DNA of 64,000 bases from Acinetobacter sp. LoGeW2-3 (lineage in GTDB: Bacteria; Pseudomonadota; Gammaproteobacteria; Pseudomonadales; Moraxellaceae): NCBI RefSeq assembly GCF_002688565.1, contig NZ_CP024011.1:2170001-2234000 (forward strand), given 5' to 3'. The position numbers were made by a program, and so were the translations under genes. Below are positions 1-64,000 of the stretch, piece by piece. Below the pieces are notes generated by a model. The model saw only the letters and a list, made by a program, of their open reading frames with translations. It made no database searches and was not told the DNA's origin. The stretch's first letter is position 1; every line of letters starts with the position of its first letter.

Positions 1-173
1 ACTTTTTGGCGTTTGATTTCCGGATGATCATAAGGCGTAATCACCACGCCATCTGATTTCTGTACCCGTGGTTTTGCAGGCGCAGGTTTAGCGGGAACAG
101 GTGGTTCCGGCTCTATTGCCTGACAGCCGACTAAAGCAACTAAAATTGTACCAATCAGGATTTTATGAAACAT
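1..173 (-). CDS. N-terminal part of a lipoprotein, possible PBP1b activator (LpoP-like)
   Basis: The gene runs off the left edge, so only about 57 N-terminal residues are visible. It begins MFHKILIGTILVALVGC, a short hydrophobic signal peptide with lipobox L-V-G-C (Cys17), followed by a Pro/Ala/Lys-rich stretch of about 20 residues that looks like a flexible periplasmic linker. It starts 13 bases after mrcB on the same strand, so the two are probably co-transcribed. In Pseudomonas the PBP1b activator LpoP is a lipoprotein with TPR repeats encoded beside the PBP1b gene; the lipobox, linker and position fit that pattern. The TPR domain would lie outside the window, so the function is inference. 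Confidence 0.7.
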   Translation of the reverse strand, partial: MFHKILIGTILVALVGCQAIEPEPPVPAKPAPAKPRVQKSDGVVITPYDHPEIKRQK

Positions 174-186
174 ATATCTCACTCAA

Positions 187-2580
187 TTAGTGTGAATAAC
201 TACCGCTTGAGATAATACGTGTATCTTGTGAAGAATCCCGTTGGTTTTCCGTTTCAGTTTCTTCAATCCAGATCCCAATTTCATCACTTTGATCAGAAGG
301 GCCTTGTGGCTCCTCTGAATCGATTGTATGTGGAGCAGGGGCATAATGTGATGCACCACATGCAGTGGCCTGATTTGGCATGCTGTGACGCGTCAACGGA
401 ATATACATGGCACCTTCACAGCCTTGGGCAGACAAATGACCTGTCGCGCGATCGACCCATTGCCATTGCACTTCACTCGGTTGATGCAGATTCACTGGCT
501 TCTGACGCAATTGCTTCATGACATTGGTCCAGACTGGTAATGCACCTGATGACCCGGTTAGACCAGTGACTTTATTATCATCTAGACCTAACCAGACCAC
601 AGTTAAATAATTACCTGAATAACCTGCAAACCATGAGTCACGCGTATCATTGGTAGTACCTGATTTACCTGCCAGACCCAGATTACGTGGTAGAGCGTTA
701 TAAGCAGATTGACCGGTACCACTGCTCATCACCTGTTGCAAACCATTGTTCAGAAGATAGGCATAAGCAGGATCAATTGTTGGTTGAACTGTCAGACCAT
801 AACGATCAACTAGACGACCATTAGCATCGACCACCGAACGAATAGCTTTGACTGGATATTTGAAACCGCCAGTAGCGAAGTTGCCATATAGGCTCATTAC
901 TTCCATCGGCGACATATCTACCGCACCCAGATAAATTGAAGGGTAGGATGGAATATCAGAGGTCACGCCAAATTTCTTCAGATGATTGATAAAGGTCGAC
1001 ATGCCAAATTCCTGCGCCAAACGTACTGCAGACAGGTTATAGGAATTTGCCAATGCCTGTGACATTGGAACCACACCATGCGGACGGCCACTATAGTTCT
1101 TTGGCGTCCAGGCTTTACCATCACTTTGAATGCTCAGCTCGCTATCTTCGATCGGACTACCCCAATGATAACGATTCGATTCAAGCGCAGTCAGGTAAAT
1201 CACGGGTTTCAATAATGAACCGACCTGACGTTTAGCATCCAGGGCACGGTTAAAACCAGTAAAGTCTTGAGTCGAACCAACTGCGGCAATCAGTTCACCA
1301 TTTTCAGGATGCGTTACCAGTACTGCGCCTTGTAGGTCCTTTAAGCGTTTCGGATTTGATTTGCTTAAGCTCGCAACAGTATTTTTAAAACTTTCCTGAA
1401 TACGGGTCTGGGCTAATGGATCTAGCGTAGTAAAGATACGCAGGCCTTGATTGGTAATGTCACCTTCCTGATATTCAGTACGTAACTGACGACGCACGAT
1501 ATCCAGGAAGTCAGGGAAACGCGCTGGACCCATGGTTGGTTTTGTAATGACATTGAGAGGGCGTGCTTTCTCGGTTTCATACTGATCCTGGGTCAGATAA
1601 CCCATCACCAGCATATTGTTTAGCACGATATCACGGCGTCTTTTCGCTGCTTCAGAATTACGCCAAGGGTTATATAGGGTAGGACCTTGAACCAAGCCAA
1701 CCAGATAAGCCTGTTGAGCAATATTTAATTCACGCAGTGGCAAACCGAAGTAGAACTGGGAAGCTAGACCATAGCCATTAATGGAATAATTACCATTTTG
1801 ACCCAAATTCACTTCATTTAAATAGGCTTCAAGGATTTCATCCTTGTCATAATGCAGTTCAATTAACAGCGCCATCAGCGCTTCATTGACTTTACGTTTG
1901 ATGGTGCGTTCTGGTGTCAGATAGAAGTTCTTCACCAGCTGCTGGGTCAGAGTTGAACCACCCTGACGGGTACCACCAGTGATATTACTTACCACCGCAC
2001 GTGCTAGTCCACGGATGGAAACACCATGATGACGATAGAAATTACGGTCTTCTGTCGCGATCAGGGCTTCAATTAAAGGCTTAGGCACTTTATTCAGCTT
2101 AATCAGTACCCGATCTTCATTATGTTGGGGATAAATTCCGCCAATTAATAAAGGCTCTAGACGGGCAATGCCGGAAGTCGATGGCTTGGTGGCACTGACA
2201 TCATTAATCTGTTCAGCATTAAAGCTGACTTTCAAAATCTGCTCAGGTTCAACCCGATCACCGAAGTCAAAACCACGGGTATGGACATACATCGTATCGC
2301 CAGAAGTGACATAACTTCCGGACTGGGTATAGCTTGCAGCACTCTTATATCCGAGCAGTTTTAGCTCTTCCTGAAGATCCTGTTGGCTGACTGGTGCATT
2401 GACATAAATTTCCATCGGGCGTGCAAAGACTTTCGCAGGAATGTCCCAACGCTGGCCTTCAAATTTATCACGTACAATATTATCTAGACGAATCAGATAG
2501 ATACTAAAGGCAACAAAGGCTGATATGACCAAAACGGAAAAGATTAAGGCAATAAACCCCAAACCACGTTCATACTTCAT
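187..2580 (-). CDS. mrcB: Penicillin-binding protein 1B, bifunctional transglycosylase/transpeptidase
   Basis: Class A PBP that polymerises lipid II into glycan strands and cross-links the stem peptides at the inner membrane. The 797 residues show a short cytoplasmic start, one membrane segment at about 8-30, a UB2H-like region at about 60-150, a GT51 transglycosylase with the E-D-R-N-F motif (Glu177) and the QGGSTLTQQ block near 206-214, then a transpeptidase with SxxK at 455-458, SxN at 513-515 and K-S-G-T at 639-642. Length and motif order are normal for PBP1b. It is followed by the lipoprotein gene at the window edge and transcribed away from nadK. Confidence 0.96.
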   Translation of the reverse strand: MKYERGLGFIALIFSVLVISAFVAFSIYLIRLDNIVRDKFEGQRWDIPAKVFARPMEIYVNAPVSQQDLQEELKLLGYKSAASYTQSGSYVTSGDTMYVHTRGFDFGDRVEPEQILKVSFNAEQINDVSATKPSTSGIARLEPLLIGGIYPQHNEDRVLIKLNKVPKPLIEALIATEDRNFYRHHGVSIRGLARAVVSNITGGTRQGGSTLTQQLVKNFYLTPERTIKRKVNEALMALLIELHYDKDEILEAYLNEVNLGQNGNYSINGYGLASQFYFGLPLRELNIAQQAYLVGLVQGPTLYNPWRNSEAAKRRRDIVLNNMLVMGYLTQDQYETEKARPLNVITKPTMGPARFPDFLDIVRRQLRTEYQEGDITNQGLRIFTTLDPLAQTRIQESFKNTVASLSKSNPKRLKDLQGAVLVTHPENGELIAAVGSTQDFTGFNRALDAKRQVGSLLKPVIYLTALESNRYHWGSPIEDSELSIQSDGKAWTPKNYSGRPHGVVPMSQALANSYNLSAVRLAQEFGMSTFINHLKKFGVTSDIPSYPSIYLGAVDMSPMEVMSLYGNFATGGFKYPVKAIRSVVDANGRLVDRYGLTVQPTIDPAYAYLLNNGLQQVMSSGTGQSAYNALPRNLGLAGKSGTTNDTRDSWFAGYSGNYLTVVWLGLDDNKVTGLTGSSGALPVWTNVMKQLRQKPVNLHQPSEVQWQWVDRATGHLSAQGCEGAMYIPLTRHSMPNQATACGASHYAPAPHTIDSEEPQGPSDQSDEIGIWIEETETENQRDSSQDTRIISSGSYSH

Positions 2581-2744
2581 AAATTATGATAAGAGTCTGT
2601 AAAATTCTGCTAATCATGCGAAGCTTTTAGGGAATTTGCAATATTTAATAAGAAATTGGTTAAAAAATATCAATTAAAAAATACACTTAGTCTATGTAAT
2701 ATTATTTCGAACTTGCTCTACTTATACATAAAACCAAGGGAAAA

Positions 2745-2775
2745 TTGTCAACCAACCAGAGCTTAATGCTATTAT
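2745..2775 (+). promoter_or_regulatory. Probable nadK promoter
   Basis: TTGTCA at 2745-2750 and an extended -10, TGC then TATTAT, at 2767-2775. The 19-base spacer is long, but the extended -10 compensates. The predicted transcript start near 2782 lies about 25 bases before the GTG start of nadK. Confidence 0.5.
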
Positions 2776-2806
2776 AGGGACGATTCGTAGCGGAGCGACG
2801 AGACTG

Positions 2807-3709
2807 GTGCTAATTTCACATAAGACATTTCGAAATATCGGGTTAGTAGGACGTCCTGATAAATCTTCAGTAGTTGAAACCTTATGTCTTATTCATGATC
2901 ATTTGTTGAACCTGGGCCTGCATCCCGTTTTCGATGCAGATACCGCTGCGCTGGTACCTTATGAAAATACCCAGACGGTCAGCCGCGCCTTGCTGGGCGA
3001 AGTGGTCGATCTGGTAATCGTGGTCGGTGGTGATGGTTCATTGCTACATGCTGCCCGGGCACTGGTTAAATATAATATTCCTGTCATCGGTGTGAACCGT
3101 GGTCGCTTGGGCTTCCTGACCGATATCAAGCCGACAGAAGTGATCTTTAAGCTAGATCAGGTGCTCAAAGGTGAATTTCAGCTTGAGCGACGTTTCCTAT
3201 TAGAACTGGAAATCCGGTCTAAAGGCGAGATCATTCATGATGCGATTGCCTTGAATGATGTGGTACTACACTCAGGTAAGTCCGTGCATATGATCGACTT
3301 TGAGCTGAATATTGATGGACAATATGTCTATCGTCAGCATAGTGATGGTCTGATTGTATCGACACCAACCGGCTCAACAGCTTATGCACTTTCCGGTGGT
3401 GGTCCAATTGTGCATCCAAGTATGGATGCGATTGTGCTGGTGCCGATGCATCCGCATACCCTGTCATCCCGACCAATTGTGGTTGGGGGGCAAAGCGAAA
3501 TTAAACTGGTGATTCGTAAAAATCGCGTGATGCCGATGGTTAGTGCAGATGGACAACACAGTATCTCTTTGAATGTGGGAGATACGGTCCACATTCGCAA
3601 ACACCCATTTAAACTGCAACTCTTACATCCACCGGGTTATGACTTCTATATGGCGTGTCGAACCAAGCTCGGCTGGAACCAAGACTTTGATTATCAGAAT
3701 CGGGATTAA
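2807..3709 (+). CDS. nadK: NAD kinase
   Basis: Phosphorylates NAD to NADP in the cytoplasm with ATP. The 300-residue protein has the family's GGDG motif at 74-77, the N-R-G-x-L-G-F-L-T-D segment near 105-114, the ND motif near 149 and the T-P-T-G-S-T-A-Y nucleotide site near 185. The start is GTG at 2807, with GGAG at 2792-2795 as a likely ribosome site; no ATG fits the family N terminus better. The DUF1315 gene follows after only three bases, so the two are probably translated from one message. Confidence 0.95.
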   Translation: MLISHKTFRNIGLVGRPDKSSVVETLCLIHDHLLNLGLHPVFDADTAALVPYENTQTVSRALLGEVVDLVIVVGGDGSLLHAARALVKYNIPVIGVNRGRLGFLTDIKPTEVIFKLDQVLKGEFQLERRFLLELEIRSKGEIIHDAIALNDVVLHSGKSVHMIDFELNIDGQYVYRQHSDGLIVSTPTGSTAYALSGGGPIVHPSMDAIVLVPMHPHTLSSRPIVVGGQSEIKLVIRKNRVMPMVSADGQHSISLNVGDTVHIRKHPFKLQLLHPPGYDFYMACRTKLGWNQDFDYQNRD

Positions 3710-3712
3710 ATC

Positions 3713-3985
3713 ATGAATATTGAACAAATGCTTTCTATGCTCAATCCTGAGATTGTAGACCGACTGCGTACTGCGATTGAAATCGGTAAATGGCCAAATG
3801 GTGTGGCACTAACGGATGAGCAACGTAAGACGTGTATGCAAGCTGTGTATGCCTGGGAGATCAAACATCTGCCTGAAACTGAACGCAGTGGTTACATCGA
3901 CCGTGGTACTAAAGAAGAAGGTGAACAATGTGATGATGACCATCACAAGAATGAACCGGAATTCAAGCCAATTCGTTTCGTTTAA
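3713..3985 (+). CDS. DUF1315 (YeaC-like) protein
   Basis: A 90-residue soluble protein of the YeaC/DUF1315 family, whose role is not established. The recognisable core is M-L-N-P-E-I-V-D-R-L at the N terminus, then a W-P-N-G-V-x-L-T segment near 28-35 and A-Y-E/W-x-x-H-L-P-E near 46-55. The tail is acidic and histidine-rich (D-D-D-H-H), which might bind metal, though this is a guess. It is tightly coupled to nadK and closed by the terminator at 3995. Confidence 0.85.
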   Translation: MNIEQMLSMLNPEIVDRLRTAIEIGKWPNGVALTDEQRKTCMQAVYAWEIKHLPETERSGYIDRGTKEEGEQCDDDHHKNEPEFKPIRFV

Positions 3986-3994
3986 TTGAAACCC

Positions 3995-4022
3995 AAAAAA
4001 GACCACATTGGTGGTCTTTTTT
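3995..4022. terminator. Bidirectional intrinsic terminator between nadK-DUF1315 and ybiB
   Basis: Six A, stem GACCAC, loop ATTG, stem GTGGTC, then six T. It can stop transcripts from both convergent genes. Confidence 0.85.
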
Positions 4023-4046
4023 AATGTCTGAAATAAATGACTTTGG

Positions 4047-5048
4047 TCAAACCGCAAGACGCGTATTCCAGAGCTCTTTAGCTTTCTGCATCGCTGCTTC
4101 GTAACTGTTACATACTTGCATCGTATATAGCGCAATACCGATAGTTTCAACCACCGCGATTTCGCCATACTCGTGTGAACGCTTGCCATCCCAGACTTCT
4201 TTAAAGATTGCCAGGTCCAGCTCTTCTTCAACTGGGCTACGGTTGTCGGTTAGTTTAGGCAATTCATGTTCATAAAGCTCACCATTCTTGATACCACAAA
4301 TTAAAGTCTTGGCATCTGGATTACGCTCAAATTCACCACCTTCACCTTTAATCACGGCACTATTCTGATAACCGAGCTGGAAAGCAGCACGTTGATGTGA
4401 CCCACGATAAGCCGGATGGAAAATTGCCTGTAAAGTCACCTTGGCATTAAATGGATTAATCAGACGAGCCAAAGTATGAATCGGGGAGCGCAGGCCCATG
4501 ACATTACGTAGACTAATTAGCTCAGCCAGAATTGGTGAAATTACGTCTAAAGGCAGATAAGCAAAATGTCTTGCTTTAAGCTGTTGTTCAACTTCAGCAT
4601 CACTCTGGCAAATTGAATAGCCTAAGTAGGCTAATACCTGTTCGGTATAGACCCGATTCAGGGTATGGCCTGAAGCGCCATGCATCACAATATTATAACC
4701 ATGCTTGGCTAAGGTGAGGGCAGACAGAATAAACCATGGATAGTGCTTACGCTTACCTGCATAAGATGACCAGTCCAGATCTACATCCAAAGTTTTAAAG
4801 TTAAGCTGATCCTTGGTTGCTTGAACAAAACCTGCCAGTTCTTCAACTGATTCTTCTTTTACCCGAAGAAGCATCAGGAAGGCACCGAGTTGAACATCCA
4901 GCACTTCATTTTTCAAAATCATACTGAAGGCTTGATAGGCTTCATCATAGCTGAGCGAGCGTGCACCATTCTTTCCTTTGCCAATAATGCGGATAAATTG
5001 TGCAAATGGGTGCTCAGCATCTTTATAGATATTTCGTTTCGTGGTCAT
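4047..5048 (-). CDS. ybiB: YbiB/TrpD2-type glycosyltransferase-family protein
   Basis: A member of the nucleoside phosphorylase/anthranilate phosphoribosyltransferase fold that includes E. coli YbiB, a nucleic-acid-binding TrpD paralogue rather than a tryptophan enzyme. Features are the N-terminal helical part (G-K-G-K-N-G-A-R-x-L near 20-30), a K-R-K-H-Y-P-W segment and a V-M-H-G-A-S-G-H stretch where TrpD carries its glycine-rich phosphate loop. The start at 5048 gives 333 residues, close to E. coli YbiB; an upstream ATG at 5084 would add 12 residues with no better ribosome site. No trp genes are adjacent, which supports YbiB over TrpD. Confidence 0.8.
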   Translation of the reverse strand: MTTKRNIYKDAEHPFAQFIRIIGKGKNGARSLSYDEAYQAFSMILKNEVLDVQLGAFLMLLRVKEESVEELAGFVQATKDQLNFKTLDVDLDWSSYAGKRKHYPWFILSALTLAKHGYNIVMHGASGHTLNRVYTEQVLAYLGYSICQSDAEVEQQLKARHFAYLPLDVISPILAELISLRNVMGLRSPIHTLARLINPFNAKVTLQAIFHPAYRGSHQRAAFQLGYQNSAVIKGEGGEFERNPDAKTLICGIKNGELYEHELPKLTDNRSPVEEELDLAIFKEVWDGKRSHEYGEIAVVETIGIALYTMQVCNSYEAAMQKAKELWNTRLAV

Positions 5049-5452
5049 GATCATGCATCGATTATATTCATTAAATATCAACATATTTTACGCTGATATT
5101 GGTATTTCACTGCCTTATTTTGCAGGTTTATTATAGGGTAATAAGACTATAGTCTAAGATATATTGTTTATTATTTAATCAAATTTAACATTTAGGCTAG
5201 AACTAAAGTTGAAAAAGCAGGTAAAATTTATCCTAGTTATTTGTGTTTGCTTCATCTCCTGATCGATGCACTGACTTTTTGTTAAGCGTAGTGCTCCTGT
5301 GATTGTTAATCACACATACACATTCGATTTTTTAGTATCAGATTTTTCTCGGTACTTAGGCGCTTTTTGTCTCCGACAATCAAGGCATAGGACGTTTGTT
5401 ATTTTTTAATAAACGAAAACTAAATATTACTTCCTCTCGAAGTAGATCGTGA
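5049..5452. other. Divergent intergenic region ybiB/dctA
   Basis: About 400 AT-rich bases between divergent genes. No open frame of interest. The notable element is the 17-base inverted repeat at 5298-5314, listed separately. Confidence 0.6.
5298..5314. promoter_or_regulatory. Perfect inverted repeat upstream of dctA, candidate operator
   Basis: TGTGATT-GTT-AATCACA, two perfect 7-base arms around 3 bases, about 140 bases before dctA. It resembles a CRP/Vfr half-site pair but has a 7-base rather than 6-base gap between TGTGA and TCACA. The binding protein is unknown. Confidence 0.4.
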
Positions 5453-6805
5453 ATGAATATCATGGCTAAAAAACCTATTTATAAGTCACTTTATTTTCAA
5501 GTGATTGTTGCCATTATTGCCGGTATCCTTGTGGGTCACTTCTCACCAAGCGGTACGCAAATTATCAATGGTGCTGAGCAATATGTTCCGGGTCTAGGCG
5601 AACAGCTAAAACCGTTGGGTGATGGCTTTATTCGCTTGATCAAAATGATCATCGCACCAGTCATTTTCTGTACCGTGGTAAGTGGTATTGCAGGTATGGA
5701 AAGCATGAAATCTGTCGGTAAGACCGGTGGTATTGCTTTACTGTACTTTGAAATCGTATCAACGATTGCCTTGGTGATCGGCCTGTTCGTGATCAATGTG
5801 GTTAAGCCTGGTGCAGGCATGAACGTTGATCCAGCATCGCTAGACACTGCCGGAATTTCTAAATATGTAGAATCTGGTGCATCACAGTCTACGGTTGATT
5901 TCTTTATGAATATCATTCCAAACACCGTAGTGGGTGCATTCGCTGAAGGTGAAATCCTTCAGGTATTGCTATTCGCGATTCTGTTTGGTTTTGCCCTGCA
6001 TCAATTGGGTGATAATGGTAGACCAGTACTTAAATTCATCGATCAAATTTCACATGTATTCTTTAACATCGTGAATATGATCATGAAACTTGCGCCAATC
6101 GGTGCATTCGGTGCTATGGCATTCACGATCGGTAAATATGGTATTGGTACTCTTGCGCAGCTGGGTCAATTGATCCTGTGCTTCTACCTGACCTGTGTGC
6201 TGTTTATCTTCCTTATTCTGGGTTCGATCGCACGTTTCACTGGCTTCAGTATCATGAAAATGATCCGTTTGATCCGCGAAGAGTTGCTGATTGTACTGGG
6301 TACCTCATCTTCTGAATCTGTATTGCCACGTATGCTGAAAAAGCTGGAACTGGCAGGTGCAGAAAAATCAGTCGTAGGTCTGGTGATTCCAACAGGTTAT
6401 TCATTCAACCTGGATGGTACGTCTATTTACTTGACCATGGCTGCAGTCTTTATTGCACAAGCAACCAATACTCAGCTTGATGTATCACATCAGATCACTT
6501 TATTGCTGGTACTGCTGATTTCTTCTAAAGGTGCAGCAGGTGTAACAGGTTCTGGCTTTATCGTGATGGCTGCAACATTGTCTGCTGTAGGTCATATTCC
6601 AGTTGCTGGTCTGGCACTGATCTTGGGTATTGACCGTTTCATGTCTGAAGCACGTGCGCTGACTAACTTGATTGGTAACTCATTGGCAACGCTTGTAGTA
6701 GCAAAATGGGTAGGTCAATTAGATAAAGAAAAACTGGATTATGCATTGAATAATCCAGCTGAAATTGATGAATTAATGCAGCAAGAAGGCATTAAATCTC
6801 ACTGA
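5453..6805 (+). CDS. dctA: C4-dicarboxylate:cation symporter DctA
   Basis: Inner-membrane transporter of the DAACS family, importing succinate, fumarate and malate. The 450-residue protein is very close in wording to E. coli DctA: F-K/Y-S-L-Y-F-Q-V at the N terminus, [10 protein letters not shown], the serine-rich hairpin T-S-S-S-E-S near 284-289, N-L-D-G-T-S near 321 and [11 protein letters not shown] near 356. An in-frame ATG at 5462 would remove three residues and is equally possible. It is monocistronic, with its own terminator, and has an inverted repeat upstream. C4 acids are preferred carbon sources for this genus. Confidence 0.93.
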
Positions 6806-6820
6806 TTTTAGTCTGTGTAT

Positions 6821-6847
6821 AAAAAGGAAGCTTCGGCTTCCTTTTTT
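6821..6847 (+). terminator. dctA terminator
   Basis: A-rich flank, GGAAG-CTTCGG-CTTCC hairpin with a stable loop, then a run of six T. Confidence 0.85.
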
Positions 6848-6971
6848 AATTTTTATTAAAATAAATTGACTGTAAAGTTTGAAAATAAATCATATCAGCC
6901 CATGACACTTCGACTAAAAATCGCTAGCCTGTCAGTGGAAGTATAATGATAAACACAACAAGGATAGAACA

Positions 6972-8114
6972 ATGCTGGCATATGATGCAGACCTGGAATT
7001 ATTCCGCGATAACTTTAAACGCTTCATGAGCGAACAGATTGCGCCGTACTATGAGCAATGGGAGCGTGAGGGCAAGATTCCACGTTCGGTCTGGAGTGCG
7101 CTGGGTGAAAATGGTTTTCTTTGCGTTGATATTCCAGAAGAATATGGTGGCTACGGCGTACCTACCCATTACTCATTAATGCTGCTTGAAGAATCTGCAC
7201 GCGCAGGTTTTAGTGCCATCTCGATTGGTTTGTCATGTCACTCTGATATTGCTGCACCGTATATCCTGCATATCGCCACTGAAGAACAGAAGAAATACTG
7301 GCTGCCTAAAATGGTTACAGGTGAGGTGGTCGGTGCGATTGGTATGACCGAGCCGGGTGCCGGTTCTGATTTGCAGGCGATACGTACCAGCGCCATTTTG
7401 CAAGATGATCACTATCTGCTAAATGGTTCTAAAACCTTTATCTCTAATGGTCAACATGCAGATCTAGTCGTGCTTGCAGTGAAAACCGATCCACAGGCGC
7501 GTGCTAAAGGCGTTTCATTACTTTTAGTGGATACGCATCTGGACGGTTTTAAAAAGGGCACTAATCTGGACAAGATTGGCCTTCATTCACAGGATACTTC
7601 CGAGCTATTCTTTGATAATGTCAAAGTGCCGAAAGACCAGCTACTGGGGCAGCCAGGACAAGGCTTTGCTTATCTGATGCAAGAGTTACCACGTGAGCGT
7701 ACTGCCATTGCTGCAACTGCTTTGGGGGCAATTCGTGGTTCGATTGATATCACCACAACTTATGTAAAAGAGCGTCAAGCTTTCGGTCAGCAGATTGGTC
7801 AGTTCCAGAATACCCGTTTTGTCCTAGCTCAAGCCAAGATTGATGAGCTGGCGACAGCGGCATTTTATAATCAGAATGTTGAGCTATATATGCAGGGCAA
7901 GCTTGATGTAGAAACGGCAGCGGCTTTAAAGAGCTTCTCGACCGATATGCAGATGAAAATCGCAGATAATTTGCTACAGCTGTTTGGTGGTTATGGCTAT
8001 ATGACGGAATATCCGATTTCACGTTTCTTTGTCGATGCGCGTATTCAGCGTATTTACGGCGGTACCAATGAGATCATGAAAGAGATCGTGGCGCGTAGCC
8101 TGTTAGGGCGCTAA
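6972..8114 (+). CDS. Acyl-CoA dehydrogenase, long-chain/isovaleryl type active site
   Basis: FAD enzyme for the alpha,beta-dehydrogenation of an acyl-CoA. The 380 residues have the three family parts: N-terminal helices (1-120), the beta domain with M-T-E-P-G-A-G-S-D at 125-133, and a C-terminal helical domain with R-Q-A-F-G and L-F-G-G-Y-G-Y. The usual Glu before G-T near the C terminus is Gly here (I-Y-G-G-T-N-E), as in long-chain and isovaleryl enzymes, where the base sits in another helix; Glu242 in E-L-P-R-E-R aligns with it. Monocistronic, so the substrate cannot be read from context. Confidence 0.88.
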   Translation: MLAYDADLELFRDNFKRFMSEQIAPYYEQWEREGKIPRSVWSALGENGFLCVDIPEEYGGYGVPTHYSLMLLEESARAGFSAISIGLSCHSDIAAPYILHIATEEQKKYWLPKMVTGEVVGAIGMTEPGAGSDLQAIRTSAILQDDHYLLNGSKTFISNGQHADLVVLAVKTDPQARAKGVSLLLVDTHLDGFKKGTNLDKIGLHSQDTSELFFDNVKVPKDQLLGQPGQGFAYLMQELPRERTAIAATALGAIRGSIDITTTYVKERQAFGQQIGQFQNTRFVLAQAKIDELATAAFYNQNVELYMQGKLDVETAAALKSFSTDMQMKIADNLLQLFGGYGYMTEYPISRFFVDARIQRIYGGTNEIMKEIVARSLLGR

Positions 8115-8137
8115 GAGCCTTTAAAATTATATTTAAT

Positions 8138-8165
8138 AAAAATGAGCCTATAAGGGCTCATTTTT
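8138..8165. terminator. Intrinsic terminator between convergent genes
   Basis: AAAAATGAGCC-TATAA-GGGCTCATTTTT: stem with A and T flanks, usable from both sides. Confidence 0.8.
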
Positions 8166-8195
8166 ATGCGAGGGAGCAAATCACTTTTATCATGT

Positions 8196-8714
8196 TTAAG
8201 ACCTTAATACTTCCAAACACTCATCGATAAATACCGGTAAATCATCTGGTGCACGTGAAGAAATTAACTGATTATTGTCATTGACCAGCTCCACATCATA
8301 ATAACGACCGCCGGCATCTTGCAGCCAATGTGCATGGTCACGAATGCTGGTAATGATTCGGTCTTTAAGGACATCCGCTGCACCCAAAAGCAGTGAGCCA
8401 TCACAAATACTAAAAATGGTTTTATTGGCTGCATTAAATTCCTGAATCAGCTTGAGAACGACAGCATCTGAAGTGAAGCTAAGAGGTGATTCTCCGCCCG
8501 GAATCAGTAAAGCATCAAAATCATCGACGCAGATCTGGTCAACGCTTTCGTCTATCGTCACTGAAGCTGTATGTTCCCGACCATAAATCACTGTGCCTGC
8601 CTCATGGTCAATGTTACAGATGCTATGACTTGCAGCACGAAATGCTTCTACAGGTTCAAAATATTCCTGATCATCAAAATTATGCGTGACCAGCACGGCT
8701 ATTCTTTTTGGCAT
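8196..8714 (-). CDS. DJ-1/PfpI superfamily protein
   Basis: A 172-residue flavodoxin-like domain of the DJ-1/PfpI superfamily, members of which act as glyoxalases, deglycases, proteases or chaperones. Visible elements are the first strand I-A-V-L-V-T, the D-D-Q-E loop carrying the conserved acid (about Glu17), I-P-G-G-E near 71-75 and the nucleophile elbow S-I-C-D-G with Cys104. In PfpI the residue after the cysteine is His; here it is Asp105, so protease-type chemistry is unlikely and a distinct subgroup is suggested. Single gene on the minus strand. The substrate is unknown. Confidence 0.85.
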   Translation of the reverse strand: MPKRIAVLVTHNFDDQEYFEPVEAFRAASHSICNIDHEAGTVIYGREHTASVTIDESVDQICVDDFDALLIPGGESPLSFTSDAVVLKLIQEFNAANKTIFSICDGSLLLGAADVLKDRIITSIRDHAHWLQDAGGRYYDVELVNDNNQLISSRAPDDLPVFIDECLEVLRS

Positions 8715-9199
8715 GTATTTACTCCCGCCTAAGTTTTAAACAGACTAGCGAGAGAAGGTTTGAAAATCGTCTCTACTTTGTAAAGAAATACGTGTTAAAT
8801 GTAAAAATGTCTGTTAAAACAAGTAAAAATCGCATAGAGGCAGGATTTTCAGCGGTGATTTTTAAATGAACTATGGATTATGTGAGAACTACCGTCTATC
8901 GCTGATTTAGAGCTGTGAGCATGATTTTTCTTATAGTTAAAACCGTTATATAGATTAAGAAATAGTGATAATTCATCTATCCTAAAATCAGTTAAGATGC
9001 TGAAGCAAACTTTACAATTTGATAATGTAATTTTTGCTGAAAATGCTGTGGAAAATGTTACCAAACATTGCAGATACGATGAGTGGTTAGGCGACGCATA
9101 AATAACTGACTTTTATAAGACAAAGTCATATTGCGTAACATTTCAAAGCTTACTATTGTTATACTGAAACAGTTACGGTTTATGAAGGGCGACATAACA
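8715..9199. other. Intergenic region upstream of pheA
   Basis: 485 bases, AT-rich. I see no credible gene; a 71-codon minus-strand frame at 8849-9064 has low-complexity wording and no ribosome site. The pheA end holds an inverted repeat at 9107-9128 and an extended -10 at 9157-9165. Confidence 0.6.
9107..9165 (+). promoter_or_regulatory. pheA operon promoter with upstream inverted repeat
   Basis: Extended -10 TGT-TATACT at 9157-9165 predicts a transcript start near 9172, downstream of an ATT/TTG frame opening at 9131, which supports the pheA start at 9200. An inverted repeat, TGACTTT at 9107-9113 and AAAGTCA at 9122-9128, lies about 50 bases upstream of that start, a typical activator or repressor position. 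It does not match the TyrR box. Confidence 0.5.
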
Positions 9200-10309
9200 A
9201 TGATCAACGACGATCAAAACACTACGACTTCTCTTGATTTGGCTAAGATTCGTGAAGATATCGATTCAGTTGATCAGCAAATTCAGCAACTTATCAACCG
9301 CCGTGCGCGTTTAGCAGAAGCTGTAGCAAAGGCAAAGTTTGCTTCGGAAGAGAATCCACTGTTTTACCGTCCTGAACGTGAAGCGCAGGTTTTGCGTAAT
9401 GTTATGGAACGCAATGAAGGCCCATTGTCAGATACGACCATGGCCCGTCTGTTCCGTGAAATCATGTCAGCTTGTTTAGCACTTGAAGCACCACAAAGTA
9501 TTGCTTTCCTAGGGCCTGTTGGTACCTATACACATTCAGCAGTTTTAAAACACTTCGGTCATGATGCTGTGGTACGTCCATTGCCAACCATTGATGAAGT
9601 GTTCCGCGAAGTAGAAGCAGGCAGTGCGCATTATGGTCTGATACCTGTTGAAAACTCATCTGAAGGTGTGGTGAACCATACTTTAGATTGTTTCAAGACT
9701 TCGCATTTGAATGTGATTGGTGAAGTTGAACTACCGATTCACCATCAGTTCCTGATTTCCGAAAATACCCGTAAAGACAGCATCAAACAGATCTATGCGC
9801 ACCAGCAAACACTTGCACAATGTCGTAAATGGTTAGATGCCCATTATCCAGGTGTGGAGCGTGTAGCGCTTAGCTCAAATGCTGAAGCAGCACGCCGTAT
9901 TCAAAATGAGTGGCATTCTGCTGCGATTGCCTCTGAAATTGCTGCGAATATCTATAATCTAGAGATTATGCACAGCAATATCGAAGACAATCCGGAAAAC
10001 ACCACACGTTTCCTGGTGATTGGTCGTGAAAAAGTGCCACAAAGCGGTAATGACAAAACTTCACTGCTGGTGTCAGCACATGATCGTGCCGGTGCATTGC
10101 TTGAAATTCTTGCACCATTTGCCAAGCACAACATTAGTCTAACAAGTATTGAAACTCGTCCTGCACTTCCTGAAAAATGGGCTTATGTATTCTTTATCGA
10201 TCTGGAAGGTCATATCGATCAGGAGCATGTTAAAGCTGCGATTGAAGAAATCCGCCCATTGGTGAAAGAAGTTCGCGTATTGGGTTCATATCCTCAAGCT
10301 GTACTTTAA
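9200..10309 (+). CDS. pheA: Bifunctional chorismate mutase/prephenate dehydratase
   Basis: Converts chorismate to prephenate and then phenylpyruvate, the committed route to phenylalanine. From ATG 9200 (GAAGGG at 9184-9189, 10 bases upstream) it is 369 residues: a helical chorismate mutase at about 11-90, a prephenate dehydratase starting at I-A-F-L-G-P-V-G-T-Y-T near 105, with T-T-R-F-L near 270, and a C-terminal ACT domain containing S-I-E-T-R-P for phenylalanine feedback. The frame could extend to 9131, but that lies before the predicted transcript start. First gene of the aromatic operon with hisC and tyrA/aroA. Confidence 0.95.
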   Translation: MINDDQNTTTSLDLAKIREDIDSVDQQIQQLINRRARLAEAVAKAKFASEENPLFYRPEREAQVLRNVMERNEGPLSDTTMARLFREIMSACLALEAPQSIAFLGPVGTYTHSAVLKHFGHDAVVRPLPTIDEVFREVEAGSAHYGLIPVENSSEGVVNHTLDCFKTSHLNVIGEVELPIHHQFLISENTRKDSIKQIYAHQQTLAQCRKWLDAHYPGVERVALSSNAEAARRIQNEWHSAAIASEIAANIYNLEIMHSNIEDNPENTTRFLVIGREKVPQSGNDKTSLLVSAHDRAGALLEILAPFAKHNISLTSIETRPALPEKWAYVFFIDLEGHIDQEHVKAAIEEIRPLVKEVRVLGSYPQAVL

Positions 10310-10374
10310 GTCAGCCATCTGTGGTCAGTGCGAGGGTGCTGACCGCTGTTTCACACGTAAATCGGAAGTATAAA

Positions 10375-11466
10375 ATGTCGTTCGTGCCAGCCAATCAAGG
10401 CATCTCAAAGTTAAAGCCATACCAACCAGGTAAGCCAATCAGTGAACTTGAACGTGAGTTAGGTATCACTGATATCGTGAAACTTGCTTCAAATGAAAAC
10501 CCATTGGGTTGTTCCGATAAGGTCAAAGAAGCAGTCGCTGCAGAACTGGCAGAAATTGGGCGTTATCCTGATGGTGGTGGTTTTATCCTGAAAGATCAGA
10601 TTAAGGCACAATTTGGTTTTAATCATGACCAGATTACTTTGGGTAATGGTTCAAACGACCTGCTGGAAATTTTTGCGCATACTTTTGTCTCAGATAAAGA
10701 TTCAGTGATTTATAGCCAGCACGCCTTCGCAGTTTATGCATTGGTAACTCAAGCGATTAATGCTGAAGCGATTGAAGTGCCAGCAAAAGGTTTCTCGCAT
10801 GACCTTGAAGCAATGGCGGCTGCAGTTAAAGACAATACCAAACTGATCTTCATCGCAAACCCAAACAACCCGACAGGGACATGGTTTGAAGAAGCTGAAT
10901 TTGAAGCGTTCATGCAGAAAGTTCCTGCGAATGTGATCGTGGTGCTAGATGAAGCGTATGTAGAATATTTCCCTGAGAACTTCAACAGCCTGAAATTCCT
11001 TCAACAATATCCAAACCTGATCGTGAGCCGTACCTTATCTAAATGCTATGGTTTGGCTGCGCTTCGTGTTGGTTTTGCACTGGCATCTGTTGAAGTAACT
11101 GACTTCTTGAACCGTATCCGTCAGCCATTCAACGTTAACCATTTGGCGATGGTTGCTGCCGTTGCTGCACTGAAAGATGAAGCATTTATTGAGAAATCTC
11201 GTGAAGTGAATAAAGCGGGTATGGCACAGCTAGAAGCTGGCTTTAAAGCTTTGGGCCTGAACTATGTACCATCTCGTGCTAACTTCATCTTGGTCGATGT
11301 ACAAGCTGATCCAGCAGAAACATTTAACAAGTTACTCAAAGAAGGTGTGATCGTACGTCCAGTCGGTATTCCGAATCACCTGCGCGTATCGATTGGTACG
11401 GAAGCTGAAAATGCCAAGTTCCTGACTGCATTGGGAAAAGTACTAGGTTTAGAGGCGAAAGCTTAA
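10375..11466 (+). CDS. hisC: Histidinol-phosphate/aromatic aminotransferase (HisC-like)
   Basis: PLP-dependent class I aminotransferase of the HisC family. From ATG 10375, which has GGAAG six bases upstream, it is 363 residues. It shows L-A-S-N-E-N-P-L-G near 33-41, N-P-N-N-P-T-G-T, D-E-A-Y-V-E-Y and the PLP lysine in R-T-L-S-K. Its place between pheA and tyrA/aroA, away from any other his genes, suggests that its main job is transamination of phenylpyruvate or hydroxyphenylpyruvate (or of prephenate), although it may also serve histidine synthesis. The start at GTG 10321 is rejected for lack of a ribosome site. Confidence 0.92.
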   Translation: MSFVPANQGISKLKPYQPGKPISELERELGITDIVKLASNENPLGCSDKVKEAVAAELAEIGRYPDGGGFILKDQIKAQFGFNHDQITLGNGSNDLLEIFAHTFVSDKDSVIYSQHAFAVYALVTQAINAEAIEVPAKGFSHDLEAMAAAVKDNTKLIFIANPNNPTGTWFEEAEFEAFMQKVPANVIVVLDEAYVEYFPENFNSLKFLQQYPNLIVSRTLSKCYGLAALRVGFALASVEVTDFLNRIRQPFNVNHLAMVAAVAALKDEAFIEKSREVNKAGMAQLEAGFKALGLNYVPSRANFILVDVQADPAETFNKLLKEGVIVRPVGIPNHLRVSIGTEAENAKFLTALGKVLGLEAKA

Positions 11467-11469
11467 GTT

Positions 11470-13716
11470 ATGTCGCAGCCACTGTTTGAAAAAGTTGCCT
11501 TTATCGGACTTGGCCTGATTGGTTCAAGTCTGGCGCGTGTCATCAAGGCCGAGCATTTAGCCAATGACATCGTGGCATCGACCCGCTCACAAAAAACCTT
11601 GGAAGATGCCAAAGCCTTGGGATTAATTTCCCAGGCATATGCGGATCCTGTGGACGCCGTCAAAGGTGCAGATCTGATCGTTCTGGCTTTACCGGTACGT
11701 GCAACGCAAAAGGTATTGGAAACCATCAAGCCATATTTAGCTGAAGGTACCATTATTACTGATGTGGGCAGTACCAAAGGCAATGTGGTAGATGCAGCCA
11801 AAGCTGTATTTGGTGACGCATTACCAGCAGGCTTTGTGCCGGGGCATCCAATTGCCGGTGCGGAACATACCGGTGTGCATGCAGGTAAGGTCGATCTGTT
11901 TGCCAATCACAAGGTGATTTTGACGCCGTTACCGACGAGTGCAGCGTGGGCCGTCGATAAACTGATTCAACTGTGGCAAGCGGCAAAAGCGGAAGTGATT
12001 TGCATGGATGTGGAAAAGCACGATGAAGTGCTGGCCCACACCAGTCATCTTCCGCATCTGATGGCCTTTAACCTGGTCGAACAACTGGCCAAGCGCGAAG
12101 ACAATCTGGATATTTTTCGTTATGCTGCCGGTGGCTTCCGCGACTTTTCGCGCATCGCTGCCAGTGATCCACAAATGTGGCATGATATCTTTTTTGCCAA
12201 TAAAAAAGCAATTCTCAGTGCCGTGGATGGCTTTGAGGCACAGCTGGCAATTATCCGCAAGCTGATCGAAGATGAAGATTCCCAAGCATTAATGGGCTTA
12301 TTGGGACATGCACAGGCAGCTCGCCAGCATTTCAACCATATGCTCGCCAAGAAACCTTTCATGGAGAAAAATAACGTGACACAACAATTTACCATTCAGC
12401 CGGGTGCCAAGAAATTCCAAGGTAAATTTACTGTGCCAGGTGACAAATCTGTGTCACACCGTTCCATTATGTTTGGTGCCATCGCTGAAGGCACCACGCA
12501 TGTGACCGGGTTCCTTGAAGGTGAAGATGCTTTAGCAACATTGCAAGCTTTCCGTGATATGGGTGTGAGCATTGAAGGCCCGAAAAATGGTGAAGTGACT
12601 ATTCACGGTGTAGGCATGCAAGGCCTGAAAGCACCACAGTCTGCGCTATATATGGGTAACTCTGGTACGTCGATGCGTCTGCTTTCTGGCATGTTGTCAG
12701 CGCAGAAATTTGATTCGGTGATGACTGGTGATGCATCGCTGTCTAAACGTCCAATGGAGCGTATTGCCAAGCCATTACGTGAAATGGGTGCGCAAATCCA
12801 GACTACGGGTGAACGTGGTACACCACCAGTATCGATTACCGGTAATCAGAACTTAAAAGGCATTCAATACGACCTGCCAATGGCATCAGCTCAGGTGAAA
12901 TCAGGGATCTTGCTGGCTGGTCTATGGGCGGAAGGTGAAACTTCTGTGACAGAACCAGAACCAACCCGTGACCATACTGAACGTATGTTACGTGCGTTTG
13001 GTTATGATGTGAAAACTGAAGGTAACCGTATTTCACTGCAAGGTGGTGGCAAGCTGGTAGGTACTAATATCCAAGTGCCATCGGATATTTCATCTGCGGC
13101 TTTCTTTATGGTCGGCGCGGCAATCACTGAAAATGCTGACGTGACTTTAGAAGCGGTAGGCATTAACCCGACTCGTACTGGTGTGATTGAAATTCTGAAA
13201 CAGATGGGTGCCGACATCACAGTTGCAAACGAACGTATTGCCGGCGGTGAACCGATTGCTGATATTCGTATTCGTGGTACACGTACATTGAAAGGCATTC
13301 ATATGCCGGAAGATCAAGTACCATTGGCAATTGATGAATTCCCGGCACTGTTCATTGCTGCGGCATGTGCAGAAGGTCAAACGATTCTAACTGGTGCGGC
13401 TGAGCTGCGTGTGAAAGAATCAGACCGAATCCAAGTTATGGCAGATGGCCTGAAAACCATGGGTATTGACTGCACACCAACTGATGACGGCATCATCATC
13501 GAAGGTAAAGGTAAGACAGGCGACTGGTCACCAATCTTTACTGGTGGTGAAATCGAATCACATCATGACCACCGTATTGCGATGAGCTTCTCGATTGCAG
13601 GCCTGCGTAACTCAGGTGAAATTAAGATTGTGGGCACTGAAACCGTCGCAACCAGCTTCCCGACGTTCACTGAACTGACTTCTCAAGCCGGACTGGCGAT
13701 TGAAGTGACAGAATAA
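11470..13716 (+). CDS. tyrA-aroA: Fused prephenate dehydrogenase-EPSP synthase
   Basis: A natural fusion of 748 residues. The N-terminal part (about 1-295) is a TyrA-type prephenate/arogenate dehydrogenase with the NAD motif G-L-G-L-I-G-S near 12-18 and the H-P-I-A-G segment near 126. A short linker around 296-305 leads into 5-enolpyruvylshikimate-3-phosphate synthase (about 306-748), with G-D-K-S-V-S-H-R-S, G-N-S-G-T-S-M-R, R-V-K-E-S-D-R and H-H-D-H-R-I-A-M. The first half makes the tyrosine precursor, the second half the chorismate precursor. Fusion is known in Acinetobacter and pseudomonads. It begins three bases after hisC, so it is translationally coupled. Confidence 0.95.
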   Translation: MSQPLFEKVAFIGLGLIGSSLARVIKAEHLANDIVASTRSQKTLEDAKALGLISQAYADPVDAVKGADLIVLALPVRATQKVLETIKPYLAEGTIITDVGSTKGNVVDAAKAVFGDALPAGFVPGHPIAGAEHTGVHAGKVDLFANHKVILTPLPTSAAWAVDKLIQLWQAAKAEVICMDVEKHDEVLAHTSHLPHLMAFNLVEQLAKREDNLDIFRYAAGGFRDFSRIAASDPQMWHDIFFANKKAILSAVDGFEAQLAIIRKLIEDEDSQALMGLLGHAQAARQHFNHMLAKKPFMEKNNVTQQFTIQPGAKKFQGKFTVPGDKSVSHRSIMFGAIAEGTTHVTGFLEGEDALATLQAFRDMGVSIEGPKNGEVTIHGVGMQGLKAPQSALYMGNSGTSMRLLSGMLSAQKFDSVMTGDASLSKRPMERIAKPLREMGAQIQTTGERGTPPVSITGNQNLKGIQYDLPMASAQVKSGILLAGLWAEGETSVTEPEPTRDHTERMLRAFGYDVKTEGNRISLQGGGKLVGTNIQVPSDISSAAFFMVGAAITENADVTLEAVGINPTRTGVIEILKQMGADITVANERIAGGEPIADIRIRGTRTLKGIHMPEDQVPLAIDEFPALFIAAACAEGQTILTGAAELRVKESDRIQVMADGLKTMGIDCTPTDDGIIIEGKGKTGDWSPIFTGGEIESHHDHRIAMSFSIAGLRNSGEIKIVGTETVATSFPTFTELTSQAGLAIEVTE

Positions 13717-13732
13717 TTCTAAAATTTATATG

Positions 13733-13764
13733 AAACAGCCAAGCTTTTGCTTGGCTGTTTTGTT
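13733..13764 (+). terminator. Terminator of the aromatic operon
   Basis: Perfect 12-base arms, AAACAGCCAAGC and its complement, around a TTTT loop, followed by a T-rich tract. It separates tyrA/aroA from the next gene. Confidence 0.85.
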
Positions 13765-13816
13765 TATATTGGCTTATGCTAAACCCATACAAGAAAAAAG
13801 CCATTTGGATGTAGCG

Positions 13817-14182
13817 ATGCGAAAATTAAAATTTATGGCCAATACTCAAAGCCAGCAACAATTACAGGACAGTCGTGAGACCCAGGAGTATGTCGCGCAA
13901 TTTCTTGCGGGCGAACTCGGAAAATATGGCTTTCAAACGCTGCCACAAAGTGGTGGACAAGTCGCTGTTGCAGTCGATGAGCATGCATTACCACTTTCAG
14001 TGAGCTGTGAAAGTCGTGACAGTGAAGGGCATTTTGTCTGTGAAATTGCATCTTATCCGGATGAAGGGCAAGATTGGCTGGATCGAATTACCGAACAGAG
14101 CCTGCTTAATCAGTTAGCGCAGGCAGTAGAAGCTTCACTCAAGGAACAAGAAAGCTTTACTGAATTCGAGTGGAAGAACTAA
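13817..14182 (+). CDS. Uncharacterised 121-residue protein
   Basis: I do not recognise a family. The open frame extends back to 13730, but that start would overlap the operon terminator, so ATG 13817 is preferred; ATG 13835 is also possible. The product is soluble, acidic and Gln/Glu-rich, with no signal peptide from the chosen start. Residues about 15-40 look helical, the middle has alternating strands with two cysteines in an S-C-E-S-R-D...V-C-E-I arrangement, and the C-terminal 35 residues look helical. A transcript could come from readthrough or a weak local promoter. Closed by a clear terminator at 14196. Confidence 0.65.
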   Translation: MRKLKFMANTQSQQQLQDSRETQEYVAQFLAGELGKYGFQTLPQSGGQVAVAVDEHALPLSVSCESRDSEGHFVCEIASYPDEGQDWLDRITEQSLLNQLAQAVEASLKEQESFTEFEWKN

Positions 14183-14195
14183 GTCTTTTCAAAAC

Positions 14196-14224
14196 AAAAA
14201 AGCGGCCGTTAAGCCGCTTTTTTT
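14196..14224. terminator. Bidirectional intrinsic terminator
   Basis: AAAAAAGCGGC, six-base loop, GCCGCTTTTTTT, between convergent genes. Confidence 0.85.
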
Positions 14225-14236
14225 ATTGATATCATT

Positions 14237-14866
14237 TTACAACGTTAAAAAGCGCGTAATCGCAATACGCATCTGTTTTAGATAACCAGTAAAGAAATGG
14301 TTGGCACCAGGCAGGATGGTGAGCAAGTGGCGCTGCGGCTTGGCCCATTCGATCAGATCTGACAATAAGGTCACATCGTCGGCTTCGCCATGCAGGAATA
14401 GAATGTCACCTTTAATATGCGGTGTCACATAGTGGCGCAAACCTGCCACAGTCGCAGTTGGTAAGCCACATAAAATCATCTGCTTTGGTTGCAGTTCTAC
14501 AGGCAAAACTGCATAGCTTTTGGCCATTACATGTGCACCAAAGCTAAAACCACCTGCATAAAATGGCAGACCGATATGCTGGCTACGAGCAAATTTAATG
14601 ATTTCAAGCGTATCTTCAGTTTCACCATAGCCTTCATCGTGAACGCCTTCACTTTGACCGGAACCACGGAAACTTGGACGATAAACAACACAACCACGCT
14701 CTAAAAACATTTGTGCCAGCAATACTGGAACCTTATGTTGGGGCGTGCCGCCTTGCAATGGATGGGGGTGGCATACAACCGCGAATCCTTTCACTTCACC
14801 CTGAGGATAATCCACAAAAACTTCTATTTGACCTGCAGGACCCTGAAGGAAAATTTGCTCGGACAT
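14237..14866 (-). CDS. Alpha/beta-hydrolase
   Basis: A 209-residue minimal alpha/beta-hydrolase of the type often listed as a dienelactone-hydrolase-like or CocE-related protein. It shows the oxyanion strand V-V-C-H-P-H-P, the G-S-G-Q-S turn, the nucleophile elbow G-F-S-F-G near 107-111 with Ser109, a G-E-A-D-D acid loop and a C-terminal G-A-N-H-F-F carrying the catalytic His. All triad parts are present, so it is likely active. The substrate is unknown. It is a single gene transcribed away from yaaA, with no lid domain and no signal peptide, so cytoplasmic. Confidence 0.85.
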   Translation of the reverse strand: MSEQIFLQGPAGQIEVFVDYPQGEVKGFAVVCHPHPLQGGTPQHKVPVLLAQMFLERGCVVYRPSFRGSGQSEGVHDEGYGETEDTLEIIKFARSQHIGLPFYAGGFSFGAHVMAKSYAVLPVELQPKQMILCGLPTATVAGLRHYVTPHIKGDILFLHGEADDVTLLSDLIEWAKPQRHLLTILPGANHFFTGYLKQMRIAITRFLTL

Positions 14867-14991
14867 AGGAGAATCGATAAATGAGGGAGAGAAAGGTATA
14901 TTTTAACGATTGTATTAAGCAAAAACATGAATTGGAATTAAAATAACTTGACTGATATAGTTTGATTAATCACTTTTTAACCAGGTTGGCT

Positions 14992-15774
14992 ATGCTCGCA
15001 TTAATTTCCCCTGCAAAAACTCTCGACTACGAAACATCTCTACCAACAGATCAGCATACCCAAGCAAGATTGCTGCAACATTCCCAGGAATTGATAGAAG
15101 TTGCTAGCAAGTTATCAGCAACAGAAATTGCCAGCCTGATGTCGGTAAGTGAAAAAATTGCCAAACTTAACGTTGAGCGTTTCCGTGACTGGCAACCAGA
15201 ATTTGATCTGTCGAATGCACGACAAGCGATTTTTGCTTTTAAGGGTGATGTCTATACTGGCTTAGATGCTTATAACCTGAAAGATGATCATATTAATTAT
15301 GCACAGGATCATCTGCGTATGCTTTCCGGTTTATATGGTCTGTTACGTCCACTTGATCTGATGATGCCATATCGACTGGAAATGGGAACTAAACTTGCTA
15401 ATCCGCGTGGTCATAACTTGTATGAGTTCTGGGGGCATACCATTACTGAGCTGATTAATCATGATCTTGCAGCTGCGAATTCAGAGCTTTTGGTGAATAT
15501 TGCTTCGGATGAATACTACAAATCTGTGAAGGAAAGCAAAATTCAAGCAGAGATTATCAAGCCAGTATTCCTAGATCAGAAAAATGGCAAATACAAAGTC
15601 ATTAGCTTCTATGCCAAAAAAGCCCGTGGCCTGATGGCGCGTTTTATTATTGAAAACCAGATTGATCGGGTAGAAGGCTTGAAAGGTTTTAATACTGAAG
15701 GTTATTACTTTGATGCGGAGAGTTCCCTGAAAGGTGAACTGGTCTTTAAGCGTGATGAACAGCTGGCTGCTTAA
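14992..15774 (+). CDS. yaaA: Peroxide stress protein YaaA (DUF328)
   Basis: Homologue of E. coli YaaA, which limits oxidative damage by lowering free iron under peroxide stress and binds DNA. From ATG 14992 (AGG six bases upstream) it is 260 residues and opens with [10 protein letters not shown], the family signature. Further hallmarks are F-K-G-D-V-Y-T-G-L near 83-91, [12 protein letters not shown] and N-L-Y-E-F-W-G. The ATG at 14962 lies in what is probably the promoter region. Monocistronic with a terminator at 15791. Confidence 0.93.
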
Positions 15775-15790
15775 GTAGACATAATGAATT

Positions 15791-15822
15791 AAAAAAGGAT
15801 CACCTTTAGGTGGTCTTTTTTT
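15791..15822 (+). terminator. yaaA terminator
   Basis: AAAAAAGGATCACC-TTTA-GGTGGTCTTTTTTT, one G-T pair in the stem, then T-run. Confidence 0.8.
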
Positions 15823-16165
15823 ATGCATGAATAATAAAGTATTAAAAAAGTGCATATTTTGAATTTTTATTTCTTGGAAATAAGAACTTTGCTATAAAAA
15901 GATGCATTAATTTCAAAGGGAAGCATTTAACTTTTGTTCAAATATCAGAGGGTAATGGTTGAAGATTCAAGTAGCACAAGGTAAATGGCTCTGTTAACGA
16001 TTATGGCAAGCAATTAGAAGGGGATTAATTTAGTGCCCTAAAATAAATCAAATTACAGATTCATAACATAGATTACAATTCATATAAATTCTCACCTACT
16101 TTGTCACATGATTAATTGATAATTTGTCCACACAATCTTAAAAATGTAAAAGAATGCATATAATT
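15823..16165. other. AT-rich intergenic region
   Basis: About 340 bases, strongly AT-rich, with no frame I can support and no clear hairpin. It is presumably the promoter region of the small gene at 16166. Confidence 0.5.
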
Positions 16166-16327
16166 ATGAAAAGTTATGTAATCCCTGTTTGCGCGCTAGT
16201 GGTGGGTATTCTGGGGTATTGTGTCTATAAACAAATTGAAAATAAGCGCCAGCAAGCAGTGCTTCGCATCATTGAAGATGCCAAGAGTTCCTTGCAGGCA
16301 ATTGAAGCCAAGCATATTCGTCATTAA
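16166..16327 (+). CDS. Small single-pass membrane protein, 53 residues
   Basis: A short open frame with ATG at 16166 and TAA at 16325-16327. The product opens MKSYVIPVCALVVGILGYCV, a strong transmembrane segment at about 4-21, followed by a charged helical tail with K-Q-I-E-N-K-R-Q-Q, I-I-E-D-A-K and A-I-E-A-K-H. This single-pass anchor plus short amphipathic cytoplasmic or periplasmic helix is typical of small bacterial membrane proteins. No strong ribosome site is visible, only an AT-rich leader. I do not know the family. Sense of the amino-acid pattern makes chance coding unlikely. Confidence 0.6.
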   Translation: MKSYVIPVCALVVGILGYCVYKQIENKRQQAVLRIIEDAKSSLQAIEAKHIRH

Positions 16328-16449
16328 GGTTTTATAGGGTTTAGAAGGCTGTTAACTGCATAAAATTAATTGCATTTATTAGATGACTGAACAGTTAAGA
16401 AGTGAATAGATAATTAAATTTAAATTTTAGAAACAATAAAAAATCAATG

Positions 16450-16458
16450 TGTTATAAT
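16450..16458 (+). promoter_or_regulatory. Extended -10 element of a possible small RNA
   Basis: TGT followed by a perfect TATAAT at 16453-16458. There is no good -35, as is usual with extended -10 promoters. Predicted transcript start is near 16465. Confidence 0.5.
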
Positions 16459-16463
16459 TCTGA

Positions 16464-16552
16464 AAACGAAAAATTGGATCAGGTTTAAGTTATTGTAAAT
16501 AATTGATTCAATTCATTTATTAATGAGCTGCATAAGGTTATGCAGCTTTTTT
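16464..16552 (+). ncRNA. Candidate small RNA of about 88 nt
   Basis: Between the extended -10 and a textbook terminator lies a non-coding stretch with no credible start codon or frame. It holds a small inverted repeat, AATTGA-T-TCAATT, near 16501-16514. It ends with a 10-base perfect stem, AGCTGCATAA and TTATGCAGCT at 16526-16547, followed by seven T. Length and architecture match a Hfq-type small RNA. No match to a named RNA is claimed. It could also be an attenuated leader of the permease downstream. Confidence 0.45.
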
Positions 16553-16618
16553 GTTTAGTTTTTTTGGATCTTAATTCACGGTTAATTTTTCACTGTGTTT
16601 TAAGATTACGTGACCCGT

Positions 16619-16690
16619 CGAATAGCGATGCTGGCATATTCGTTGCTAACTCATCCGCAAAATCCTTTACTTATAAAGTATATGGATTTT
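16619..16690 (+). promoter_or_regulatory. Two-hairpin leader before the purine permease
   Basis: Inverted repeats CGAATA/TATTCG at 16619-16642 and AAAATCC/GGATTTT at 16659-16690, the latter with a nested TACTT-ATA-AAGTA. They sit 45-115 bases before the permease start. The conserved core of the purine riboswitch is not present, so this is a structural observation only. Confidence 0.35.
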
Positions 16691-16733
16691 AAGGAATGCT
16701 CAGGCATAAAGTTTACTCAATAGGGGCTAGGTC

Positions 16734-18056
16734 ATGACGACTCCTAATCCATCTTCCGAAAACATGCTGGAACGTCTGTTCAAACTGAGTGAAAACAAAA
16801 CCAGTTTCCGTACAGAAGTTCTTGCAGGTGTGACTACATTCTTAACGATGTGTTACATCATTATTGTCAACCCGATGATCTTATCCGAAACAGGAATGGA
16901 TCATGGGGCTGTCTTCGTTGCAACCTGTCTTGCAGCCGCGATCGGCTGTCTGGTGATGGGCCTTGTAGCGAACTATCCAATTGCGCTTGCACCCGGCATG
17001 GGCTTGAACGCTTTCTTTACCTATTCTGTGTGTTTGGGAATGGGTGTGCCATGGCAAACTGCATTGGGCGCAGTTTTTGTGTCAGGTCTGGTATTCATTG
17101 CCATCAGTATGTTCAAAATACGTGAGGCGATTGTCAATGCCATTCCAATGTCCTTAAAACTGGCGATTGGTGGTGGTATTGGTCTGTTCCTGGCGTTAGT
17201 TGCCCTGAAGAATGCAGGTATTATTGTTGATAATCCAGCGACCTTAGTCGGTCTGGGTGATTTGAAACAGCCAACAGTTATGCTTGCGCTATTAGGCTTC
17301 CTGCTCGTAGTCGTGATGCATCACTTCAAAGTGCGTGGCGCAATTATTATCAGTATTCTGGTGATCACTGCAATTTCTACAGCATTAGGCTATAACCAGT
17401 TCCAAGGCGTAGTTGGTGAGATTCCTTCACTTGCTCCGACCTTCCTGCAAATGGACTTCCAGGGGTTGTTTACTGCCAGCCTGATCGGCGTGATTTTCGT
17501 GTTCTTCCTGGTGGATCTGTTTGACTCGACTGGTACGCTGGTCGGTGTTTCACACCGTGCAGGCCTGTTAAAAGATGGCAAATTACCACGTCTGAAAAAA
17601 GCACTATTTGCCGATTCTTCTGCAATTGTTGCGGGTGCGGCACTTGGTACTTCATCAACAACACCTTATATCGAATCTTCTGCGGGTGTAGCAGCAGGTG
17701 GCCGTACTGGTTTGACTGCTGTTGTTGTTGGCTTACTGTTTATTGCCTGCTTGTTCTTGGCACCATTGGCACAATCCGTACCAGGCTTTGCAACTGCACC
17801 AGCCTTGCTGTTCGTTGGTGTGTTGATGATTCAGGGTATCGTTCATATTGATTGGGAAGATATCACTGAAGCAGTTCCAGCATTCTTGACCATTGTGTTT
17901 ATGCCATTCACTTACTCAATTGCAGATGGTATCGCAATGGGCTTCATCAGCTATGCATTGATCAAATTGCTGACTGGTAAAGCATCAACTGTACCGTACA
18001 TGGTATGGATTATTGCCGTATTATGGGCATTGAAGTTCTGGATGTTTGGCGGCTAA
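16734..18056 (+). CDS. NCS2-family purine base permease (AzgA/GhxP-like)
   Basis: Inner-membrane proton symporter for adenine, guanine or hypoxanthine. The 440 residues form about 12-14 membrane segments. Family marks of the AzgA-like branch are T-E-V-L-A-G-V-T-T-F-L-T-M-C-Y near 24-38, A-P-G-M-G-L-N-A-F-F near 84-93, D-L-F-D-S-T-G-T-L near 262-270 and G-T-S-S-T-T-P-Y-I-E-S near 303-313. The adenine deaminase gene follows after 77 bases and a terminator, which suggests adenine as a main substrate. Which purine is preferred cannot be read from sequence. Confidence 0.9.
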   Translation: MTTPNPSSENMLERLFKLSENKTSFRTEVLAGVTTFLTMCYIIIVNPMILSETGMDHGAVFVATCLAAAIGCLVMGLVANYPIALAPGMGLNAFFTYSVCLGMGVPWQTALGAVFVSGLVFIAISMFKIREAIVNAIPMSLKLAIGGGIGLFLALVALKNAGIIVDNPATLVGLGDLKQPTVMLALLGFLLVVVMHHFKVRGAIIISILVITAISTALGYNQFQGVVGEIPSLAPTFLQMDFQGLFTASLIGVIFVFFLVDLFDSTGTLVGVSHRAGLLKDGKLPRLKKALFADSSAIVAGAALGTSSTTPYIESSAGVAAGGRTGLTAVVVGLLFIACLFLAPLAQSVPGFATAPALLFVGVLMIQGIVHIDWEDITEAVPAFLTIVFMPFTYSIADGIAMGFISYALIKLLTGKASTVPYMVWIIAVLWALKFWMFGG

Positions 18057-18075
18057 TTTTTGTCAAATTCAGAAA

Positions 18076-18104
18076 GGGTGTAAACTCAGTTTGCGCCCTT
18101 TTTT
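18076..18104 (+). terminator. Permease terminator
   Basis: GGGTGTAAAC-TCA-GTTTGCGCCC with two G-T pairs, then six T. Confidence 0.75.
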
Positions 18105-18121
18105 ATTTTTCTCAGGTTTAA

Positions 18122-19141
<1,020 letters not shown>

Positions 19142-19151
19142 AATTGTTATA

Positions 19152-19177
19152 AAAGGTGGAGTTTGCTCTGCCTTTTT
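19152..19177 (+). terminator. Probable terminator after adenine deaminase
   Basis: AAAGGTGGAG-TTTG-CTCTGCCTTTTT; two G-T pairs in the stem, short T-run. Confidence 0.55.
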
Positions 19178-19196
19178 CTGTTGAATGAGTAGATTG

Positions 19197-19544
19197 ATGA
19201 AAAAATATATTATGGCATTGTCCGTGGCTGGTTTGGCTTTCTGGACCAATAGCCATGCCGATATGAGCCTGACCCAGAAAGCTTTAAAACCAGTGATTGC
19301 CTATCAATGTGGTCAGGAACTAAAAGATTCCAAAGTCTGGAAGGTCTCGACCTTTCTAATGCAGGATGCCAATAAAGCTAAGCTGGAACACAATGTCTGC
19401 AACTGTGTCGGTGAAAAAGCGCTGAAAGATATTCCTGCAACGACTTTGCTTAAAGCCACGGTAAATGAAGAAGCCAAAAACCAATTGGCGCGTCAAGCCG
19501 TAGCGAATAGCCTGAAAGGCTGTGTACAGGAATTGATGAAATAG
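19197..19544 (+). CDS. Secreted four-cysteine protein, paralogue 1
   Basis: A 115-residue exported protein of unknown function. The start at 19197 gives a clean signal peptide, MKKYIMALSVAGLAFWTNSHA, with cleavage expected after Ala21; ATG 19185 would add four residues. The mature part is mainly helical and has four cysteines at 38, 68, 70 and 109. The next gene encodes a paralogue with exactly the same cysteine spacing (30, 2 and 39 residues), a conserved C-x-C-V-x-E-K-A block and a shared V-A-N-S-L-x-x-C near the end. Two disulphides in the periplasm, or a metal site at C-x-C, are possible. Confidence 0.75.
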   Translation: MKKYIMALSVAGLAFWTNSHADMSLTQKALKPVIAYQCGQELKDSKVWKVSTFLMQDANKAKLEHNVCNCVGEKALKDIPATTLLKATVNEEAKNQLARQAVANSLKGCVQELMK

Positions 19545-19666
19545 GGTGCTTTTAATACGAGCATTGTTTAATTGTGCAACTGACTGGCTAGACTGAAATA
19601 GTGATTTATTCACGCTGTAATTTTCGGCAAAATAGTGCATCTTTAATTCACCACATAGGATTTACA

Positions 19667-20050
19667 GTGAAAAAATTAGCAGCTGTACTTGCACCGATGG
19701 CTTTTGTTTTAACTGCTTGTGTTACCACTGACGGTACAACAGGTTCAACTGCTGCATCTACAGCGAACGGCTTGGCAATGGCTGCTGTGAAAGTAGGCGT
19801 GCAGGCAAAATGCGTCACTGAAATCAATAACAATACTTATTGGAAAACTGCTTCTAAAATCATGACTCAGACTCAACAGTCTGAACTGCAAACAGAAGTG
19901 TGTTCATGTGTTGCTGAAAAAGCGACTACCAGCGTAACTGCAGCGGATCTAGTTGTAGCAGCAATGGACAAAACTACCCAAGCAACTCTGGCTGCTAAAG
20001 TTGTGGCTAACTCGCTCAATGCTTGTGTTGTTGAAGTTTTGAAAAACTAA
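19667..20050 (+). CDS. Four-cysteine lipoprotein, paralogue 2
   Basis: The start is GTG at 19667 with AGGA nine bases upstream; this gives MKKLAAVLAPMAFVLTAC, a lipoprotein signal with lipobox L-T-A-C (Cys18), whereas the longer frame from 19601 has no signal. The 127-residue product has a Thr/Ser/Gly-rich linker at 19-35 and then a helical domain with cysteines at 49, 79, 81 and 120. Spacing is identical to that of the upstream paralogue, so the two arose by tandem duplication, one becoming soluble and one membrane-anchored. Ends in a terminator at 20070. Function unknown. Confidence 0.78.
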   Translation: MKKLAAVLAPMAFVLTACVTTDGTTGSTAASTANGLAMAAVKVGVQAKCVTEINNNTYWKTASKIMTQTQQSELQTEVCSCVAEKATTSVTAADLVVAAMDKTTQATLAAKVVANSLNACVVEVLKN

Positions 20051-20069
20051 GCTGAATTTGCTTAAATTG

Positions 20070-20090
20070 GCGGCCACTTCGGCCGCTTTT
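20070..20090 (+). terminator. Terminator after the four-cysteine pair
   Basis: GCGGCC-ACTTC-GGCCGC followed by TTTT. Confidence 0.7.
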
Positions 20091-20121
20091 ATATTTGGGC
20101 TGAATAATTGAAGGAAAGATG

Positions 20122-20715
20122 ATGCGAATTGCAGGTGTAGATGAGGCAGGGCGTGGCCCATTGGTCGGTTCAGTGGTGGCGGCTGCGGTCATTCTTGATC
20201 CAAATAATCCGATTGAAGGTCTGAATGACTCAAAAAAGCTCACCGAAAAGAAACGTGAGAAGCTGTTTGTCGAGATTCAGGAAAAATCGCTGGCCTGGGC
20301 AATTGCTGAAACATCTGCTGCAGAAATTGATGAGCATAATATCCTGCAAGCTTCCTTACTGGCGATGCGCCGCGCTGTAGAAGCTTTAAATATTCAGCCT
20401 GATCATGTACGGGTCGATGGCAACAAGATTCCTCAAGGTCTGGCGATGAGCTGTGATGCAGTAGTCGGTGGGGATGCACTCCATGCCGAGATTTCAGCAG
20501 CGAGTATTCTGGCTAAAGTGACTCGTGATCATCAGATGATTGAGATGGATCTGAAATTCCCACAATTCGGTTTCGCCAAGCACAAAGGTTATCCAACCAA
20601 GGCGCATTTTGAAGCAATTGCCTTACATGGGGTGATTGACGAACATCGACGCAGTTTTGGTCCAGTACGTAAAGCCATTGCAGCCATGCAGGAACAGAGT
20701 GAATTAGAGCTATAA
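20122..20715 (+). CDS. rnhB: Ribonuclease HII
   Basis: Removes RNA from RNA-DNA hybrids, including single ribonucleotides in DNA. About 197 residues. The catalytic acids are visible: G-V-D-E-A-G-R-G-P at the N terminus supplies Asp and Glu, V-D-G-N near 98-101 the next Asp, and [10 protein letters not shown] near 130-139 the last. The G-Y-P-T-K-A-H segment is also typical. Two adjacent ATG codons (20119 and 20122) are possible; AAGGA at 20111-20115 is better spaced for 20122. Convergent with csrA. Confidence 0.94.
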
Positions 20716-20787
20716 GGTGTTTATAAAAAATACTTTATAAATACATATAATGTCTAAGTAAACTACGGTAAAAGTGCATAAAAAATT

Positions 20788-20808
20788 AAAGCGGCCTAGA
20801 GCCGCTTT
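20788..20808 (-). terminator. csrA terminator
   Basis: AAAGCGGC-CTAGA-GCCGCTTT. Reading on the minus strand it is followed by TAATTTTTT, so it fits the end of csrA; it may also serve rnhB. Confidence 0.65.
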
Positions 20809-20825
20809 ATGGTTTTCCGCAGAAA

Positions 20826-21080
20826 TTAACGATTAAAGTTATTCTGAGAAGAGGTATCGTCTTCGAATGAAGGTTGATAGTCCTGGTCAATATGTTGAAG
20901 ATGTTCATGCATTGCACGTTCATGCTGAATACGTTGGTAAATTTCTTCACGGTGGACAGAAACTTCCTTTGGCGCATTCACCCCAATACGTACCTGGTTA
21001 CCTTTTACGCCAAGCACAGTCACGCTGACTTGGTCTCCAATCATCAAAGTTTCTCCGACACGGCGAGTCAGAATCAGCAT
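20826..21080 (-). CDS. csrA: Carbon storage regulator CsrA, long form
   Basis: RNA-binding post-transcriptional regulator that recognises GGA motifs in leaders. From ATG 21080 it has 84 residues; an upstream in-frame start would add a hydrophobic non-family stretch. Residues 1-60 are canonical: [24 protein letters not shown] and [11 protein letters not shown]. After it comes a 25-residue polar, acidic and Gln/Asn-rich tail absent from the 61-residue E. coli protein. Such tails occur in Moraxellaceae. It follows alaS and lysC on the same strand but has a 250-base gap before it, so it may have its own promoter. Confidence 0.93.
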
Positions 21081-21239
21081 GTTTATCTCCTTGCAAAACG
21101 CTAAACGTGCATTCAATTTAGAATGTATGTTGAAACACAACTTGAAATCACAAGAGAAAATCGAACAGAGCACCACGCACCATCTTGGTTGGGATTATCA
21201 TCTATTTAAATTTTCTATAAATCCTCGCCCTTAATATAA

Positions 21240-21273
21240 CAGAGCCACTATAAAAAAAACTATAGTGGCTCTG
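21240..21273 (+). terminator. Strong stem-loop between lysC and csrA, plus-strand polarity
   Basis: Perfect 13-base arms, CAGAGCCACTATA and TATAGTGGCTCTG, around AAAAAAAC. The T-run (ATTTTTT) follows on the plus strand only; in the lysC-csrA direction the T residues are in the loop. It therefore looks like a terminator for transcription antisense to lysC, or an intercistronic RNA structure. Confidence 0.5.
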
Positions 21274-21333
21274 ATTTTTTATGAAGTTTTGCAAAATAAT
21301 GTCTGACAGCGACAATAAATTACAAATCAATCA

Positions 21334-22614
21334 TTAAGCACGTGCGCTTGATTCACCATGCTCGCGGTCAAGACCGAATGCAGTGTGTAGTGAGCGTACA
21401 GCAAGCTCCAAGTAGTTTTCCTCAATAATCACTGAAATCTTGATTTCAGAAGTAGAGATCATCAGGATATTGATGCCTTCATCCGCAAGTGATGTAAACA
21501 TTTTGCTTGCCACACCAGCGTGAGAACGCATACCTACACCTACGATTGACACTTTCACGATGTCATCACGAGTTGCAACTTCACGTGCACCAATGTTGCG
21601 TGCAGTTTCTTCAAGAATCGCTTTCGCTTTCGCAAGTTCACCGCGGTTTACAGTGAATGTGAAATCAGTCGTACCATCTTCTTCTACGTTCTGGATGATC
21701 ATATCGACTTCGATATTGGCATCACCAATCGGTTTAAGAATTTTAGAGGCAATACCTGGCTCATCTGGAACACCCAGAATAGTCAGTTTAGCTTCGTCGC
21801 GGTTGAACGCGATACCAGAGATAATTGGCTGTTCCATGTTGTCTTCCAGTTCAGTAGTAATAAGAGTTCCGACGTTATTTTTGAAGTCTTCGTCAAATGC
21901 ACCATCATTGTCATTATCGAAGCTTGAGAGTACACGTAAAGGCACTTGGTACTTACCAGCAAATTCTACTGAACGAATTTGCAGGACTTTAGAACCTAGA
22001 GATGCCATTTCCAGCATTTCTTCAAAAGAAATTCGGTCAACCTTTTTCGCTTTTGGTGCAACACGAGGGTCAGTCGTATATACGCCATCTACGTCTGTGT
22101 AAATCTGGCATTCATCGGCTTTTAGGGCAGCGGCAAGTGCCACACCTGAAGTATCAGAACCACCACGGCCAAGCGTTGTTGTATTACCATTAGCATCAAA
22201 GCCCTGGAAACCAGCAACGACAATTACACGACCTGCATCCAGATTTTCAGTCAATACGTCAGTATCAATTGATTCAATGCGGGCTTTAGTAAATGCGCTG
22301 TCGGTTTTAATACCAACCTGGCGACCAGTCAAAGATTTAGCTTCAACACCGATCGAATTCAACGCCATTGCGAGCATGGAAATCGTTACCTGTTCACCCG
22401 TAGAAACCATTTGGTCAAGTTCACGTGGGTCAGGGGTTTCGGTAATGGCCTTCGCGAGAGCAAGCAGACGATTGGTTTCGCCACTCATTGCTGATACAAC
22501 AACCACTACCTTGTGGCCGTGGTCATGCCAGCGCTTCACACGACGAGCAACATTGAGAATGCGCTCGGGAGTACCCATTGAGGTACCGCCATATTTTTGA
22601 ACGATTAATGCCAT
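21334..22614 (-). CDS. lysC: Aspartate kinase
   Basis: Phosphorylates aspartate at the head of the lysine, methionine, threonine and diaminopimelate pathways. The 426-residue protein starts M-A-L-I-V-Q-K-Y-G-G-T-S-M-G, the substrate and nucleotide site, has G-R-G-G-S-D-T-S near 150-157 and ends in two ACT domains (about 265-420) for lysine/threonine feedback. The length is that of the monofunctional Pseudomonas-type enzyme. It lies between alaS and csrA on the same strand; there is no internal second start mark that I can demonstrate. Confidence 0.95.
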   Translation of the reverse strand: MALIVQKYGGTSMGTPERILNVARRVKRWHDHGHKVVVVVSAMSGETNRLLALAKAITETPDPRELDQMVSTGEQVTISMLAMALNSIGVEAKSLTGRQVGIKTDSAFTKARIESIDTDVLTENLDAGRVIVVAGFQGFDANGNTTTLGRGGSDTSGVALAAALKADECQIYTDVDGVYTTDPRVAPKAKKVDRISFEEMLEMASLGSKVLQIRSVEFAGKYQVPLRVLSSFDNDNDGAFDEDFKNNVGTLITTELEDNMEQPIISGIAFNRDEAKLTILGVPDEPGIASKILKPIGDANIEVDMIIQNVEEDGTTDFTFTVNRGELAKAKAILEETARNIGAREVATRDDIVKVSIVGVGMRSHAGVASKMFTSLADEGINILMISTSEIKISVIIEENYLELAVRSLHTAFGLDREHGESSARA

Positions 22615-22633
22615 AGTTGTTCCATATAAACCA

Positions 22634-22659
22634 TGACCCTGATTTTCCGATCAGGGTCA
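22634..22659 (-). other. Hairpin in the alaS-lysC spacer
   Basis: TGACCCTGAT-TTTCCG-ATCAGGGTCA, 10 perfect pairs. On the minus strand it is followed by TGGTTTATATGG, not a real T-run, so partial termination or an mRNA processing or stability element is more likely than full termination. Confidence 0.5.
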
Positions 22660-22678
22660 GTTACACAAAATGAAGTTT

Positions 22679-25357
22679 TTATTTTGCTTCAAGCCAAGCT
22701 GCTAAATCAGCCATCACTGGAGCAAACTTCTCGTTAAGTGGCGCGCCACCTTGTGCCAAGTCAGGTTTACCACCACCTTTACCACCCAGCTCAGTTGCCA
22801 AGTGTTTGATGATGTCACCCGCTTTAATAGAAGCAGTAAAGTCTTTAGCCACAGATGCAATCAAGCTAACCTTGTCACCCTCTACACCTGCAAGAACAAT
22901 GACTGCATTTTCTAATTTTGATTTCACACCGTCGTGCAGGTTACGTAGTGCTTTCGCATCCATACCCTGAACTGTAGTGATTAATGTTTTACGACCTGCA
23001 AGCTCTTGAACCTGACTTAAAAGTTCACCGGCTTGTAGGCTAGCAAGTTTTTGGTTCAGCTGTTCGATCTGTTTTTGCAATTGATGCGCAGTGTCCACCA
23101 CAGCTTCAACTTTTTCGACTGTTTGATGGTTCTGTGCTTTTAACAAACCATTGATATATTGAACATCACGATCGACTTTCTGTACGGATTCAACAGCTTT
23201 AGTACCAGTTACTGCTTCAATACGACGTACACCTGCTGCGACACCACCTTCAGAAGTTATTTTAAACAGACCGATGTCACCAGTACGTTTGACGTGAATA
23301 CCGCCACACAGTTCGATTGAGAAGTTTTTCTCGTCAATCACTGAACCCATAGAAAGTACGCGAACTTCTTCACCGTATTTCTCGCCGAACAGCATCATCG
23401 CACCTTTCGCTTTCGCAGATTCGATGTCAAGCAGTTCAGTGGTTACAGCTGTGTTGGCAATCACTTCGGCATTTACAAGACGTTCAATTTCTTGCAGCTG
23501 TTCAAATGTTACAGGTTGGTCGTTAGCAAAGTCGAAACGTAATACGTCAGAAGCTACCAATGAACCTTTTTGCTGTACGTGTGAACCCAGGATTTGACGC
23601 AGGGCAGCATGTAGCAAGTGAGTTGCAGAGTGGTTACGTGCAGTTGCGGCACGAATCTCAGCTTTAACCGTTGCTTCAACGTTTTGAGTAACTTTTAGAT
23701 TACCCATAGTCACGATACCTTGGTGAACGAACGCACCACCAGATTTCTTGGTATCTTGAACTTCGAAAATGCCAGTATCGTTTTTGAAGAGTCCTGTATC
23801 ACCGATTTGACCACCGCTTTCAGCATAGAAAGGAGTCTGGTTCAGAACGATTAATGCTTCGTCGCCTTCAACCACTTCGTCAACTTGCTCGCCATCTTTA
23901 TAGATCGCGATGATTTGACCTTGACCTGCTGTCGCGTCATAACCTTCAAACTGAGTTTCGCCTTCAACTTTGACAACGCTGTTATAGTCGATTGCGAATT
24001 TACCTGCATCACGTGCACGTTGACGCTGAGCCGCCATTTCTTTTTCGAAGCCAGCTTCGTCAATGGTTAAATCACGTTCACGTGCGATGTCGGCAGTTAA
24101 GTCAGTTGGGAAGCCATAAGTGTCATAAAGTTTGAACACCACTTCGCCTGGAATCACAGAACCTTTCAGGTTGGCTAATTCACCTTCAAGCAATTTCAGA
24201 CCTTGCTCAAGAGTTTTAGCAAACTGTTCTTCTTCTTTCAGTAAGGCAGCTTCGATCCGTGCTTTGTTTGCTTCAAGTTCAGGATAAGCAGCGCCCATCA
24301 CATCAATTAAAGGCTGAAGCATTTTGTAGAAGAATGAACCAGTCGCACCCAGTTTGTTACCGTGACGAACTGCACGACGGATGATACGACGCAGTACATA
24401 ACCACGACCTTCATTCGAAGGGTTCACGCCATCTGCAATCAGGAAGCAGCATGAACGTGCATGGTCAGCAACTACTTTTAACGACGCAGGGTATTCAACT
24501 GGTTTATTTTCAGCTTGTGCTTTTGCTTCAATGTCTGAAGTATCTAAACCAATGATTTCAGCAGCAGCCTTCAATAAGTTTTGGAACAGGTCAATTTCAT
24601 AGTTTGAGTTCACGTGCTGAAGTACAGCAGAAATACGCTCAAGACCCATACCGGTATCTACAGAAGGCGCTGGAAGAGGGTGCAGTACGCCATCCGCAGT
24701 ACGGTTGAACTGCATGAATACGTTGTTCCAGATTTCGATGAAACGGTCGCCATCTTCTTCAGGTGTGCCAGGCAGGCCACCCCAGATGTGATCACCATGG
24801 TCAAAGAAAATTTCAGAACATGGACCACAAGGACCTGTATCACCCATTGCCCAGAAGTTGTCAGAAGCGTATTTTTCACCTTTGTTATCACCGATACGGA
24901 TGATACGGCTGGCATTTAGACCAACTTCTTTATTCCAGATGTCAAAAGCTTCGTCATCTGTGTGGTACACAGTTACGTATAATTTGTCTTTAGGCAGTGC
25001 TAGCCATTTGTCGCCAGTCAGGAATTCCCAGGCAAATTTGATTGCATCATGTTTGAAGTAATCACCAAACGAGAAGTTACCCAGCATTTCAAAGAATGTG
25101 TGGTGACGAGCTGTGTAGCCAACATTATCTAAGTCGTTGTGTTTACCACCGGCACGTACACATTTTTGTGATGTTGTTGCGCGAACATAATCACGTTTTT
25201 CCAGACCCAGGAAGCAGTCTTTAAACTGGTTCATACCAGCATTGGTGAACAATAATGTTGGGTCGTTGGCAGGAACCAGAGAACTCGACGCGACACGTGT
25301 ATGCCCTTGCGATTCAAAGTAGCTTAAAAAAGCTTCGCGAATTTCAGCTGATGTCAT
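22679..25357 (-). CDS. alaS: Alanyl-tRNA synthetase
   Basis: Class II synthetase that charges tRNA-Ala. From ATG 25357 it is 892 residues and begins [10 protein letters not shown]. Catalytic domain to about 440 with [17 protein letters not shown]; editing domain with H-S-A-T-H-L-L-H and C-G-G-I-H binding zinc; C-terminal coiled-coil and C-Ala domain ending in G-G-K-G-G-G. A GTG at 25372 has GGAG upstream and would add five residues (V-S-T-R-F); I chose the start shared by relatives. Followed by lysC. Confidence 0.95.
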
Positions 25358-25475
25358 AAAACGAGTACTCACAACCAAGTCACTCCATAATTTTCGATTT
25401 GGCAAAAGCAAGGCAGTCTGACAAGACGGTTGGTTCTTTGCTGCTATGCGGGGCTTAAATTTTTAAAAACGCCAA

Positions 25476-25504
25476 ATTATAACGGAAAATGCCTGTTCGA
25501 CCAA
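25476..25504 (-). promoter_or_regulatory. alaS promoter
   Basis: On the minus strand TTGGTC, exactly 17 bases, then perfect TATAAT. Transcript start is expected near 25469, leaving a leader of about 110 bases before alaS. Confidence 0.7.
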
Positions 25505-25781
25505 TGATTTTCATATTTATAGATCATAAAACTCTAAGGAATGAATACCGGTGAATTCTGGAAAATGACCTGTAAAATCAAAAGCTATTGTCAGAACAGC
25601 GATTTATTTCAAATCTACCATGATGAAAGAGAGAATTGACTGTTGAAAAGCATGAATTATTCGGTGAAATATTGGACATGCTGTGTAAATTTTAAGGGAT
25701 TTGGCTGAATAGTTATCAGTCAGCTGCATAATTCCATTAATATAGGGCGCTCAAAGTTTTATGCTGCTTAAGGGAATGTCG
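25505..25781. other. Divergent spacer alaS/GAPDH-like gene
   Basis: AT-rich, no frame that I support. AAGGGA at 25770-25775 decides the start of the next gene at 25782. Confidence 0.5.
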
Positions 25782-26807
25782 ATGCAACGTATCGCAATTA
25801 ATGGTTTTGGGCGAATCGGGCGCAATGTGTTACGTGCATGGTTTGAAAATCCGAAAGATTTTAATTTTAATATCGTAGCCATTAATGACATTGCTGACGT
25901 AGAAACCTTACTGCATTTGTTTAAATACGACACCACACATGGTCGCTTTCCAGGGCAGGTTGATCTGACTTATGAACAGGAACGTGTTTATCTGCATGTG
26001 TCTTATCAGGATGCCAGCTTAAAAGTCGAAGTTCTGCGTCAAGCCAGTCCAGCTCAGATGCCATGGCAGGAACTCAATGTTGATGTGGTGCTGGAATGTA
26101 CCGGCCTGTTCCGTTCCCGTGAAGCGGCGACCCAGCATATTACTGCCGGAGCAAAACGCGTGATTATCGGTGCGGCACCGTTTGACAGTGTCGATGCCGC
26201 CATTGTTTATGGTGTAAACCATAATGATGTTAAAGACAGTGACCAGATCATTTCCAGCGTATCCTGTACTACACAGGCACTAGTACCACTGGTTAAAATT
26301 ATTGATGATGCTTTTGGTATTGATACAGCATTGATGACTGAAATTCATGCGGTGACTGCGGATCAGTCTGTGCTGGATCACGCGCATCGTGACCTGCGTC
26401 GTGCCCGAGCTTCAGGGCAAAATATTATTCCGACCACATCTTCGGCTTTGGGTGCCTTAAAACGTGTCATGCCGAAAATGGAAAACCGTATTGATGGCTA
26501 TTCGATCCGTGTGCCGACCATTAATGTGGCGGCGATTGATCTGACTTTTGTGACCCAAGCCAATATTACCGATCACCAGCTGAATGATGTATTAAGCAAA
26601 GCAGCGGCTCAGAATTATGCCGAGATCATGTCGATTACGGATGAGCCTTTGGTATCTTCAGATTTTAATCATTCCCCGTATTCACTCATTGTTGATATGA
26701 CCCAGACCATGGTGGTGGGCAAGCAGGCAAAAGTGTTTGCCTGGTATGACAATGAATGGGGTTATGCCAACCGTTTACTGGATTTATGCCATTCTTTTAA
26801 TGCATAA
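25782..26807 (+). CDS. Glyceraldehyde-3-phosphate/erythrose-4-phosphate dehydrogenase family
   Basis: NAD-dependent phosphorylating-type aldehyde dehydrogenase. From ATG 25782 (AAGGGA six bases upstream) it has 341 residues: Rossmann motif I-N-G-F-G-R-I-G-R-N at 6-15, the active cysteine in S-C-T-T-Q (Cys162), catalytic His189 and the Rossmann-tethering N-E-W-G-Y near 323. The usual S-C-T-T-N is changed to Q165. The R-D-L-R-R-A-R-A and N-I-I-P-T-T-S-S-A wording resembles Epd (vitamin B6 route) at least as much as glycolytic Gap. No glycolytic or pdx gene is adjacent, so substrate is open. Confidence 0.85.
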   Translation: MQRIAINGFGRIGRNVLRAWFENPKDFNFNIVAINDIADVETLLHLFKYDTTHGRFPGQVDLTYEQERVYLHVSYQDASLKVEVLRQASPAQMPWQELNVDVVLECTGLFRSREAATQHITAGAKRVIIGAAPFDSVDAAIVYGVNHNDVKDSDQIISSVSCTTQALVPLVKIIDDAFGIDTALMTEIHAVTADQSVLDHAHRDLRRARASGQNIIPTTSSALGALKRVMPKMENRIDGYSIRVPTINVAAIDLTFVTQANITDHQLNDVLSKAAAQNYAEIMSITDEPLVSSDFNHSPYSLIVDMTQTMVVGKQAKVFAWYDNEWGYANRLLDLCHSFNA

Positions 26808-26982
26808 ACCTCTTTAAGCTATGACTTAAGTAAATTCTGTGCTTAAGTATATTGATGTATAAAGAAAATTAAATTTCTATGCCAGTCGATATACGGGCTG
26901 GCATTCCGATAAAATCGTTACAATACCGCCGGTTTTTTTGATTAAGATAAAACTCAGGCGACTAACTAAAAGAGCAAAAGCA

Positions 26983-27279
26983 ATGTTATTAATGTGGGGC
27001 TTTATTACACTCCTGACGCTGGCAGTGATTTTCCTGATCTGGTTGCAGTTCAATCAGGTTGATACTGGTCCTGAGTTTGAGGGAGTTGCGGTCGAGCAAA
27101 AGGTCGCAAATCTGGAAGATAATCTGAAAAAGACGCTGGAAATTATGCAAGATCTGGCAAAGAAGATGCATGTTCAGCAGGAAGTGCTGGATCAGACCAC
27201 GACCAAGCTAAAACAGGTTGAGCTACAAAATGCCGAGCTAGTACATCTGCTGGCAAAAGTGGTAGAACCCAAGCAATAA
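26983..27279 (+). CDS. Small membrane-anchored coiled-coil protein
   Basis: A protein of 98 residues from ATG 26983; a TTG at 26938 could extend it by 15 basic residues but lacks a ribosome site. One membrane segment at about 2-22 (M-W-G-F-I-T-L-L-T-L-A-V-I-F-L-I-W), a short acidic linker, and a predicted coiled coil from about 40 to 92 with heptad-like Leu/Val spacing. No cysteine. No family that I recognise. Lies alone between the GAPDH-like gene and azlD, convergent with the latter. Confidence 0.65.
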   Translation: MLLMWGFITLLTLAVIFLIWLQFNQVDTGPEFEGVAVEQKVANLEDNLKKTLEIMQDLAKKMHVQQEVLDQTTTKLKQVELQNAELVHLLAKVVEPKQ

Positions 27280-27309
27280 TTGATGGAATTAATATTCTGA
27301 TTGAGCAGC

Positions 27310-27609
27310 CTAAATGAGTAGGCTGCGTAAAACTGCTGCGGAAATCATACTGATCAGGATGGTGGGCAGCATACCAAAGCGTGATGCAACAAATAAGGTC
27401 AAGACAATTCTAATCAGATCCGCCGGATTGTCCTTTAGAAAATATGGGGTAATCATCGAAATCAGCACACAGCCTGGCATGATTGCCAGAATTTTACGTT
27501 GCCGATTGTTTAAGGTTTTATTCTTTAATAAGGCATAGCCGAGTATTCGAGTGCAGTAAGTCGTCAGAGCAATCAATATGATTGCGATAAAAGTACTCAT
27601 CTGAATCAT
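27310..27609 (-). CDS. azlD: AzlD-family branched-chain amino-acid exporter subunit, pair 1
   Basis: A 99-residue protein with three or four membrane segments, the small subunit of the AzlCD (YgaZH/BrnFE-like) exporter. Typical wording is T-Y-C-T-R-I-L-G-Y near 17-25 and the P-G-C-V-L-I-S-M segment near 44-51. It overlaps azlC by four bases (ATGA), so the two are co-translated. Other amino acids, such as methionine, are exported by relatives of this family. A second, divergent pair lies at 54.8-55.9 kb. Confidence 0.85.
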   Translation of the reverse strand: MIQMSTFIAIILIALTTYCTRILGYALLKNKTLNNRQRKILAIMPGCVLISMITPYFLKDNPADLIRIVLTLFVASRFGMLPTILISMISAAVLRSLLI

Positions 27610-28352
27610 GCTTCATCCTCCTGAATCAACCAGAAAGCAGAAGCAATCCCAGCAAGTGCACCAATCAGCACATACCAGTTGCCAGGCAGGTACAGATAAG
27701 CTAGCGCGGCGCAAATAAAACTGACCAGCCAAGGCCGGGCTTCACTAAAACCTTTCCACATGCCTCTCAGCAAGACCAGCACAATCGCAGGGAAGGCCAT
27801 ATCAAAACCAAAAAGGTTAATATCGCCTAACACTGGTCCCATCAAGGCACCTAGCGTGGTAAAACCAACCCACGCCAGATACAGCACAAAACACAGCCCG
27901 GCATAATAGGCCATACTAAAAGCATGACGTAAACCAAACTGTGCCAGTCGACGCTGTGCATCTGCCAAACCAAAGGCCCAGCTTTCATCTACCATGAAGA
28001 ATAAAGCGGAATAAACTTTTCGGTTGGGAAGATGTCTTAAATAAGGCACCAAAGTTGCACCGAGCAGGATATAACGGCTGTTAATCAGAAAAGTAATAAA
28101 GATTAGGGTTAGTAGATGTGGTGGATCTGTCCAGGCTTCTAAGATCGCAAACTCGGAACCGCCAGCAAAGTTCAGCCCGGTTAGTAAAGGCACTTCAATC
28201 AGGCTAAAACCTTTCTGATTTGCAAGTGCACCCAAGACCAGTGCTAGAGGAACCACACCCAGCAGAATAGGCATACAGTCTTTCACACCACGTTGGAATT
28301 CACTCATAGGTGTTGCATCAAAATGAGTGGACTGTGGTTGAATGGAAGACAT
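27606..28352 (-). CDS. azlC: AzlC-family branched-chain amino-acid exporter subunit, pair 1
   Basis: Large subunit, 248 residues, about seven membrane segments. Family elements are the F-x-x-G-x-x-D/C-M/x-P-I-L-L-G-V-V-P opening, G-G-S-E-F-A-I-L near 84-91, a loop with N-S-R-Y-I-L-L-G near 112-119 and the D-E-S-W-A motif near 143-147. Translated together with azlD through an ATGA overlap. Exports valine, leucine or isoleucine in characterised relatives. The regulator is not adjacent. Confidence 0.88.
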   Translation of the reverse strand: MSSIQPQSTHFDATPMSEFQRGVKDCMPILLGVVPLALVLGALANQKGFSLIEVPLLTGLNFAGGSEFAILEAWTDPPHLLTLIFITFLINSRYILLGATLVPYLRHLPNRKVYSALFFMVDESWAFGLADAQRRLAQFGLRHAFSMAYYAGLCFVLYLAWVGFTTLGALMGPVLGDINLFGFDMAFPAIVLVLLRGMWKGFSEARPWLVSFICAALAYLYLPGNWYVLIGALAGIASAFWLIQEDEA

Positions 28353-28836
28353 AGATGTGGTCTGAATTTACTGTCATAAAGAACTATTATTTTATAAGAA
28401 GTGCAGGGAGGTTGTACGGTTAATTTAAATCCTGCCTAACGCATGCTGTTTTCTTAGACATTCAGCTCCGTCTATAGAACTTTAGAACTTTTATGCTGGA
28501 TTATTTTTAAGCATTTAAGGTTATTTTTGTGAAGTGCTTCCTGGTTGTTTAGGATAGAAAATAATTTAAGACGAGAATATGAAGTTTATTTTTATGGCAT
28601 AAATATGATTTAAAAACATATTGATAGAATGGGTTTTTATATTTCAAAAATAGGATTAACTTCAGCCTTTATGGCTTGATTTAAATTATCGATATAAGTC
28701 ATTTGATCAGTCAGAGAAAATTATAAAAATTGCGATGCACAGCCTAAACGATCGTGCTAGACTAGGAGAAATCGGGTGTGCTCCCGATTTTTTTATGCGG
28801 ATTTGTTCCGCGCTGACAAGAATTTAGGTTTACAAC
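28353..28836. other. Divergent intergenic region azlC/hisZ
   Basis: 484 very AT-rich bases without a supportable frame. The hisZ-proximal part holds an extended -10 and a terminator-like hairpin, listed separately. Confidence 0.6.
28755..28792 (+). promoter_or_regulatory. hisZ promoter and 5' hairpin
   Basis: Extended -10 TGC-TAGACT at 28755-28763 predicts a start near 28770, exactly where the hairpin AAATCGGG-TGTGCT-CCCGATTT (28770-28789) begins, followed by more T. The hairpin would therefore form the 5' end of the hisZ-purA message, or terminate something coming from upstream. Confidence 0.45.
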
Positions 28837-30003
28837 ATGCCCATTTCAGAGACATGGTTATTACCTGATGGTGTAGCTGATGTATTACCAGAACAAGCGC
28901 AAGTCATAGAATCTTTGCGCCGTAAGTCACTGGATTTCCTCGCATCTCGAGGTTATCAGCTGGTGTACACGCCATTCATTGAATACATTGAATCTCTATC
29001 TTCTCTCTCAGAATCGAATCAGGATTTAGACTTAGCCACTTTTAAAGTGATCGACCAGCTTTCTGGGCGTTTACTTGGTGTGCGTGCCGATATGACACCA
29101 CAAGTGGCTCGTATCGATGCGCATGTACATCCAGTTGAAGGTGTGGCTCGTTACTGCTATGCAGGTACGGTTCTCCATACTAAACCGCAGGGTTTTAACA
29201 CGACACGTGCGCCGCTACAGCTGGGTGCAGAATTGTTCGGTTCAGACAGTATTGATGCTGATGTAGAAATGATTGACCTGATGGTGAGTCTGATTCAGGA
29301 ATCAGGTCTGGCGGATGGCATTCATCTTGACTTGGGTCATGTCGGTCTGTTCCGTAGCCTGGTTGCTCAAGCGGGCTTAAGCAAGGCTGCTGAACGTCAA
29401 TTGTCTGATCTGTATCAGCGTAAAGCATTGCCAGAGCTGCAAGAGTTCACTGCAACACTGAACCATGGTCAAGATTTCTATGTATTGGGTCGCTACGCAA
29501 GTGACTTGAATGCATTACAAACACAACTCAGTGCAGAAGTACTGGCAAATCCAGACTTTAAACAGGCACTGGATGCATTGATTACCACTCAACAGGAAAT
29601 TCAGGCACGCTGGCCGAATCTGGAAATTGGCGTCGATGTGGTTGAACTGCGTTCTTATCATTACCACACTGGCCTGATGTATGCCGTGTATGCACCAAAC
29701 CGTGCTGCACCACTGGCACAAGGTGGTCGTTATGACGGTATTGGTCAACATTTTGGTCGTGCCCGTCCTGCAACCGGTTTCTCTTGTGACTTGTACTCAT
29801 TGAGCGCAGGCAAGTTTGAAACTGCACAGATTATTGTTGCACCTAAAGGCAGTGATGCAGCGTTACTGAATGCGATTCAGATAACACGTGCACAAGGCTT
29901 AAGTGTAATTCAGTTATTGGGTAATGATGATTTAAACTCGGTACCGTATGCAACTCACCAGCTGGTGAATGTGGACGGTGAGTGGACAGTCGAAACAATT
30001 TAA
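28837..30003 (+). CDS. hisZ: ATP phosphoribosyltransferase regulatory subunit
   Basis: HisRS-like subunit needed by the short form of HisG for the first step of histidine synthesis. The 388 residues resemble the class II synthetase catalytic core: L-L-P-D-G-V-A-D-V-L-P near 8-18, R-A-D-M-T-P-Q-V-A-R near 87-96 and G-G-R-Y-D-G-I near 296-302, but with no anticodon-binding domain or complete histidyl-adenylate motif. hisZ beside purA is a common arrangement in this order and connects histidine and purine synthesis, which share intermediates. hisG is not in the window. Confidence 0.93.
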   Translation: MPISETWLLPDGVADVLPEQAQVIESLRRKSLDFLASRGYQLVYTPFIEYIESLSSLSESNQDLDLATFKVIDQLSGRLLGVRADMTPQVARIDAHVHPVEGVARYCYAGTVLHTKPQGFNTTRAPLQLGAELFGSDSIDADVEMIDLMVSLIQESGLADGIHLDLGHVGLFRSLVAQAGLSKAAERQLSDLYQRKALPELQEFTATLNHGQDFYVLGRYASDLNALQTQLSAEVLANPDFKQALDALITTQQEIQARWPNLEIGVDVVELRSYHYHTGLMYAVYAPNRAAPLAQGGRYDGIGQHFGRARPATGFSCDLYSLSAGKFETAQIIVAPKGSDAALLNAIQITRAQGLSVIQLLGNDDLNSVPYATHQLVNVDGEWTVETI

Positions 30004-30009
30004 TGGTCA

Positions 30010-30034
30010 GGCTCAGTATTCATGTCGCTGAGCC
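30010..30034 (+). other. Hairpin in the hisZ-purA spacer
   Basis: GGCTCAG and CTGAGCC arms around 11 bases, then AGGCTTTTCAAC. A weak terminator or an mRNA processing element. Confidence 0.4.
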
Positions 30035-30059
30035 AGGCTTTTCAACTTTAACAGCATGA

Positions 30060-31394
<1,335 letters not shown>

Positions 31395-31414
31395 TTCTTT
31401 AAGCTAAAAATGAG

Positions 31415-31445
31415 AAAAACCCTGTGAATTTCACAGGGTTTTTTT
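31415..31445 (+). terminator. purA terminator
   Basis: AAAAACCCTGTGA-ATT-TCACAGGGTTTTTTT, perfect stem and T-run. Confidence 0.9.
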
Positions 31446-31559
31446 ATTGCATAAACATAAGAAAATGCTAGCTCGCGACTAAAGTTGCATCGCAGAATGA
31501 TGTGTATTGTCGCTGTGCTTGTTAGAATAAATATTAAAGAAAATCTAAGAGTTTGCAGG

Positions 31560-31868
31560 ATGCAAAAAAATATCTCGGCAACCATGTTCTATTCGTTGCT
31601 GTTTGCCATGGGTGGGGCACCAACCATTGCCATGCTGATTATTCGTGCCCAAACTGATAATCCTGAAATTATTTATAATGCGCTGGTTGGCTTAAGTGTG
31701 ATTATTGCCTGCATCTTGGTGCCAGTAATCCTGATCCAGAATGCGATTTTATATGCCAAGCGTAAAAGTGAAACTCTCGAACTGAAGATTAAACCCTTGA
31801 GCCAGTTTTATCTGGTTTTAAATGTACTTTGTCTAATTTATTGGCTTGGCATACAATTCATCACCTGA
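31560..31868 (+). CDS. Small three-segment membrane protein
   Basis: Start at ATG 31560, because an extended -10 (TGT-TAGAAT at 31520-31528) would put the transcript start near 31535, after the longer frame's start at 31485. The 102-residue product has membrane segments at about 9-30, 40-65 and 82-100 and a basic loop A-K-R-K-S near 66-70. No family that I recognise. It stands alone between purA and the M48 protease gene. Confidence 0.7.
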   Translation: MQKNISATMFYSLLFAMGGAPTIAMLIIRAQTDNPEIIYNALVGLSVIIACILVPVILIQNAILYAKRKSETLELKIKPLSQFYLVLNVLCLIYWLGIQFIT

Positions 31869-31981
31869 AATATTACATAAATGCTAAAAAGATGAAGTAA
31901 TTACACGTTTAAGCTATAGCGATGTTTCAATTATAATTTTTATCAAGTATTGTGCCTTGAAACTGGGGTGGAGATTCGATA

Positions 31982-32752
31982 ATGAAAAATAAATTTTTGT
32001 TTGGCATGTGTGCGGCAACAGTAGTGACTTTATCAGGTTGTACCACTGTTGCTGATATGGCGGGCGCGGATACATCAACGTTGAATGCTGTAGCGACCCA
32101 AGGCTTCAACAAGACCGTTCAGGAAGCGCGTGCTGCCAATACACTGGATACGTCTTCTGCTACCTATAGCCGCATCAATGCCGTATTTAATAAATTACGT
32201 CCTTATGCCGACCAGCTGAACCAGACCGGAACCAAATTCGACTGGCAGCTGGCTGTGCTGAAATCTGATCAGGTAAATGCTTATGTAGCGCCAGGCGGTA
32301 AGGTGGTGTTCTATACAGGTATCGTCAGCAAATTGAATCTGACTGATGCCGAAATTGCTGCAGTCATGGGCCATGAGATGGTGCATGCGTTAGAAGAGCA
32401 TTCTAAACAAAAAATTGGCGCTCAAGCTTTAACTGACTTGGCTTTAGGAATCGGCTTAAGTGCAGCAGGTGTGGGACAGGGTGGTGCAGCAGCTGCACAG
32501 TTGGGTAGCCAGATTGGTATCGGCTTACCTTACTCACGTAACCTGGAAAGCCGTGCTGACCAAGGTGGCTTAATGTTGATGGCACGTGCGGGTTATAACC
32601 CGAATGCAGCGATTACCCTTTGGGAAAAAATGAACAAGCAAACCAGCAGTGGTGTTGCGTTCTTATCAACTCACCCATCAAACAGTCAGCGTATTGGCGC
32701 AATGCGTCAAAATCTGCCAGCGGCAATGCAGATTTATAATCAACGTAAATAA
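31982..32752 (+). CDS. M48-family metalloprotease lipoprotein (LoiP/YggG-like)
   Basis: Zinc protease anchored to a membrane facing the periplasm. The 256 residues start with a lipoprotein signal ending L-S-G-C (Cys20), then a V-A-P-G-G-K-V-V-F-Y-T-G strand region and the zinc motif H-E-M-V-H (His131, Glu132, His135). The third ligand is Glu189 in L-E-S-R-A-D. A Gly/Ala-rich segment (155-182) lies between. C-terminal S-T-H-P-S-N-S-Q-R-I is the M48 hallmark for this group. Likely role: outer-membrane protein quality control, as for LoiP/BepA relatives. Confidence 0.92.
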   Translation: MKNKFLFGMCAATVVTLSGCTTVADMAGADTSTLNAVATQGFNKTVQEARAANTLDTSSATYSRINAVFNKLRPYADQLNQTGTKFDWQLAVLKSDQVNAYVAPGGKVVFYTGIVSKLNLTDAEIAAVMGHEMVHALEEHSKQKIGAQALTDLALGIGLSAAGVGQGGAAAAQLGSQIGIGLPYSRNLESRADQGGLMLMARAGYNPNAAITLWEKMNKQTSSGVAFLSTHPSNSQRIGAMRQNLPAAMQIYNQRK

Positions 32753-32768
32753 TCGTTGCTTGAATCAT

Positions 32769-32796
32769 AAAAAGCAGGGCAGTCGCTCTGCTTTTT
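32769..32796 (+). terminator. M48 protease gene terminator
   Basis: AAAAGCAGGGC-AGTC-GCTCTGCTTTTTT, one G-T pair. Confidence 0.8.
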
Positions 32797-32823
32797 TATT
32801 GCCGGATAAAAGATACGGGCAAT

Positions 32824-32854
32824 AAAAAAGGCAAAGTTTTCACTTTGCCTTTTT
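32824..32854 (-). terminator. FKBP gene terminator
   Basis: AAAAAAGGCAAAGT-TTTC-ACTTTGCCTTTTT; minus-strand polarity gives a six-T run. Confidence 0.85.
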
Positions 32855-32873
32855 CACTTCAGATCAATAGATC

Positions 32874-33356
32874 TTAGTGGTGGTGACCGCCTGCACCGTG
32901 TACGTGACCGTGGTCAAGTTCTTCTTGAGAAGCTTCACGGATTTCTACGATTTCAACGTCGAAAGTCAGGTCTTGGCCAGCAAGTGGGAAGTTCGCATCA
33001 ACCACAACGTTTTCGCCTTCAACTGCTTTAACAGTTACGATTTGAACGCCGTCATCAGTTTGTGCTTGGAATTGCATACCAGGTTGGATGTTGTCCACGC
33101 CTTGGAACATTTTCGCAGGAACTTCTTGAACTAGTTCTGGGTTGTATTCGCCATAACCTTCAGCTGCTGGAACAGTTACAGTGAATTTGTCGCCTACAGT
33201 TTTACCAAGTAGTGCATTTTCAAGGCCAGGAATGATGTTGCCTGCACCATGCAAATATGCAAGTGGTTCACCTTGAGATTTATCGAGAGTTTCACCCTCT
33301 GCGTTAGTCAATGTGTAGTGGAAAGAAACCACGAGGTCATTTGCAACTGCAGTCAT
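32874..33356 (-). CDS. slyD: SlyD-like FKBP-type peptidyl-prolyl isomerase
   Basis: Cytoplasmic prolyl isomerase/chaperone. Start at ATG 33356 gives 160 residues; the longer frame adds a non-family stretch. FKBP core with V-V-S-F-H-Y-T-L near 9-16 and G-x-x-N-I-I-P-G-L-E-N-A-L-L-G-K near 43-58, an inserted-flap domain at about 65-125, and a C-terminal His-rich tail (H-G-H-V-H-G-A-G-G-H-H-H) able to bind nickel or other metals as in SlyD. The tail is much shorter than in E. coli SlyD and lacks cysteines. Confidence 0.92.
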   Translation of the reverse strand: MTAVANDLVVSFHYTLTNAEGETLDKSQGEPLAYLHGAGNIIPGLENALLGKTVGDKFTVTVPAAEGYGEYNPELVQEVPAKMFQGVDNIQPGMQFQAQTDDGVQIVTVKAVEGENVVVDANFPLAGQDLTFDVEIVEIREASQEELDHGHVHGAGGHHH

Positions 33357-33494
33357 GATATTGATCCAATCAAATTTTTTAAGTGATACATCATAAAGTG
33401 AAATTGAGTTTTTGTAGACTAAAATTAGCAAAAAAAATGCAATTTCATTATATAAATGCTGGTTTTTTCATTAATTGGGGCGTATCTGTAAATT

Positions 33495-34781
33495 TCAATG
33501 CAATTTTAACTTCGGAGAGATTTTTCTTGTAACGAAGTCCTTTACCGTCAGTACCCCAGCCTGAGTATAGCCCAGGATTGTGGCCTGATGCAGCCGGTAT
33601 AAGGAAACATACATCGACTTGGCGACGAAGCCCTGCACATTGACCTGACCCAGTAATTCACCTACGGCTTTATTTTCACTTAAGGACACCAGGGAGCCTT
33701 TATCTGAGAAATTGAACATGGGTAACTGAGTCTCACCATTGACCCGTAACCGCAAAGAATTAGCAAGGAAACTGGCCTGCTGACTGGCAACCTGTGCACG
33801 TGGTCCTAAGACCGGTTCATCGGCTCTTGGTTTGCAATGCGCGCAATCTCCAAAGGCAAATACATTCGGATCTGTGGTGGTCTGTAAAGTCGCATACACT
33901 TTCAGACGGTTGATATTGTCTCTTTCCAGTCCTTCCAGTTGGGTGAGTACCTCAGGCGCTTTGATCCCGGCTGCCCAGACTTTGACTTCTGCTTCCAGAC
34001 TCGAGCCATCTGCAAAGTGAATATGATCTTCATCCACCTTAGCTACACGATGCTGAGTTAGTACATCAATACCCAGCTGTTTAAGCTGCTTCATGGTGTG
34101 CTCAGCAACTTTGGGAGATAGGGCAGGAAGAATACGATCTGCAGCTTCAATCAGGGTGATTTTGACCTTGTTCGGATCGATCTTGTTGAGACCATATTTA
34201 TGAAAATTATTTTTGGTTGAAACCAGTTCTGCCGCCAGTTCAACGCCTGTCGCACCGGCACCAATAATGGCAATTTTCAATTCACGGCTATCCGCTTCAT
34301 GCTGGGCATTTAAGTAAAGGTGCAGCAGGTCCTGCTGGAAAACATCGGCCTGTTCACGGCTGTCGAGGAAATGACAGAACTGTTTTACCCCTTTGGTATT
34401 AAAATCGTTTGAAGTTGAGCCTAAAGCTAACACCAAGGTGTCATAGTCAATATTTCTATTTTTGGTCGGTTGTGCTTTTTTAGAGAAGTACTCAGTTTCC
34501 ACTAAGATCTGTTTGGCTTCACGATCGATATTTTTAAATGTACCCAAGACAAATTCATAATGATTTGCTGCAGCATGGGCAAAGTAATTGGTTTCTTCTT
34601 CATGCGGATTGAGCGTACCAGCTGCAACTTCGTGAAGCAGAGGTTTCCAGATATGAGTCAGCTTCTGGTCGATCAGCGTGATCTGTGCCTTGCCATTTCT
34701 GCCTAGAGTTTGTCCTAACTGAGTCGCCAGTTCCAGACCACCGGCACCACCACCTACAATCACAATTTTATGTGCTGTCAT
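33495..34781 (-). CDS. ndh: Type II NADH:quinone oxidoreductase
   Basis: Non-proton-pumping membrane-associated flavoprotein that passes electrons from NADH to quinone. 428 residues: FAD motif G-G-G-A-G-G-L-E-L-A near 10-19, NADH motif G-A-G-A-T-G-V-E-L-A-A-E near 174-185, F-G-D-C-A near 313-317 (FAD ribityl contact) and V-A-S-Q-Q-A-S-F-L-A near 333-342. The C-terminal end is basic and amphipathic, as needed for peripheral membrane binding. Monocistronic, next to the SlyD-like gene on the same strand. Confidence 0.92.
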   Translation of the reverse strand: MTAHKIVIVGGGAGGLELATQLGQTLGRNGKAQITLIDQKLTHIWKPLLHEVAAGTLNPHEEETNYFAHAAANHYEFVLGTFKNIDREAKQILVETEYFSKKAQPTKNRNIDYDTLVLALGSTSNDFNTKGVKQFCHFLDSREQADVFQQDLLHLYLNAQHEADSRELKIAIIGAGATGVELAAELVSTKNNFHKYGLNKIDPNKVKITLIEAADRILPALSPKVAEHTMKQLKQLGIDVLTQHRVAKVDEDHIHFADGSSLEAEVKVWAAGIKAPEVLTQLEGLERDNINRLKVYATLQTTTDPNVFAFGDCAHCKPRADEPVLGPRAQVASQQASFLANSLRLRVNGETQLPMFNFSDKGSLVSLSENKAVGELLGQVNVQGFVAKSMYVSLYRLHQATILGYTQAGVLTVKDFVTRKISPKLKLH

Positions 34782-34962
34782 ACGTTATTAACCTATTTAT
34801 TTTTTTAATGAAATAGAACGAAAACATACTATGACAGGCAGAAAAGAAGGTCTTGATAAGAATTGTTATACAGCTTACAAAATGTAGCAATTCAAGGATA
34901 TAACCTAATAGTATCTATGGAAAGGATTGTTTATTGCAAAATGAGTAAGAATACTAGGCAAT

Positions 34963-35002
34963 AAAAAAGGATGGCTTATTGATAGAATTGCCATCCTTTT
35001 TA
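34963..35002 (-). terminator. Carboxypeptidase gene terminator
   Basis: AAAAAAGGATGGC, 14-base loop, GCCATCCTTTTT; T-run on the minus strand. Confidence 0.75.
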
Positions 35003-35012
35003 ATCACAAATT

Positions 35013-36317
35013 TTATTTTGTAATTGGATACAGTTTGACGTCTGCAGTACTGCTTGAGAACAGGCTAGATAACCATTGCAGGAACTTTTCAAAGAAATTG
35101 GCTTCTTCAATATCAACCTGATCTTCAATTAAAATGGTACGGATCAGCTGATCATTCTGATAGACATTTACTGTCGCCAGTTGCATGACTTTCGCTAATG
35201 GCGCAGTCAATTTGTTTTCAGTCACTTCAATGTTTAGGTGAGTCTGAGTTTCACGTAATGGCTCAATGCTTTGCAGAACACCGTTACCTGTATCCAGCAT
35301 CACACGTTGCGTGCTTTGGTCAAACTGGTTCAGGTCAATGCTATAGCTTTGATCATAGAGTGAAGTGGTAATCAGTTCTGGCTGTTTGGTCTCCACCTTA
35401 AACATTTTTAAGGTAGATTGAACCACAGGAAGTTCAGCTAGCACCTGCTTGTCTTTAAGTGCCACTTCATTGCGGGTATAGGTATACGCCAGGTTCATGA
35501 GCTTATGTGCAACTTCAGCTCGTTTTACACCGCTTTTAGTGCTCAGCACCACCACAATCAGGCGACGGTTAGGCATGTTCATTTCGATGCTTGGACGGAT
35601 CGCAGTTGCAGCCAGGTTATAACCTGCGGCACGAGTAAAGCCAGTTTTCAAACCATCGACTGTAGGGTCCATCTTCAGCAATAGGTTTGTAGCACGGTGA
35701 AAGCGCTGGTTATAAGTGAAACTTGGTTGCTTGGAATAGTATAGATAGTCCGGGGTTTCATTGACTAAGGCTTGAGATAGTTTGGCTAAGTCAGCTGCCG
35801 TGGAGTAGTGCTCAGGCATGGTTACACCGGGTGGATTCTGGAAATGGGAATGGGTCATTCCTAAAGCTTGTGCTTCCTTGTTCATACGCTCGACAAACTT
35901 GGGTACGCTACCAGAAATTCTTTCTGCCAAAGTCACTGCAGCATCATTGGCAGACATTACAATCAAGCCAGCCAATAACTGATCTACGGAAATTTGCTCA
36001 CCTTCTTTCAGGTACATCTGGGATTCATCCCACATCACCATATTCACCACAGGTGTCGCCGTAATTATTTCACTTTTACTTAATCTTCCTGCCTGAATTT
36101 CTTTTAAAGTGATATAGGCCACCATCATTTTGGTCAGGGAAGCTGGGGCACGTTGCAGGTCTTCATTGTGCGATGCAATGGTCTGACCGGTCTGACTGTC
36201 CAGAATGGTCCAAGCTTCGGCTTCAACGCTTTCAGGATTAATATTCAGTAGGGCAGCATGCGAAATTGCGGACACAAAAATGCACAATGTCGCAATCAGT
36301 GAGATGATAAATTTCAA
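35013..36317 (-). CDS. D-alanyl-D-alanine carboxypeptidase, PBP5/6 family
   Basis: Trims the terminal D-Ala from peptidoglycan stem peptides in the periplasm. 434 residues with a signal peptide cleaved near Ala21, the S-L-T-K active site (Ser60, Lys63), S-A-N at 122-124 and K-T-G at 224-226. Then comes a beta-rich second domain (about 270-400) and an amphipathic C-terminal helix (F-F-E-K-F-L-Q-W-L-S-S-L-F near 408-420) for membrane attachment. It is longer than the 380-residue DacC type and may be the second, PBP6b/DacD-like enzyme of the genus; I leave the symbol open. Confidence 0.88.
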   Translation of the reverse strand: MKFIISLIATLCIFVSAISHAALLNINPESVEAEAWTILDSQTGQTIASHNEDLQRAPASLTKMMVAYITLKEIQAGRLSKSEIITATPVVNMVMWDESQMYLKEGEQISVDQLLAGLIVMSANDAAVTLAERISGSVPKFVERMNKEAQALGMTHSHFQNPPGVTMPEHYSTAADLAKLSQALVNETPDYLYYSKQPSFTYNQRFHRATNLLLKMDPTVDGLKTGFTRAAGYNLAATAIRPSIEMNMPNRRLIVVVLSTKSGVKRAEVAHKLMNLAYTYTRNEVALKDKQVLAELPVVQSTLKMFKVETKQPELITTSLYDQSYSIDLNQFDQSTQRVMLDTGNGVLQSIEPLRETQTHLNIEVTENKLTAPLAKVMQLATVNVYQNDQLIRTILIEDQVDIEEANFFEKFLQWLSSLFSSSTADVKLYPITK

Positions 36318-36492
36318 GGGGGTTCCTTATTCGACCAATCCGTTGGCGAGCAAAAAAATTTTAGGCATGCTAAGCCTTTTTTTTTGCAATGACTAGTGCT
36401 CATTGTAGACATTTAAGACACTTCCGCAATGTATTGGAAAAAAATGTTAAGCTTAGCCATAACACATTCTAATTTATTTTGAATCGCCCATT

Positions 36493-38196
36493 ATGTTGCA
36501 TTATCAAATCGAATTTGACGATTATCGTCAGCATCTTGTTCACGTGACTGTTCGCTTTTTAGCAGACCCTACACAGGTGTTGTCTTTGCCAACGTGGATT
36601 CCGGGCAGTTATCTGATTCGTGAATTTTCTAAACACATTGAAGGGGTAAAAGCCTTTGATGAAGCTGGCCGTCAGCTGAAAATTCAGAAATTTGAAAAGA
36701 ATAAATGGCGTCTGTTCAATACCGACCATGAACTAATCACGGTTGAGTACGATGTCTATGCCTATGACCTGTCGGTGCGCGGTGCTTATGTTGATGAAAC
36801 GCGTCTATATGTGAACCCAGCCTGTGCCTGCATAGGACTGGAAGGTCAAGAAAATAAGGCCATTGAAGTTGAAATCTTCCTACCGGATGAATTGAAGCAC
36901 TTCCAGTTGGCTACGGGCATGGCATCCAAGAGTCTGGTCAAAGGCCGTTATACGCTTAAAGCAGAAAACTATGCTGAACTGATCGATTCGCCATTTGAAT
37001 TGGCAGAACAGAGCCGATTCAGCTTTGAAGCCAATGGTATTCCACATGAGTTCGTGGTTTCTGGCAAACATGAGATGAATGCTGAGCGTATGCAGCAGGA
37101 TCTGGAAAAGATCTGTAGTACTGAAATTTCCATGTTCGGTTCAGTGCCATTTAGTAACTATACTTTTATGACCATGGCAACGGGCAACAGTTATGGCGGT
37201 CTGGAACATCCAAACTCAACTAGCCTGATTACGCCACGTGGTGATCTACCGAAAGCCAATGAGCCGGAAGAGCCATCTAAGGATTATCAACGTTTCTTGG
37301 GGCTATGCAGTCACGAATATTTCCACTCGTGGTTGGTAAAATTTATTCGTCCTGAAAACTTTGTGAATTATGATCTGAATCAGGAAGGCTATACCTCTTT
37401 GCTTTGGATCTTTGAAGGCTTCACGTCTTATTATGATGACCTGATCCTGCTACGCAGTGGCGTGATTAACCAAGAGTCATATATTGCTTTGCTGAAAGCT
37501 CAGATTGACCGTTATTTGCAAAATCCAGGTCGTTTTATTCAAAGCGTATCTGAGTCGAGCTTTGATGCTTGGGTGAAATTTTACCGTCAGGATGAAAACT
37601 CAAATAATGCTGGCACCAGTTACTACAACAAAGGTTGTTTGGTTGCGCTTTGCTTGGATTTAGGTTTGCGTTTACGTGGTTCAAGTCTTGATGCCTTAAT
37701 GCGTAAGCTGTATGAAAATGCGCAAAATGGCGTTCAGGTCAATGAGCGTACTATTTTCGAATTATGTGAAGAATTGACTGGCGACAACTGGTTAGAACAG
37801 ATCAATCATCTGATCAATACCACAGAAGAATTACCACTAGATCAGTTATTCCCTGAATTTGGTCTGTGCTATACCCTGAAAAATGACAAGTCTCTGCCAT
37901 TTGGTCTAAAATTGGTTGATAAGCCTGAAGGTGTATTAATTCAATCGGCTCGTCGTGATAGTGCCGCCGCGAAAGCCGGCCTGTCAGCTAATGATGTGAT
38001 CATTGCGATTGATGGTCTGAAAGCGACAATAAAACTTGCTGAGAAATATGCGAAGCAGGAAGGGACTTATACTGTTCATGCATTCCGTCGTGATGAGCTA
38101 ATGACTTTTGAAGTTCCAGCGGCAGGTTCTGAACTGACTGAAGTTGAATTGAAAATTGAAGATCAAGCTAAAGCTGAGAAGTGGTTGAAAGCTTGA
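36493..38196 (+). CDS. M61-family aminopeptidase with PDZ domain
   Basis: Cytoplasmic zinc peptidase of the glycyl aminopeptidase (M61) family, 567 residues with no signal peptide. An N-terminal beta domain (1-200), then the metal motif H-E-Y-F-H (His274, Glu275, His278) and third ligand Glu308 in F-E-G-F-T-S-Y-Y-D-D. A PDZ domain follows at about 465-540 (G-V-L-I-Q-S-A-R, A-G-L-S-A-N-D-V-I-I-A-I-D-G). Monocistronic, with its own terminator. Substrate preference cannot be read. Confidence 0.9.
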   Translation: MLHYQIEFDDYRQHLVHVTVRFLADPTQVLSLPTWIPGSYLIREFSKHIEGVKAFDEAGRQLKIQKFEKNKWRLFNTDHELITVEYDVYAYDLSVRGAYVDETRLYVNPACACIGLEGQENKAIEVEIFLPDELKHFQLATGMASKSLVKGRYTLKAENYAELIDSPFELAEQSRFSFEANGIPHEFVVSGKHEMNAERMQQDLEKICSTEISMFGSVPFSNYTFMTMATGNSYGGLEHPNSTSLITPRGDLPKANEPEEPSKDYQRFLGLCSHEYFHSWLVKFIRPENFVNYDLNQEGYTSLLWIFEGFTSYYDDLILLRSGVINQESYIALLKAQIDRYLQNPGRFIQSVSESSFDAWVKFYRQDENSNNAGTSYYNKGCLVALCLDLGLRLRGSSLDALMRKLYENAQNGVQVNERTIFELCEELTGDNWLEQINHLINTTEELPLDQLFPEFGLCYTLKNDKSLPFGLKLVDKPEGVLIQSARRDSAAAKAGLSANDVIIAIDGLKATIKLAEKYAKQEGTYTVHAFRRDELMTFEVPAAGSELTEVELKIEDQAKAEKWLKA

Positions 38197-38214
38197 TTTA
38201 GCATTTGCTGATTT

Positions 38215-38244
38215 AAAAAACCGGTGTTGATGCACCGGTTTTTT
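38215..38244 (+). terminator. M61 gene terminator
   Basis: AAAAAACCGGTG-TTGA-TGCACCGGTTTTTT. Confidence 0.85.
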
Positions 38245-38374
38245 ATTGCTAGGTAGAAATTTTATGACAATATAATAAGGATTAAAATTAATTAATTATC
38301 AATTATTTTTTAATAAATAATTTAGAAAAATAATAATATTATTAGTACAATATTTGTGTGATTTTGGGGGTCAA

Positions 38375-39478
38375 ATGAAAATAATCGCTTTAAAAAAAAT
38401 GTTTTTAATTAGTATGGTATGTGCTTATGTTCCAGTAGCTGGAGCTAGTAAGTGGTCTGAAGCTTTGGCTCAAGCGGGTAATATATTGCAACAGGTTAAT
38501 GAAGTTGCTCAATATGCAAATAAAGTAAAAAGTGGAGCTATAGCGCCTAATGGAATGGATGAAATTGGAGCTTTATCATCAGTTAAAGTTGCAACAGATG
38601 CTAATGCTCTAAACAAAGGGTATTTTATAGATCCTTTAACGAATTTAACTTGGAGTCGTTGCCCAGTTCCGATGACATGGAATGGTTCGGGCTGCGTAGG
38701 TGAAACTGTTTATGCTATTTTTAATTATCGGCAGGTATTGGCGACAGTGAATGAAATGAATGCCAAAAACTATGCAGGTTATTCGGATTGGCGCTTACCT
38801 ACTCTCAATGAAGTTTTATTAACTACATATGGAACTACAAAGCAAGGAACAGTTTTAAATAAAAGAAATGTTCGTGGGCTTGATATTTGGAAAAATAAGC
38901 TGATACGAGTTGGTCAAATTATTAATGGTGAATGTACGATTGGTTGTACATGGGGGAATCCATGGACATCATCAAATATGGTAACTGGTGCAGGACAAGA
39001 GTTTGCATATTTAAATTTATCACGAGCAGATTTATATGGAGAAATCTATGATCCCAATGAAACTGTTACAGTAGGCGATGGTATTGAATATGCGACGTAT
39101 GATAGTGGACGAAGTGCACAAGAAGCTGTAGTTCGCTTAGTGCGTGGTGGAAATGGTCCTCAAGACAATGGTTTGAGTGCAGTAAAACAATATCAAACAG
39201 AACAAAGTGCTCGTTCAGCTGCATTTAATCAGGCATATGATCAAGCACAAGCTGAAACGAAACAATGCCAAAAAGAAAAAAACGCAGTGTGGCGTAAAAA
39301 TATCAAAGTAGGCGATGTTTCTGATAAGGGAGGAGTAATAGCTGTTAATGGACCAATTATTACTGTGAATCTTAAAGATGGTAGCTTTAAAAACTTCACT
39401 CCATCACAATTGGAGAATGCACTAGAAAATACATTTTGTATGAGTAAGCAGTTCGAAGTGATTAAGCAATTTGAATAA
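38375..39478 (+). CDS. Secreted protein with DUF1566 (Lcl C-terminal) domain
   Basis: From ATG 38375, with GGGGG at 38366-38370, it is 367 residues. Signal peptide at 1-25 (K-K-M-F-L-I-S-M-V-C-A-Y-V-P-V-A-G-A). A helical stretch follows, then a DUF1566-type core at about 75-265: T-N-L-T-W-S-R-C, W-R-L-P-T-L-N-E, and a closing V-V-R-L-V-R. DUF1566 has a formylglycine-generating-enzyme-like fold and is known in Legionella Lcl as an adhesin part. The last 100 residues are helical, Gln-rich and then a small beta module with two cysteines. The gene and flanks are more AT-rich than the neighbours, which suggests acquisition. Confidence 0.75.
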   Translation: MKIIALKKMFLISMVCAYVPVAGASKWSEALAQAGNILQQVNEVAQYANKVKSGAIAPNGMDEIGALSSVKVATDANALNKGYFIDPLTNLTWSRCPVPMTWNGSGCVGETVYAIFNYRQVLATVNEMNAKNYAGYSDWRLPTLNEVLLTTYGTTKQGTVLNKRNVRGLDIWKNKLIRVGQIINGECTIGCTWGNPWTSSNMVTGAGQEFAYLNLSRADLYGEIYDPNETVTVGDGIEYATYDSGRSAQEAVVRLVRGGNGPQDNGLSAVKQYQTEQSARSAAFNQAYDQAQAETKQCQKEKNAVWRKNIKVGDVSDKGGVIAVNGPIITVNLKDGSFKNFTPSQLENALENTFCMSKQFEVIKQFE

Positions 39479-39513
39479 ATCAAATGTATTTTCTGAAGAA
39501 TTTATGTGTTGAT

Positions 39514-39539
39514 AACCGATGCCTATTCATCGGTTTTTT
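39514..39539 (+). terminator. DUF1566 gene terminator
   Basis: AACCGATG-CCTATT-CATCGGTT followed by TTTTTA. Confidence 0.75.
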
Positions 39540-39608
39540 ATTAAATATAGGAGGCAGACAATAGAGTAAAAAACACACTTACGTGGGCTTTAATTTAAAT
39601 ACTAAAAA

Positions 39609-39668
39609 TTAACCGCGATTATGTCCATCTAGTGCCTTGGTATTTGAATACGTTGAACCATTGTTTCA
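39609..39668 (-). pseudogene. Decayed copy of the rluE 3' end
   Basis: Read on the minus strand, the last 18-20 codons before the TAA at 39609-39611 translate as N-G-S-T-Y-S-N-T-K-A-L-D-G-H-N-R-G, to be compared with N-G-T-T-R-P-N-T-K-A-P-R-G-R-G-R-G-R-G at the end of rluE (40242 on). I count 38 identical bases of 57 aligned, one 6-base gap, and 16 of the 19 differences are transitions. The frame and stop are kept but a TGA precedes the similarity. It lies in the same orientation as rluE on the far side of hiuH. Confidence 0.65.
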
Positions 39669-39727
39669 TGCTGGAGTTGGTGATGGTTAGATAATTAATA
39701 TTTCTTAGCATTAATTAGTTTAAGTCC

Positions 39728-40123
39728 TTAATTCCCTCGATACGTTGAATATCCATAAGAACTTAACAACAGTGGAATATGGTAATGCTCCAAAGTACCA
39801 TCGATTACAAATACGACCGGTACTTCAGGAAAGAATGTCCGTTGATTCTTTTCCTTAAACCAGTCACCAGTTTTAAAAGTGACTTTATAGATACCTTTTT
39901 GTAGGGCAGTGTCCTTCGGATAAAACTCTTTAATCCGGCCATCCTTATCTGTTTTGGCTTCATTGAGCTTGACCCATTTCTCACCTTGTTGGGCTTCTAA
40001 AGTCACTGTGACATTGGAAGAAGGCAAGCCAGTTTCCTGATTTAATACGTGAACACTTAGTGGATTGGCAAAGCTAAAAGTTGAGAGGGTAGTTGCAGTT
40101 AAGGCAAAAATTATTCTTTTCAT
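39728..40123 (-). CDS. hiuH: Periplasmic 5-hydroxyisourate hydrolase (transthyretin-like)
   Basis: Hydrolyses 5-hydroxyisourate in purine (urate) breakdown. ATG 40123 gives 131 residues with a signal peptide ([19 protein letters not shown]), so the enzyme is exported. The mature part shows [11 protein letters not shown] near 22-32 (His25), a central T-D-K-D-G-R segment and the C-terminal signature [18 protein letters not shown]; most members end in R-G-S. No uricase or OHCU decarboxylase gene is near. It sits between the decayed and the intact rluE 3' ends. Confidence 0.88.
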
Positions 40124-40197
40124 GAGACTCATCGCAAAATGAATACTTAAAATTATTCTAATAGACTGAAAAATAAAAACTATTGAAGTTGTGTAAT

Positions 40198-40221
40198 AAA
40201 AAAGCCCACCGAAGTGAGCTT
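40198..40221 (-). terminator. rluE terminator
   Basis: AAAAAAGCCCACC-GA-A-GTGAGCTTT with one mismatched pair; T-run on the minus strand. Confidence 0.65.
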
Positions 40222-40241
40222 TATAGAGAAGCTATTAAAAC

Positions 40242-41033
40242 TTAGCCACGACCGCGTCCGCGACCACGCGGCGCTTTGGTATTTGGACGTGTTGTACCAT
40301 TGGTCTTACGACGCGGTTTTTCACCTTCTTCCAGTTGCCAAACGCGTGGTGTACCGGTTTTTTTCTTGGTACCGTCTTTATTCACTTTTTTGTTGATTGG
40401 CTTGCCGCCTGTACCACCCGGTTTTTTCACATAAGAACGTGAACGGTATGGCTCTTCTGCAGGCACCTCTTTAAAGTCAGGGTAAAGCAAAGGTTCGATT
40501 TCTTTGGTCTCACCCGGTTGCAGACCCAATTGTACCAAATCAATAGAACCGATTTTGGTACGGATCAAACGCAAAGTAGGGAAACCTACTGCTGCAGTCA
40601 TACGACGTACCTGACGGTTACGGCCTTCACAGATTGAGATTTCTACCCATGACGTTGGTACTGAAGCACGGAAACGAACTGGAGGATCACGATCCCATAA
40701 CCATTCTGGTTGCTGAACCTTGATTGCTTTTGCAGGTAAGGTAATGCCATCTTTCAGCTCAACACCTTTACGTAACTGCTCAAGCGCTTCTTCAGTCACG
40801 TCGCCTTCAACCTGAACCAGGTAAGTCTTGAATTTTTTATTGGCTGGGTTGGTAATGAACTGGTTTAAACCACCATGATCGGTCAGGAATACCAGACCTT
40901 CCGAGTCCATATCGAGACGACCCGCCAAACGCAGTGTTGGATCATCTACGAAATCAGACATCGTCATGTGTGCTTCGTCTTTACGAAACTGGGAGAGGAC
41001 GTCATAAGGTTTGTTAAGAATGACGATTTTCAT
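40242..41033 (-). CDS. rluE: RsuA/RluE-type pseudouridine synthase with basic tail
   Basis: Modifies a uridine of 23S rRNA (U2457 for RluE in E. coli). There is no N-terminal S4 domain; the catalytic domain starts at once (M-K-I-V-I-L-N-K-P-Y-D) and the nucleophile is Asp41 in G-R-L-D-M-D-S-E-G. The segment C-E-G-R-N-R-Q-V-R-R-M near 135-145 is also typical. After about residue 190 comes a 70-residue Lys/Arg/Gly/Pro-rich tail ending in R-G-R-G-R-G-R-G, likely disordered and RNA-binding. E. coli RluE lacks this tail. Confidence 0.88.
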   Translation of the reverse strand: MKIVILNKPYDVLSQFRKDEAHMTMSDFVDDPTLRLAGRLDMDSEGLVFLTDHGGLNQFITNPANKKFKTYLVQVEGDVTEEALEQLRKGVELKDGITLPAKAIKVQQPEWLWDRDPPVRFRASVPTSWVEISICEGRNRQVRRMTAAVGFPTLRLIRTKIGSIDLVQLGLQPGETKEIEPLLYPDFKEVPAEEPYRSRSYVKKPGGTGGKPINKKVNKDGTKKKTGTPRVWQLEEGEKPRRKTNGTTRPNTKAPRGRGRGRG

Positions 41034-41265
41034 AGGAAAAGACTTCTATAATTACAAAAATTTGAAAATAAGCAGATTTCTTCGATTGGGGATAGTCGTG
41101 ATCTCCCATTGAAATCTAAAAAACGGTGGATTTATATATGGGTATTATGAGGGAAGACGGCTTTAAAGTGTTGCTTATCTCGAAATATTTTTGAAACAGC
41201 TGGCATGTGAATCAACTTTTATTTCATTGAAGAAGGACCTAATTCAGTAATAAGCGTAAATAAAA

Positions 41266-41808
41266 TTAAAGTTGAATCTGTTTTAAAATTAAACGAAACA
41301 GCTCTGCCTGAAAGATCGCATCCTGAAGCGCATTATGATTGCCTCTAGTTTGAGGCTTTAAAATTTCAATAATATTTTTTGCTCGTGTCTCTGACCAACG
41401 TCCACCAAATGCACCTAAATACAGAGATTTAATATCCAGAGAGGAGACTCCGAAAGGATTGTGACCTATAAATTTATGGAAATAATAGTTCATAAAAGAC
41501 CAGTCAAAACCGGCATTAAATCCGACAAATATTGGTGTTTCAGATTTTGATAGATGCTGCTCAAGCCATGTAGCGCAATTCTGCATAGCTGTGATGGGAT
41601 CTATCCCATTTTTTGCCAAATCTTCTAAATTGAAACTGGCCACTGCTAAAGCTTTCGGATCAGCTTTATAGGAAATAGGCTGTAATTCACAATAAAACTG
41701 GATATCAGGATGATCCACCAGGCACATGCCTATAGAAAGTAAATCGTATTCACCGGGGATCGGGCCAGAAGCTTCGATATCGACGGAAATAAAAATTTCT
41801 TTTTTCAT
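41266..41808 (-). CDS. DEDDh 3'-5' exonuclease
   Basis: A 180-residue exonuclease-fold protein, related to the DnaQ/RNase T superfamily. The metal-binding acids are visible: S-V-D-I-E-A (Asp10, Glu12), F-N-A-G-F-D-W-S near 100 (Asp) and N-H-N-A-L-Q-D-A near 157-164 (His, Asp). The H-x-x-x-x-D spacing puts it in the DEDDh group. No other domain, so it is a free-standing enzyme acting on RNA or DNA ends. Not the DNA polymerase epsilon subunit by context. Single gene. Confidence 0.85.
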   Translation of the reverse strand: MKKEIFISVDIEASGPIPGEYDLLSIGMCLVDHPDIQFYCELQPISYKADPKALAVASFNLEDLAKNGIDPITAMQNCATWLEQHLSKSETPIFVGFNAGFDWSFMNYYFHKFIGHNPFGVSSLDIKSLYLGAFGGRWSETRAKNIIEILKPQTRGNHNALQDAIFQAELFRLILKQIQL

Positions 41809-41970
41809 GTTTATTCTTCTGGTGATGAATCATAGCTGGGGTGACTTTATTATGAGGGTATCGAACTTCACTATCTATTTAATAATTTTTACTCGCTTTG
41901 CTTAAGCAATTGATTTATTTTTGTTTAGAAAATTAGTATCTTAAACATTCAATAATAAAGAAGAATTTCT

Positions 41971-42564
41971 ATGAAAAAATTAATTTTAGCTGGGGTCATT
42001 GGGTTAATTTCTGCATCTTCTCAGGCAAATTCACCTGTATATGGTTATCAAACCAAGCCATACAATATTGGAGTAGCTGTAGGTTACTCGGGCTTTAATT
42101 TAAAGTCACATGACTGGTTTGAAGATGAAGCTTTTAATGGAGCATTTATCAACTTGGAATATCACAGTCATCCACGCGCAAGTATCTGGGCTGAATATAG
42201 CTATCTGAAAGATAAGTTTTGGCTAAGTGAGGGGACAGTAGGCTATAAATATAAATTTTATGAAAATAATGAGGTTTATACCGCAGGCTCTTTAGGGGTC
42301 GGCTATGCATATATGGAAGATAAATTTAGTGAGGCAGATATTGGCAGAACCAAAGTTGAACTCAAATATATTACTGTTCCGCTTTATGCCGAGCTAGGTT
42401 TTAAACCTTCATCACAAGTCGATCTGTTTGGCACACTGGGCTATAAGTGGATGTATAACCGCAAGACTCGTATTTGTATAGATGGAGATTGTGCAGAAGG
42501 AAAACTGCATGAAGTCGATCTGAATGGATTAATTTATAAACTGGGTGTGCGTTACAACTTCTAA
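41971..42564 (+). CDS. Outer-membrane beta-barrel protein
   Basis: 197 residues. Signal peptide M-K-K-L-I-L-A-G-V-I-G-L-I-S-A-S-S-Q-A, then alternating strands rich in Tyr/Gly (Y-N-I-G-V-A-V-G-Y, S-I-W-A-E-Y-S-Y, G-T-V-G-Y-K-Y-K-F, L-G-V-G-Y-A-Y) and a C-terminal R-Y-N-F, ending in Phe, the outer-membrane insertion signal. About eight strands fit the mature length, as in OmpA/OmpX-like small barrels. One disulphide is possible in the loop C-I-D-G-D-C. Ligand unknown. Monocistronic. Confidence 0.85.
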   Translation: MKKLILAGVIGLISASSQANSPVYGYQTKPYNIGVAVGYSGFNLKSHDWFEDEAFNGAFINLEYHSHPRASIWAEYSYLKDKFWLSEGTVGYKYKFYENNEVYTAGSLGVGYAYMEDKFSEADIGRTKVELKYITVPLYAELGFKPSSQVDLFGTLGYKWMYNRKTRICIDGDCAEGKLHEVDLNGLIYKLGVRYNF

Positions 42565-42614
42565 GATTAAAACCATTTTAAAAAGTTCAAATATAAATAA
42601 GTTGAATGAATGAG

Positions 42615-42643
42615 AAACAGGGAAATTTTGCTCCCTGTTTTTT
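42615..42643 (+). terminator. Outer-membrane protein gene terminator
   Basis: AAACAGGGA, 8-base loop, TCCCTGTTT, then TTT. Confidence 0.8.
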
Positions 42644-42735
42644 CATGTAAGAACATGTATTTTACGTAACTTTAGAAATTAAAAATAATATTAAAGTCAT
42701 TATTTTAGTTCTTTGACCTATTACATTCACGTATT

Positions 42736-42764
42736 TTGATACAGCTATACGGTTGGAATATTTT
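42736..42764 (+). promoter_or_regulatory. Promoter of the 43-residue basic protein
   Basis: TTGATA, 17 bases, TATTTT. Transcript start near 42771. A perfect 12-base palindrome, AGAGAATTCTCT at 42803-42814, lies just before the ribosome site and may form a leader structure or operator. Confidence 0.55.
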
Positions 42765-42827
42765 GCATACAAGCTAGAGTAAATCATGCAACTTTAAGTG
42801 ATAGAGAATTCTCTCTTAGGAGCTTTT

Positions 42828-42959
42828 ATGGCTAGATCTCAGGCAAAACATAAGCAAGTTCAGCAGAAGGACAAAAAGGATTCTATGCAGGACGAGGATC
42901 AACAGCAACAGCAGCAACCTCAAAAATCTAAACCATCACGGGCAAAAAAACGTAAATAG
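42828..42959 (+). CDS. Small basic, Gln-rich protein, 43 residues
   Basis: An independent short gene: strong ribosome site AGGAG (42818-42822) five bases before ATG, TAG at 42957-42959, a good promoter and a long terminator. The product is wholly polar: K-H-K-Q-V-Q-Q-K-D-K-K-D near 7-18, six consecutive Gln at 25-30, then K-S-K-P-S-R-A-K-K-R-K at the C terminus. It has no hydrophobic core, so it is probably intrinsically disordered and binds nucleic acid or another acidic partner. No family that I recognise. The clean expression signals argue against chance. Confidence 0.7.
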   Translation: MARSQAKHKQVQQKDKKDSMQDEDQQQQQQPQKSKPSRAKKRK

Positions 42960-42983
42960 TCCATGATCTTGAATCGGTGATAA

Positions 42984-43020
42984 TTACAACAAAACCCTCT
43001 TTTAGAGGGTTTTGTTGTAA
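42984..43020 (+). terminator. Terminator with 17-base perfect arms
   Basis: TTACAACAAAACCCTCT, TTT, and its exact complement. The GC-rich core CCCTCT/AGAGGG next to TTTTG makes a terminator; the unusually long perfect arms give extra stability. Confidence 0.8.
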
Positions 43021-43130
43021 TAGGTGGAAATATTCTTCAAGGGAATCATCAACAAAAATTACAAGAACAGCACGTGTGATCAGATTGAATTGAATAAGAT
43101 TATTTTAAGAAGAATGAATGAGAAATTGTA

Positions 43131-43682
43131 GTGCCGAATATAAGAGCTTCCTTAATCCTGATTGCAGTATTGATACTCTTGAGCGGCTGTCAGCCGCCGC
43201 CGTCTGGTGAGTCGGCAGGTTGGAAAAGCCCATATCTATATTGGCAATTGAGGAAAGAAGCTTTATCTCAACCTTTAACGATTCCAGTAGAAGGGGTAAC
43301 GCAAAGACAGCTCAATGATACGTGGGGTGCTGCACGGAGTGCAGGCCGCAAGCACGAAGGAATAGATATCTTTGCCAAACGCGGTACACCTGTACTGAGT
43401 GCCACCAAGGGCATTGTCAGGAATATTGGAACCAATAATTTGGGTGGTAAAGTGATCTGGATAACCGGGCCGGAGCTGAGCCAACACTATTATGCGCATC
43501 TGGAGGATTATGCCGAACATATACAGGAAGGTGACTGGGTAGAAGCGGGTGAGGTAATTGCCTATGTGGGCAATACCGGTAATGCCAAAACCACACCGCC
43601 ACATCTGCATTATGGGATTTATTTTAGCGGGCAAGGCGCGACCAATCCTTATCCTTATTTAAAAGCTGAAGAATTAAAATAA
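43131..43682 (+). CDS. M23-family (LytM) peptidase lipoprotein
   Basis: A 183-residue lipoprotein with a LytM domain. Start is GTG 43131, since a TGA lies in frame 12 bases upstream. The signal ends L-L-S-G-C (Cys20). The zinc motifs are complete: H-E-G-I-D (His75, Asp79), Y-A-H (His123) and H-L-H (His158, His160), so it is probably an active peptidoglycan endopeptidase, not a degenerate EnvC/NlpD activator. No LysM or coiled coil is present. The ribosome site is weak. Confidence 0.88.
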   Translation: MPNIRASLILIAVLILLSGCQPPPSGESAGWKSPYLYWQLRKEALSQPLTIPVEGVTQRQLNDTWGAARSAGRKHEGIDIFAKRGTPVLSATKGIVRNIGTNNLGGKVIWITGPELSQHYYAHLEDYAEHIQEGDWVEAGEVIAYVGNTGNAKTTPPHLHYGIYFSGQGATNPYPYLKAEELK

Positions 43683-43768
43683 ACGCTGCAATGTAAGATA
43701 AATGTAAAAGAATGCAATCTGAAAAGTGAAAAGCATAAAATAGCTTATCTCCCGCTGTTCCTGTTTTT

Positions 43769-45754
43769 ATGAGTATTGCCTACCGTCCAGATATCGATGG
43801 CCTACGTGCTATTGCGGTATCTCTGGTTATTTTCAATCATTTAGGCTGGTCACTATTTTCTGGTGGCTACATTGGTGTAGATATCTTCTTTGTGATTTCA
43901 GGTTATCTGATCACTATTATCTTGACGCGTGATATTCAGTCCAAGCAATTCTCAATCGCCCGATTCTATAAAAAACGTGTAGTCCGTTTGGCACCGGCAT
44001 ATTTTACTGTACTCGCCGTTGTCAGCTTGATTGCCTGGCAGGTGATGCTGCCGGGTGAGCTGACTGAATATTTTAATAGTGTCATGTATGCCACGGTGCT
44101 CATTGCCAATATCTATATGCGTAATGAGGTAGGGGATTACTTTAGCCCGAATGTAGAAAATGTGCCGCTGCTACATTTATGGTCACTGGGGGTGGAAGAG
44201 CAGTTTTATATTTTCTGGCCTTTACTGTTATGGCTGTTTCTGGCCAAGGCATCACGTAAATATCTCTGGTTAATGATCAGTACCTTCATCATCGTTTTAC
44301 TGGCTTATGCGCAATATCAACTGACTCAAAATCCAGCCAAGGCCTATTACAGCATGCCGGTACGGGCGTTTGAGTTACTGATTGGTGCACTGATCACCTG
44401 TCTACCACAGCCAAAACTACCGAAGAAATTACTGCAAAGTCTGGTCTGGTTTGGGGTGATTGTTCTATTTGCAGCAGCGATTTATTTTGATCAACAGACG
44501 CCATTTCCCGGTGTTATGGCACTGATTCCATGTCTGGCAACAGCAGTGGTTATTTATCTGGGACAATCTGTACCTTCAAGCAATTTCTTGCTGAGTAATC
44601 AGCTGAGTACCTGGATCGGGAAAATTTCATATCCGCTGTATTTATGGCACTGGCCGATTATTGTGCTATTCGGCATTTATATGCTGCCACTCAATACAGA
44701 AAATCAGATCATCATTATTCTGCTGTCGCTGCTGTTAGCTTTCCTGACCTATCGATTGGCTGAAAAACCATTAAAACGCTTTGTAATGGCGGCGAATTAC
44801 AAAGTGATTATTCTGGGCTTTCTGATTCCTGCAACCAGCTTTATCGCCATTGCTCAAACTATTAAAAGCAATGAAAGTTTTCCGGATCGGTTTCCACCGT
44901 CAGTTTATGCTAAGCAGGAAGCATTGCATGCCTATGCGCATGTGATCCGCAGTAATTGTATGGATACTGATCCAAAAACTTTACCAGATGCTAAAGATTG
45001 TGTATTGGGGCAGAAAAAAGAGGATATTGATTTCCTATTAATTGGGGATTCGCATGCCAATGCTTATACTGCAATGCTGGATGAATGGGCCAAAGATGCA
45101 AATTTACGTGGTTATGACATTGCCCAAAGTTCAACTTTCTATTTGCCGGGCGTGCAGCGTTCTGAGTTAAAGCTAGGACGTTGGGAAGAACTGTCTAAGT
45201 TCCAGAAACGGAATGGTGCCATTACCGAGCATCTGTCTAACACCCATTATCCAATGATTATTCTAGCCGGTTCCTATGCGCCGTATTTTGGCGATGAGGT
45301 CAAACTCAAAGATGGCATTCATCAGAATAATGAGGAGATCTTTAAAGCAGGTTTGATGAAAGCTTTGGAAATTGCCCACAAAGCTGGTGATCATATCATT
45401 CTATTGAATGATATACCTCGTCTGGATTGGGAAGGTATACCATCAGATTGTAATATCCGTAATGAGATTCTACATCGGCATGCGCAATGTACGGTTTCAA
45501 GGAAGAGTTATGAAAATCATCTCAAAGTATTTAATCAGATTCTGGTTGAAGCAAAGCTGAAATATCCTGATTTGAAAATCATTGATCCGACCCAAGTCAT
45601 TTGTGATCAGCAGAACTGTAGAATAATGCTGAATGATGTGCCTTTATATCGTTTGAAAGATGACAATCATATTAATGATCAGGGTTCACGCCAGTTAGGC
45701 ATTGAATATCTGAAACAGTTTGGCAATCCATTGAAAGATTTAAATACCGAATAA
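43769..45754 (+). CDS. OafA/YrhL-type acyltransferase with SGNH domain
   Basis: 661 residues. The N-terminal part (about 1-350) is an integral-membrane acyltransferase-3 domain of ten or so segments with R-P-D-I-D-G-L-R-A-I-A-V and the L-W-S-L-G-V-E-E-Q-F segment. The C-terminal part (about 380-661) is a periplasmic SGNH hydrolase-like domain with G-D-S-H near 426-429 and D-D-N-H near 631-634. Proteins with this layout O-acetylate lipopolysaccharide, capsule or peptidoglycan. No glycan cluster is adjacent, so the acceptor is unknown. Confidence 0.9.
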   Translation: MSIAYRPDIDGLRAIAVSLVIFNHLGWSLFSGGYIGVDIFFVISGYLITIILTRDIQSKQFSIARFYKKRVVRLAPAYFTVLAVVSLIAWQVMLPGELTEYFNSVMYATVLIANIYMRNEVGDYFSPNVENVPLLHLWSLGVEEQFYIFWPLLLWLFLAKASRKYLWLMISTFIIVLLAYAQYQLTQNPAKAYYSMPVRAFELLIGALITCLPQPKLPKKLLQSLVWFGVIVLFAAAIYFDQQTPFPGVMALIPCLATAVVIYLGQSVPSSNFLLSNQLSTWIGKISYPLYLWHWPIIVLFGIYMLPLNTENQIIIILLSLLLAFLTYRLAEKPLKRFVMAANYKVIILGFLIPATSFIAIAQTIKSNESFPDRFPPSVYAKQEALHAYAHVIRSNCMDTDPKTLPDAKDCVLGQKKEDIDFLLIGDSHANAYTAMLDEWAKDANLRGYDIAQSSTFYLPGVQRSELKLGRWEELSKFQKRNGAITEHLSNTHYPMIILAGSYAPYFGDEVKLKDGIHQNNEEIFKAGLMKALEIAHKAGDHIILLNDIPRLDWEGIPSDCNIRNEILHRHAQCTVSRKSYENHLKVFNQILVEAKLKYPDLKIIDPTQVICDQQNCRIMLNDVPLYRLKDDNHINDQGSRQLGIEYLKQFGNPLKDLNTE

Positions 45755-45761
45755 AAGGCGT

Positions 45762-45793
45762 AAAAAAACCGCGTTCTTAAACGCGGTCTTTTT
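45762..45793. terminator. Bidirectional terminator
   Basis: AAAAAAACCGCGTT-CTTA-AACGCGGTCTTTTT, between convergent genes. Confidence 0.8.
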
Positions 45794-45803
45794 ATATTTT
45801 GAA

Positions 45804-47234
45804 TTAACGCATTTTCGCCAGGAAGCGACCTAAACGGTTAATGGCTTCACGCAGTTCGTTTTCGGCTGGCAGGAATACCACACGGAAATGATCCGGAGTC
45901 GGCCAGTTAAAACCTGTACCTTGAACCAGTAATACTTTTTCAGCACGTAGCAGATCCAGCATCAGTTTCTCATCATCTTCAATCGGATAGATTTCCGGAT
46001 CTAGACGTGGGAAGCAGTACATAGCACCTTCAGGTTTTACACACGTCACACCGGGGATTTCATTCAGCATTTCCCAAGCAATATTGCGCTGTTCATACAG
46101 GCGGCCACCCGGACGGATCAGATCATTAATCGACTGATAACCACCAAGCGCCGTTTGAATCGCATATTGAGCCTGATGATTGGCGCATAGACGCATAGAC
46201 GCCAGCATGTCCAAACCTTCGATATAATCTGCTGCACGAGACTTATCGCCAGTAATCGCCATCCAGCCAGAACGGTAACCAGCAATACGGTAAGCTTTAG
46301 ACAGACCATTGAAAGAAATACACAGCTGATCACCAGCAAGTGATGCAACCGAAACATGCTCAATACCGTCATAAACGATCTTGTCGTAGATTTCGTCAGC
46401 AAACAAAATCAGGTCATGCTTCTTCGCCAGATCCACGATTTGTTGTAAGACATGACGTGGATAAACTGAACCTGTCGGGTTGTTTGGATTGATGATCACG
46501 ATACCACGGGTATTTGGCGTGATCTTGCTTTCCATATCCGCAATGTCTGGGTACCAGTAATTTTCTTCATCACATTTATAGTGAATCGCAGTACCGCCAG
46601 ATAAATTCACGGCTGCAGTCCAAAGCGGGTAATCCGGCATTGGAATCAGCATTTCATCGCCATCATCCAGCAAGCCTTGCATTGCCATGACGATCAGCTC
46701 AGATACACCGTTACCGACATACACGTCATTCACGTGCATATTCAGAATGCTTTTTTGCTGGTAGTACTGGCAGATCGCCTTACGTGCCGGGAAAATACCT
46801 TTAGAGTCGGTATAACCAATCGCATTTGGCAGGTTCAGTGCCACATCATTAATAATTTCTTGTGGTGCTTCAAAGCCAAATGGGGCAGGGTTACCAATAT
46901 TCAGCTTGATAATCTTATGTCCCGCTTCCTCCATCTCGTTGGCCGCTCGTAACACAGGTCCGCGAATGTCGTAGCATACATGCTCAAGCTTAGACGATTT
47001 TTTGATTTCGCGAGGTTTTTGGAAAGTGTTCGGCATTTTGATGTTCTCTGAAAGAGTGGAGGTCACTTTTGCATAACGATATAAATAACTTTTAAATGTC
47101 TCAGTTGTGACTAGATCGAGATCGTGCTCATCTCGGAGTAATGCAACAATTTTTTCATGCGTAAATCCAAGCTGTTGATATTGTTTGATCACCGGCAATA
47201 GATTTTTAAAAATTACGCTTTTTTTTTGCGACAT
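45804..47234 (-). CDS. alaA: AlaA-like aminotransferase with extra N-terminal domain
   Basis: Class I PLP aminotransferase close to E. coli AlaA (glutamate-pyruvate). The core from about residue 75 has L-N-I-G-N-P-A-P-F-G-F, N-P-N-N-P-T-G, and the PLP lysine in N-G-L-S-K-A-Y-R. The 476 residues exceed the usual 405 because residues 1-70 form a helical region (F-K-N-L-L-P-V-I-K-Q-Y, G-F-T-H-E-K-I-V-A-L-L, T-F-K-S-Y-L-Y-R-Y) that resembles a helix-turn-helix or plasmid KfrA-like motif. The initiation site near the end of this frame is the only one with the full domain; a start at the core (M-P-N-T-F) is possible. Confidence 0.85.
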   Translation of the reverse strand: MSQKKSVIFKNLLPVIKQYQQLGFTHEKIVALLRDEHDLDLVTTETFKSYLYRYAKVTSTLSENIKMPNTFQKPREIKKSSKLEHVCYDIRGPVLRAANEMEEAGHKIIKLNIGNPAPFGFEAPQEIINDVALNLPNAIGYTDSKGIFPARKAICQYYQQKSILNMHVNDVYVGNGVSELIVMAMQGLLDDGDEMLIPMPDYPLWTAAVNLSGGTAIHYKCDEENYWYPDIADMESKITPNTRGIVIINPNNPTGSVYPRHVLQQIVDLAKKHDLILFADEIYDKIVYDGIEHVSVASLAGDQLCISFNGLSKAYRIAGYRSGWMAITGDKSRAADYIEGLDMLASMRLCANHQAQYAIQTALGGYQSINDLIRPGGRLYEQRNIAWEMLNEIPGVTCVKPEGAMYCFPRLDPEIYPIEDDEKLMLDLLRAEKVLLVQGTGFNWPTPDHFRVVFLPAENELREAINRLGRFLAKMR

Positions 47235-47463
47235 TTTTTAATCCTGAGCAAATTTAGGACTAAGTCTACTACTAAAATTGCTCACAAAAAAGCATTTAAT
47301 ACATAAATTGCTTACTTTTATCTTCTATATTTGCTTACTTTTTGCTTTTTTGGGAATTATATGTCTTTTGTAAAATGTTAAACAAACACTAGAATTTTTA
47401 AAATGAATCACGTAAATATAGAATTATCCTATTTAAAATAGCAAGATAGAAAGGGCGGTCATC

Positions 47464-47883
47464 ATGGGAAAACTCAGTAAATCAGACAGAGAATGGCAAA
47501 GAGAGTTATCACCTGAAGAATTCCGTATTACACGTCAAAAGGGAACTGAGCCAGCATTTACCGGTAAATACTGGAATACGAAACAAGATGGTATTTATGT
47601 ATGCCGTTGCTGTGGTGAACCTTTATTTACTTCAGAAACCAAATTTGACAGTAGCTGTGGTTGGCCAAGTTTCTACAAGGCGATTAACGGTTCTGCGATT
47701 GAAGAGCATTTAGATACATCTCATGGTATGGTCAGAACAGAAATTGTTTGCCACCATTGTGATGCACACTTAGGGCATGTTTTCACTGACGGACCACAGC
47801 CTACAGGCTTGCGTTACTGTGTAAACTCCGCTTCATTAGAATTAAAAACACAAGAAAAAACCGATGAGGAAACTTATCCATGA
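47464..47883 (+). CDS. msrB: Peptide-methionine (R)-S-oxide reductase
   Basis: Reduces methionine-R-sulfoxide in proteins. 139 residues, zinc-type: Cys47, Cys50, Cys96 and Cys99 hold zinc, Cys65 in S-S-C-G-W-P-S-F is the resolving candidate and Cys119 in R-Y-C-V-N-S-A-S-L is catalytic. Good ribosome site (AGGGCGG). The stop overlaps the start of gpx (ATGA), so the two are one operon for oxidative repair. Confidence 0.95.
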
Positions 47884-48356
47884 CCAACATATATCAGTTT
47901 GAAGCTGAATTGTTAGATGGAAAAAATAAACAATTTGCAGACTACGAGGGAAAGGTGCTACTGATCGTAAATACTGCGAGTAAGTGCGGTTTTACGCCAC
48001 AGTTTGCCGGCTTGGAAAAGCTCTACGAGAAATATAAAGATCGTGGTCTGGAAGTGTTGGGTTTTCCTTGTAACCAGTTCGGCGGACAGGATCCGGGCAG
48101 TAATGAGCAAATTGGCGAATATTGCCAGAAGAACTATGGGGTAACCTTCCCAATGTTCTCCAAGATTGATGTGAAAGGTCCTGAGGCACATGCTATTTTT
48201 CGTTACTTGACTAATAATTCTAAAGGAATTCTGGGTAATGGTATCAAGTGGAACTTTACCAAGTTCCTGATTGGACGTGATGGCAAGGTGCTGAACCGTT
48301 TTGCCCCGACCACCAAGCCTGAAGACCTGGAAGCTGAGATCGAAAAAGCTCTATAA
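47880..48356 (+). CDS. gpx: Glutathione peroxidase family thiol peroxidase
   Basis: Cysteine-type peroxidase, 158 residues. The catalytic residues are Cys36 in N-T-A-S-K-C-G-F-T, Gln70 in F-G-G-Q, and Trp near 134 in K-W-N-F-T-K-F; Cys82 in Y-C-Q-K-N-Y is the resolving cysteine, so thioredoxin rather than glutathione is the likely reductant. BtuE-like. Translationally coupled to msrB. Confidence 0.92.
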
Positions 48357-48413
48357 TGAGCTTATTCCGGGCGGTCGCTGGCCGCCTGTCACGCTCTCCT
48401 CAAGTACTCCGCC

Positions 48414-48869
48414 ATGCTGCAATCCAGAATCTTCATTCAAAGCCTGCTATTTAGTGCGTGTATAGGGCTGTTTTCATCTTCTGCTTATGCACAGGATGAA
48501 AAGACCCAGCAATTGTTAAAAAGACTGAAGCAGCCTGTTCCAGCTTATCAGCCGCCCACAGTTAAGAATGCTGTTCCGCCTCATCTACTAGCGAAGCATG
48601 GTTTTGAGGTTAGCTGGTTAAAAGCACCCTATCTCAGATTTAACGATGCGGAACTGCAACGTGCCAAGACAGCAAAAGTGAAAATGACCGTCATCGCCCA
48701 TACAGGACAGATTACCGATGTTGAGATCATTCAAAGTTCTGGCGTGAGAGTGGTCGATGCCAAAATTAAAGAAGCAGTACTGGCTGCCAAGCTAGAGCCG
48801 ATCAAAGGGGTAGATCGCAATCTGGTGTATAGCTTGGAGCATGAGATAGAAATAAAAAATCCACTGTAA
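48414..48869 (+). CDS. Periplasmic TonB C-terminal-domain protein
   Basis: 151 residues with a cleavable signal peptide (A-C-I-G-L-F-S-S-S-A-Y-A near 15-26) in place of the TonB membrane anchor, a short Pro-rich linker and a TonB/TolA-like C-terminal domain at about 70-148 (K-V-K-M-T-V-I-A-H-T-G-Q-I-T-D-V-E-I-I-Q-S-S-G). Without an ExbB-contacting helix it cannot transduce energy by itself; it may be a periplasmic partner of transport or a divergent relative. Follows gpx after 57 bases; no RBS is obvious. Confidence 0.75.
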   Translation: MLQSRIFIQSLLFSACIGLFSSSAYAQDEKTQQLLKRLKQPVPAYQPPTVKNAVPPHLLAKHGFEVSWLKAPYLRFNDAELQRAKTAKVKMTVIAHTGQITDVEIIQSSGVRVVDAKIKEAVLAAKLEPIKGVDRNLVYSLEHEIEIKNPL

Positions 48870-48885
48870 ATACAGTGGATTTTTT
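48854..48885. terminator. Bidirectional terminator overlapping a stop codon
   Basis: AAAAAATCCACTGTA-AA-TACAGTGGATTTTTT, 15-base arms, overlapping the TAA of the TonB-domain gene and facing dapC. Confidence 0.85.
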
Positions 48886-48900
48886 ATTGTAAGGATAGAC

Positions 48901-50070
48901 TTAGAGAATGGCTTTTAAGCGCTCAATCACTTGTTCACATTGTGCCAGATCCGCCACCAAAGCTAGACGTACATGGTTTTCACCTGGATTGCCTTGCTCA
49001 GTATCACGAGACAGGTAACGACCAGGAAGTACCTTGATATGTGCCTGTTCCATTAGACGTTTAGCAAATTCTTCATCATTATCAACTTTCAGCCAGTAGT
49101 AGAAACCTGCATCCGGTTTTTTCAGTGGTAGCAGATGCCCCAGTTCTTTTTGGAATAGGTCAAACTTGGCACGGTACTGTACGCGGTTTTCTTCAACATG
49201 CGTTTCATCATCCCAGGCAGCAATTGAAGCCAGTTGATGTTGAACCGGCATTGCCGCGCCGTGATAAGTACGGTATTGCAGATAAGGTTTTAACAGAGCT
49301 GCATCACCCGCAACAAAGCCTGAACGCATCCCTGGCAAGTTAGAACGTTTAGACAGTGAGTGGAACACCACGCAGTTTTTGTAGTCATCACGTCCGATTT
49401 CCGCACAGACTTCTAGTAAACCTACTGGTGCTTCATCAAACCATAATTCTGAGTAGCATTCATCTGAAGCAATCACAAAATTGTATTTATCAGAAAGTGC
49501 AATCAGCTTTTTAAACTGTTCTTTAGACAGCACGGCACCTGTTGGGTTACCCGGTGTGCAGACAAACAGTAATGCAGTTTTTTCCCAGACTTCAGCAGGC
49601 ACTGTATCAAAATCACCCAGGTAATTATTTTCCTCAGTACAGTTGATGAAGTACGGTTTAGCACCTGCAAGCAGCGTTGCACCTTCATAAATCTGATAGA
49701 ACGGGTTTGGCATCACCACATAGGGTGCATCTTCACGATTGATCAGAGCTTGAACAAAAGAGAAGATCGCTTCACGTGTACCTGATACAGGCAAGATATT
49801 GTTGTCTGCGCTGATGCTATTCAGTTTAAAACGGCGAGTGAGCCAGTTAGCGATACTGGTACGCAGTTCAGGCAAACCTTTAGAGTTCGGATAGGTCGAC
49901 AGATGCTGGAAATTATCAATAATCGCCTGTTTCACAAACTCAGGAGCCGGATGCTTTGGTTCACCAATCGATAGGGGGATGAGTGGCATATTCGCAGGCT
50001 TGATATCCGCAAAAAGTTTATTCAACTTTTCAAATGGATAAGGATGCAATAAAGACAAGCTAGAGTTCAT
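48901..50070 (-). CDS. dapC: Succinyldiaminopimelate transaminase
   Basis: PLP class I aminotransferase for the diaminopimelate branch to lysine and peptidoglycan. 389 residues with L-S-I-G-E-P-K-H near 33-40, T-P-G-N-P-T-G, S-D-E-C-Y-S-E and PLP lysine in H-S-L-S-K-R-S-N. The assignment rests on its close position behind glnD (17 bases), an arrangement typical of dapC in this group, and on the wording. Part of purT-glnD-dapC. Confidence 0.9.
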   Translation of the reverse strand: MNSSLSLLHPYPFEKLNKLFADIKPANMPLIPLSIGEPKHPAPEFVKQAIIDNFQHLSTYPNSKGLPELRTSIANWLTRRFKLNSISADNNILPVSGTREAIFSFVQALINREDAPYVVMPNPFYQIYEGATLLAGAKPYFINCTEENNYLGDFDTVPAEVWEKTALLFVCTPGNPTGAVLSKEQFKKLIALSDKYNFVIASDECYSELWFDEAPVGLLEVCAEIGRDDYKNCVVFHSLSKRSNLPGMRSGFVAGDAALLKPYLQYRTYHGAAMPVQHQLASIAAWDDETHVEENRVQYRAKFDLFQKELGHLLPLKKPDAGFYYWLKVDNDEEFAKRLMEQAHIKVLPGRYLSRDTEQGNPGENHVRLALVADLAQCEQVIERLKAIL

Positions 50071-50087
50071 GAAAGAGTTACCGCGTT

Positions 50088-52760
50088 TTAATGTGAGTGT
50101 TGACTGTTGACCTGATGAGAGGCTTCATCCAGCGCTGCTTTTAAGGCAGCGGCAAATTCAGAAGATTCTTCAGGGTCCAACGGCATGCCATCTTTTTTGG
50201 TGACGAAGAAAATGTCTTCGGCACGTTCGCCAAGCGTGGCAATTTTGGCAGAGTGGATATCCAGACCACGCATCATAAATAATCCACCAACTTTAGCAAG
50301 CAGGCCGGGTTGGTCGAGCGTAGCGATTTCCACCATATTCTGGTTCAAAACAGGATTCAGGCTGATATCCACTGTATTTTCAATATCAAAATGACGCAGC
50401 TGGCGTGGAATACGACGCTGCATCAGACCTGGATATTTATCGGAATGGCTTAAGGCATTCTTAAGTGCATCAATGACTTTCAGTTCACGTTCCGGATCAG
50501 TCAACAGAGTGCCGAAACGGTCGAGGACGACATAGGTGTCCAGACTGAATGCTTTGGTCGCTGTAATAATTCGCGCATCCTGTACGTCCAGATCCATACG
50601 GTCCAGAACGGCTACTGTAGTAGCAAACAGGTTTGGCTTATCCTGGGTATAGATAAAGATCTGTACCGCATCTTGCGCATATTTACGATGTGGACGCATC
50701 AGCACCAGTGGTTCAGAGTTATCACCATGCTGCAAAATGGCACGGGTATGCCAGGCGATTTCATCTGGAGATTCTTTCAGGAAGTAGTCATCACCCAGTT
50801 CCTGCCAGATGGTTTCGACATCATACAAAGAGAAGTCCTGTACCAGTAGTTCGCTGGCAGCAAACTTGGTGTCTTCAATCAGCATTTGATAATCCACTGG
50901 ACGACCTAGACCTGAACGGATCACATCACGTGCATGAGTATATAGCTGACGCATCAACGAGGCACGCCAGGTATTCCATAGTTTTGGATTGGTCGCATTG
51001 ATATCAGCAACAGTCAAGGTATACAGATAATCCAGGTGTTCCATGTCACCCATTTGCTCGGCGAATTCTTTGACGACATCTGGATCGGAAATGTCTTTTT
51101 TCTGTGAAGTTACAGACATGATCAGGTGGTTTTGAATCAGCCATGCAACCAGATTGCATTCACGCTCGGTAAAGCCATGCGTGCGGCAGAATTCAATTGC
51201 ATCAGTCGCACCGAGTTCACTATGGTCACCACCACGACCTTTGGCAATATCATGGAACAGGGCAGCCAAATAGACGATGTCCCGGCGAGCCAGACGCTGG
51301 AACACCGAACTCACCACCGGGAACTCTTTGGCGAATTCAGGTTCTTTAAAACGATTTAAGTTACGGAGCAATAATAAGGTGTGCGCATCTACGGTATAGA
51401 TATGGAATAGGTCATATTGCATCAGCCCCATGATCTGACCAAAGGCTGGAATATAGTTTCCGAGCACGCCATAACGTTTCATCGCCACCAAGGTTTCATA
51501 TAAACGATGTGGTGAACGGATAATTGCCATAAACAGCGCTTGATGCACAGGATTATTGCGATAGTCCTGATCAATTCGTTTTGCTGCTAGGGTTAATAGA
51601 CGCAAGGTACGGGCACGGATGCCTTCAATCTCTGGACGATTTGCCAAGAGATAGAAAATTTCCAGAATCGCGCTTGGATTTTCCGAGAAAATTTTATGGT
51701 GTTGTACCGCGAGCTTGCCATCAACCAGTTTAAAGTTCTGGTTAATCTCTTCGATGTTACGTTCATAGTTGGGCAGTCGGGGGGTAATCACCGATTCATT
51801 GAAATAAGCCAATAGCATTTCATTCAGCGTCGATACCTGCTGGGCATTACGATAATAACGCTTCATGAACTGTTCAATCGGATAGTTTTGTGGCTGACCT
51901 TCTTCACGTACATAGCCAAACTTCGCAGCAATATCACGCTGATAGTCGAATAGCAGGCGGTTTTCATCACGTTTGGTAATGCGATGCAGATGATGGCGGA
52001 TTTCCCACAGGAAGCTTTCAGCTTCTTCTAGAACGGCCAGTTCAAATTCAGAAATAAAACCCAGATGCACCAGGTCATAAATGCGGTTCACACGGAAATG
52101 CCGCTTGGCAATCCAGCCGATCTGGTTAATATCGCGAATACCCCCCGGCGCATTTTTAATATCCGGTTCGAGATTACTTTCAGTATTGTTATGTTGAGCA
52201 TAGCGTTTTTGCTGCTCTTCCATTTTGGCATCAAAAAAGGTCTTATCGGTCCAGGACTGGGACACAATACGACGTGGCCATTTTGCCAGATTTTCATTAC
52301 CAGTAATCAGGCGGGCTTCGATCAGGGTAGTTGCTACAGTCAGGTCACTGCTGGCCTGATTGACACATTCACTGATGGTACGGACGCTGATGCCCGGCTT
52401 GAAATTACCGACATCCCACAAGGATGAAATAAAGGTGGAAATCAGTTGTTCCTGTTCAGAAGTAATTTCATCTTCTGACAGAATCATGATATCGACATCA
52501 GAATAAGGCAGCATTTCGCGGCGGCCGTAGCCACCGACAGCAAATAGCCCCAGATCAGTCTGATCAAGTTCTGCATGCTTCCACAGGAATTGTAGTGCTT
52601 CATCGATCAGATTAGATCGGGTCAGGATAATGTCACGGATCGGTTCGCCATTTTCAAAACTTTCCTGCAACTGATGCTCAACATCACTTCGCCATTCATT
52701 AATGGCTTTAATGTCATGGTTACTTTTAGTGTAATTCAGCAATGGCAGGGTATTGATCAT
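50088..52760 (-). CDS. glnD: [PII] uridylyltransferase/uridylyl-removing enzyme
   Basis: Nitrogen sensor that uridylylates PII at low glutamine and removes UMP at high glutamine. 890 residues: nucleotidyltransferase with [15 protein letters not shown] near 76-90, a middle helical part, an HD domain with H-D-I-A-K-G near 510, and two ACT domains (about 705-790 and 810-885) that sense glutamine. All parts are present. Confidence 0.95.
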
Positions 52761-52787
52761 GAACAGTCGTCCGTTTGGTATTTCAGC

Positions 52788-53993
52788 TTAGTTTTGGTTG
52801 ACACTGACTTGTTGAGCCACCTGTTGTGCAAGTTCACGTGCCTGATCTGTTGTTTCAGCACGTGCAGTTGCCACACCCATACGACGTCGTTTGAAGCCTT
52901 CAGGCTTGCCAAACAGGCGCAAGTCTGTGTTGCCGTCTGCTAAAGCAAGATCCAGGCCAGAATAAGAAAGATTCTGATCATCTACACCCGCATAAATCAC
53001 AGCACTGGCTGCAACGCTATGACGAGTGGTATTCACCGGAAGACCCAGAATTGCACGTGCATGCAACTCAAATTCACTTTGGAACTGAGAAGCCAAAGTG
53101 ACTAAACCAGTGTCGTGTGGACGAGGTGATACTTCACTAAACCATACTTTGTCGCCTTTGACAAAGAGTTCTACCCCAAAAATACCGCAACCACCGAGTG
53201 CAACGGTTACTTTATTGGCAATTCGCTTGGCTTCTTCCAATGCAACAGGTGTCATTGGTTGTGGCTGCCAGCTTTCTACATAGTCACCTGAGTCCTGACG
53301 ATGTCCGATAGGATCACAGTAAGAGGTTTCGATTTCACCTGTTTTTGGGTTTTTGGCACGAACCGTGAGCAGGGTGATTTCAAAATCAAAATCAATCTGT
53401 GATTCAACAATGACTGTGCCTTGATTTACACGACCGCCAGTTTGGGCATATTCCCAAGCAGCATCAACTTCATCAAAGCTTTTGACACGGGATTGACCTT
53501 TACCTGAAGATGACATCACTGGCTTCACAAAGTTTGGATAACCAATATCATCACAAGCGGCACGGAAAGACTCTAAAGTATCGGCAAAGCGATAAGCAGA
53601 CGTTGGCAGACCTAGTTCTTCAGCCGCTAAGCGACGGATGCCTTCACGGTTCATAGTCAGATTGACTGCTTTAGCCGAAGGAATCACAGTCGCAATATTC
53701 TGTTCCTCAATCTCAACCAGCACCTGGGTGGCAATTGCTTCGATTTCCGGAACAATCAGGTTTGGTTTCACCTGATCAATCAGTTTACGTAGTTCTTCAG
53801 GATCCGCCATATTCAGGGTGTGTGATTGATGGGCAACTTGCATTGCTGGTGCATGGTCATAACGGTCAGCAGCGTGAACCTCAACACCCAACCGTTGCAG
53901 GGAAATTACCACTTCCTTACCCAGTTCACCTGAACCCAGTAATAAGACTTTGAAGGCAGAAGCCTGTAGTGGGGTACCAATCGTCACGCTCAT
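52788..53993 (-). CDS. purT: Formate-dependent GAR transformylase
   Basis: ATP-grasp enzyme that uses formate and ATP to formylate glycinamide ribonucleotide in purine synthesis. From ATG 53993 it is 401 residues: dinucleotide-like [11 protein letters not shown] near 16-26, [26 protein letters not shown] near 152-163 and S-P-R-P-H-D-T-G near 285-292. First gene of purT-glnD-dapC. Confidence 0.95.
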
Positions 53994-54128
53994 GTAAATC
54001 ATCCATGCTTGATTTTATGGGCTTTTAGCATAGCAGAACTCTTTGCAGAGATAAGCCAAGTTTCATACAAAATTGTGATATTGACCAACAGTTTTATTTA
54101 TAAAGTTCGTGAAATTTATATTAAGAAA

Positions 54129-54764
54129 TCAGGCTGATATTTTCACTGGATGAGTTTGAGGATTTAAATGATAAATACGGCTTTGCGGATTCAATTTTTC
54201 CATTTTCAGAATCTGCTCCGGACTTAGATCCAGCAAGCGCAGAAGTTTCATGGTGTGATAGCGTTGCCAGTAAAGATATGGAGCGACAAAAGGGATGATG
54301 AAACCAACAGTAAATAATCCGAGTCCCATTAGACAGAGCATTAAAGCATCCAGCATTACTTTACCCAACTGAAAATGGCCGACAGAAAATGCTGCAAGGG
54401 AAAAGAAGAACGTTAGTAGGGCAAATACAAAGCCAAATAGTTGTAGTGCATTCGGTAATACTCGGTGTTTTAAACTCCAGAAACCAAAGATTAAATTCTG
54501 TGGATGCAGATGCACAATGTTTTGGGTTTGATTGAACATCGCAATTATTTTATTTTGGCCATTTTTCTGGATGTAGATAATGCGAACCTGATCTGCTGGT
54601 TCAGCATGTACTTCAATAAAATGACCGCTAAAATTCTGAGCATGAATAAAACATTCAAAATAACAGGCAGGAAAGCTGAATCGGGAATATAGCAATGGTT
54701 CATTCTGTCGCTGATGAATAAAGATTTTTCCTTCAATAAGCTGCTTTGGCTCAAACATGCCCAT
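54129..54764 (-). CDS. Uncharacterised two-segment membrane protein
   Basis: 211 residues, no family that I recognise. Residues 1-100 form a soluble, mainly beta domain with several His and Phe (F-S-F-P-A-C-Y-F-E-C-F-I-H near 29-41). Then two membrane segments at about 104-127 and 137-163, and a cytoplasmic or periplasmic tail of 45 residues with W-Q-R-Y-H. Perhaps the first part is a sensor or binding domain. Single gene, behind azlD pair 2 with a terminator between. Confidence 0.65.
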   Translation of the reverse strand: MGMFEPKQLIEGKIFIHQRQNEPLLYSRFSFPACYFECFIHAQNFSGHFIEVHAEPADQVRIIYIQKNGQNKIIAMFNQTQNIVHLHPQNLIFGFWSLKHRVLPNALQLFGFVFALLTFFFSLAAFSVGHFQLGKVMLDALMLCLMGLGLFTVGFIIPFVAPYLYWQRYHTMKLLRLLDLSPEQILKMEKLNPQSRIYHLNPQTHPVKISA

Positions 54765-54786
54765 TTCCTTATTTTCTTATTGTCAT

Positions 54787-54824
54787 TAAAAAAGGCTTAT
54801 ACCTGAATGTAGCATAAGCCTTTA
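54787..54824 (-). terminator. azlD pair 2 terminator
   Basis: AAAGGCTTAT, 13-base loop, ATAAGCCTTT; six T follow on the minus strand. Confidence 0.75.
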
Positions 54825-54842
54825 TTTATTTTAATTTAAGTT

Positions 54843-55190
54843 TTAGAAATGAATCGGCAGATAGGTATAGATCAAGCCATAGGTTAGGGCAGCTGTTAAA
54901 GTTGCCATCACAATGCGCTTAAACTTGAAATAAAGTACTGTGAGTACAATAAAACCAACCAGCATCGCTACACTTTTATCTGGCGTTTCTAGCAAAGGCG
55001 GCAGTGTCGCCACCACCAGCATTGAACTGATCGCTGCAATGCCAATTGCACCTAAGGCAATTTTCAGCCACAACGCACCACGTTTTTGTGAACCTTGCTG
55101 CAACTTCTGGATCACAAAGAAAGGACCAAAGCGGGAAGCAAAATTGGCAATCCCGACAATAATACCGACCAGAATAATCTCTAAATTCAT
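54843..55190 (-). CDS. AzlD-family subunit, pair 2
   Basis: 115-residue small membrane subunit (about four segments) with F-A-S-R-F-G-P-F-F near 18-26 and a G-A-I-G-I-A-A-I-S-S-M segment. It overlaps azlC by four bases. Diverges clearly from pair 1 (99 residues), so the two pairs probably export different amino acids or are controlled differently. Confidence 0.8.
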   Translation of the reverse strand: MNLEIILVGIIVGIANFASRFGPFFVIQKLQQGSQKRGALWLKIALGAIGIAAISSMLVVATLPPLLETPDKSVAMLVGFIVLTVLYFKFKRIVMATLTAALTYGLIYTYLPIHF

Positions 55191-55939
55191 AGTTCTTCTC
55201 CGATATGCTCAGGATCGGGACGTTTCAGTACATAGTGCTTGAACAGGCCTGCCAAAATACCGGAACTGATGCCGATAAAGATTGCAGCAGACAGATCAAT
55301 CATGTAACAGGCAATCACTGAAACCACAATCGTTACAGCAACCACAAAAGTATGTTTCTTCTCAAACGCTGCCAGCAGAAAACTTAGGAACAGGGCCGGT
55401 AACAGGAAGTCCAGAGCTGCCTGTAGAAATTGCGGTAAGTTGCTGACCTGATCTGCGAATAATCCACCTAAGAATGACCCTGTTGCCCAAGACAGCCAGC
55501 TAAAAAAACTCAGCCCCAACATCCAGGATTCAGACCATTCCTGACGACGCTGGGACAGTTTGATCATGCCTGAGGCAAACACTTCATCGGTCAGGCCCCA
55601 AGCCCAGACGGCAGTTTTCTTCAGATTGAGCCGGTCTTGAATTAAATTCTGTAGGGCAGGACCATAAAGCAGATGTCGGATATCTAGCGCAATAACGGTT
55701 AAGGCGGTCATCCAGATGGAAGTGCCACTACCTAAGAGTGCAACAACTAGAAATTGACTGGCACCAGCATACATGGAGCAGGACAGGAACAGGGCTTCCC
55801 AGGCAGTAAAGCCAAACTGGGTCGCAGAAACCCCAAAGGCAAAAGAAACGGGCAAATAGGTAAAAATAATCGCCTGGCTGTCTTTGGCACCTTGCCAAAA
55901 ACTGGCAGGTTTTACAGCGTGTTGATTCAGTTCGGACAC
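55187..55939 (-). CDS. AzlC-family subunit, pair 2
   Basis: About 250 residues when started at GTG 55939 (AAGGTG upstream); the frame extends to 56011 but that N terminus lacks family wording. About seven membrane segments with F-W-Q-G-A-K-D, G-A-S-Q-F near 58-62, D-I-R-H-L-L-Y-G-P near 83-91 and L-T-D-E-V-F-A near 117-123. Paired with azlD through ATGA overlap. Confidence 0.8.
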   Translation of the reverse strand: MSELNQHAVKPASFWQGAKDSQAIIFTYLPVSFAFGVSATQFGFTAWEALFLSCSMYAGASQFLVVALLGSGTSIWMTALTVIALDIRHLLYGPALQNLIQDRLNLKKTAVWAWGLTDEVFASGMIKLSQRRQEWSESWMLGLSFFSWLSWATGSFLGGLFADQVSNLPQFLQAALDFLLPALFLSFLLAAFEKKHTFVVAVTIVVSVIACYMIDLSAAIFIGISSGILAGLFKHYVLKRPDPEHIGEEL

Positions 55940-56050
55940 AGCACACCTTGGAGGGAGAGTTGAACAAGGGGTCAAATGGTAATTGAGTATTGTACGTGAA
56001 TTTAATAGCATAGTGCCGAATTGTTTAAGATGGCGAGCCTGATAATGTTA

Positions 56051-56530
56051 ATGTTCAAGACACGTTACATACTGAGTGTTGCTTTAGTTAGCACAGCATT
56101 GTTGTTACAGGCATGTGGAAATGAAGGTGCGGGGAATCCAGCACCGGAAATTAAACCGGCTCCGAAACTGAGCAATGATGCGACTACTTATGCCCATGAA
56201 GCTTGGACATTTATGAATGAAGTAGATCCACTAGTCTACAATAAACAACTTGATCAGATTGAAAAACGCGTCCGTCAGCCTGCGCGTAAGTTGAGTACGG
56301 ATTGGCGCATTAATGTGAAAATGACGGATTCCGTGACTGAAGGTAAATATGCATTATGCCGTAAAGCATTGACCAGTCTAGAAATCTGGGCACGTACCAC
56401 GCTTGAAGATGGCAATGGTCTGGCACAAAAGCAGGCCGACTACGAGCGTGACAAAAAGCAGTGTGAAGGCGCCATTGCCCATCCACAACTGGGTAATACT
56501 GACCCGAAACAGGTGGGTGTGGCAAGCTAG
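56051..56530 (+). CDS. Lipoprotein of unknown function
   Basis: Chosen start ATG 56051 gives 159 residues beginning M-F-K-T-R-Y-I-L-S-V with lipobox L-Q-A-C (Cys22); ATG 56045 and 56021 are alternatives. A Pro/Ala/Gly linker (23-37) precedes a helical domain with a pair of cysteines (Y-A-L-C-R-K and K-K-Q-C-E) that might be linked. No family that I recognise. Its start faces azlC pair 2. Terminator at 56554. Confidence 0.7.
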   Translation: MFKTRYILSVALVSTALLLQACGNEGAGNPAPEIKPAPKLSNDATTYAHEAWTFMNEVDPLVYNKQLDQIEKRVRQPARKLSTDWRINVKMTDSVTEGKYALCRKALTSLEIWARTTLEDGNGLAQKQADYERDKKQCEGAIAHPQLGNTDPKQVGVAS

Positions 56531-56553
56531 CCCATATTTTGAAAGTATCAACT

Positions 56554-56587
56554 TAAGGCTGGGTCATGTACTCAGCCTTATTTATTT
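56554..56587 (+). terminator. Lipoprotein gene terminator
   Basis: TAAGGCTG, 11-base loop, CAGCCTTA, then TTTATTT. Confidence 0.65.
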
Positions 56588-56599
56588 CTACGCCTAAAA

Positions 56600-57370
56600 T
56601 TAATGCAATGGAACACCAGTTAATTGATGCAATCGTTGTACATCCAGAATTTCAATTTGCTTAAAAGCCGTTTTCAGGATATTCATTTTTTCCAGTTGTT
56701 GCAGTTCCTGATTGATGGTCTGGCGAGAACACATCAGCATTTGTGACAACTGTTCCTGAGAGAGCTGAATGGTACGGTTTTCGATAACCAGATGATTGCC
56801 ATAACCCTGCAAGATAAACAGTAAACGTTGGGCTAGTCGTTGCTGCAAGGTCTGGGTTTGAATGGAAAATAATTCCAGAAAAACATAACGTAATTTCTGA
56901 CTCATCAGTTGAGAGATGTGAAACCAGAATGTAGGGTGTTCAGTGACTAGTTTATAAATAAATTGCGCGGGGATATGTAAGAGTAGGGATCTCTTGCACG
57001 CAATAGCATGATGGGAACGCGGCTGCTCATCGACCAGTGAAATTTCACCGAACCAGACAATAGGTTCCACAATTGCTGAAACTGCTTCCTTGCCCTCAAT
57101 ATTGGTAGAACCTAGACCAATTGCCCCTTCTAATACAGCATAAATCCCATCAAACAAATCACCTGAATAGAACACGGCTTGGTCTTTATCGACGGAGAAG
57201 ATAACGGCATGTTCCAGCAGGACGTTCTGGAAATGAGAAGGTAATTTTGAGAACCAGACATTCTTTTCTAATTCAACAAGATATTTTTCTTCCACTGGTT
57301 TTATTGCTCCATGCTTTATCAGTTGTCGTCCAGCTGACAACTTATCTTTTATTGTTGCGCTATAGTCCAA
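56600..57370 (-). CDS. Crp/Fnr-family transcriptional regulator
   Basis: 256 residues. Cyclic-nucleotide-binding-like beta barrel at about 45-150 (G-D-L-F-D-G-I-Y-A-V-L-E-G, F-G-E-I-S-L-V-D-E-Q-P-R-S), a long dimer helix and a winged helix with L-S-Q-E-Q-L-S-Q-M and S-R-Q-T-I-N-Q-E-L. The P-R-S near the phosphate cassette is similar to CRP's R-S; no Fnr cysteines are present. Ligand unknown. Transcribed divergently from the Mpo1-like gene, 27 bases apart, so it may control it. Confidence 0.85.
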   Translation of the reverse strand: MDYSATIKDKLSAGRQLIKHGAIKPVEEKYLVELEKNVWFSKLPSHFQNVLLEHAVIFSVDKDQAVFYSGDLFDGIYAVLEGAIGLGSTNIEGKEAVSAIVEPIVWFGEISLVDEQPRSHHAIACKRSLLLHIPAQFIYKLVTEHPTFWFHISQLMSQKLRYVFLELFSIQTQTLQQRLAQRLLFILQGYGNHLVIENRTIQLSQEQLSQMLMCSRQTINQELQQLEKMNILKTAFKQIEILDVQRLHQLTGVPLH

Positions 57371-57397
57371 TTCTATGGCCAGTCAAGGAAGAATAAT

Positions 57398-57943
57398 ATG
57401 ACCAGAGTAGAACGACTATTAAGCCAATATGCAGCTTATCATTTAGACCGTAAGAATGTCATGACACATTTTATTGGGGTCCCACTCATTGTCTTTTCCA
57501 TTATCTGTTTGACTGCGCGTGTATCCCTGATGATGTCTGGCTTTGAGGTGACTTTAGCCTTAGGACTTCTAATTGTTTCAATTCTTTATTATTTAAGTAT
57601 TGACGTATTTTTTGCATTGATCATGGCTTTTATTTTTATGTTTGCCTACCCATATGCCTATAACGTGGCACAGTGGGATACTGGAACCTGGCTAAGTACC
57701 AGCGTTGGAATCTTTGTCATAGGGTGGGGTTTCCAGTTTGTGGGACATTTCTATGAAAAGAAAAAACCAGCATTTATGGATGATCTAATTGGGCTGGCAA
57801 TTGGACCTTTATTTGTCCTGGCAGAACTAATTTTCCTGTTGGGCTTTCGCAAAGAACTAGAAGCGAAGATGTTACTCGAAGCACGTAAACAACGCTTGCT
57901 AATGGAACAGAATACACAATATGCGGAAGTTACAGCAGATTAA
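57398..57943 (+). CDS. DUF962/Mpo1-like membrane protein
   Basis: 181 residues of the family that includes yeast Mpo1 (YGL010w), an iron-dependent dioxygenase which shortens 2-hydroxy fatty acids. Family elements are Y-H-L-D-R-K-N-V-M-T-H-F-I-G-V-P near 15-30 with two histidines, and G-W-G-F-Q-F-V-G-H-F-Y-E-K-K-K-P-A near 111-127 with another. About five membrane segments. A bacterial role in fatty-acid handling is inference. Divergent from the Crp-family regulator. Confidence 0.85.
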   Translation: MTRVERLLSQYAAYHLDRKNVMTHFIGVPLIVFSIICLTARVSLMMSGFEVTLALGLLIVSILYYLSIDVFFALIMAFIFMFAYPYAYNVAQWDTGTWLSTSVGIFVIGWGFQFVGHFYEKKKPAFMDDLIGLAIGPLFVLAELIFLLGFRKELEAKMLLEARKQRLLMEQNTQYAEVTAD

Positions 57944-57962
57944 TCTTTTTTAAAATATATAG

Positions 57963-57991
57963 AAAAGCCCCGATTATTCGGAGCTTTTTTT
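57963..57991. terminator. Bidirectional terminator
   Basis: AAAAGCCCCGA-TTA-TTCGGAGCTTTTTTT with small imperfections, between convergent genes. Confidence 0.7.
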
Positions 57992-58000
57992 GATTTCAAC

Positions 58001-59092
58001 TTATACGTTGAAACGGAAGTGTAGAACGTCGCCGTCCTGAACGATGTAAGTTTTACCTTCTAGACGCCATTTACCTGCTTCTTTAGCACCGGCTTCGCCG
58101 TTGTACTGTACGAAGTCATCGTAAGCAATACATTCTGCACGGATAAAGCCTTTTTCGAAGTCAGTGTGAATTACACCAGCCGCTTGAGGTGCTGTTGCGC
58201 CCACTTTAACAGTCCATGCACGAACTTCTTGTACACCGGCAGTAAAGTAAGTTTGCAGACCTAACAGTGAGTATCCTGCACGGATCACCACGTTCAGACC
58301 TGGTTCTTCCATACCCATTGCTTCTAGGAATTCAGCGCGGTCTTCATCTTCAAGCAATGAAATTTCAGCTTCGATCTGGTTACAAAGTGGAACAACGATT
58401 GCATTTTCAGTTGCCGCCAGTTCACGTACTGCATCAAGATGTGGGTTATTTTCAAAACCATCTTCCGCTACGTTGGCGATGTACATAGTTGGTTTTAAAG
58501 TTAATAAACCAAAACCACGAACCAGTTTACGTTCGTCATCATCAAGATCAGCTGCACGAGCAGGTTTGCCTTCGTCTAAAAGAGGAAGAATTTTATCCAG
58601 AACTGCTTTGGTTGCGATTGCTTCTTTATCGCCACCTTTTGCGGACTTCGCCAGACGAGTTACTGCTTTAGTGACAGTTTCCAAATCAGCAAGTGCAAGT
58701 TCAGTGTTGATGGTTGCGATATCATCAAGTGGGTCAATTTTACCATTGACGTGAATCACGTTTTCATCTTCGAAACAACGTACTACATGAGCAATTGCAT
58801 CCGTTTCACGGATGTTTGCTAGGAACTGGTTGCCCAGACCTTCACCTTTAGATGCACCAGCCACTAGACCAGCAATATCTACGAATTCCATAGTTGTCGG
58901 AATCACGCGTTGTGGTTTTACGATTTCAGCCAGTTTGTCCAGGCGTGGATCTGGTACAGGCACAATACCGGTGTTTGGTTCAATCGTACAGAATGGGAAG
59001 TTTTCCGCAGCAATTGCAGCTTTAGTTAATGCATTGAAAAGCGTAGATTTACCAACGTTAGGCAGGCCTACAATACCACAATTAAAACCCAT
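58001..59092 (-). CDS. ychF: Ribosome-binding ATPase YchF
   Basis: Obg-related P-loop protein that prefers ATP to GTP and binds the ribosome. From ATG 59092 it is 363 residues: P-loop G-L-P-N-V-G-K-S-T near 8-16, switch segment F-V-D-I-A-G-L near 70-76, N-x-x-E (in place of N-K-x-D) and a C-terminal TGS domain. Monocistronic. An in-frame ATG at 59104 would add four residues. Confidence 0.95.
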
Positions 59093-59393
59093 GAAATAAC
59101 TCACAAAGCGTTATATAAAAATTGCCAGTGATTTTACATGAAAGCGGAGATAAAGTCAGTGGATATAAAAGGGCATTATTGCAATCAAATCCATAGGTGA
59201 TATGTATTGCATATACCTTATTCATTGAATTCAATATTTGAAATGATCTAAAAGATAGAACATTTCCTTATCCGATTATCTGTATCGTGAAAATGATAGA
59301 AAAGCCGATTGTTTTTGTCGGATTGAATCACTAAAGTATTCATTATCATAAGGTCTGATTCAGACCATTCAGTCACGCTCAACAGGAGTATGC
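59093..59393. other. Divergent spacer ychF/GST with palindrome
   Basis: 300 AT-rich bases without a supportable frame. GGTCTGA-T-TCAGACC at 59352-59366 is a perfect 15-base palindrome close to the GST gene start and may be an operator. Confidence 0.5.
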
Positions 59394-60158
59394 ATGCGCA
59401 CCTTATACCAGTTTCCTTTATCACATTTTTGTGAAAAAGCACGTTGGATGCTTGATCATAAAGAACTGGAATATGTCGCACAAAACTTAATGCCGGGTGC
59501 TCATCGTGCTTTTGCTCGCCTCAAGACTGGACAAAATCGTCTGCCGATTCTGCGTGATAGGGAAAAGTGGATTGCAGATTCGACGCAAATTGCACTATAT
59601 CTGGATGAAAATTATCCTGAACATCGTTTACTGCCAGCAGAAGGGCGTTTACGCGAGAAAGTGTTGGAAATTGATGGAATGACTCAAGAACTGGGACGTC
59701 ATGTTCGTCGCTGGATGTTGGCCCAAGCTTTATCCTATGATCATGAATCGATGGAGATCCTGATTGGTGAAAAAGGCTATCTGCGCCAGTTCGAAAAATT
59801 CTCCAAGCCTTTGCTCAAAACCATTCTCAGTAAAGGTTATGCCTTGACTGAAGATACACTTGCTCAGTCGCGAGAATATATTAAAGAAACCGTTGAACAA
59901 CTGAATCAGATATTAACCGAGAATAACGGTGCTTATATTGCTGGTTCACGTTTTAGTCTGGCGGATATTGCAGTCTGTTCGATGTTGGCACCTTTGCTCG
60001 CGATTCCGGGTACACCGTGGGAGCGGGACAGTTTTGAATCTATGTCAGATGAATATCGGGATTATCAAACCTATCTGTCTGAATTGCCTTTAGGTCAATA
60101 TATTAACGATATCTATCGTCATGAACGCAATGCTCGTGTCGATTGGCGCGGTGTATAA
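59394..60158 (+). CDS. Glutathione S-transferase family protein
   Basis: 254 residues, start supported by AGGAG five bases before ATG 59394. N-terminal thioredoxin-like domain with Q-F-P-L-S-H-F-C-E-K-A-R-W near 5-17 (cysteine at 12), the cis-Pro R-L-P-I-L near 49-53 and D-S-T-Q-I near 62-66. The helical C-terminal domain extends to about 250, longer than the usual 200-220, with F-S-L-A-D-I-A near 184-190. Function may be detoxification or stress; the ligand is not certain. Confidence 0.85.
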   Translation: MRTLYQFPLSHFCEKARWMLDHKELEYVAQNLMPGAHRAFARLKTGQNRLPILRDREKWIADSTQIALYLDENYPEHRLLPAEGRLREKVLEIDGMTQELGRHVRRWMLAQALSYDHESMEILIGEKGYLRQFEKFSKPLLKTILSKGYALTEDTLAQSREYIKETVEQLNQILTENNGAYIAGSRFSLADIAVCSMLAPLLAIPGTPWERDSFESMSDEYRDYQTYLSELPLGQYINDIYRHERNARVDWRGV

Positions 60159-60173
60159 GTCAAAATGTGAAAT

Positions 60174-60202
60174 AAAAAAACGCGCTTGAAGCGCGTTTTT
60201 TT
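60174..60202. terminator. Bidirectional terminator
   Basis: AAAAAAACGCGCTT then GAAGCGCGTTTTTTT; stops the GST gene and the repeat protein gene. Confidence 0.9.
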
Positions 60203-60214
60203 ATGAGATTAAGG

Positions 60215-62380
60215 TCACCCCCAAGGATTAGTATGATCAACATCACTCTGTTTGTTGAAGCTACTGAAGAGTGAGCTAAAGTCAAACTTCGGTAATGAAC
60301 TACCGCTCGAGATGTTGGAAATTTTATCTTTAATGCTTGGAATGATTTCAGTAATACTGATATTCGAACTAGTATTGGTATTGCCAATACCAGAAATCAA
60401 TTCACTCACATCAGGCAACTGTAGAGTCGAGTTTTCACCGATTAAATTGCCAAGACTATCTGTAAATGCATCCAGACCTAGACCATCTCCCAAGCTAGGT
60501 ACGCCAGAACCGAGTGATCCGAGCAAGTCACCAATTTCAGGTAATTGAACACCATCCAGAATATCTGAGAATTGACCTTCACTATCAATAAGGGCAATAA
60601 TTGGTTTCAATGCGGTAATCACATTGTTGATGTCACCGGATAAATTAAGCAGTGATGGGCTGCTGACAAAATCGAGTACCACTTGAACGCCATTCAGGAC
60701 ATCGTAAAGCGTATTTACGATTTCTGCTTGATCAGTATCAAGAACATCACTATTCGCTAACAGATTCAACAGTGGATTCACACCTTTTAGTACATCCGCG
60801 ATGGTTTCAGGAATATTACCTGAACCAGCAGAACTGATTGCAGATACTAATGTCGTGACACTACCTACAACTGTTGGTAAAACCTGAGTGAGTTGTGCCA
60901 TATCAATGGATGAATTGCCTGTATCGATAGAGGCAAGCAGCGACATCAGACTTTGCGTTACCGTTTGCGCAATTGTGCCTGCATCGATACTGCCTGAATT
61001 ACTGATTAGGCCACTGAGTAAATTGGTAATTGCACTGATATCAAGATCACTTGTTGCATTGCTCATTAAGTCAGTTGCTAGCAAATTAACAGAGTTAGTA
61101 TCTAAGGCACCCGTAGAGCCACTGATCAAGCCGCTCACCAAGTCAATAATTGCGCCAATGTCGAGATCGCTACCGGCATTACCACCAATGAGACCACCTA
61201 CAAGGTTGGCAATTTGACCGATATCCACGCCATTGAGACCGCCAGAACCACCAATTAAGCCACCAACTAATTCAGCAATTTGAGCGATATCGATATCTCC
61301 ATTACCGCCAATCAGATTGCCTACTAAACCTGCGATTGCACCAATATCAACACCACCGAGACCGCTAGATCCACCGATTAGACCGCCAACCAGTTGAGCA
61401 ATTTGAGCGATATCAATATCACCGTTACCACCAATCAGGTTGCCGACCAAACCTGCGATTGCACCAATATCAATGCCATCAAGACCACCAGAGCCGCCAA
61501 TTAAACCGCCAACCAGTTGAGCAATTTGTGCGATATCAATATCACCACCTTGGATCAAGCCACCAACTAATCCTGCGATTGCGCCAATATTAACACCACC
61601 GAGACCGCTAGAACCACCGATTAAGCCACCGACCAATTGTGCGATCTGAGCGATATCGATGTCGCCATTACCGCTAATCAAGTTACCAACTAATCCTGCG
61701 ATTGCACCAATATCAACACCACCGAGACCGCCAGAGCCGCCGATTAAACCGCCAACGAGCTGAGCGATTTGAGCGATATCAATATCACCGCCTTGAATCA
61801 GACTACCAACAACGCCAGCAATTGCACTGATATCAACACCATCGAGACCACCAGAACCACCGATCAGGCCGCCAATGAGTTGTGTAATTTGTGTGAGATC
61901 AATGTCACCACTTTGCAGAAGGTTGCCGGCCAGATCAGCAATTTTTCCGAGATCTAAATTACCTGAGCTGCCACCAATTAATCCACTGACCAATTTGATC
62001 ACGGCATTTAAATCTAGGTTTGATGTATTGCCACCCATTAAACCGCCAAGCAGATTACTGATCGAACCTAGATCAAAACTGCCACCATTAGCTTTCGTCA
62101 GTTGGCTAATTAAACTATTGATATCGAGTTTAGACGCATTTGAACCGGTGAATTGGGTAATTAAATCCGTGAGGGAGCTGGAAGTTAAACTTTTACCTGA
62201 AAGTAAGCTAGTTAAGAGGGAATCGAGGGAAGGCGTAGAGGGGGTAGAACCTGTAATAGATCCAATGATGCCAGAAAGACTGCCACTCAATAAACCGCTA
62301 AGTAAATTCGTGTTTTGTGTCTCTGTCGTGAGCACTGGACTGAGTTTACTTTTAATTGAACTAAGAAGACTGAAAGCCAT
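60215..62380 (-). CDS. Glycine-rich protein with 20 degenerate 20-residue repeats
   Basis: ATG 62380 is preferred, as AAGGA lies six bases upstream; ATG 62386 would touch the ribosome site. The 721 residues have no signal peptide and no cysteine in the repeat part. From about 82 to 480 there are about 20 units with pattern G-x-x-D-I-x-x-I-A-x-L-V-G-x-L-I-G-G, spaced 17-23 residues. The central units alternate between D-I-D-I-A-Q-I-A-Q and V-D-I-G-A-I-A-G, a double unit of about 41. Each looks like an amphipathic helix ended by a Gly turn; basic and aromatic residues are almost absent. The last 240 residues are less regular and end D-H-T-N-P-W-G. No family that I recognise. Confidence 0.8.
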   Translation of the reverse strand: MAFSLLSSIKSKLSPVLTTETQNTNLLSGLLSGSLSGIIGSITGSTPSTPSLDSLLTSLLSGKSLTSSSLTDLITQFTGSNASKLDINSLISQLTKANGGSFDLGSISNLLGGLMGGNTSNLDLNAVIKLVSGLIGGSSGNLDLGKIADLAGNLLQSGDIDLTQITQLIGGLIGGSGGLDGVDISAIAGVVGSLIQGGDIDIAQIAQLVGGLIGGSGGLGGVDIGAIAGLVGNLISGNGDIDIAQIAQLVGGLIGGSSGLGGVNIGAIAGLVGGLIQGGDIDIAQIAQLVGGLIGGSGGLDGIDIGAIAGLVGNLIGGNGDIDIAQIAQLVGGLIGGSSGLGGVDIGAIAGLVGNLIGGNGDIDIAQIAELVGGLIGGSGGLNGVDIGQIANLVGGLIGGNAGSDLDIGAIIDLVSGLISGSTGALDTNSVNLLATDLMSNATSDLDISAITNLLSGLISNSGSIDAGTIAQTVTQSLMSLLASIDTGNSSIDMAQLTQVLPTVVGSVTTLVSAISSAGSGNIPETIADVLKGVNPLLNLLANSDVLDTDQAEIVNTLYDVLNGVQVVLDFVSSPSLLNLSGDINNVITALKPIIALIDSEGQFSDILDGVQLPEIGDLLGSLGSGVPSLGDGLGLDAFTDSLGNLIGENSTLQLPDVSELISGIGNTNTSSNISITEIIPSIKDKISNISSGSSLPKFDFSSLFSSFNKQSDVDHTNPWG
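61183..61900 (-). repeat. Tandem coding repeats, about 120-123 bases
   Basis: The six central double units of the repeat protein are nearly identical in protein and similar in DNA, for example the recurrent block encoding I-A-Q-L-V-G-G-L-I-G-G. Lengths alternate (units of 18-19 and 22-23 codons), consistent with recent duplication of a two-unit module. Copy number is probably variable between strains. Confidence 0.8.
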
Positions 62381-62737
62381 AACCATTCCTTGCGTTTTTT
62401 ATCTTGTTTTGATTATTTTGTTTTTAAATAAACGCTCAATTTTTATTCAATTTTTATACAAGTGTAAATTCAAGTATGAATAATCACATTTCGAAAACAG
62501 TATGATTAGACGGACTATGGTTTTGGAAAAATTAATTCATTATAAATAATAAGGATTTGTTAAATATTTACGTTTATCTAAAATGTAGTTTATTCGACGA
62601 ATGACCATCAAGCTGACTTAAAGCCTTGTAAATCCTTATCTGGTATTATTTTTCAATTAACTAGTAATTTATGAAAAAAATATCAATACTATGCGTAGAA
62701 TAATTATGTATTTTAATAAAGCGGCCAGAGATTAAAG
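62381..62737. other. Divergent spacer between repeat-protein gene and Lrp-type gene
   Basis: 357 AT-rich bases with no credible frame. It holds a perfect tandem 11-base repeat, TCAATTTTTAT twice, at 62436-62457, one DNA turn apart, on the repeat-gene side. Confidence 0.6.
62436..62457. repeat. Tandem 11-base direct repeat upstream of the repeat-protein gene
   Basis: Two adjacent copies of TCAATTTTTAT. The period of one helical turn would put two bound proteins on the same DNA face. A slipped A/T tract is the simple alternative. Confidence 0.5.
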
Positions 62738-63208
62738 ATGGAATTAGATCGTTTTGATAAGCATATTCTTGAAATTTTGACCCATGAAGATGTCAATCTG
62801 AATGAACTCTCTGAACGGGTAAATCTTTCAGTCAGTTCGGTCCATCGCCGTATTAAGCAATTGATTGATCATAATATTATTAGCGGCTTGAAAAGAGAAA
62901 TTAATTATCAAAAGCTAGGTTTTAGTCTGCATGTGTTGTTACAGGTATCTTTGAGCAAGCATGACAGTGATACTTTTGCCAAATTTCTGGGCGAGCTGGA
63001 AAGTATTCCTGAAGTGATTAATGCTTTTCTGGTGACAGGGCAGTCGGCAGATTTTATTGTAGAAGTGGTTGCACGTGATATGGAAAACTATAGTGAGATC
63101 TTGCTCAACAAGATTGGTAAAATTGAACATGTGGTCGCACTGCACTCTAGTTTCGTAATTAAAGAATATAATGTTTTTAACTGTAGCGGCTTACTCAATA
63201 AAGTTTAA
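62738..63208 (+). CDS. Lrp/AsnC-family transcriptional regulator
   Basis: 156 residues. Helix-turn-helix at about 5-50 (D-K-H-I-L-E-I-L near the start, L-N-E-L-S-E-R-V-N-L-S-V-S-S-V-H-R-R-I), then the RAM/AsnC ligand domain at about 65-150 with V-L-L-Q-V-S-L and the F-L-V-T-G-Q-S-A-D-F segment, where Lrp has V-T-G-x-x-D-Y/F. Effector is probably an amino acid. Divergent from the repeat protein gene; no transport gene on its own strand. Confidence 0.88.
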   Translation: MELDRFDKHILEILTHEDVNLNELSERVNLSVSSVHRRIKQLIDHNIISGLKREINYQKLGFSLHVLLQVSLSKHDSDTFAKFLGELESIPEVINAFLVTGQSADFIVEVVARDMENYSEILLNKIGKIEHVVALHSSFVIKEYNVFNCSGLLNKV

Positions 63209-63303
63209 TGGATAGGGCGTAGCATCACCTAAACATTTAGCCTGTATGGGTAAGTGGATGTATTGAAATCAGATACAAGATCCTCCAATAAGTTAGATAG
63301 AAA

Positions 63304-63332
63304 TAAAAAAACGCACCCGAAGGTGCGTTTTT
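63304..63332. terminator. Bidirectional terminator
   Basis: AAAAAAACGCACC-CGA-AGGTGCGTTTTTG, between the Lrp-type gene and yebC. Confidence 0.85.
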
Positions 63333-63345
63333 GTCTTTATGAAGA

Positions 63346-64000
63346 TTAAGCGTCTAGCTGAGCCAGTACTTCGTCAGAGAATTCAACATTGGTATAAACG
63401 TTTTGAACATCATCAAGATCTTCAAGCATATCAATCATTTTCATGATTTTTTTCGCTTGATCGATGTCAGTGATTTCAGCTTTAGTAGAAGGGCTCATGA
63501 CAACTTCAGCATTATCAGATTTTAGACCTGCAGCAGTTAAAGCATCTTGAACTGTACCGAAGCTTTCTGGAGTCGTAATTACCAGAATTTCATCTTCATC
63601 AACTTCAATATCTTCAGCGCCAGCTTCCAGTGCAACTTCCATGATTTGATCTTCTAAAGACACATCTTCAAAAGTGATCTCACCACGTTTAGTGAACAGG
63701 AAGGCAACTGAACCGTTGGTACCTAAGTTGCCATCAGTTTTAGAGAAGCAGTGACGTACGTCAGGTACAGTACGGTTCAGGTTGTCTGTCATTGTTTCTA
63801 CAATAACCGCAACACCACCTACGCCATAACCTTCATAGGTTACTTCTTTAAGATCGTCGTTATCTTCGCCGCCTGCACCACGTTGAATCGCACGGTTGAT
63901 CACATCACGTGTCATGTTTACAGACAATGCTTTTTCGACAACAGCACGTAAACGTGGGTTGCTACCCGCATCTGGACCGCCGAGTTTTGCAGCAGTGGTT
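63346..64000 (-). CDS. yebC: YebC/PmpR-family protein (TACO1-like), 5' end missing
   Basis: The open frame continues past the right edge; the last 217 or so residues are visible. The wording [18 protein letters not shown] follows the missing N terminus, then [13 protein letters not shown] and [17 protein letters not shown], and an acidic C terminus. This is the complete second and third domain of the YebC family, a translation factor relieving ribosome stalling or a DNA-binding regulator. An ATG at 63927 is internal, not the start. Confidence 0.93.

Follow-up and report, generated by a model that had tools for sequence, protein, structure and literature searches.

The gene at 60,215-62,380 (minus strand) of the window, by which we mean the whole 64,000-nucleotide stretch of the Acinetobacter sp. 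LoGeW2-3 genome that was analysed, encodes a 721-residue glycine-rich protein of amphipathic repeats (family I), identified by its frame, its orthologues and the purifying selection acting on it. The protein is real and selected, helical-amphipathic by sequence, variable in array length and co-occurring with a T1SS. Our tentative reading, held with slightly less than even confidence, is that it is an accessory Acinetobacter protein that may leave the cell by an LssB-type T1SS, without a Sec signal peptide, and would have an extracellular role at a surface or in a film. The LssB-type system would export the chain with no need of a Sec signal peptide; once outside, the protein would be a string of short amphipathic helices, whose face of isoleucine, leucine and valine would attach to hydrophobic surfaces or interfaces, or to adjacent chains, while the glycine-rich links would allow the chain to spread out into a film.

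The repeat protein and its predicted helices

One open frame runs through 60,215-62,386 (minus strand), with 723 codons counted from its first ATG. Four aligned relatives carry ACG or GCG at this position and their frame begins at the second ATG, which in the window's gene has an AGGA 6 nt to its 5' side. Because the first ATG is absent from these relatives, we place the start at 62,380, giving the 721 residues of the original prediction. The whole protein contains no cysteine, 14 basic residues (13 lysines, one histidine and no arginine) and 12 aromatic residues. Residues 111-460 comprise 26% glycine, two basic residues and no aromatic residue or cysteine, which bears out the claim that the array is nearly devoid of basic and aromatic residues; also as claimed, no Sec signal peptide is recognizable by eye.

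The conserved head, which begins MAFSLLSSIKSKLSPVL and shows no Sec signal peptide by eye (62,057-62,380, minus strand; defined by alignment, dN/dS and AlphaFold), leads into the array (61,097-62,074, minus strand; defined by unit count, AlphaFold and a tandem DNA repeat), where 16 units of 18-22 residues on the pattern DIxxIAxLVGxLIGG are each predicted to form one helix. A conserved middle with longer helices follows (60,557-60,985, minus strand; residues about 468-610), defined by alignments and AlphaFold and held in common with a subfamily of about 430 residues. The C-terminal tail region (60,218-60,529, minus strand; residues 620-723), recognized from its conserved ends, finishes in DVDHTNPWG and is a candidate secretion signal. 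The 16 units are consecutive, with starts 18-22 residues apart, mostly 18 or 19 alternating with 22, and span about residues 105-430 in the 723-residue numbering; one further unit lies 40 residues beyond the run. At the DNA level, Tandem Repeats Finder reports 5.7 copies of a 123-nt (41-residue) period at 61,217-61,909/61,910. The regular repeats of alternating length are thus as first described, while the proposed size of about 20 units over 400 residues was slightly high, the regular part being 16 units over about 325 residues.

Across the 14-residue unit cores, the mean hydrophobic moment exceeds that of shuffled sequences at 100 degrees (z 7.1) and 110 degrees (z 7.8) and falls below it at 160-180 degrees, and the array units are therefore helix rather than strand. 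Repeated short amphipathic helices had been proposed from the sequence; the moment supports them, and AlphaFold agrees at low confidence. With 24 alignment rows, the AlphaFold model of the window protein (mean pLDDT 47, pTM 0.25) makes each unit one helix of 12-14 residues, separated from the next by glycine-rich links, and places a helix at residues 2-15 of the head, all at low confidence; the middle region has the highest pLDDT of the chain, about 50-66, and the model contains no strand of at least three residues and no confident packing. A sister protein of about 430 residues, modelled with 12 rows, is likewise predicted at low confidence to be all-helical (mean pLDDT 43, pTM 0.27). The structure prediction suggested by the original note thus returned one helix per unit and no confident fold; the models agree with short amphipathic helices.

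The main rival to T1SS export takes the protein as a helical scaffold of the cytoplasm or envelope, in which the 41-residue double unit would form a two-helix solenoid for binding a partner, the T1SS co-occurrence being a product of lineage history. We consider this reading doubtful. The regular alternation of 18/19 and 22 spacings and the helix predicted in each unit suit such a scaffold; however, neither AlphaFold model contains a confident solenoid (a point of little weight, given the shallow alignments), the number of units varies, and the locus holds no partner gene apart from its two flanks.

Locus, distribution and selection

The repeat gene lies between two synteny anchors, a GST-like gene (59,394-60,158, plus strand) and a divergent Lrp/AsnC-type regulator (62,738-63,208, plus strand). 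The presence of an Lrp-type gene beside the repeat gene, noted at the outset, was thus correct; a role for it as dedicated regulator is not supported. Because the Lrp gene occurs in 147 of 149 genomes, with or without the repeat gene, the shared divergent region is no evidence for dedicated Lrp regulation. A promoter-like TTTACA ... AAAAAT (62,439-62,468, minus strand) falls in a block conserved across five aligned genomes, and the promoter-like patterns in the scan (nine found, 9.4 expected from shuffles) are not above chance. At the other end of the gene, an inverted repeat, ACGCGC-TTGAA-GCGCGT, flanked by A and T runs (60,173-60,203), was read directly from the sequence, the scanner not having listed it; it is likely a bidirectional terminator between the convergent GST and repeat genes.

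In all 27 carriers of family I, the gene sits between the GST-like and Lrp-type genes, with the flanks 1599-2583 bp apart. The table of genomes with both flanks on one contig and strand, drawn from part of the rows, comprises 113 genomes, these 27 and 86 others; in 62 of the 86 the flanks are at most 595 bp apart. Nine wider slots without a family I gene were inspected and held other genes or no clear gene, with a remnant of the repeat gene in G018. By eye, the slots of six loci (L043, L045, L046, L047, L048 and L049) contain unrelated genes, such as an amino-acid ABC transporter and a porin-like gene, and the slot may be prone to insertions. Apart from the two flanks, which are kept with or without the repeat gene, it showed no partner gene. 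In G043 (L055:2043-3005), two frames that resemble an IS30-type transposase, one of them with an HTH_38 domain, stand between the head of the repeat gene and the flank. A mobile origin of the gene itself is not supported, with no match in phage and plasmid collections and a single orthologous slot in the 27 carriers.

Among the 149 Acinetobacter genomes, 39 match the repeat gene at an E-value of 1e-3, 27 of them with family I and 12 weakly; the ten weak matches examined (all except G057 and G091) are all different genes. A family-wide draw of 199 genomes gave ten matches, all in Acinetobacter, one of 16 genera. Named carriers are A. schindleri CIP 107287, A. lwoffii S332-3, A. terrestris ANC 4471, Acinetobacter sp. 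ANC 4862 and one uncultured Acinetobacter. Protein searches, each scoring about 8000 candidates, returned eight matches to the single sequence and 20 to the profile; those with a named organism were all from Acinetobacter and all annotated as hypothetical protein. No model of Pfam or NCBIfam matches the window protein at E up to 1, and no PHROG does at 0.01; against PDB sequences, a single-sequence query found no match and a 24-row profile three chance-level matches (E 0.15-0.96). Matches of relatives in Pfam, PHROGs and NCBIfam were under the curated cut-offs where these are set, or weak, and were left unused. The titles and abstract openings of the literature searched contain no description of the protein. 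The original view that it belongs to no described family thus held across the Pfam, NCBIfam, PHROG and PDB-sequence searches, and a match to a characterized repeat family, which would have spoken against that view, appeared neither in Pfam nor in NCBIfam nor among PDB sequences.

The family I gene is real and under purifying selection. Over the head (first 150 residues), dN/dS is 0.08-0.15 in seven of eight pairs, the eighth showing no amino-acid change; over the last 100 residues it is 0.08-0.39 in eight of ten pairs, dS being saturated in the other two. Lack of conservation in relatives, named at the start as an outcome that would count against the frame, was not what we saw: the gene occupies one slot in 27 of 149 genomes under purifying selection. 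The frame is intact in 19 of the 27 carriers (383-721 residues) and broken in eight (G115, G112, G089, G117, G041, G002, G043 and G146). Of 25 gene-free sites that were checked, three still carry remnants, which marks some of the absences as losses. These broken frames and remnants could be taken to mark a decaying or neutral low-complexity gene, which we regard as very improbable: dN/dS is well under 1 in the measured pairs, most frames are intact, and head, middle and tail are all conserved.

A comparison of copy number between strains had been suggested, and the array-type frames counted contain 6 to 16 tandem units. Sisters of about 430 residues have none or one, that is, they lack the array. 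An 832-residue frame in G274 (L103:1030-3528) contains both the 430-residue-type helical part and a 20-residue array and, by its sequence, links the two family I subfamilies.

Co-occurrence with the T1SS

As marker of the T1SS we used the LssB-type ABC exporter TIGR03375, which is over cut-off in 119 of the 149 genomes, gives a weaker match in five and none at 1e-100 in 25. LssB is over cut-off in 27 of 27 carriers, and the repeat gene occurs in none of the 30 genomes without LssB over cut-off (one-sided Fisher p 0.0012, uncorrected for kinship); we count this as an argument for T1SS export. In two carriers, G115 and G117, the LssB frame has an internal stop; their repeat genes are both broken, against six broken among the other 25 carriers, though the numbers are small. 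All carriers belong to one clade of 54 genomes, within which genomes with the gene divide into 27 with and none without a T1SS, and those lacking the gene into 13 with and 14 without; the 13 carrier-clade genomes that have a T1SS and no repeat gene weigh against export.

Because related genomes are not independent, we turned to a GST tree and independent pairs. The tree (132 genomes, built by a quick method under LG+G4, with many weakly supported forks) left out 17 of the 149 genomes, none of them carriers. Of eight independent pairs differing in the gene, an average of 4.8 had the T1SS changing with the gene and none had it changing in the opposite direction, with a median p of 0.0625 (range 0.016-0.25); the median is not significant. 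A T6SS control marker, ClpV, which is over cut-off in 85 of the 149 genomes, gave 2.2 changes the same way as the gene and 0.7 the opposite way, and in the carrier clade the association of gene and T6SS is borderline too (p 0.056). The T1SS also tends to change with the T6SS (of 13 pairs, 4.2 agree in direction and 1.0 disagree; median p 0.375), a further point against export. That the repeat gene and the T1SS change together on the tree is therefore suggestive, and the weakening of their association once kinship is considered is among the points in favour of a non-exported scaffold.

A full set of T1SS genes is present in the window's own genome, a point in favour of export: LssB at G000:C1:2964308-2966392 stands in a row with HlyD-type (TIGR01843) and TolC-type (TIGR01844) genes. 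These genes lie about 0.73 Mb from the repeat gene and are unlinked to it, which counts against export; T1SS substrates are commonly, but not necessarily, encoded beside T1SS genes, a placement the repeat gene lacks. According to passages of two papers, Acinetobacter T1SS export RTX and Bap-type proteins (PMC5861075, PMC12912691). The ClpV match over cut-off in the window's own genome (G000:C1:2749588-2751630) covers positions 2-687 of 852 in a 722-residue frame and may be truncated.

The distribution also bears on the original suggestion that the protein coats lipid or wax-ester inclusions. Wax-ester synthase (TIGR02946) occurs in 145 of the 149 genomes, that of the window included, versus 27 of 149 for the repeat gene; inclusions thus do not need the repeat protein, and a general inclusion coat is unlikely. 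A phasin- or perilipin-like coat in the cytoplasm would fit the lack of a signal peptide by eye, the affinity of amphipathic helices for droplet surfaces and the synthase in the window's own genome, but the presence of the gene follows a secretion pump rather than the synthase, and the array is almost without basic residues; we find this reading improbable. The other proposal, a secreted surface film, fits the T1SS co-occurrence better than an inclusion coat does, although the protein's own tail is not adhesin-like and the T1SS target domain TIGR03661 is unmatched. Purifying selection and the helical moment (z about 7) are further points in favour of our main reading.

Analogous families, C-terminal tails and known systems

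The weak matches to the repeat gene proved to be other genes on the same plan, here families II and III. Like family I, they have a MLFKSLLSPIKSITS-type or MIVNILGLITTPLSY-type head, glycine-rich amphipathic units of similar length and a hydrophobic tail; unlike it, they differ in unit sequence and locus. In family II the head is MLFKSLLSPIKSITS and the units, 18 residues long, resemble GGNPLDAVTDIIGGVTGG; family III units resemble GGLTGGLLPLDLVTNLI. The searches made found no description of either, and a Pfam search of one family II protein gave no family. With a family II query at an E-value of 1e-20, matches came from 39 of the 149 genomes, none of them a family I carrier; the count is of II-like arrays, since the match in at least G090 is its family III frame. 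Queries with families II and III found no match in the window's genome at 1e-3. LssB is over cut-off in 37 of the 39 II-like genomes (the exceptions are G024 and G100) and, uncorrected, in 64 of 66 genomes with family I or II versus 55 of the remaining 83. On the GST tree, the median p for family I-or-II is 0.03 to 0.06, but family II alone shows no signal in the pair test with the T1SS; this null result and the two exceptions count against export.

Family II frames reach 1062 residues in L062, L063, L069, L061 and L070, several with the tail LTDHLFSSVNHF. Family III frames in L066/L074:13527-17549, L067 and L068 contain long GGLTGGLLPLDLVTNLI arrays and adhesin-like tails (DNQSSLI, DNQPHLI). 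Very long proteins of GNGNGDD...DNDTTNNSN repeats (L072:4697-10087, L064 and L065) stand beside or are fused with family II-type units. Five loci (L071:7744-9087, L072:2765-4066, L073:11488-12852, L077:2274-3608 and L078:6598-7917) encode a conserved protein of 433-454 residues with a Sec-type N-terminus by eye; it lies upstream of a gene of family II or of the long GNGNGDD type and is a possible partner of that gene.

BapA-type adhesins lie near the T1SS genes in the two carrier genomes looked at. One adhesin beside T1SS genes (L101) has both the BapA prefix domain PF22783 and the T1SS target domain TIGR03661 over cut-off; the BapA-type adhesin close to the T1SS genes of the window's genome falls into several open frames in a repetitive stretch (L100:7074-13942; G000:C1, about 2.973-2.980 Mb). 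TIGR03661 matched neither the window protein (E up to 1) nor the relatives tested, which were of family II, of family III and, in two cases, of family I (E up to 0.1); this counts against T1SS export, and its absence from the window protein in favour of a non-exported scaffold. C-terminal tails were compared through a weight matrix made from 11 of 30 adhesin ends (TLDELLxNxQIIF), hand-picked as in frame and not near-duplicates; L206 and L216, whose in-frame ends extend beyond the motif by a few residues, were left out. When 316 ORF ends were ranked, two adhesins came first, one of them from outside the training set; the next places went, in this order, to two family III ends, one of family II, a short frame of a masked locus, a second family II end and a long GNGNGDD-type protein. 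The tails of families II and III (LTDHLFSSVNHF and VTDHLLDNQSSLI) are thus among the best non-adhesin matches of the 316 and, being adhesin-like, lend support to T1SS export. One family II tail scores moderately (21 of 316 as high), that of the long GNGNGDD type in L079 poorly (equalled by 97 of the 316), and those of two family I sisters (L037, L039) are in the top 12 of 316. The tail of the window protein is at the background median (146 of 316 ORF ends as high) and ends in WG, which speaks against export by this route.

A protein exported by the T1SS could also have another job than film formation, as an adhesin, a bacteriocin-like protein or a host-acting exoprotein. The T1SS evidence applies equally to such cargo, and the BapA-type adhesins near the T1SS genes count in its favour; we nevertheless think it rather unlikely, as no enzymatic, toxin or adhesin domain was found (Pfam, NCBIfam, PHROG) and the repeats are rich in glycine, isoleucine and leucine and almost uncharged except for aspartate.

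Extending the film reading, we speculate, with considerable reserve, that families I, II and III are mutually replacing, T1SS-exported, helical glycine-rich repeat proteins, 'bacterial hydrophobins' that would fold at interfaces, tune surface hydrophobicity through their unit number and perhaps partly explain growth on oils and dry surfaces. If true, the Acinetobacter T1SS would export a class of non-RTX helical repeat proteins, and a testable component would be added to how Acinetobacter meets oil, plastic and air interfaces; with 6 to 16 units between species, length effects are directly testable. Even without export, the gene defines an uncharacterized, selected protein family with a defined locus, found here only in Acinetobacter.

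Among known systems, T1SS exoproteins (RTX proteins and LapA/Bap-type adhesins) resemble the window protein in having glycine- and aspartate-rich repeats and no N-terminal signal peptide by eye, but its repeats are helical 18-22-mers rather than RTX nonapeptides; the calcium-binding nonapeptides GGxGxDxUx are absent from it in Pfam and NCBIfam at E up to 1, and Pfam finds no BapA prefix-like N-terminal domain. According to a passage of PMC8861453, RTX proteins have a C-terminal [FLI][VAI], in place of which the window protein has the WG of its final NPWG. No phasin-type profile in Pfam or NCBIfam matches the protein. With phasins and perilipin/apolipoprotein-type repeats, it has in common repeated amphipathic helices for hydrophobic surfaces; the phasin- and perilipin-type repeats are rich in charged residues. 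Hydrophobins, BslA and chaplins are beta-rich and Sec-exported, whereas the window protein is predicted to be helical and has no signal peptide by eye; the likeness to them is a possible function as an amphipathic film.
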